Assembly (NCBI GenBank): GCA_017620055.1
Contig: JAFZRD010000189.1
Coordinates: forward strand, 1 to 24,261
Reading direction: 5' to 3'
Origin: Lachnospiraceae bacterium
GTDB taxonomy: Bacteria; Bacillota_A; Clostridia; Lachnospirales; Lachnospiraceae
Length of the DNA: 24,261 nt
This document shows, piece by piece, positions 1-24,261 of the stretch. Position numbers and translations under genes: made by a program. The notes beneath the pieces are model-generated. The model did not search any database and was not told the origin of the DNA. It saw only the letters and a list, made by a program, of their open reading frames with translations. How positions within the stretch are numbered: the first letter of the stretch is position 1; each line of letters begins with the position of its first letter.

Positions 1-410
1 AGTGGAAGATCGTTACACAGCAGACAGCTGAGTGGAACGCAGAGAAGGCACAGCAGATCGTTCAGTCAGTTATCGACTCAGGCGAGAAGTTCAACGTAAT
101 CTACGCTGAGAACGACGATATGGCTAAGGGTGCTGTAGCAGCTCTTGACGCAGCAAACATCTCACACGGTGTTGGCAAAGACGTCATCGTAATGGGCTTC
201 GACTGCAACAAGTGGGCACTTCAGGAACTCCTTGATCAGAACTGGAACTATGATGGACAGTGTAATCCTTTCCAGTCTGAGTACATTCTCAAAGTTATCG
301 ACGAGCTTCAGGCAGGTAACGAGCCCGCTGAGAAGACGATCGTTATGAACGAGAAGGGCTTCGACGCTACAACAATCACAGCTGACGATGTTGAGAATTA
401 TGGTATCTAA
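1..410 (+). CDS. Sugar ABC transporter substrate-binding protein (3' end, partial)
   Basis: This is the C-terminal ~135 residues of a periplasmic-binding-protein-type (type I fold) sugar receptor. It runs in frame from base 3 to a TAA at 408-410, and the N-terminus lies upstream of the window. The segment VIYAENDDMAKGAVAAL is the family hallmark around the hinge of ribose/galactofuranose-type receptors. It is followed by a VIVMGFD strand and a CNPFQ...VIDEL helix that match the equivalent part of the second receptor at 4163. In Gram-positives such receptors are lipid-anchored outside the membrane and deliver sugar to the permease pair. The gene is followed by a strong hairpin and then the ATPase and permeases, so it is probably the first and most highly expressed gene of the transport operon. 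The exact ligand cannot be read from the fragment; a YtfQ-like furanose or pentose receptor is likely from context. Confidence 0.9.
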   Translation, partial: WKIVTQQTAEWNAEKAQQIVQSVIDSGEKFNVIYAENDDMAKGAVAALDAANISHGVGKDVIVMGFDCNKWALQELLDQNWNYDGQCNPFQSEYILKVIDELQAGNEPAEKTIVMNEKGFDATTITADDVENYGI

Positions 411-432
411 TCGTTAGATAAGTTTTAAGAAT

Positions 433-481
433 AAGGGCGCGAGAGCGTACATATCAACTACGCGGCTCGCGCCCTTTTTTT
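433..481 (+). terminator. Nested-hairpin terminator/attenuator between receptor gene and transporter genes
   Basis: A perfect outer stem GGGCGCGAG (435-443) pairs with CTCGCGCCC (466-474), and AA/TT can extend its base. An inner stem GCGTA (445-449) pairs with TACGC (459-463) around a 9-nt loop. A run of seven Ts (475-481) follows directly. This has the form of an intrinsic terminator. Since the next gene is in the same orientation, begins 33 bp later and has no obvious promoter of its own, partial read-through would give more receptor than transporter, a common arrangement for binding-protein operons. That role is inference. Confidence 0.85.
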
Positions 482-493
482 GAAGAAATAACT

Positions 494-500
494 GGGAGGT
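494..500 (+). promoter_or_regulatory. Ribosome binding site deciding the ytfR-like start
   Basis: GGGAGGT lies 13 nt before ATG 514. The longest in-frame start, GTG at 499, overlaps this motif itself and so cannot use it. ATG 514 is therefore preferred, although the spacing is slightly long. Confidence 0.6.
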
Positions 501-513
501 GAATCCACTCATT

Positions 514-2028
514 ATGGAAAATGCAATACTTAAAATGCGTGGTATCGATAAGGCATTCCCGGGCGTCAGAGCTTTACAGGGTGTGGATTTTACATTGTGC
601 AGCGGTGAGATCCACGCACTTATGGGCGAGAACGGAGCCGGAAAATCAACCCTTATCAAGGTATTGACCGGGGTTTACCCTAAAGACGGGGGAGATATCG
701 TTCTCGGAGACAAATCCGTTTCGATCAGATCACCGCAGGATGCACAGAATCTCGGTATCAGTACCGTTTATCAGGAGATAACGCTCTGCCCCAATCTTTC
801 CGTTGCTGAGAATATGTATATCGGAAGAGAGGAGAGCAATGTACGTAACTGGAAGAAAATGAATGAGAGAGCAGGGAAGATCCTCACCGATCTTGCCATC
901 CCTGCAAAGCCCGCACAGCAGCTTGCAAGCTGCTCGATCGCGGTCCAGCAGATGGTTGCGATAGCACGTGCGGTTGATATGGACTGTAAGGTTCTTATCC
1001 TTGACGAGCCCACATCTTCTCTCGATGAGCAGGAAGTTGAGAAGCTTTTCAGACTCATGAGAGATCTTAAGGCAAAGGGTGTAGGTATCATATTCGTTAC
1101 ACACTTCCTTGACCAGGTATACGAAGTATGTGATAAGATCACGGTCCTTCGTGACGGTCATCTCGTCGGAGAATATGAGATCAAGGATCTGCCGAGAGTC
1201 CAGCTCGTTTCGAAGATGCTCGGTAAAGAGCTTGACGATATGTCCGACATCAAGAGCGAGAATGCGACATACGAGAAGAAAGAAGGCGAAACACCTGTAT
1301 TTACGGCCACCAATCTGTCAAGTACGGAAGCGGTCAATCCGTTTGATTTCCACATCAACAAAGGTGAAGTCAACGGGTTCACGGGTCTTTTGGGTTCGGG
1401 CCGAAGCGAATGCGTAAGAGCCATATTCGGCGCCGACAGAAATCTTTCCGGAGAGAAGACCAGGGACGGAAAACAGGTTAAGATTTCGAAACCTATAGAT
1501 GCAATGAAGAAAGGTATCGCATATCTTCCCGAGGATCGTAAGGTTGACGGTATAATCGGCGATCTTTCGGTAAGAGAGAACATAGTTCTGGCATACCAGG
1601 TATTAAAGGGTGCGATGCATCCGTTCAGCAAAGCTGAAGCATACAAGTTTGCCGATGAGTATATCAAGCTTCTTGATATCAAGACGGCTTCGGCAGACAC
1701 TCCGATCAAATCGCTTTCGGGCGGTAACCAGCAGAAGGTCATACTTGCAAGATGGCTTCTCACACATCCGGATTACCTTATACTCGATGAGCCCACACGT
1801 GGTATCGATGTAGGTACAAAGGTTGATATCCAGAAGCTCGTTCTCAAACTTGCGAGTGAAGGAATGGCGATCACGTTCATATCGTCCGAAACGGATGAGA
1901 TGCTTAGAACATGTTCAAGGCTGATCGTTATGCGTGACAGACATGTGGTCGGAGAACTTACTGGAGATGATCTTAATCAGAACAAGATCATGAGTACGAT
2001 AGCCGGAGGTGATAGTGATGGCAAATAA
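514..2028 (+). CDS. ytfR: Sugar ABC transporter, duplicated ATP-binding subunit (YtfR/RbsA/MglA family)
   Basis: This cytoplasmic ATPase of 504 aa has two nucleotide-binding domains, the usual size for CUT2 carbohydrate importers. NBD1 has Walker A GENGAGKST (38-46), Q-loop Q87, a degenerate signature CSIAVQQ (140-146), Walker B LILDE (161-165) and H197. NBD2 has the family-typical Walker A remnant GLLGSGRSE (291-299), a full LSGGNQQ signature (401-407) and Walker B LILDE (422-426), with Ser in place of the switch His. This asymmetry is normal in RbsA/MglA/YtfR proteins, where NBD1 carries the P-loop and NBD2 the signature. The next gene starts inside its end (11-nt overlap), which argues for translational coupling. 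I use the ytfR symbol because the two-permease, YtfQ-like context matches YtfQRT-YjfF. An arabinose-type AraG role is equally possible. Confidence 0.92.
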   Translation: MENAILKMRGIDKAFPGVRALQGVDFTLCSGEIHALMGENGAGKSTLIKVLTGVYPKDGGDIVLGDKSVSIRSPQDAQNLGISTVYQEITLCPNLSVAENMYIGREESNVRNWKKMNERAGKILTDLAIPAKPAQQLASCSIAVQQMVAIARAVDMDCKVLILDEPTSSLDEQEVEKLFRLMRDLKAKGVGIIFVTHFLDQVYEVCDKITVLRDGHLVGEYEIKDLPRVQLVSKMLGKELDDMSDIKSENATYEKKEGETPVFTATNLSSTEAVNPFDFHINKGEVNGFTGLLGSGRSECVRAIFGADRNLSGEKTRDGKQVKISKPIDAMKKGIAYLPEDRKVDGIIGDLSVRENIVLAYQVLKGAMHPFSKAEAYKFADEYIKLLDIKTASADTPIKSLSGGNQQKVILARWLLTHPDYLILDEPTRGIDVGTKVDIQKLVLKLASEGMAITFISSETDEMLRTCSRLIVMRDRHVVGELTGDDLNQNKIMSTIAGGDSDGK

Positions 2029-3100
2029 CAGTAAATCAGGCTCCGGGGTATTCGGAAAACTGATACACAGTCAGATCATAATACCGCTTGCGGCATTACT
2101 GCTTCTGATAATCTTTAATCTTATATTTGATCCTTCGTTCTTCGTGATCACACCGAAGACGAATTCGGCCGGTAATCCGGTTCTGTCGGGATATCTTATC
2201 ACGATACTTGATTACGGCTCGGAGCTGGCTATACTGGCGATCGGTATGACGCTTGTAACTGCGGCATCCGGCGGACAGGACATTTCGGTCGGCGCAACGA
2301 TAGCTATATGCGGATCGGCACTCCTGAGGGTGCTGTGCGGTTCCAACTCCCGTCCCGATTCGCTTCAGGCTCCGATAATAGTAGGATTCCTTGTTGCGTG
2401 CGTTGTCGGTATGCTTTGCGGAGCATTTAACGGGGTACTCGTTGCGTACTTCAAGATACAGCCGATGGTCGCGACTCTGATCCTCTTCACGGCGGGACGT
2501 TCGATCGCGGCATGGATCAACAATAACGAGCTTCCCATAGTTCCCGATCCGAAGTTTGCTTACTTCGGAGGCTTCATACCGGGAATACCCGTTCCGGCAC
2601 CGGTATTCATAGCGGCCCTTTGCATAATCGTGATATTCCTTGTTCTCAAGTTCACGACCCTGGGCCTTTATACTCAGGCGGTCGGTATCAATCCGAGTTC
2701 TTCAAGACTAAACGGTCTTAATCCGGAAGTCATGAAACTGATATCGTTCATAATCCTCGGTCTGTGTGTTGCGGTAGCGGCACTCATCAAAACATCGAGA
2801 CTGTCGACGATCAACTACTCGGTCATCGCAAAGGATATTGAAATGGATGCGATCCTTGCGGTCGCACTCGGAGGAAACCCTCTTTCGGGAGGTAAGTTCA
2901 ACATGTGGGCATCGATAATCGGCGCATATGTTATCCAGTTCCTTACAACTACGCTTTACAAGTTCAAGGTAAGTTCCGATGCACTGTCGGCTTACAAGGC
3001 AGTTGTCGTTATCGTTCTTGTCGTATTCTCGGCACCTACGGTAAGAGACTGGATCGGCACCCAGTTCAAAAAGCTTTCGGCTAAGAAGGGGGTGGCGTAA
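2018..3100 (+). CDS. ytfT: Sugar ABC transporter permease, YtfT-like
   Basis: This is a polytopic membrane protein of 360 aa in the branched-chain/CUT2 permease family. After a short basic N-terminus, hydrophobic segments begin near residue 20 and continue to about residue 345. Family landmarks are GGQDISVGATIAI, the FNGVLVAYFKIQPMVATL segment with a following AGRS, and the cytoplasmic coupling loop region ALGGNPLSGG. It forms half of the membrane channel, paired with the next gene product. The GGAGGTG motif at 2005-2011 lies 6 nt before ATG 2018, so the longer GTG start at 2009, inside that motif, is rejected. The start overlaps the ATPase stop. Two different permeases rather than one homodimerising subunit is the YtfT/YjfF pattern. 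Confidence 0.9.
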   Translation: MANNSKSGSGVFGKLIHSQIIIPLAALLLLIIFNLIFDPSFFVITPKTNSAGNPVLSGYLITILDYGSELAILAIGMTLVTAASGGQDISVGATIAICGSALLRVLCGSNSRPDSLQAPIIVGFLVACVVGMLCGAFNGVLVAYFKIQPMVATLILFTAGRSIAAWINNNELPIVPDPKFAYFGGFIPGIPVPAPVFIAALCIIVIFLVLKFTTLGLYTQAVGINPSSSRLNGLNPEVMKLISFIILGLCVAVAALIKTSRLSTINYSVIAKDIEMDAILAVALGGNPLSGGKFNMWASIIGAYVIQFLTTTLYKFKVSSDALSAYKAVVVIVLVVFSAPTVRDWIGTQFKKLSAKKGVA

Positions 3101-4153
3101 ATGAACAGCAAACGTAAGAGTATTTCGGATACGACCATACTTCTGACGATCACGATCGTCGTGTTCTTCGCGATGTATATAGGCGCGATGCTGTTACAGG
3201 GAAAAGGATTCTTAAAGCTCCAGACTTTCCTTAACATCTTAAATGCAAATGCGGCACTGATCCTCATGTCATGCGGACTGACGCTCGTTATGATCATCGG
3301 GAGCATCGATATTTCGGTCGGCGGTGTTGCCGCACTCGTAAGTATGTGCTGTGCGGTTTATCTTGACAGGAACGTGCTCAATCCCGAGCAGAACCTCACG
3401 CCGGGTAACGTGGCTGTGTCAATGCTCATCGCACTCGGCATCGGACTGGCATACGGACTCATTCAGGGTTACCTTATAGCATACCTTGACATACAGCCGT
3501 TCATCGTATCACTTGCAGGTATGTTCTTTGCAAGAGGTATGACGACGATAGTCCACACCAACCCGTTCAACGTAGAGAACGAGGCGTTTAACAAGCTCAA
3601 GGAGCCCATCAGGATAGCGTTCCTCGGAACCGTCAACAAAAAGGGCAAACTGGTTCCCGCCAAGATAGAGATAGGTGTGTTTGTAGCCCTTCTCGTTGTA
3701 CTGATACTTTTCTTTGTTCTCAGATATACGAAGCTCGGCCGTTCGTTCTATGCGGTCGGCGGTAACAGGACAAGTGCACTGATGCTCGGCATCAACGTTA
3801 AGCGTACCAAGTTCTTCGCACACCTTATGTGCGGAATACTTGCGGGAATAGGCGGATACGTATACTTCCTGCATGTAGGTTCGGGAGCGGCTTCACATGC
3901 ATCCGGTGCGGAGATGAACGCGATAGCTTCGTCGATCATCGGAGGAACGATGCTCACCGGCGGTGTCGGTAATATAATCGGAACCCTGTTCGGTGTGCTC
4001 TCGCTTGCGACGATCCAGAGTATAGTATCGTCGGCGGGATTCGATCAGGCATGGTGGACCGGAATAACGGTCGCTTCAATGCTCTGCCTGTTCCTCGTTG
4101 TACAGTCGGTTGTCATCGCACGTAAGAAGAAATCATTAAAGAAGCAGGCATGA
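3101..4153 (+). CDS. yjfF: Sugar ABC transporter permease, YjfF-like
   Basis: This is the second CUT2-type inner-membrane permease (350 aa) and presumed heterodimer partner of the preceding subunit. Landmarks are GSIDISVGGVAALV, IQGYLIAYLDIQPFIVSL followed by FARG, a charged loop near residues 160-190 (KKGKLVPAK), the RYTKLGRSFYAVGGN segment and IIGGTMLTGGVGNIIGTLFG. A basic tail (ARKKKSLKKQA) fits a cytoplasmic C-terminus. The ATG follows the previous stop codon directly, with a GGGGG-rich site 8 nt upstream. Its sequence differs enough from the first permease that the pair reads as old paralogues rather than a recent duplication. Confidence 0.9.
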   Translation: MNSKRKSISDTTILLTITIVVFFAMYIGAMLLQGKGFLKLQTFLNILNANAALILMSCGLTLVMIIGSIDISVGGVAALVSMCCAVYLDRNVLNPEQNLTPGNVAVSMLIALGIGLAYGLIQGYLIAYLDIQPFIVSLAGMFFARGMTTIVHTNPFNVENEAFNKLKEPIRIAFLGTVNKKGKLVPAKIEIGVFVALLVVLILFFVLRYTKLGRSFYAVGGNRTSALMLGINVKRTKFFAHLMCGILAGIGGYVYFLHVGSGAASHASGAEMNAIASSIIGGTMLTGGVGNIIGTLFGVLSLATIQSIVSSAGFDQAWWTGITVASMLCLFLVVQSVVIARKKKSLKKQA

Positions 4154-4162
4154 ATGTGATAC

Positions 4163-5239
4163 ATGAATGTTAAGCGCTTTATCAATCGTATAATGTTAAG
4201 TGCAGCTGTTAGCCTCTGTTGTTTTGCGGCGGGATGTGCTCCCGCCGCAGACACGGGGGCTGAAAGTGTAGTTACGGGGGAAGATCTTATAGTGGTGGGA
4301 TTTTCCCAGCTGGGGGCCGAGTCTGACTGGAGAAGCGCGAATACCGAATCGATGAAGAGCGTCTTCACGAAGGAGAACGGATACGAACTCATATTTGAGG
4401 ATGCCCAGCAGAAACAGACAAATCAGATCACGGCGATCAGGAGCTTCATACAGCGTGATGTCGATTATATAGTTCTGGCTCCCGTTACGGAGACGGGATG
4501 GGATACCGTGCTTTCGGAGGCAAAGGAGGCAGGCATCCCGGTCATAATCGTCGACCGCCAGGTCGAAGTGTCCGACGAAGATCTGTTCACGTGCTGGGTC
4601 GGATCTGATTTTGAACTTGAAGGAAGAAAAGTCTGTATGTGGATGTCGAAGTATTTTGCCAAGAAAGGCATCAGATCTTCCGACGTTCATATAGTGGATA
4701 TACAGGGAACACTCGGCAGTACCGCGCAGATAGGCCGTACAAAAGGTTTTGATAACATGGCTAAACTGTACGGATGGGATGTCGTTACTCACGAAGTGGG
4801 TGATTTTACAAAGAGTAAAGCTAAGGAAGCCATGTTCAAGATCCTCAGGAATTACGACAACGTGAATGTGGTATACTGTGAGAATGACAACGAGGCTCTC
4901 GGAGTCATTGAGGTCATTGAGGCAAGCGGCAGGAAGTGCGGCAGCGATATCACGAACGGTGAGGTCATGGTAGTCTCATTTGACGGAGTCAACAAACAGG
5001 CTGTATCGAGCCTTGTCGCGGGACAGATAAGCTGTATCGGAGAGTGTAATCCGCTTCACGGGCCGAGAGTCGAGTCGATCATAAGGAAACTGCGCAAGGG
5101 GCAGGAACCTTACAAATACCAGTATGTAAACGAGAAACTGTTCACCAATACAGCGGACGTTCCGTCGATAATGCTAGGCGGCAAGGGATACACCGTTACG
5201 GTACTTAATGAGGACAGTTTACGGGAATGGCCGTATTAA
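4163..5239 (+). CDS. ytfQ: Lipoprotein sugar-binding protein, YtfQ-like (second receptor of the locus)
   Basis: A 358-aa receptor that opens with a type II signal peptide: basic MNVKR start, hydrophobic stretch and lipobox A22-A23-G24-C25, so it should be lipid-anchored outside the membrane. The mature part shows the pattern I recall for the galactofuranose receptor YtfQ: VVGFSQLGAESDWR, then DAQQKQTNQITAIRSF, then APVTETGWDTVL, IPVIIVDR, and GDFTKSKAKEAM. It therefore probably binds a furanose-form sugar. L-arabinofuranose would fit the downstream kinase and AraD, but this is inference. It sits after the permeases, 9 nt beyond the previous stop, with no clear Shine-Dalgarno. It is clearly distinct from the receptor whose end lies at 1-410, so one transporter seems to have two receptors. 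Confidence 0.9.
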   Translation: MNVKRFINRIMLSAAVSLCCFAAGCAPAADTGAESVVTGEDLIVVGFSQLGAESDWRSANTESMKSVFTKENGYELIFEDAQQKQTNQITAIRSFIQRDVDYIVLAPVTETGWDTVLSEAKEAGIPVIIVDRQVEVSDEDLFTCWVGSDFELEGRKVCMWMSKYFAKKGIRSSDVHIVDIQGTLGSTAQIGRTKGFDNMAKLYGWDVVTHEVGDFTKSKAKEAMFKILRNYDNVNVVYCENDNEALGVIEVIEASGRKCGSDITNGEVMVVSFDGVNKQAVSSLVAGQISCIGECNPLHGPRVESIIRKLRKGQEPYKYQYVNEKLFTNTADVPSIMLGGKGYTVTVLNEDSLREWPY

Positions 5240-5272
5240 ATAAACCAAAGCAGGAGAAAAGGAGAAGAGTTT

Positions 5273-6865
5273 ATGGATGCAAAAACTTTGATAGCTGAAG
5301 GAAGATCATACCTCGGGATCGAATTCGGATCCACAAGGATCAAGGGAGTCGTTATCGACGGCGACGGAAATGTCCTGGCAACCGGAGGACACGGATGGGA
5401 GAACAGGCTGCAGGACGGTATATGGACATACACACTCGATGACATTTGGGACGGACTCGCGGACTGCTACAGCGATCTTTGCAAAGATATCAAAGATAAA
5501 TACGATGTTGTTCCCACCTCGTTCGCGTCCATCGGTTTCTCGGCCATGATGCACGGATATCTTGCATTTGACAAGGACGGAAAGCTCCTTGTTCCGTTCA
5601 GGACATGGAGAAACACGATAACAGAAGAGGCCGCTTCAAAGCTTACAAAAGAGTTCTCATTCAACATTCCTCAGAGATGGAGCATCGCACATCTGTACCA
5701 GGCGATCCTCAATAAGGAAGAGCATGTCAAGGATATAGATTTCGTGACGACTCTCGCTGGATACGTTCACTACATGATGACAGGACAGAGGGTTCTCGGA
5801 GTCGGTGACGCATCTGGTATGTTCCCGATCGATTCCGCAACGAAGGATTACGATAAGGCAATGATGGAGAAGTTTGACGCTCTCATCGCACCTTGCGGAT
5901 TCGCATGGAAGCTTGCCGATGTTATCCCGAAGTCGGTTTCCGCCGGAGAGGATGCGGGCACACTTACCGCCGAAGGAGCAAAGCTTCTGGATAAGGCAGG
6001 AAACCTCAAGGCGGGTATCCCTGTATGTCCTCCCGAAGGAGATGCGGGAACAGGTATGGTCGCAACGAATTCCGTAGGCCTTCGTACAGGTAACACATCG
6101 GCCGGAACGAGCGTGTTCGCAATGGTCGTTCTCGAGAAGGCTCTTTCCAAAGTATATGAGCAGATCGACATGGTCACGACTCCCGACGGGGCGGCTGTTG
6201 CCATGGTTCACTGCAATAACTGCACCAGCGATATTAATGCATGGGTCGATCTCTTCAAACAGTTCGGCCAGATGATGGGATATGAGATCGATATGAACGA
6301 TCTGTTCACGAAGCTGTACAGCAAAGCCCTTGACGGTGATGCCGACTGCGGCGGACTGCTGTCGTACAACTACATCTCAGGTGAACCCGTCACCGGGTTT
6401 GACAAGGGCGCACCGCTTTTCGTCAGGACGGCTGATTCGAAGTTCACGCTCGGTAACGTGATGAGAATGCATCTGTATTCCGCACTCGCAGCGCTCAAGT
6501 CGGGTCTTGATATACTGACGGGCGAAGAGGGCGTCAAGGTTGACAAGATGTACGGTCATGGCGGATACTTTAAGACAAAGGGTGTAGGCCAGAAGATCGC
6601 CGCGGCGGCGATCCATGCTCCGGTCTCCGTTATGGAGACGGCCGGAGAAGGCGGCCCGTGGGGAATGGCCATTCTCGCATCATTTGCGGACGGAAGGAAT
6701 CCCGGAGAGAATCTTGAGGATTTCCTCAATCGCAGGATATTCGCGAATGCAAAGGGAAGCACCGTTGATCCCGACCCTGCGGAAGAGAAGGGCTTCGATG
6801 ATTTCATGAAGACATACATGGATGGCCTTAAGATAGAACGTGCTGCAGTGGAGGTACTGTTATAA
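5273..6865 (+). CDS. FGGY-family carbohydrate kinase, candidate L-ribulokinase
   Basis: This is a 530-aa cytoplasmic sugar kinase of the FGGY/actin-like ATPase fold. The N-terminal phosphate-1 loop is [17 protein letters not shown] (about 18-34). A substrate-domain motif [12 protein letters not shown] follows near residue 90, then FRTWRNT, a [10 protein letters not shown] segment around 180 and an adenosine-side [12 protein letters not shown] motif near 276. The C-terminal domain has [20 protein letters not shown] and [12 protein letters not shown]. It is not a close match to classical AraB by eye. It fits the divergent kinases that serve as ribulokinase in Clostridia (the AraK type), and its stop overlaps the araD start by one base (TAATG). 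It would phosphorylate L-ribulose to L-ribulose-5-phosphate. Xylulokinase or another pentulose kinase remains possible. A good GGAG site lies 8 nt before ATG 5273. Confidence 0.82.
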
Positions 6866-7557
6866 TGCTTGAAGAACTGAAGAAAAGAGTATACGAAGCC
6901 AACATGCTCCTTCCGAAGCACGGACTCGTTACGTTCACATGGGGCAATGTTTCGGAGATAGACAGGAAGACGGGACTGTTCGCGATCAAACCGAGCGGCG
7001 TCGATTACGACAGGCTCACTCCCGATGATATGGTCATAATGGATCTTGAGGGCAATAAGGTCGAAGGAGACTACAAGCCGTCAAGCGATACGCCAACCCA
7101 TCTTGAGCTGTACAAAGCCTTCCCTGAGATAGGCGGAATAGTTCACACGCATTCTTCATATGCAACGAGCTGGGCGCAGGCCGGAAGAAGCATTCCGTGC
7201 TACGGAACGACACATGCCGACTATATTTACGGTGAGGTTCCGTGTGTCAGATGCCTTACGAAGGAAGAGATCGATGAGGCGTATGAGACCAATACGGGCC
7301 TTCTTATCATCGAAGAGTTCAAACGTATGAACAAAGACGTTACGGCCGTTCCGTGTGTACTGTGCAAGAATCACGGACCTTTCGCATGGGGAAAAGATGC
7401 ACACGAAGCGGTACATAATGCGGTCGTTCTTGAGGAGGTTGCCAAGATGGCATACCGTGCGGAAACGATCAATAAAGACATCGCCCCTGCACCGCAGGAA
7501 CTCCAGGATAAGCATTACTACAGGAAGCACGGTGCGAACGCCTATTACGGACAGTAA
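6865..7557 (+). CDS. araD: L-ribulose-5-phosphate 4-epimerase
   Basis: This class II aldolase-type epimerase interconverts L-ribulose-5-phosphate and D-xylulose-5-phosphate, linking arabinose to the pentose phosphate pathway. It has 230 aa, against about 231 for the E. coli enzyme. Visible active-site features are GNVS (27-30), KPSG (42-45), SSDT (73-76), the metal-binding HTHS with H94 and H96, third metal ligand H170 in NHGPF, the THADY segment with D119 as the proposed acid/base residue, and the C-terminal HGANAYYGQ with Y228. All expected residues are present. It is translationally coupled to the kinase by a one-base overlap. Identification as AraD is strong. UlaF/SgbE-type ascorbate-pathway epimerases share the motifs but are unlikely without their partner genes. 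Confidence 0.95.
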
Positions 7558-7574
7558 GGAAGCGGAGGTATCTT

Positions 7575-8012
7575 ATGTTTGATGGAAGCGCAGCCATGTT
7601 TGACGGCTACAGGACCAAGCTTAAGAAGATCAAGAGGAAGACATACGAAGAGAGATTCGACCTGTTCTTTTCGGAGAACAGGCCGGTCCTTGATGATATG
7701 ACGCAGTACATAAAAGGCAGGGAGGATGCATCCGTAGCCGCGGGCGAGGTCGCAAACATCTTTGCCGAGAATGTCTTTGCCGAGTATGCTGACGGCGGGA
7801 AGATGCCGGGGAGCGTCAGGACAGATCTGTCGCTCTTTATGATCTATTTTGTTTTCCCTTCGATACTGAAGACCGGCGACTCCAATTCAAAGCTTCTGTG
7901 CGACGCCATAAGGGACGAATGGAGAAGACGTACCGACAATCCGACATTCGATTACACCACATACGAGGATCTTCATGGATCGTTTCAGGAAAAGCTTTTC
8001 GGATTATTCTAG
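7575..8012 (+). CDS. Conserved-looking hypothetical protein, 145 aa
   Basis: I do not recognise this gene. It encodes a 145-aa soluble protein with no signal peptide or membrane segment. It has a basic stretch near residues 14-23 (RTKLKKIKRK), an acidic helical middle and a C-terminal region rich in aromatic and acidic residues (TFDYTTYEDLHGSF). It starts 17 nt after araD behind a good GGAGGT site (7564-7569). A second in-frame ATG (codon 8) is possible but lacks a site. Its last 38 bases overlap the next gene, which implies co-translation with the membrane protein rather than a role in sugar breakdown. It is considered real because of the ribosome binding site, conserved spacing and codon use like its neighbours. 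Confidence 0.7.
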   Translation: MFDGSAAMFDGYRTKLKKIKRKTYEERFDLFFSENRPVLDDMTQYIKGREDASVAAGEVANIFAENVFAEYADGGKMPGSVRTDLSLFMIYFVFPSILKTGDSNSKLLCDAIRDEWRRRTDNPTFDYTTYEDLHGSFQEKLFGLF

Positions 8013-10155
8013 TCTTGCCGTCATCGCGGCGGTGATCATCTGTTTCATATTTATGCGTGATACGGGAACAACTGCGGCTCTTTGCTGGCTTGCAGTTGTT
8101 TTTGCCATATCCTTTTTTATGCGCCCCTTCGTGCCGATACGAAATCTGCGTATTCCCGATGCCGGGTTTGCCGTAACGTTCGGAGCCGGTCTCTTTTTGT
8201 GTTTTTATCTTGCGTGGACTTTCTCGGCGATAACCGGCTTTGAGTTTTCTGATGCGGCTGTTTATTCTTCTTTTGCGATCCTCGCGGTTGCGGGATATTT
8301 GATCAGGAGGTTTATCTGCAAAAAACCTTATGCGGAATTTTGCGATCTTAAGAGATCGTTTAACGGCTTTGCCGTATTTGCCGTTATCTTCCTCGCGTTT
8401 TTCTGGGTGATAGGATTCAATCCCGTTGTCGATCCGGGAACCGAGAACTACATGGACTTCGCATTCATGCAGACGATATACAGGCAGAAGAGTGCGATCC
8501 CGATGGATCCGTGGTTTAGCGGGACGAGGCTTAATTACTATTATCTCGGACAGGCCGTATCGGTGTATATGACAAGGCTGGCCCATACGACTCCGGAGTT
8601 CGGATACAACATGATGCTCGCCACGTTTGCGGGGATGGTGTTCATGATGGTGTTCGAACTTGTATCGGGTATTGCGGGAGCACTTTTTTCGGATACTGCC
8701 AGAAAAAGAAGATGCGCTTTTTCGGGAGGAGTTCTCGGAGGCGCCATCGCCGCGTTCGGAGCCAATCCGCACTGGCTTTTGTACGGGATCGTATCGCCCG
8801 TCCTCGGCCGCCTGTTCGGAAACCGCGATCTTGATTACTGGTTTTCGGACGCGACCGTTTACATCAGTACCGAGCTTGGCGATCCCGATAACGGCAAGAA
8901 CGAATTTCCGGCATATTCGGTCATCCTCGGGGATCTTCACGCGCACGTCATAAACGTGATATTTGTCCTGCCGCTTCTGGCACTGCTGTTTGACATATGC
9001 ATGCGAAGCGAAGAGGACGATGACAAAGGGGACGTATGGTATAAGCTGTTTCTAATATCGATGCTGCTCGGATATTACAAGGGTGCCAACTACTGGGATT
9101 TCGCGATCTATTTCGTGATAACCGGAGCGATGACCGTCTTCTTTGATCTTAAACGGTACGGTGCAAAACCGGGGACATTTGGCGGTATCGCTGCCAAAGC
9201 CTGCTTCGTGACGGCGGTATCGTTTGTTTCGATCCTTCCGTTCAGCCTGCGTTTTTCCAAGATGGAATCGGGACTGTTCCTCTGCGAAAATCACACGAGC
9301 ATATCCAAACTCTTCGTGTTGTGGTTTCTTCCGGTCGCAGTCTGTGTGGCACTGATCGTCTGGCTCTACAACACGGTTCCGGATGCACAGATCAAAAACA
9401 GGGCGGGAAGAAGCGCGCTTCTGGCGTCGATACTGTGTACGACAGGACTCGTGATCACACCCGAAGTCATCTACGTCAAGGACATATACGGAAGAGCGAA
9501 TCTGCGGTTCAATACGATGTTCAAGCTGACGTATCAGGCATATATACTGTTCGCCGTATTCATCGGGATCGCCTTTGCGGCGTCGCTCCTGCGATCACAC
9601 ACGGTCATTGCGACCGTATTCGTTGTTCTGACCATAGCGGACATATATTACACTCCGTTCTCGTGCCGTAAATGGCTCGGTGATTATTACGATGCGTCCG
9701 CAAGAAGCGGCATCTCATCGCTTGAGAGGCTGTACGGGGACGAGAGGTACAGCTTCGAACTTCGTGCCGCTGATGTGTTGAAACAGGACGATGCGAGGGT
9801 TCTTAATATCGTTGAGGGAGCCGGGGACAGTTATCAGCATTCGAGCGCACTGTCCGTATACTCGGGCGCATGCACGCCGGTGGGATGGTTCGTGCATGAG
9901 TGGATGTGGCACAATGCCCCCGAAGAGGTGCATGAGCGTGCCGATGAGGTGTCTTATTTCTACCGCTGCGGAGATAAAGGTTACTGCAGTGATTTTCTCA
10001 GGCGGTATGATATCGATTATATATTCGTGGGACCTGTCGAGACCGCCAAATACGCGGTCAACATGAACGGATTTTGGGATCTGGGGGATGTTGTCCTTGA
10101 TGAGATCCGGACAGATGCCGAGTATGCGCTCATAAAAGTGGACAGATCACGATAA
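7975..10155 (+). CDS. DUF2298 (YYY-domain) polytopic membrane protein
   Basis: A large integral membrane protein (726 aa) with a dozen or so hydrophobic segments, first at 12-27. The family is recognised by DPGTENYMDFAFMQ (153-166), the NYYYLG motif (187-192) that gives the YYY domain its name, and FPAYSVILGDLHAHV (311-325) with D320, H322 and H324 in an extracellular-type loop. The overall plan (conserved acid after the first helices, long polar C-terminal part from about residue 560) resembles GT-C-fold glycosyltransferases. Transfer of a sugar from a lipid carrier is a reasonable but unproven guess. It starts at ATG 7975 inside the previous gene, behind GAGGA at 7965. The -35 box of the next operon lies in its final codons. 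Its link to pentose catabolism is unclear. Confidence 0.85.
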   Translation: MDRFRKSFSDYSSLAVIAAVIICFIFMRDTGTTAALCWLAVVFAISFFMRPFVPIRNLRIPDAGFAVTFGAGLFLCFYLAWTFSAITGFEFSDAAVYSSFAILAVAGYLIRRFICKKPYAEFCDLKRSFNGFAVFAVIFLAFFWVIGFNPVVDPGTENYMDFAFMQTIYRQKSAIPMDPWFSGTRLNYYYLGQAVSVYMTRLAHTTPEFGYNMMLATFAGMVFMMVFELVSGIAGALFSDTARKRRCAFSGGVLGGAIAAFGANPHWLLYGIVSPVLGRLFGNRDLDYWFSDATVYISTELGDPDNGKNEFPAYSVILGDLHAHVINVIFVLPLLALLFDICMRSEEDDDKGDVWYKLFLISMLLGYYKGANYWDFAIYFVITGAMTVFFDLKRYGAKPGTFGGIAAKACFVTAVSFVSILPFSLRFSKMESGLFLCENHTSISKLFVLWFLPVAVCVALIVWLYNTVPDAQIKNRAGRSALLASILCTTGLVITPEVIYVKDIYGRANLRFNTMFKLTYQAYILFAVFIGIAFAASLLRSHTVIATVFVVLTIADIYYTPFSCRKWLGDYYDASARSGISSLERLYGDERYSFELRAADVLKQDDARVLNIVEGAGDSYQHSSALSVYSGACTPVGWFVHEWMWHNAPEEVHERADEVSYFYRCGDKGYCSDFLRRYDIDYIFVGPVETAKYAVNMNGFWDLGDVVLDEIRTDAEYALIKVDRSR

Positions 10156-10167
10156 AACGTGTAGAAT
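10139..10167 (+). promoter_or_regulatory. Sigma-A-type promoter for the FIST / hydrogenase-like signalling operon
   Basis: TGGACA (10139-10144) matches the -35 consensus at 5 of 6 positions. TAGAAT (10162-10167) matches the -10 at 5 of 6, and the spacer is exactly 17 bp. The predicted start of transcription is near 10174, about 29 nt before the FIST ATG at 10203, leaving room for the GGGAGGA site at 10193-10199. The -35 overlaps the 3' end of the DUF2298 gene. Confidence 0.65.
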
Positions 10168-10202
10168 ATCAAGTATCTGGGTATTTCTTTTCGGGAGGAT
10201 AT

Positions 10203-11327
10203 ATGAAGAGGTGTTATATCGCACAGGCCGAGGATAAGGTCGGTACAAACGCTTATCCGAGGATCCTTGAACAGCTTAAAGAGAACGGTGAGCTCATTTC
10301 GCCGGTCCTTGTTATCTTTTCTTCCGACAATGCCAATTTCGGATGGTATTCCCGTATGTTGTCCAATTCATTCCCCGATGCGACCGTCATAGGTATGACT
10401 TCGGATGTGAACATATCACCGCAGGGTGTGGCCAGGGCCGGACTGAACGTTCTTGCCGTCACATCCGGTCTTAGCGTTTCATCGGGAGTACTGTTTGAGG
10501 TCAGCAGATATCCGAAGCGTTCCGCCGATTCGATAACAACCGCTCTCGAGAAGATCGAGAAGGAGAACACGGTATGTCTTGAGTTCAACGCGTCCGTGGG
10601 AAATTGCGAAGAACTTGTCATGGATACATTCCGGGAGGCTATGAAGGATACGGATATCCCGCTGTGCGGCGGTACCGCTTCAACGGCAGTCAACCCCGAC
10701 AAACCGTCAAGCGTATCGCTTAACGGGATACTGTATATGGACGCATGCGTGTTCGTGTTCATACATAACGAGAACGGAAAGGTTGCGATCGTCAAGGAGA
10801 ACATGTTCAAGCCGACGAAGCATTTCTTTACCGCGACCGATGTTGACTGTGACGCGAGAAAAGTATACGAGTTCGACCATAAGAACGCCACGGGTGTCAT
10901 GGCATCCGCAATGCAGATACCGGAGGACGAGCTCGGAGCGAACGCGTTCTTCCATCCGGTCGGAAGAATGGAGAATGACGAGCTGTACATCATTGCCGTC
11001 AAGGAGCAGTTTCCGGACGGCAGCATGAGCTTTTTCTCCAGGATATATAATCAGACAAGAGTGGTTCTGCTCGATCCGATAGATCCGGTCGAGGATGTGT
11101 GGGAAGAGACTTCGCGCACGGTCCATGAGATCATTCCGGATCCGGCGTTCTCGTTTGTATTTAACTGCTTCTCGAGAACGAGATATTTCACCGAGACCGG
11201 GAGGCTTGCCGGATATACGGATTTCCTGACAAAGGCATACGGTAACTTCATAGGAGTATCGGGACACGGCGAGCAGTATATGTACAGACACTTAAACCAG
11301 ACAATGATCATCCTTGCATTTGAATGA
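10203..11327 (+). CDS. FIST-domain sensory protein
   Basis: A 374-aa soluble protein covered by FIST_N (about 30-195) and FIST_C (about 215-355). FIST domains are small-ligand sensory modules found next to histidine kinases, chemoreceptors and c-di-GMP enzymes. Features seen are the LVIFSSDNANFGWYSRML start of the N-domain, VIGMTSDVNISPQGVARAGLNVLAV, the glycine-rich PLCGGTAST segment, and in FIST_C PVGRMENDELYI followed by a FVFNCFSRTRYF strand and GVSGHGEQYMY. There is no membrane segment or output domain, so it presumably passes its signal to a partner. The obvious candidate is the next gene, whose start lies 16 nt beyond its stop and which contains Fe-S, hydrogenase-like and EAL domains. 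The ligand is unknown. Confidence 0.88.
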   Translation: MKRCYIAQAEDKVGTNAYPRILEQLKENGELISPVLVIFSSDNANFGWYSRMLSNSFPDATVIGMTSDVNISPQGVARAGLNVLAVTSGLSVSSGVLFEVSRYPKRSADSITTALEKIEKENTVCLEFNASVGNCEELVMDTFREAMKDTDIPLCGGTASTAVNPDKPSSVSLNGILYMDACVFVFIHNENGKVAIVKENMFKPTKHFFTATDVDCDARKVYEFDHKNATGVMASAMQIPEDELGANAFFHPVGRMENDELYIIAVKEQFPDGSMSFFSRIYNQTRVVLLDPIDPVEDVWEETSRTVHEIIPDPAFSFVFNCFSRTRYFTETGRLAGYTDFLTKAYGNFIGVSGHGEQYMYRHLNQTMIILAFE

Positions 11328-11328
11328 T

Positions 11329-11335
11329 GAGAGGT
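11329..11335 (+). promoter_or_regulatory. Ribosome binding site selecting the TTG start at 11344
   Basis: GAGAGGT lies 8 nt before TTG 11344. The longest open frame would begin at TTG 11314, inside the FIST coding end and without a site. The N-terminus from 11344 (MRRYNDGMIVTNDRCVAC) goes straight into the ferredoxin motif, as expected. Confidence 0.65.
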
Positions 11336-11343
11336 GCACGGAA

Positions 11344-13911
11344 TTGAGAAGATATAACGACGGAATGATAGTGACGAATGACAGATGTGTGGCATGTAAC
11401 CATTGTGTGCATGTCTGTCCCGCCATGGGTGCGAACGTATCGTCCAATGACGATAACAGGATAAGCATTGACGTTTCGGAGAAGAACTGCATACACTGCG
11501 GAGCCTGTGTGAGGGAATGTGTTCACAGGGCGAGAGAGTATAACGACAGTCTTGATGACCTTCTTACGGACCTTCGAAAGGGGATGCAGGTGTCGGTCAT
11601 CGTGGATCCGACGTTCATGGTCGCCTACGGCAGGGAGTATTCGCTGAAGGTGTTCGGATATCTCAAGTCGATAGGGATAAAGGGTATCTATGACGGCTCC
11701 ATCGGCGGAGAAATCAGTCTGTTCTGCCATACGAAGTATCTTCGCGAGAACATAGACGAAAAGGGAAGAGCCGCAAAGTTCTACGCACATACGTGTCCGG
11801 GATTTTCCAATTACGTTTCCAGATACGCCCCGGATGCGCTTGACAAGTTCATTCCGGTCCAGCTTCCGAGCGTCTGTGCCGCGATATACTACCGCAAGTA
11901 CAAGGAGATCAAGGACAGATTTGCGCTTCTGTCGCCGTGTACCGCCATATATGACGAATTCAGTTCATACAATACCGGGAGGAACATTAACTATCTCATA
12001 GGATTTTCTTCCCTCTTTAAACATATCGGGGATACCGATCTGTCGGAGTTTTCAGCCGATCTTGATGAGATACATACCGGTATCGGACGTGCGATCGTTG
12101 AGAATGATGCTTTTTCGTTCATCGTATCCAGATATTTTTCACCAAAGCTCCTGTTCAAATCGCGTGTCGGGATCGATTCGAAGCTTGAGAAGCTCCTTTC
12201 ATCCGATCAGATGATGACGGGTGACAGCCACCCGACAATGGTCACTTTGGATCTTTGCAGGACCGGTTGTATCGACGGGCCGGCCGTGGACAGAAGCTCG
12301 TTCACGATGGACTATTCCATCCCGAAGTATTCAAAACTGTTTGACGAGGCGATGCAGGGTCAGGATGACGGCGAACTCTCACCGGATGAGCGGTATGCGA
12401 AGCTTGAGGAACAGTACTCGTTCCTGAACACGCGTGATTTCGAATGGGAAGGCGAAGAGGATTATCATCAGAGCTGTTCGGTTCCCGACGATGTTGTTGA
12501 AGAGATATTCAATTCGATGCACAAGACGACAAAGGTCAAGAAAGAACTTGACTGTCAGGCATGCGGATACAAGACGTGTTATGAGATGGTGTGTGCGGTC
12601 GCGAACGGGTATTCCAGGATAGAGGACTGCGTTCATTATCTCAATGACGAGATGAAGAAACAGATGCTTCTCGATCCGATGACGGGCCTCTTTAACCAGA
12701 GAGGGTTCTTCAAGGCCGTCACGAGACGTGTTGCGGATAATCCCGACAGGAAGTACGTACTCGTTGTTGCCGATATAAACGGACTCGGAGGTATCAACGA
12801 CCTGTATTCGAATACGGGCGGAGACATGGTCATATCATACGTTGCAAAGGTCATCGAGGAGTTTGCCGACAAGAGAGGCGAATGCGGCAGGATGGGCGCC
12901 GGAACTTTCGGATGCCTGTTCGAGAACACGCCGGAGAACATAGAACAGTTCAAGGCGGATACACAGCTGTCGGTGGAACATCTCGGTATAGAGTATCCCC
13001 TTACGTTAAAATGCGGCATATACGAAATGGACAATATGTCGGTATCGATCGGACGTGCGGCACTCTATGCGACGTATGCTTTCAGAACGAGCAAGGACAG
13101 AAGTCACAACACGTATATATTCTACACCGACAGGATGACGAAGATCATGTCGGAAGAGGCCGAAGTGACCCAGAAGATGAGATCGGCGATGGATAACGGA
13201 GAATTCACGCTGTATCTTCAGCCCAAATACGATCACGTTTCGGGCAGGATGGTCGGAGCGGAAGTTCTCTCAAGGTGGATCAAGCCCGACGGGACGATAG
13301 TCAGTCCGGGTCTGTTCATTCCGGTATTCGAGAAGAACGGATATATAACCGAGCTTGACAGGTTCGTGTGGAGAAGCTCGTTCGAGATGGTATCGAAGTG
13401 GCTGGAGGACGGTCATGGTGCGATACCGGTATCTGTCAATATATCAAGGATCAGCCTTGTTGATGAATCGATAGTGACCGTTATAGGGCAGCTTAAGGAT
13501 AAGTATCCCGAGGCAACGGAGTATATCCAGTTCGAGATCACCGAGAGCGCATATTCGGATAATGTCAGCGAGATATTCTCGCGGGTACAGAGCATAAGGG
13601 ATATGGGATTCAAGGTCAACATGGATGACTTCGGAAGCGGTTACTCTTCACTGAATCTATTGAAAGATGCGCCGATCGACATAGTAAAGCTTGATATGGG
13701 ATTCCTTCGCGGAACGCAGAACATGGACAGGGGCACGGTCATAATATCGGCCGTTGTCAATATGACGAGAGCGCTCGGGTTCGACCTCGTAGCGGAAGGC
13801 GTTGAAACAAAAGAACAGGCCGACATGCTGACGGAAATGGGATGTAACGTCATTCAGGGATTTTACTATGCAAGACCGATGCCTCAGGATGATTTTATAA
13901 AACTTCTCTGA
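11344..13911 (+). CDS. Ferredoxin / [FeFe]-hydrogenase-like sensor fused to degenerate GGDEF and intact EAL
   Basis: An 855-aa cytoplasmic signalling fusion, with a TTG start. Two [4Fe-4S] ferredoxin motifs come first (C15, C18, C21, C25 and C49, C52, C55, C59). An [FeFe]-hydrogenase large-subunit-like domain (about 80-330) follows. Its motifs HTCPGF (C151), SPCTAIYDE (C199) and DLCRTGC (C305, C309) align with H-cluster loops L1-L3, and all four cluster ligands are kept. The L2 lysine is Ile202 and one L1 cysteine is Thr150, which suggests sensing rather than turnover. A third Fe-S motif (C404, C407, C412, C429; PF04060-like) sits before the GGDEF domain (about 441-600), whose signature is GAGTF (518-522), so no cyclase activity is expected. 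The EAL domain (about 612-855) has E640, N699, E731, D761, D762, K782, E818 and Q838, so c-di-GMP hydrolysis is expected. It is co-transcribed with FIST. A redox, H2 or CO signal is inferred. Confidence 0.9.
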   Translation: MRRYNDGMIVTNDRCVACNHCVHVCPAMGANVSSNDDNRISIDVSEKNCIHCGACVRECVHRAREYNDSLDDLLTDLRKGMQVSVIVDPTFMVAYGREYSLKVFGYLKSIGIKGIYDGSIGGEISLFCHTKYLRENIDEKGRAAKFYAHTCPGFSNYVSRYAPDALDKFIPVQLPSVCAAIYYRKYKEIKDRFALLSPCTAIYDEFSSYNTGRNINYLIGFSSLFKHIGDTDLSEFSADLDEIHTGIGRAIVENDAFSFIVSRYFSPKLLFKSRVGIDSKLEKLLSSDQMMTGDSHPTMVTLDLCRTGCIDGPAVDRSSFTMDYSIPKYSKLFDEAMQGQDDGELSPDERYAKLEEQYSFLNTRDFEWEGEEDYHQSCSVPDDVVEEIFNSMHKTTKVKKELDCQACGYKTCYEMVCAVANGYSRIEDCVHYLNDEMKKQMLLDPMTGLFNQRGFFKAVTRRVADNPDRKYVLVVADINGLGGINDLYSNTGGDMVISYVAKVIEEFADKRGECGRMGAGTFGCLFENTPENIEQFKADTQLSVEHLGIEYPLTLKCGIYEMDNMSVSIGRAALYATYAFRTSKDRSHNTYIFYTDRMTKIMSEEAEVTQKMRSAMDNGEFTLYLQPKYDHVSGRMVGAEVLSRWIKPDGTIVSPGLFIPVFEKNGYITELDRFVWRSSFEMVSKWLEDGHGAIPVSVNISRISLVDESIVTVIGQLKDKYPEATEYIQFEITESAYSDNVSEIFSRVQSIRDMGFKVNMDDFGSGYSSLNLLKDAPIDIVKLDMGFLRGTQNMDRGTVIISAVVNMTRALGFDLVAEGVETKEQADMLTEMGCNVIQGFYYARPMPQDDFIKLL

Positions 13912-13941
13912 TATGGCCAAATGGTGATATGAAACGGTTTT

Positions 13942-13973
13942 TAAGGGCGATGTGACATCGCCCTTATTATTTT
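13942..13973 (+). terminator. Strong intrinsic terminator after the hydrogenase-like/EAL gene
   Basis: A perfect 11-bp stem TAAGGGCGATG (13942-13952) pairs with CATCGCCCTTA (13956-13966) around a 3-nt loop and is followed by TTATTTT. It closes the FIST / hydrogenase-like operon 31 bp after the stop codon. Its T-tract runs into the -35 box of the next promoter. Confidence 0.9.
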
Positions 13974-13998
13974 ACAAAATGTGAAAATGTGATAAAAT
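13971..13998 (+). promoter_or_regulatory. Sigma-A-type promoter for the lipoprotein-XpaC-TelA-EAL operon
   Basis: TTTACA (13971-13976) and TAAAAT (13993-13998) each match consensus at 5 of 6 positions, with a 16-bp spacer. Transcription would start near 14005, only a few bases before the ATG at 14008. There is no Shine-Dalgarno in between. Confidence 0.7.
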
Positions 13999-14007
13999 AC
14001 ACTATGT

Positions 14008-15459
14008 ATGCGTAAATGTATCAGTGTGACAATGATAATAGCGTTAACTGTCATGTCTTCGTGCCTTTGTGCATGCGGCAAAGAGCCTGCCCCGAAGAGC
14101 AGTTTCGGGCAGGTCGATGCAATGCAGGACGGCACTCTTCTTATAGACAACTCTGTTCCCAGAGAAGAAAGAGAGACAGCTGAAGATGTTATCGAGGCGA
14201 CGAGCGCGTCAACGCTGAAGACCGCCAAGAGCCTTGATGTCGAGGACCTGCCGGAAGGTGTTGCAAGAATGGCCGGGCTGTGTGATGCGATCAATATGGC
14301 CTGCGTGGAGAAGCAGAGCGCATACTCGTTCGAAAACAGTGATTTCATGTGGCACTGTGTTCATCTGTATGTCGGAAACTGCACCGACAAAGCGTTAAAG
14401 CTGACAAGAGTGAGCAATTACGTCGATGTTAACCCCGGTATACTGAACCAGATCATGTATGCGATGTTCGGCAAGTTAAGAGCTATTCCGGATATACCCG
14501 ATGACGCGATGAAGTTTGAGGACGGTGTCGCACACATAATGATCACCAACTACCTGAAGTACCGCTTTTTGCTCGGTGACCGCGGAATGTCCGAGTGTGA
14601 GGTGAGAAGAGCGACGCAGTATTCCGACGGATCGCTCGAGATGGAAGTCGCTCTTGTGGACTCCGAGACGCGGGAGGAAACAGTCTGTTTCATATATTCG
14701 ATGAGAGCGAACACGAGGGATACAACGACATCCGCACTGTTCGACTACGAGATCACGGGTGCCAGAGCGGCGGACCGTGCAACTGCGGACAGGATAGAAG
14801 GTCGTCCCTTCCTTGTTCCCGTAGTGATGGTCTACGGTTTTGATGCTTACCCCGCGGGTGATGTCAGGAGTAACGAAGTCGAGGAAGTGCTTTATTATGA
14901 TTCGTTCAAAGAGCATGTTCCCGGGATGGATGAGCTGAACGCACGTATTTCCGGCGAGATGCTTGATAAGGCAAACAGTGAGGTGCCTGAAGGATCATGG
15001 CATGAGATATGCTCATACCCGATGTCGGATTCCGAGTATGTCCAGGTGGCGATAACATACGCACTGAGACCGGACGATACGGATGATCCCGAAATACACT
15101 GCTACAATTACTCCGTGAAAAAGAGCAGGGCCATGGATGAAAGTGATGCCATGTCCCTTTGCGATACAACAAGCGCTAAGCTGGCGACCCGTGTTTCGGA
15201 CCTCTGGGAGAAGTCGGAAGGAGCAAGACCCGCCGGGATATCCTACAGCGGCTTCATGATAAGGAAGGACGGATCCGTTGACGTGTTCTACAATCTGGAC
15301 GTTACGGATGCAGAGGGTGCGGCGCACAGGAAGGCTGTTGCGTATAACAGCGAAGCGGATTCCATTAGAAAAGCCTTCGAGGGAGAGGGTGTCATTCCGG
15401 AGTCCGAGACCGATACGATGAAACCGAAGCTTACGCATGGCCGGAAGGATCAACAATAA
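14008..15459 (+). CDS. Lipoprotein of unknown function, 483 aa
   Basis: I do not recognise a family. The protein starts with a type II signal peptide: MRKCISV, a hydrophobic core and lipobox L20-C21-A22-C23, so Cys23 should be lipidated and the protein anchored outside the membrane. An acidic, low-complexity linker (about 25-85) leads into a soluble body with alternating beta-like segments, such as SLEMEVALVDSETREETVCFIYSM and a similar-looking SVDVFYNLDVTDAEGAAHRKAVAYN near the end. The tail is charged. It is the first gene after the promoter at 13971 and overlaps or abuts the XpaC-like gene. An in-frame ATG at codon 9 exists but would remove the basic n-region, so 14008 is preferred despite lacking a ribosome binding site. 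Confidence 0.8.
   Translation: MRKCISVTMIIALTVMSSCLCACGKEPAPKSSFGQVDAMQDGTLLIDNSVPREERETAEDVIEATSASTLKTAKSLDVEDLPEGVARMAGLCDAINMACVEKQSAYSFENSDFMWHCVHLYVGNCTDKALKLTRVSNYVDVNPGILNQIMYAMFGKLRAIPDIPDDAMKFEDGVAHIMITNYLKYRFLLGDRGMSECEVRRATQYSDGSLEMEVALVDSETREETVCFIYSMRANTRDTTTSALFDYEITGARAADRATADRIEGRPFLVPVVMVYGFDAYPAGDVRSNEVEEVLYYDSFKEHVPGMDELNARISGEMLDKANSEVPEGSWHEICSYPMSDSEYVQVAITYALRPDDTDDPEIHCYNYSVKKSRAMDESDAMSLCDTTSAKLATRVSDLWEKSEGARPAGISYSGFMIRKDGSVDVFYNLDVTDAEGAAHRKAVAYNSEADSIRKAFEGEGVIPESETDTMKPKLTHGRKDQQ
15443..15448 (+). promoter_or_regulatory. Ribosome binding site favouring the XpaC start at 15461
   Basis: GGAAGG lies 12 nt before ATG 15461. The longer in-frame ATG at 15437 would overlap the lipoprotein gene by 23 bases and has no site upstream. 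The spacing is loose, so the choice is moderate. Confidence 0.45.
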
Positions 15460-15460
15460 G

Positions 15461-16780
15461 ATGCCGAACGATAAGAACAACAGATACGGAAAGGAATTCG
15501 AAAAAGCCTGGACCGAAGGCATGAAGAACAATGACTGGTCATTTCTGAACGATGTCATTGTAAAGAGTGTCGATAATTTTCTCGACGGTGTCGGTGACAG
15601 GATGAACGATGCACTTGCCTCATCGAAGAACGTATCGCCAAATGCGGTACCGTTGTCGCAAAGACGCGAGGACTTTTCAGGCAATACGCAGACTGCGAAC
15701 ATGCAGAGAAAGCTTCACGAGGAGCGCAGAAGAGTCCGTGAGGAAATGGAGCGGCAGCGCAGGGAGCGCGAAGCGGCAAGACGGTCAAAGCGGCTCGCAA
15801 AAAGAGGAGAGCCGACGACTCAGCTGGCATTTCCGTACAACAACTCGGCCTCTGCCATGTCCACGGTCAACTGCATCATAGGCGGTATCGGGACCGGTTT
15901 TACCGGGCTGTGGGCACTTGTCAGATTCGTATCAGCGGGGCTTACACTTTCCAATCTGTTCTTTCCGGTGGCACTTGTCGGTGTATTCGCGCTCGTTCTC
16001 GGAAAAGGTGTCCGTCAGGGCAAGATGGCTACGCTTGCAAACCGCTACGTGGAGATAATCGGTAAGAGGCAGTATATAGATATTTCGACACTGGCTCTTT
16101 CGGCCAACAAGTCGGAGAGAAAAGTGCTCCGCGAACTAAAGAAACTGCTGAGCCTCGGGTATTTTCCGCAGGGACATATAGACAGGGACGGCAAGACGTT
16201 CATCCTGACAGATGAAGTGTTCAATCACTATCTTGAACTTGAGACACATTCTTCTTCAAACGTCATAGATACGACTGCACGAAGCGAAGATGAACAGGAA
16301 TTCCCGGAGCTTCCGCCGGAAGAGTCTGCGGAGCTGTCCCGTATGATAAGAGAGGGGAACGATCATATTTCCCGTATCAGGGCTCTTAACAACGATATCC
16401 CGGGGATAGAGATATCAGCCAAACTTGACAGGCTCGAAGGACTTCTGAAAGAGATATTCGCACGGATCAGGGAGCATCCGGAGCAGATGTCGAGGATCCA
16501 TGAACTCATGGATTATTATCTGCCCACATCGGTCAAACTTGTCGATGCTTACAGGGAGTATGACAGGGTGAGCGAGCCGGGCAGGGAGATACTTGAAGCA
16601 AAGCGTGACATAGAAAATACCATGGACACGATAAACGATGCCCTCGGAAAGCTTCTCAACAAGCTGTTCAAGGACTCGGTCCTCGATGTCACGACGGATG
16701 CCCAGGTGCTTAAGACCGTATTGGTACAAAAAGGCCTTACAACCGGAATGGAAGGCGTGAAAGGAGATAAAAATGAGTGA
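15461..16780 (+). CDS. xpaC: XpaC-like protein (5-bromo-4-chloroindolyl phosphate hydrolysis family)
   Basis: A 439-aa protein from the preferred start (eight residues longer from 15437). The order is an N-terminal amphipathic part (1-60), a strongly basic coiled stretch rich in Arg and Glu (about 81-115), two hydrophobic helices (about 133-157 and 162-181), and a winged-helix-looking region beginning RYVEIIGKRQYIDISTLA with the XpaC-type VLRELKKLLSLGYFP helix. An acidic linker and a long C-terminal helical bundle follow (about 300-430). The family name comes from an early B. subtilis phenotype and the molecular role is not established. XpaC genes are typically paired with telA, as here, where the stop overlaps the telA start by 8 nt. 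Association with the membrane is predicted. Confidence 0.82.
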   Translation: MPNDKNNRYGKEFEKAWTEGMKNNDWSFLNDVIVKSVDNFLDGVGDRMNDALASSKNVSPNAVPLSQRREDFSGNTQTANMQRKLHEERRRVREEMERQRREREAARRSKRLAKRGEPTTQLAFPYNNSASAMSTVNCIIGGIGTGFTGLWALVRFVSAGLTLSNLFFPVALVGVFALVLGKGVRQGKMATLANRYVEIIGKRQYIDISTLALSANKSERKVLRELKKLLSLGYFPQGHIDRDGKTFILTDEVFNHYLELETHSSSNVIDTTARSEDEQEFPELPPEESAELSRMIREGNDHISRIRALNNDIPGIEISAKLDRLEGLLKEIFARIREHPEQMSRIHELMDYYLPTSVKLVDAYREYDRVSEPGREILEAKRDIENTMDTINDALGKLLNKLFKDSVLDVTTDAQVLKTVLVQKGLTTGMEGVKGDKNE

Positions 16781-17936
16781 AGTAATTGATGCCCAGGTAA
16801 CAGATCTGAAGGAGGCCGAGAGCGTGACGGGAGCGGATCCGTTCATGGATCTTATGAGCGCACCGAAACCGGCCGAGATCGTGGAAGCAAAAGAGGATGA
16901 TCTCTCACCGGAAGAGCAGGCACAGGTCGAGAAGTTCATGTCGCAGATCGATATAAGGAATTCCCAGCTCGTGCTCCAGTACGGCGCTGCGGCGCAGAAG
17001 AACGTGGCTGATTTTTCCGAAGGAGCGTTAAAGAGCGTACGGACCAAGGATATGGGCGAGATCGGAAACATGCTCACGGGAGTCGTTACGGAACTGAAAG
17101 GGTTCTCGGTTGAAGAACAGAAGGGCGGATTCCTCGGGCTGTTCAAGAAAACGGGAAACCAGCTCACATCGCTCAAGGCAAAATACGACAAAGCCGAAGT
17201 CAATGTCAACAAGATAAGCAAGGCAATGGAAGGACACCAGCAGGTACTCCTTAAGGATGTTGCGATGCTCGACAAGATGTATGACGAGAACCTTGACTAC
17301 TTCAAGCAGCTCAGTCTGTACATAATAGCCGGCAAGAAGAAGCTTGACGAGGCCAAGACAAAGGAGCTTCCGGAACTTCTTCAAAAAGCCGAGGAATCGG
17401 GACTGCAGGAAGACTCTCAGGCTGCAAGGGATTACGCTTCGATGATCGAGAGATTCGAGAAGAAGATATATGACCTTGAGCTTACGAGAAACATCTCAAT
17501 GCAGATGGCTCCGCAGATCCGTCTGATCCAGAGCAACGATACGGTCATGGCCGAGAAGATACAGTCAACGCTCGTGAACACCATCCCTCTGTGGAAGAGC
17601 CAGATGGTCATCGCGATCGGACTGGATCATTCACAGGATGCCGCAAGGGCTCAGCGCGAAGTTACGGATATGACGAACGAGCTTCTCAAGAAGAACGCAG
17701 AGGCACTCAAGATCGCGTCCGTCGAATCCGCAAAGGAAAGCGAAAGGGGTATCGTCGACATCGAGACTCTTACGACAACGAACCAGATGCTCATCGAGAC
17801 TTTTGATGAGGTTATGCAGATACAGGCCGAAGGAAGAGCCAAGAGACAGGCTGCCGAAGTCGAGCTCGGACGTATCGAAACGGAAATGAAAGATAAGATA
17901 CTGCAGATCAGCAGGGAAAGTCTGAAGGTTGAATAG
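16773..17936 (+). CDS. telA: TelA-family toxic anion resistance protein
   Basis: A 387-aa soluble, almost entirely helical protein of the TelA/KlaA family (PF05816), near the usual length of about 380. Family features include LRTKDMGEIGNML-like segments (VRTKDMGEIGNML here), GFSVEEQKGGFLGLFKK, the KISKAMEGHQQVLLKDVAMLDKMYDENLDYF helix and the conserved IPLWKSQMVIAIGLDHSQDAAR region. A glutamate-rich C-terminal coil contains TTTNQMLIETFDEVMQIQ. Members were named for tellurite resistance on plasmids, but chromosomal Firmicute copies are linked to cell-envelope stress, and the biochemical role is unknown. AAGGAG at 16761 gives a well-spaced site. The stop overlaps the TTG start of the first EAL gene by 8 nt, giving tight coupling to c-di-GMP signalling. 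Confidence 0.9.
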   Translation: MSEVIDAQVTDLKEAESVTGADPFMDLMSAPKPAEIVEAKEDDLSPEEQAQVEKFMSQIDIRNSQLVLQYGAAAQKNVADFSEGALKSVRTKDMGEIGNMLTGVVTELKGFSVEEQKGGFLGLFKKTGNQLTSLKAKYDKAEVNVNKISKAMEGHQQVLLKDVAMLDKMYDENLDYFKQLSLYIIAGKKKLDEAKTKELPELLQKAEESGLQEDSQAARDYASMIERFEKKIYDLELTRNISMQMAPQIRLIQSNDTVMAEKIQSTLVNTIPLWKSQMVIAIGLDHSQDAARAQREVTDMTNELLKKNAEALKIASVESAKESERGIVDIETLTTTNQMLIETFDEVMQIQAEGRAKRQAAEVELGRIETEMKDKILQISRESLKVE

Positions 17937-19854
17937 TTTTATCAGTTTTGATCTTTGCGGCCTCCTCGTTGAGGCGCTGATAATAGTATCTCTTGTGGTG
18001 CGCAGGATGACAAGGGGCCGTCTGAACAGATGGGCTCTTGTTCTCGTTGCGGATATTGTCGTGGCTACCGTCGCGGACATGCTCGGTCTCATTCTCGAGA
18101 GGATGGGAAGCGGGTATGTCATCCTTAAGTACATCACGAATGCTTTCGTGCTGTGGGGCACGTGCATGACGAGTGTGATCTTCTGCGGATTCCTGTTCGC
18201 ACTCATCGGCATATGGCATAAGCTCCATGAGCGTAAGGCACTGTCGTACACATACTATATACCGATATTTGTAATAACGGCGCTCGTGTTCATCGTCAAT
18301 CCGTTTACGAAGATGATCTATTACATAGACGGTAACGGCATTTATCACAGGGGACCGATGTTCTATTCGCTGTATGCTCTCGCATATATGTACATGTTCG
18401 TCGGATATTTCGAGATGATCAAGTACCGCAGGCTCTTTAACTCGCGGAAACTGTTCAGCGTTGTGATGGTGTTTGTCATTATGGTGTCATCTAGCATCTA
18501 CCAGGCGATCCATCCGGAACACTGCATTCAGATGTTCTTCACATCCGTCGCTTTCTTCATGATGATGATTGGGGTACAGTCACCGGAAGAGAGGATGCAC
18601 GGATCCACGGGGCTGTTCTCGATGAATGCGTATATCCAGGATATCAACAGGTATCACGAACTTAATGCGCCGGTCGGTATCACTCTGTCGGTGATGACCA
18701 ACTACAGTGCGCTCATAGAGATGCTCGGATACTTTACGGTCCAGGAGATAATCGTAGCACTTGCGAAAAGGCTTGAGGAATGGGCAAAGCAGTGCAGGGC
18801 CGATGTCGATCTGTATTATCTGGGCGGCGGAAGATATGCGGTTATCACCGATGACAGATATGAGGATGACATGATCAGGATCGCGCAGGAGATCAATGCC
18901 GTACTGGCCCGCGAGATCGAGATAAGCGAGATGTCGGTAAAGGCAATGAACAATGTCTGTTTCATCGCCTGCCCCAAAGACATCGATGATCCGAAGTTTT
19001 TGATCTCGTTTGACGGCCGTCTCGAGATGGAAGCATATACGGGAGAACTACGCTATGCGGAGAAACTGTTTGACAAGAAGCGTTTCGAACTGCGCCATGA
19101 TATCGCTAAAGTCATTGACCGCGCTTTTTCGGATGATCTGTTCTATCTGGAATATCAGCCGGTCTATTCCGCAAAGGACAAAAGGTTTGTGCGCGCGGAA
19201 GCATTCCTGCGGCTCAACGATCCGGAATTCGGACAGATCAGGCCCGATATACTTATAGGTGAGGCGGAGAGACTGAATTCGATACACGCCATAACCGCAT
19301 ATGTTATCGAAGAGGCATGCAGGTTCGTATCGATGCCGGAGTTTCTTCTGATGGGGCTTGAATTTGTGGAGATCAACCTTTCACCGGTACAGTGTATGTG
19401 GAGCGACCTTCTGAGTGTCATGCTGTCGACGCTCAAGACATACAATGTCCAGCCGAAGAACATATGCTTCAACATCACGGACGTGGATGGCAAGGATATG
19501 TTTGAGAAGATGAGGGACAATGTCAATGCGCTCTCCCAGGTCGGTTTCGTGATATTCATGGATGATTTCGGAGCAGGTATATTCGAGGTCGAACGTATAG
19601 CCAAGATGCCGCTGTCCGGTATCAAACTCGACAGGACTTTTGTACGTGAAGGCATGAGGGGTGACAACAGTGCGGTGTTTGAAGGCAGCCTTCGTATGAT
19701 CGAGGACCTCGAGATCGATCCGGTCGCGGTAGGTGTCGAAGATGAGGAAATGAAGATGAGGCTTGAGAGCCTCGGATGTAACTATATGCAGGGTTATCAC
19801 TTCTGCAGGCCGCTTTCAAAGAGCGAACTGATAAGATTCATTCTGATGAGATAG
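17929..19854 (+). CDS. 7-TM protein with degenerate GGDEF and degenerate EAL domains
   Basis: A 641-aa membrane signalling protein. Seven hydrophobic segments (about 8-24, 35-56, 64-95, 108-124, 143-162, 176-192, 199-216) precede a GGDEF-like region (about 222-350) in which the signature reads GGGRY (299-303). The EAL domain (about 395-641) keeps E424 of EAF, N483, D545, D546, K566 and Q621. It has lost the metal-binding Glu of EITE (N515) and the Glu of AEGVE (V601), so hydrolysis is unlikely. Binding of c-di-GMP or regulation of a partner is more plausible. The TTG start overlaps telA; later Met codons would cut into the first helix, and EAL2 has a matching N-terminal helix. The protein is paralogous to the next gene over its whole length. 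Confidence 0.85.
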   Translation: MNSFISFDLCGLLVEALIIVSLVVRRMTRGRLNRWALVLVADIVVATVADMLGLILERMGSGYVILKYITNAFVLWGTCMTSVIFCGFLFALIGIWHKLHERKALSYTYYIPIFVITALVFIVNPFTKMIYYIDGNGIYHRGPMFYSLYALAYMYMFVGYFEMIKYRRLFNSRKLFSVVMVFVIMVSSSIYQAIHPEHCIQMFFTSVAFFMMMIGVQSPEERMHGSTGLFSMNAYIQDINRYHELNAPVGITLSVMTNYSALIEMLGYFTVQEIIVALAKRLEEWAKQCRADVDLYYLGGGRYAVITDDRYEDDMIRIAQEINAVLAREIEISEMSVKAMNNVCFIACPKDIDDPKFLISFDGRLEMEAYTGELRYAEKLFDKKRFELRHDIAKVIDRAFSDDLFYLEYQPVYSAKDKRFVRAEAFLRLNDPEFGQIRPDILIGEAERLNSIHAITAYVIEEACRFVSMPEFLLMGLEFVEINLSPVQCMWSDLLSVMLSTLKTYNVQPKNICFNITDVDGKDMFEKMRDNVNALSQVGFVIFMDDFGAGIFEVERIAKMPLSGIKLDRTFVREGMRGDNSAVFEGSLRMIEDLEIDPVAVGVEDEEMKMRLESLGCNYMQGYHFCRPLSKSELIRFILMR

Positions 19855-19863
19855 GGTATTGTT

Positions 19864-21798
19864 ATGGGTAATGATGTAGCCTCATATGATTATTGCGCAC
19901 TGGCGCTGCTGACTATAATCGTGGTCTACTATTTCCGCACCACCGTGCGCGGTACATACAGGGCCATGGTGATGTCGCTCATCGTATTTGCGACGATGGC
20001 AGCGGCTGCGTGCGATGCAACAAGAGTCAGGTTTGCGGGCCTTGATGTCGTTTCCGACTTCAGGTTCCTGAACGTGAACTTCGCCTATTTCCTGTCTCTG
20101 GCATTCATACCGTTCCTGTTCCTCATATACGTTCTCGCGACGACCGATATGTGGCACAAGATCACCATGCTTTGGATGCATGTTGTCATGTGTATCTTTC
20201 CGATGTTTGTGTATGTGTCCGTTCTTGTGCTCAATTTCTTCTATCCGGTCGCGTTCAGGGTCATTCCGGGGAAGGATCTTGCGGTGTATGCCGGATATTA
20301 TCTCGGATATATCGTTTTCGTGCTGTACATGTTCATAACGTTCATGTTCGTCAAGAGAAACCTTGAACCTATCGACAGGAAGAGGTATTACGTTCTTCTC
20401 GCACCGATCACGATAGTTCTGCTCGGCATGATAATACAGATGATCCTGCCGAGACATCACATACTTTGCTTTACGATCACGATGTGTATCATGACGCTGA
20501 TACTTATCAACAAGAGGGTGGAGGACTCGATCGATCCTTCGACCGGAATGCACACATACAAAGTGTTTGCCGAGGATATGGATACCAATTTCAAGAGCGG
20601 CAAACAGATGGAACTGATCCTCCTGAACATAGTCAATTTCAAATATGCAATGAGGATGGTCGGATATGATGCGATGCTGGCGATGATGTCGCCCGTTTCC
20701 GCGGAGATACTCCGTATCATGAGGAAGTATCATGCACAGTTCATGTGTTACTACAACGGCGACGGCAAGTTCGCGATAGAACTGTCCAGAAAGCATTTTG
20801 CTTTCGCGTCCGAGATAGCCGATGAGATAGGCCGCACGATCAGACAGAACATAAGGATGGAGATATCGGATTTCGAACTTGAGATCAATACATGCCTTGT
20901 CGTCTGCCCCGATGACATCTCGGACATCAATTCGCTGTTCATGCTCATAACCGATCTTGACAAGGCCCAGTCGCAGGGCAGGGTCGTATCGGCTTCGAGC
21001 ATTACCGCCACCGATGATTTCAAGATCAAAAAAGAGATGTCGGCGATAATAGAACGTGCGCTCACAAACCATTATTTTTCGGTGTTCTATCAGCCCATAT
21101 ATGATACGAAGACCGGAAAGTTCTCTTCTGCCGAAGCGCTGCTGCGCCTAAGAGATCCGAAGTACGGATATATCTCTCCGGAGATGTTCATACCGATCGC
21201 CGAGAAGAACGGAGCTATCCATTCGATCGGAAGCTTTGTTCTCGAAGAGGTCGTCAAGTTCATTGCATCCCCTGATTTTGAAGATCTCGGAGTGGATTAT
21301 ATCGAGATCAATCTGTCGGCTATGCAGTGCCTCAGGGGCGACCTTGCCGAGGAGATCATCAGCCTTTGCAGCAGATACGATGTCGATCATGAGAAGATCA
21401 ATCTCGAGATCACGGAGACAGCCAGTGCTTATTCACAGTCGAAGCTATACGGCAATATCTCGACGCTCTCGGAACACGGATTCTCATTCTCGCTTGACGA
21501 TTTCGGTACCGGATACAGCAACCTTATGAGGATAGCCTCACTGCCGCTTGATATCATCAAACTTGACAGGGCGTTCGTTATCATGGAGGAGAGCGGAGGA
21601 CATCATATCATAATCAGAAACCTGATCGGGATGATCAAGAGCATGAAGAAGAAGGTAGTGGTCGAGGGGATAGAGACCAAAGAGATGCTCGATTCGTTCA
21701 CCGAGATGGGTGCCGATGAAGTACAGGGGTTCTATTTCTCGAGACCTCTCACCAAACAGGCTTATATCAGATTCCTGAAAGAGAAGGCTACCGCCTGA
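19864..21798 (+). CDS. 7-TM protein with degenerate GGDEF and catalytically complete EAL domain
   Basis: A 644-aa membrane-bound probable c-di-GMP phosphodiesterase. Hydrophobic segments run from about residue 8 to 217 with the same layout as the preceding paralogue. The GGDEF-like region (about 223-375) has GDGKF (299-303) in place of the signature and should not make c-di-GMP. The EAL domain (about 395-644) has EALLR (E424), N483, E515 and E518 of LEITET, D545 and D546 of DDFGTG, K566, E601 of VEGIET and Q621, the full set for metal-dependent hydrolysis to pGpG. The ATG is 9 nt after the previous stop with only a weak AGGGT site, consistent with coupled translation. It is probably the active partner of the degenerate upstream copy. 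The N-terminal helices may sense a membrane or extracellular signal; the ligand is unknown. Confidence 0.9.
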   Translation: MGNDVASYDYCALALLTIIVVYYFRTTVRGTYRAMVMSLIVFATMAAAACDATRVRFAGLDVVSDFRFLNVNFAYFLSLAFIPFLFLIYVLATTDMWHKITMLWMHVVMCIFPMFVYVSVLVLNFFYPVAFRVIPGKDLAVYAGYYLGYIVFVLYMFITFMFVKRNLEPIDRKRYYVLLAPITIVLLGMIIQMILPRHHILCFTITMCIMTLILINKRVEDSIDPSTGMHTYKVFAEDMDTNFKSGKQMELILLNIVNFKYAMRMVGYDAMLAMMSPVSAEILRIMRKYHAQFMCYYNGDGKFAIELSRKHFAFASEIADEIGRTIRQNIRMEISDFELEINTCLVVCPDDISDINSLFMLITDLDKAQSQGRVVSASSITATDDFKIKKEMSAIIERALTNHYFSVFYQPIYDTKTGKFSSAEALLRLRDPKYGYISPEMFIPIAEKNGAIHSIGSFVLEEVVKFIASPDFEDLGVDYIEINLSAMQCLRGDLAEEIISLCSRYDVDHEKINLEITETASAYSQSKLYGNISTLSEHGFSFSLDDFGTGYSNLMRIASLPLDIIKLDRAFVIMEESGGHHIIIRNLIGMIKSMKKKVVVEGIETKEMLDSFTEMGADEVQGFYFSRPLTKQAYIRFLKEKATA

Positions 21799-21829
21799 GC
21801 TGACGGATGATCTGATGTTCGATAAATGA

Positions 21830-21862
21830 TTGGAAAAATATTCGAATTTCTGATATTATAAT
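21830..21862 (+). promoter_or_regulatory. Promoter for the HDOD gene, with 8-bp palindrome in the spacer
   Basis: TTGGAA (21830-21835) is followed after 18 bp by TATTAT (21854-21859), preceded by TGA as an extended -10. A perfect TATAAT at 21857-21862 overlaps it in an alternative register. The spacer contains the palindrome ATTCGAAT (21840-21847), a possible operator. A leader of about 20 nt would carry the AAGGAGGAG site at 21872-21880. Confidence 0.55.
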
Positions 21863-21885
21863 GTCAGGAAGAAGGAGGAGACAAA

Positions 21886-23127
21886 ATGCTTGCGACACTA
21901 ATTCCATTATTTGACGGAAATTCGGCTGTATGCGCATATTCACTGTTCGCGCAGAAGCAGAATTACCTGCGTAATCCGAGTATGCTCGGAACGGGTTCGC
22001 TTGACGGAGCCGGTACGATACTCGGTCTGGAGGTTGTTGAGAGTCTCGGAGCCGGGACACTTGCCGATAATCAGGAAGTATTCGTGGAGCTGTCCAAGAT
22101 ATCCATATTCTCTCCGATAGAAGAGAACTGTTCGATGCCTCACGAGAAGGTCGTTCTGCTGTTCGATCATACGATCCCGGCCGATCAGACGTACATCAAG
22201 AGACTCCAGCAGCTCAAGTTCATGAACTACAAGCTTGCGATCAGGAAGCTCGCGATAGAGCAGTTCGAGGAATATGCACCGATACTCGGACTTCTTGATT
22301 ACATCATGCTTGATTACAAGAAGATCAACATGGTTGCTGCCCGCAATTTCTTCTCCAAAGTATATCCGGACATCAAGCTGATCGCCGTCAATGTTGACTC
22401 GATCGAGGATTACGAGGAGCTTGCCAAGGGCGGTGCCTATTCACTGTACGAAGGTGATTTTTACAGACTTCCGGTAACGAAGGGCTCGACAAAGGTCGCA
22501 CCTTTGAAGGTCAATTACATAGAACTTCTGAAGATCGTCAACAACCCGGACTTCGAACTGACGAAGGCTGCCGATATCATCGGACGTGATACGGCGCTTG
22601 TAATCGAACTTCTCCGCATGGTCAACCATATGGCCATCAATTCGGAGATCACATCTATAAGACATGCGGCTGCAATGCTCGGACAGAAGGAACTGAAGAA
22701 GTGGATCAACGCGGTAGTATCGCACGAACTGTGTGCCGACAAGCCGAACGAGATCACAAGGCTCTCACTGCTTCGCGCCAAGTTCGCCGAGAATCTTGCT
22801 CCGACGTTTGAGATGGCGGCACTTTCCTCAGAACTGTTCCTGATGGGACTGTTCTCGGTACTTGATATCATCCTTGACAAGCCGATGAAAGAAGCACTTC
22901 AGATGGTCAACGTATCCAAGGAGATCACGGAGGCACTCGTTGAGAGAAAGGGTGATCTTGCCAAGGTATTCGAGTTCATCACATGCTACGAGATAGCACA
23001 GTGGTCAGAACTCTCAAGACAGATGATCGTCTACAACATAAACGAAGCACCCGTGTACGATGCGTATGTTGAAGCACTTGCATGGTACAGGGATCTGTTC
23101 GGAACGGCTCAGGACAGCAAGAAGTGA
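21886..23127 (+). CDS. YuxH-like HDOD-domain signalling protein with vestigial EAL domain
   Basis: A 413-aa soluble protein. The N-terminal half (about 1-200) has the EAL-type fold plan seen in YuxH proteins: a PLFDGNSAVCAYSLFAQ strand-turn-strand, a VFVELSKISIF segment and LDYIMLDYKKI. None of the catalytic EAL residues is kept. The C-terminal half (about 208-400) is an HDOD domain: VNYIELLKIVNNPDFELTKAADIIGRD, LLRMVNH, and ITSIRHAAAMLGQKELKKWI. HDOD domains look like HD hydrolases but lack metal ligands and serve as signalling adaptors. It has a strong AAGGAGGAG site 5-6 nt before ATG 21886 and its own promoter, separating it from the EAL operon upstream. Regulation of motility or of other c-di-GMP proteins is known for relatives; the role here is unproven. 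Confidence 0.88.
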   Translation: MLATLIPLFDGNSAVCAYSLFAQKQNYLRNPSMLGTGSLDGAGTILGLEVVESLGAGTLADNQEVFVELSKISIFSPIEENCSMPHEKVVLLFDHTIPADQTYIKRLQQLKFMNYKLAIRKLAIEQFEEYAPILGLLDYIMLDYKKINMVAARNFFSKVYPDIKLIAVNVDSIEDYEELAKGGAYSLYEGDFYRLPVTKGSTKVAPLKVNYIELLKIVNNPDFELTKAADIIGRDTALVIELLRMVNHMAINSEITSIRHAAAMLGQKELKKWINAVVSHELCADKPNEITRLSLLRAKFAENLAPTFEMAALSSELFLMGLFSVLDIILDKPMKEALQMVNVSKEITEALVERKGDLAKVFEFITCYEIAQWSELSRQMIVYNINEAPVYDAYVEALAWYRDLFGTAQDSKK

Positions 23128-23146
23128 TTCGGGATCGACGCGGCCT

Positions 23147-23440
23147 ATGATGGGGTATGAGATTACATCAATCGAAGATAACCGGATCTACATCAAGCAC
23201 GATTATCGGGACGAACTGGACGGTTTCATACTGCTGCTCAAGAGTATAGAAGGGGATATCGGCGGCAGGATAATCCAGATGGACGGAGACGATATCCGCT
23301 ACATGATCCAGAACGATCCTTACGATCTTGTTTTCAAATGGGACGTTACGAGCGGTACGGCGGTGATCGTACCGGAAGGTACTGATATCGATGCGGTCAT
23401 AAGGCTGCTGGAAGATCATTTCGACAAGCTTAATAACTGA
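23147..23440 (+). CDS. Small hypothetical protein, 97 aa
   Basis: A 97-aa acidic soluble protein that I do not recognise. It has no signal peptide, Cys or membrane segment. It reads as alternating beta strands and helices (YEITSIEDNRIYIKHDYR, then FILLLKSIEG, and a C-terminal TDIDAVIRLLEDHFDKL helix), which would suit a small alpha/beta adaptor. Two adjacent ATGs (23147 and 23150) can serve as start, and no good ribosome binding site precedes them, so the N-terminus is uncertain; a longer frame back to 23060 would overlap the HDOD gene. It follows the HDOD stop by 19 nt and ends just before a terminator, so it is probably co-transcribed with the HDOD gene. Confidence 0.65.
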   Translation: MMGYEITSIEDNRIYIKHDYRDELDGFILLLKSIEGDIGGRIIQMDGDDIRYMIQNDPYDLVFKWDVTSGTAVIVPEGTDIDAVIRLLEDHFDKLNN

Positions 23441-23446
23441 TAACGG

Positions 23447-23476
23447 GCTCCTTCGTCAGCGGAGGAGCTTTTTCTT
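23447..23476 (+). terminator. Intrinsic terminator ending the HDOD unit
   Basis: A 9-bp stem GCTCCTTCG (23447-23455) pairs with CGGAGGAGC (23460-23468), with one G-T wobble and a 4-nt TCAG loop. It is followed by TTTTTCTT. It lies only 9 bp before the priA start codon. Confidence 0.8.
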
Positions 23477-23485
23477 ACGGACAAA

Positions 23486-24261
23486 ATGAGAGAACTGTAC
23501 GCTGATATAATCGTTGACATATCGCACGAGAATCTTGATCATACGTTTTCATACAGGATCCCGTCGCATCTTTCGGATGAGGTTGTCATAGGCAGCCGCG
23601 TCCTTATTCCGTTCGGCGCCGGAAACCGCCGGATAAGCGGTTTTGTTCTCGGCATTTCCGATAAGTCAAAGTACGATCCCGGGAAGGTCAAGGACATCAT
23701 ATCCGTGACCGGCGATGATTCTCTTGTCGAGCAGAAGCTCATACGCCTGGCTTACTGGATGAAGAACAGATACGGATCGACGATGAACCGGGCGCTTTCA
23801 ACAGTACTGCCCGTCAAGAAGAAGGTCAGGGCGGTAGAGCAGCGTGATATCGTGCTTCTTCTTTCTGATGAAGAGGCTTCCGAAAAGCTCGATCATTTCG
23901 TCAGGAAGCATATGGTCGCAAGGGCAAGGCTTCTTGAGGAGCTGATCAGGGAACGCTCCATCGACTACAGGCTCGTTACGGGAAAGCTCAACATATCTGC
24001 TTCAACGATCAGGGCGCTTGCCGAACAGGGTATCCTGGAAGTTCGTTCAAAGCGCGTATACAGGAACACGGTAAACAGCGTATCTGCCGGGGATGCCGTA
24101 ACTCTCCTTCCCGCACAGAAGAGCATAGCGGATGATTTTTGCGGGGAATATGACAGCGGTATAAGGAATACGTATCTGATCCACGGTATAACCGGGAGCG
24201 GCAAGACGGAAGTCTATATGGAGATGATATCGCACGTCGTGTCAAAGGGGCGGCAGGTGAT
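23486..24261 (+). CDS. priA: Primosomal protein N' (replication restart helicase PriA), 5' part
   Basis: The frame is open from ATG 23486 to the window edge (258 codons), so the C-terminal helicase lobes are missing. PriA recognises stalled forks and reloads the replicative helicase. The N-terminal DNA 3'-end-binding domain is visible (about 1-105: YADIIVDISHENLDHTFSYRIP and GSRVLIPFG with GFVLGI). A winged-helix region follows (about 110-195), then a Q-motif-like LLPAQKSI (207-214) and the Walker A motif HGITGSGKTEVY with K240. In full-length relatives (about 730-750 aa) a zinc-binding cysteine cluster follows later. There is no clear ribosome binding site: the only GGAGG lies in the terminator's 3' arm, about 20 nt upstream. 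Identification is firm from the N-terminal strands plus the Walker A context. Confidence 0.93.
   Translation, partial: MRELYADIIVDISHENLDHTFSYRIPSHLSDEVVIGSRVLIPFGAGNRRISGFVLGISDKSKYDPGKVKDIISVTGDDSLVEQKLIRLAYWMKNRYGSTMNRALSTVLPVKKKVRAVEQRDIVLLLSDEEASEKLDHFVRKHMVARARLLEELIRERSIDYRLVTGKLNISASTIRALAEQGILEVRSKRVYRNTVNSVSAGDAVTLLPAQKSIADDFCGEYDSGIRNTYLIHGITGSGKTEVYMEMISHVVSKGRQV

Follow-up and report, generated by a model that had tools for sequence, protein, structure and literature searches.

Sensory [FeFe]-hydrogenases of groups C and D (HydS; TmHydS, TamHydS and HydDB classes C1 to C3) combine two N-terminal [4Fe-4S] motifs with an H-domain that carries the cubane cysteines of the H-cluster, and in group C the signalling part follows a Cx2Cx4Cx16C motif. 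In HydDB (2016), [FeFe] group C comprises kinase-linked (C1), MCP-linked (C2) and phosphatase-linked (C3) proteins (PMC5037454). The C-terminal [4Fe-4S] cluster of HydS is described as poorly understood in its role, with its study only begun (PMC13104023). Other hydrogenase relatives also bear comparison. NARF/Nar1 has a role in eukaryotic Fe-S assembly, and [NiFe] group 2c consists of NiFe enzymes unrelated to the [FeFe] enzymes. HydDB excludes NARF as a hydrogenase homologue that does not metabolise H2, and describes [NiFe] group 2c as linked to diguanylate cyclases and as a proposed hydrogenase-type sensing link to c-di-GMP (PMC5037454). From the c-di-GMP side, NosP and CdpA are cases in which FIST–FIST_C, placed upstream of a c-di-GMP enzyme or inside one, has been tied to the sensing of NO or heme (PMC8846402). 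The words hydrogenase, iron-sulfur, Fe-S and ferredoxin each occur zero times in this review, whose subject is the stimuli of c-di-GMP signalling. Among the literature matches listed, in a search that mostly covered papers outside subscription journals, no hydrogenase–EAL protein was described in a title or the opening of an abstract.

In the window (the whole stretch of 24,261 nucleotides that was analysed), a sensor–GGDEF–EAL protein of 855 residues is encoded by a single open reading frame with a TTG start (11344..13911, + strand), preceded by GAGGTG (11331..11336, +), which as read from the sequence resembles a ribosome-binding site. The sequence-only reading had proposed that ferredoxin, H-domain-like, third Fe-S, dead GGDEF and EAL modules lie together in this one polypeptide. 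The Pfam profiles Fe_hyd_lg_C, PF04060, GGDEF and EAL, named there as the check, all matched the translated protein and confirm the architecture, with the Fe_hyd_lg_C match found in the interval on which the proposal had hung (residues 80-330). From the N terminus, the protein consists of a 2x[4Fe-4S] ferredoxin module (Pfam Fer4_10, residues 8-62; 11365..11529, +), an H-domain-like module recognised from Fe_hyd_lg_C (PF02906), the predicted fold and the residue census (residues 83-313; 11590..12282, +), a C-terminal Fe-S motif of the form Cx2Cx4Cx16C (PF04060, residues 402-430; 12547..12633, +), a degenerate GGDEF domain that reads GAGTF and contains the segment DINGLGGINDLY (Pfam and family alignment; 12670..13059, +), and an EAL phosphodiesterase domain (Pfam and alignment; 13174..13878, +). 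In structure comparison, the predicted fold of the H-domain matches hydrogenases. The signalling part follows the C-terminal motif, as in group C HydS, and the spacing of that motif is the one given for group C/D HydS in PMC8163306. However, only 12 residues separate the FeS and GGDEF matches, and no PAS domain was matched by Pfam after the C-terminal cluster at E 0.001, in contrast to group C HydS. The protein further differs from group C/D HydS in its GGDEF–EAL output, in the replacement of the residues equivalent to Lys358 and Ala230 of CpI, and in the FIST gene that adjoins it. An EAL output is absent from classes C1 to C3 of HydDB (2016; PMC5037454), as the sequence-only reading had implied.

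A homologue search with the sensor part as query against 5.8 billion proteins returned 61 relatives, 52 of which combine the Fe_hyd, FeS, GGDEF and EAL domains. Of the other nine, two are truncated sensors and one is a fragment, and in six the sensor is joined to an MCP (1), GGDEF (1) or kinase-type (4) module; the named relatives with EAL number four, all Lachnospiraceae MAGs. In the family census set (P0001-P0055, n = 55), all 16 Fe-S cysteine positions are invariant (55/55), including the eight ferredoxin cysteines and the four cubane ligands of the H-cluster (C151, C199, C305 and C309), which had already been picked out in the window. Among the 53 full-length members, none has GG(D/E)EF and all retain ten EAL catalytic-site positions, intact in the window; the GGDEF domain had been read as dead and the EAL domain as complete. 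The sensor–EAL family is real and conserved, and the description of a sensory-hydrogenase-like Fe-S sensor fused to a probable c-di-GMP phosphodiesterase is supported. The DINGLGGINDLY stretch is conserved within the close family, and the dead GGDEF domain could retain a nucleotide-binding role. Relatives appear to make c-di-GMP, because 26 of the 30 GGDEF loci read in two of their genomes (G001 and G007) carry an intact GGDEF or GGEEF.

The description of the fusion itself stood, but the sequence-only reading had overlooked the adjoining gene, which ends 16 bases upstream of the sensor–EAL start. This gene encodes a FIST_N–FIST_C protein of 374 residues, a proposed partner sensor (10203..11327, +; Pfam FIST 78.1 bits, FIST_C 33.0 bits), and FIST lies directly upstream of the sensor in 10/10 close loci, namely nine related Lachnospiraceae loci and the window. 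A promoter-like site, TGGACA-17-TAGAAT, precedes the FIST gene (10139..10167, +), a consensus-scan match to a pattern found 15 times in the scanned stretch against 5.9 expected (sd 2.4), and an intrinsic-terminator-like hairpin of 11 pairs follows the sensor gene (13942..13966, +), from a pattern found five times in the stretch against 2.8 expected. The arrangement suggests that the FIST and sensor–EAL genes form a two-gene operon bracketed by these promoter-like and terminator-like patterns.

For the predicted structure of the FIST protein (AF2 pLDDT 92.1), the four best Foldseek hits are chains of FBXO22, a FIST-type protein. When the FIST alignment was compared with PDB sequences, all hits were at chance level. 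The protein has the FIST_N and FIST_C domains of NosP and scores 101.1 bits, below the NCBIfam NosP cut-off of 450. Cys322 is invariant in the ten FIST partners aligned, none of the histidines is invariant, and two are kept in 9/10. As in the NosP systems (NosP–NahK–NarR and CdpA; PMC8846402), a FIST–FIST_C sensor would feed an EAL phosphodiesterase; unlike in those systems, the partner is an Fe-S/H-domain EAL protein, and the FIST protein falls far below the NosP model cut-off. The FIST alignment found matches in 67 of 392 Lachnospirales genomes, and in the best 30 Lachnospirales loci the gene directly after FIST is an MCP-domain ORF in 27 and sensor–EAL in 3. These MCP-domain ORFs span 318-352 codons stop to stop, two being confirmed by Pfam, and the 16 examined contain 0 to 4 cysteines each, so FIST can pair with a partner without such Fe-S motifs. 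In the class, FIST occurs in 15 of 391 genomes. At 14 further FIST loci that were read (L188-L201, with L202-L207 left out), FIST precedes an MCP ORF in eight and a kinase-like ORF in one, and a small panel recognised nothing in five. FIST followed by a small MCP gene is a recurrent pair in Lachnospirales (L131-L157, L188-L193, L195, L199). From this gene pairing, FIST appears to be a separate sensor protein that signals to the product of the next gene.

When the window protein is set against CpI, Ala230 is replaced by Asp88, Cys299 by Thr150, Lys358 by Ile202 and Met497 by Asp303, at positions that face the [2Fe] subcluster in CpI; Lys358 of CpI lies three residues past the second cubane cysteine. 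Lys358 is probably required for [2Fe] binding, a role on which the literature search gave no passage and for which its conservation in the hydrogenases read here speaks. Across the 55 family proteins, the Lys358 position is I in 43, V in 4, M in 3, Q in 2, and E, R and K in one each, Ala230 is replaced by Asp in 54 and by Ser in one, and Glu361 is retained in 52. Lys358 and Ala230 are both invariant in the 41 sensors compared from outside the clade, which come from 37 loci and 4 metagenomic proteins and include sensors fused to EAL in Ruminococcus and Treponema. Two proteins left out of that set, P0061 and P0062, have Lys at the 358 position (the Ala230 position lies outside the count). Lys358 is also present in all 24 readable hydrogenase loci of the 26 found in a search of 20 genomes. 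Replacement affects 5 of 7 conserved sites in an assumed set of [2Fe]-pocket positions, versus 36 of 105 others, an enrichment that is not significant (p 0.10). Changes at Cys299, Met353 and Met497 are also seen in genuine sensory hydrogenases (PMC8163306), and the weight therefore rests on Lys358 and Ala230. Because these residues of the [2Fe] site are replaced, we call the sensor–EAL protein HydS-derived and not a sensory hydrogenase.

The genomes of close relatives hold less altered copies. All nine encode a HydA of canonical appearance together with one or more additional PF02906 proteins, and MCP-linked paralogues keep Lys358 in the four close-relative genomes read (L085, L086, L087 and L010, the last from the L005 assembly), so the EAL protein is the diverged copy. 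The MCP-linked sensors are ~28-33% identical to the window sensor, have the same Fe-S layout and occur alongside the EAL protein in close-relative genomes. In contrast to it, they keep Lys358 and Ala230, have an MCP output and have no FIST gene in the surrounding DNA examined; judged by output alone, they would belong to the 'chemotactic' class C2 of HydDB.

Of the 13 FIST-linked genomes, four have HydE, HydF and HydG over cut-off and nine have none of these maturases; by the same cut-off, 4 of 9 close-relative genomes encode all three. HydG is absent in 4 of 13 unlinked genomes, two of which have HydF (Fisher p for HydG, FIST-linked versus unlinked, 0.12). Eight of the nine maturase-negative FIST-linked genomes still carry other hydrogenase-like genes, which makes assembly gaps a live explanation for the missing maturases. 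The named FIST-linked records are MAGs, and the genes for HydE, HydF and HydG often lie together. On these grounds, maturase absence was set aside as proof of H-cluster loss. The one clean case is G268, the genome of locus L126, which has no HydE, HydF or HydG over cut-off and in which PF02906, apart from L126 itself, matches only a frame of 113 aa that contains stops. The L126 protein has lost one cubane cysteine and Glu361, and Pfam still matches its ferredoxin module and PF04060. Canonical-looking HydA proteins (TSCCP[GA]W, MPCTAKK, MACRRGC) are found at L061-L068 and L070, in nine genomes, five of which have no HydE, HydF or HydG over cut-off.

Loss of Lys358 coincides with the FIST gene. 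Lys358 is lost in 13 of 14 FIST-linked loci versus 0 of 37 loci without FIST seen in their flanks (metagenomic proteins being outside this count), with a Fisher p of 3e-11 that is overstated, since the tree shows one gain of FIST and at least two Lys changes. Only one independent pair on the tree bears on the association, and it shows no Lys difference. Absence of FIST is weak at three loci with short upstream DNA (L014, ~0.3 kb; L042, ~1.0 kb; L122, ~1.2 kb). Alignment A2 held 40 of 53 loci plus the window, 13 being left out (L021 for a stop, others as short, truncated or judged redundant), and the tree had 68 rows with the trait columns left in. On this tree, two or more changes on starred branches are required to explain the EAL outputs, and FIST changes once in the window's lineage. 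The sister pair L120 and L122 has sensor–EAL, no FIST seen and an outside-type pocket with Lys; on the next branch, L119 has FIST and again an outside-type pocket with Lys. The remaining clade members have changed pockets, except for P0054, which lies inside it on a weak branch and is, with L119, one of two Lys-keeping clade members. The branches of L126, L121 and P0055 are long and unsure, and the L121–P0055 join may be false according to a tool warning. The branching suggests an order from sensor–EAL without FIST and with Lys, through FIST with Lys, to FIST with a changed pocket, as a single history with no independent replication.

We favour, at a probability of about 0.5, a model in which the sensor–EAL protein is an H-cluster-less descendant of group C/D HydS whose [4Fe-4S] redox hub, together with the FIST partner, sets c-di-GMP hydrolysis. 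In this process, the FIST and sensor–EAL genes would work together as one signalling unit of two genes. The first 432 residues of the sensor–EAL protein would derive from the sensory [FeFe]-hydrogenases of groups C and D, with the [2Fe] half of the H-cluster gone, and could carry as many as four [4Fe-4S] clusters: two of the ferredoxin type, the former H-cluster cubane and one C-terminal. This chain may exchange electrons with cellular ferredoxin or suffer oxidant damage, and the FIST partner may gate its state, by ligand binding or by reaction at Cys322. The state of the chain would be relayed through the dead GGDEF domain, perhaps still a GTP-binding allosteric domain, and c-di-GMP hydrolysis by the EAL domain would thereby be turned up or down. 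The protein thus modelled probably reads the redox state of the cell or the signal of its partner, not hydrogen. Its resemblance to NARF/Nar1, as a hydrogenase homologue without H2 metabolism, would be functional only, and NARF/Nar1, unlike it, has no signalling output; [NiFe] group 2c differs in having the opposite enzyme activity.

The sequence-only reading had instead put forward H2 or CO as a signal. A working H2 (or CO) sensor, in which the H-cluster would still assemble and H2-driven reduction control the EAL domain, would account for the conserved cubane cysteines, for Glu361 and for the hydrogenase fold. It could draw on the three maturases in 4/9 close-relative genomes and on the tolerance of sensory hydrogenases for changes at 299, 353 and 497 (PMC8163306). 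However, the Lys358 position is non-Lys and the Ala230 position is Asp in 54/55 proteins each, set against 41/41 sensors outside the clade that keep both residues and against the Lys-keeping MCP-linked paralogues in four genomes. The 9/13 FIST-linked genomes without maturases point the same way, an argument weakened by the other hydrogenase-like genes in eight of the nine. H2 or CO sensing is not supported by these residues, and we consider it unlikely.

Two further explanations give the clusters or the FIST protein a different part. If the former hydrogenase surface were a docking scaffold, FIST alone would sense, bind that surface and switch the EAL domain, with the Fe-S clusters structural. 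The changed [2Fe] pocket fits such a role, as do the cysteine-poor MCP ORFs that follow FIST in 27/30 loci, but 16 cysteines kept in 55/55 proteins are a stronger constraint than a scaffold would seem to require, and L126 retains its ferredoxin and PF04060 matches with a cubane cysteine gone; this alternative appears doubtful. Less likely again is a damage sensor for oxidants (O2 or NO), in which cluster loss rather than reversible electron transfer would switch the phosphodiesterase and FIST would have the role put forward for NosP and CdpA, the binding of NO or heme. The ties of FIST–FIST_C to NO and heme sensing near c-di-GMP enzymes (PMC8846402) speak for it, and strict anaerobes may need such alarms. 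However, the FIST protein stays far from the NosP cut-off, and its aligned homologues share no invariant histidine, only two kept in 9/10.

More tentatively, the redox-hub model may define a new class of c-di-GMP sensor, in which a hydrogenase without its organometallic site would use the [4Fe-4S] wiring, all of it retained, to gauge the redox state of ferredoxin and FIST would have been recruited to supply the signal. L120/L122, L119 and the window clade would then be preserved steps from an H2 sensor to a FIST-coupled redox sensor. If true, c-di-GMP in gut Lachnospiraceae would be tied to the redox state of their fermentation, and the series of sensors would be natural material on how a sensory hydrogenase becomes a purely Fe-S sensor. 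The EAL output is directly assayable, which would make the role of the HydS C-terminal [4Fe-4S] cluster easier to test, and the pairs of FIST and signalling genes in Lachnospirales give another way into the question of which signals FIST proteins detect.

The search patterns had no match in viral contigs, and a plasmid search gave 12 records, all distant matches of <60% identity. In the sensor–EAL protein PHROGs matched the GGDEF/EAL part only, the FIST protein had no PHROGs match, PADLOC matched 0/8 proteins, and the tRNA search found no tRNA. No Rfam family reached the gathering threshold within the window, which thus holds no known c-di-GMP riboswitch.

The genes farther downstream of sensor–EAL encode a protein unmatched in Pfam, a PF10112 protein, TelA, a pair of EAL proteins and an HDOD protein. 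Both EAL genes of this downstream group are present in 8/9 related loci, L005 being without them in the DNA examined, and the upstream sugar-transport genes are conserved in all seven loci whose DNA reaches them. The PF10112 and TelA genes (window 15437-17936; TelA 410.9 bits) occur together in the c-di-GMP cluster in 8/9 related loci. The two adjoining EAL proteins (17929-19854 and 19864-21798) have long hydrophobic N-termini; by eye, the catalytic motifs of the former are altered (FNITD, VGVED) and those of the latter intact, and the two suggest a receptor/enzyme pair. A second, independent sensor–EAL fusion with an outside-type [2Fe] pocket occurs at L013, L014, L022, L035, L051 and L124 (Ruminococcus, Treponema and one other genome), and a phosphodiesterase genuinely controlled by H2 is more likely to be found among these loci. 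At L044, from an Atopobiaceae MAG, the same sensor is fused to a GGDEF domain, and at L119 (2031-5495) a protein of 1154 aa with two GGDEF stretches and an EAL domain is encoded directly after the sensor–EAL gene.
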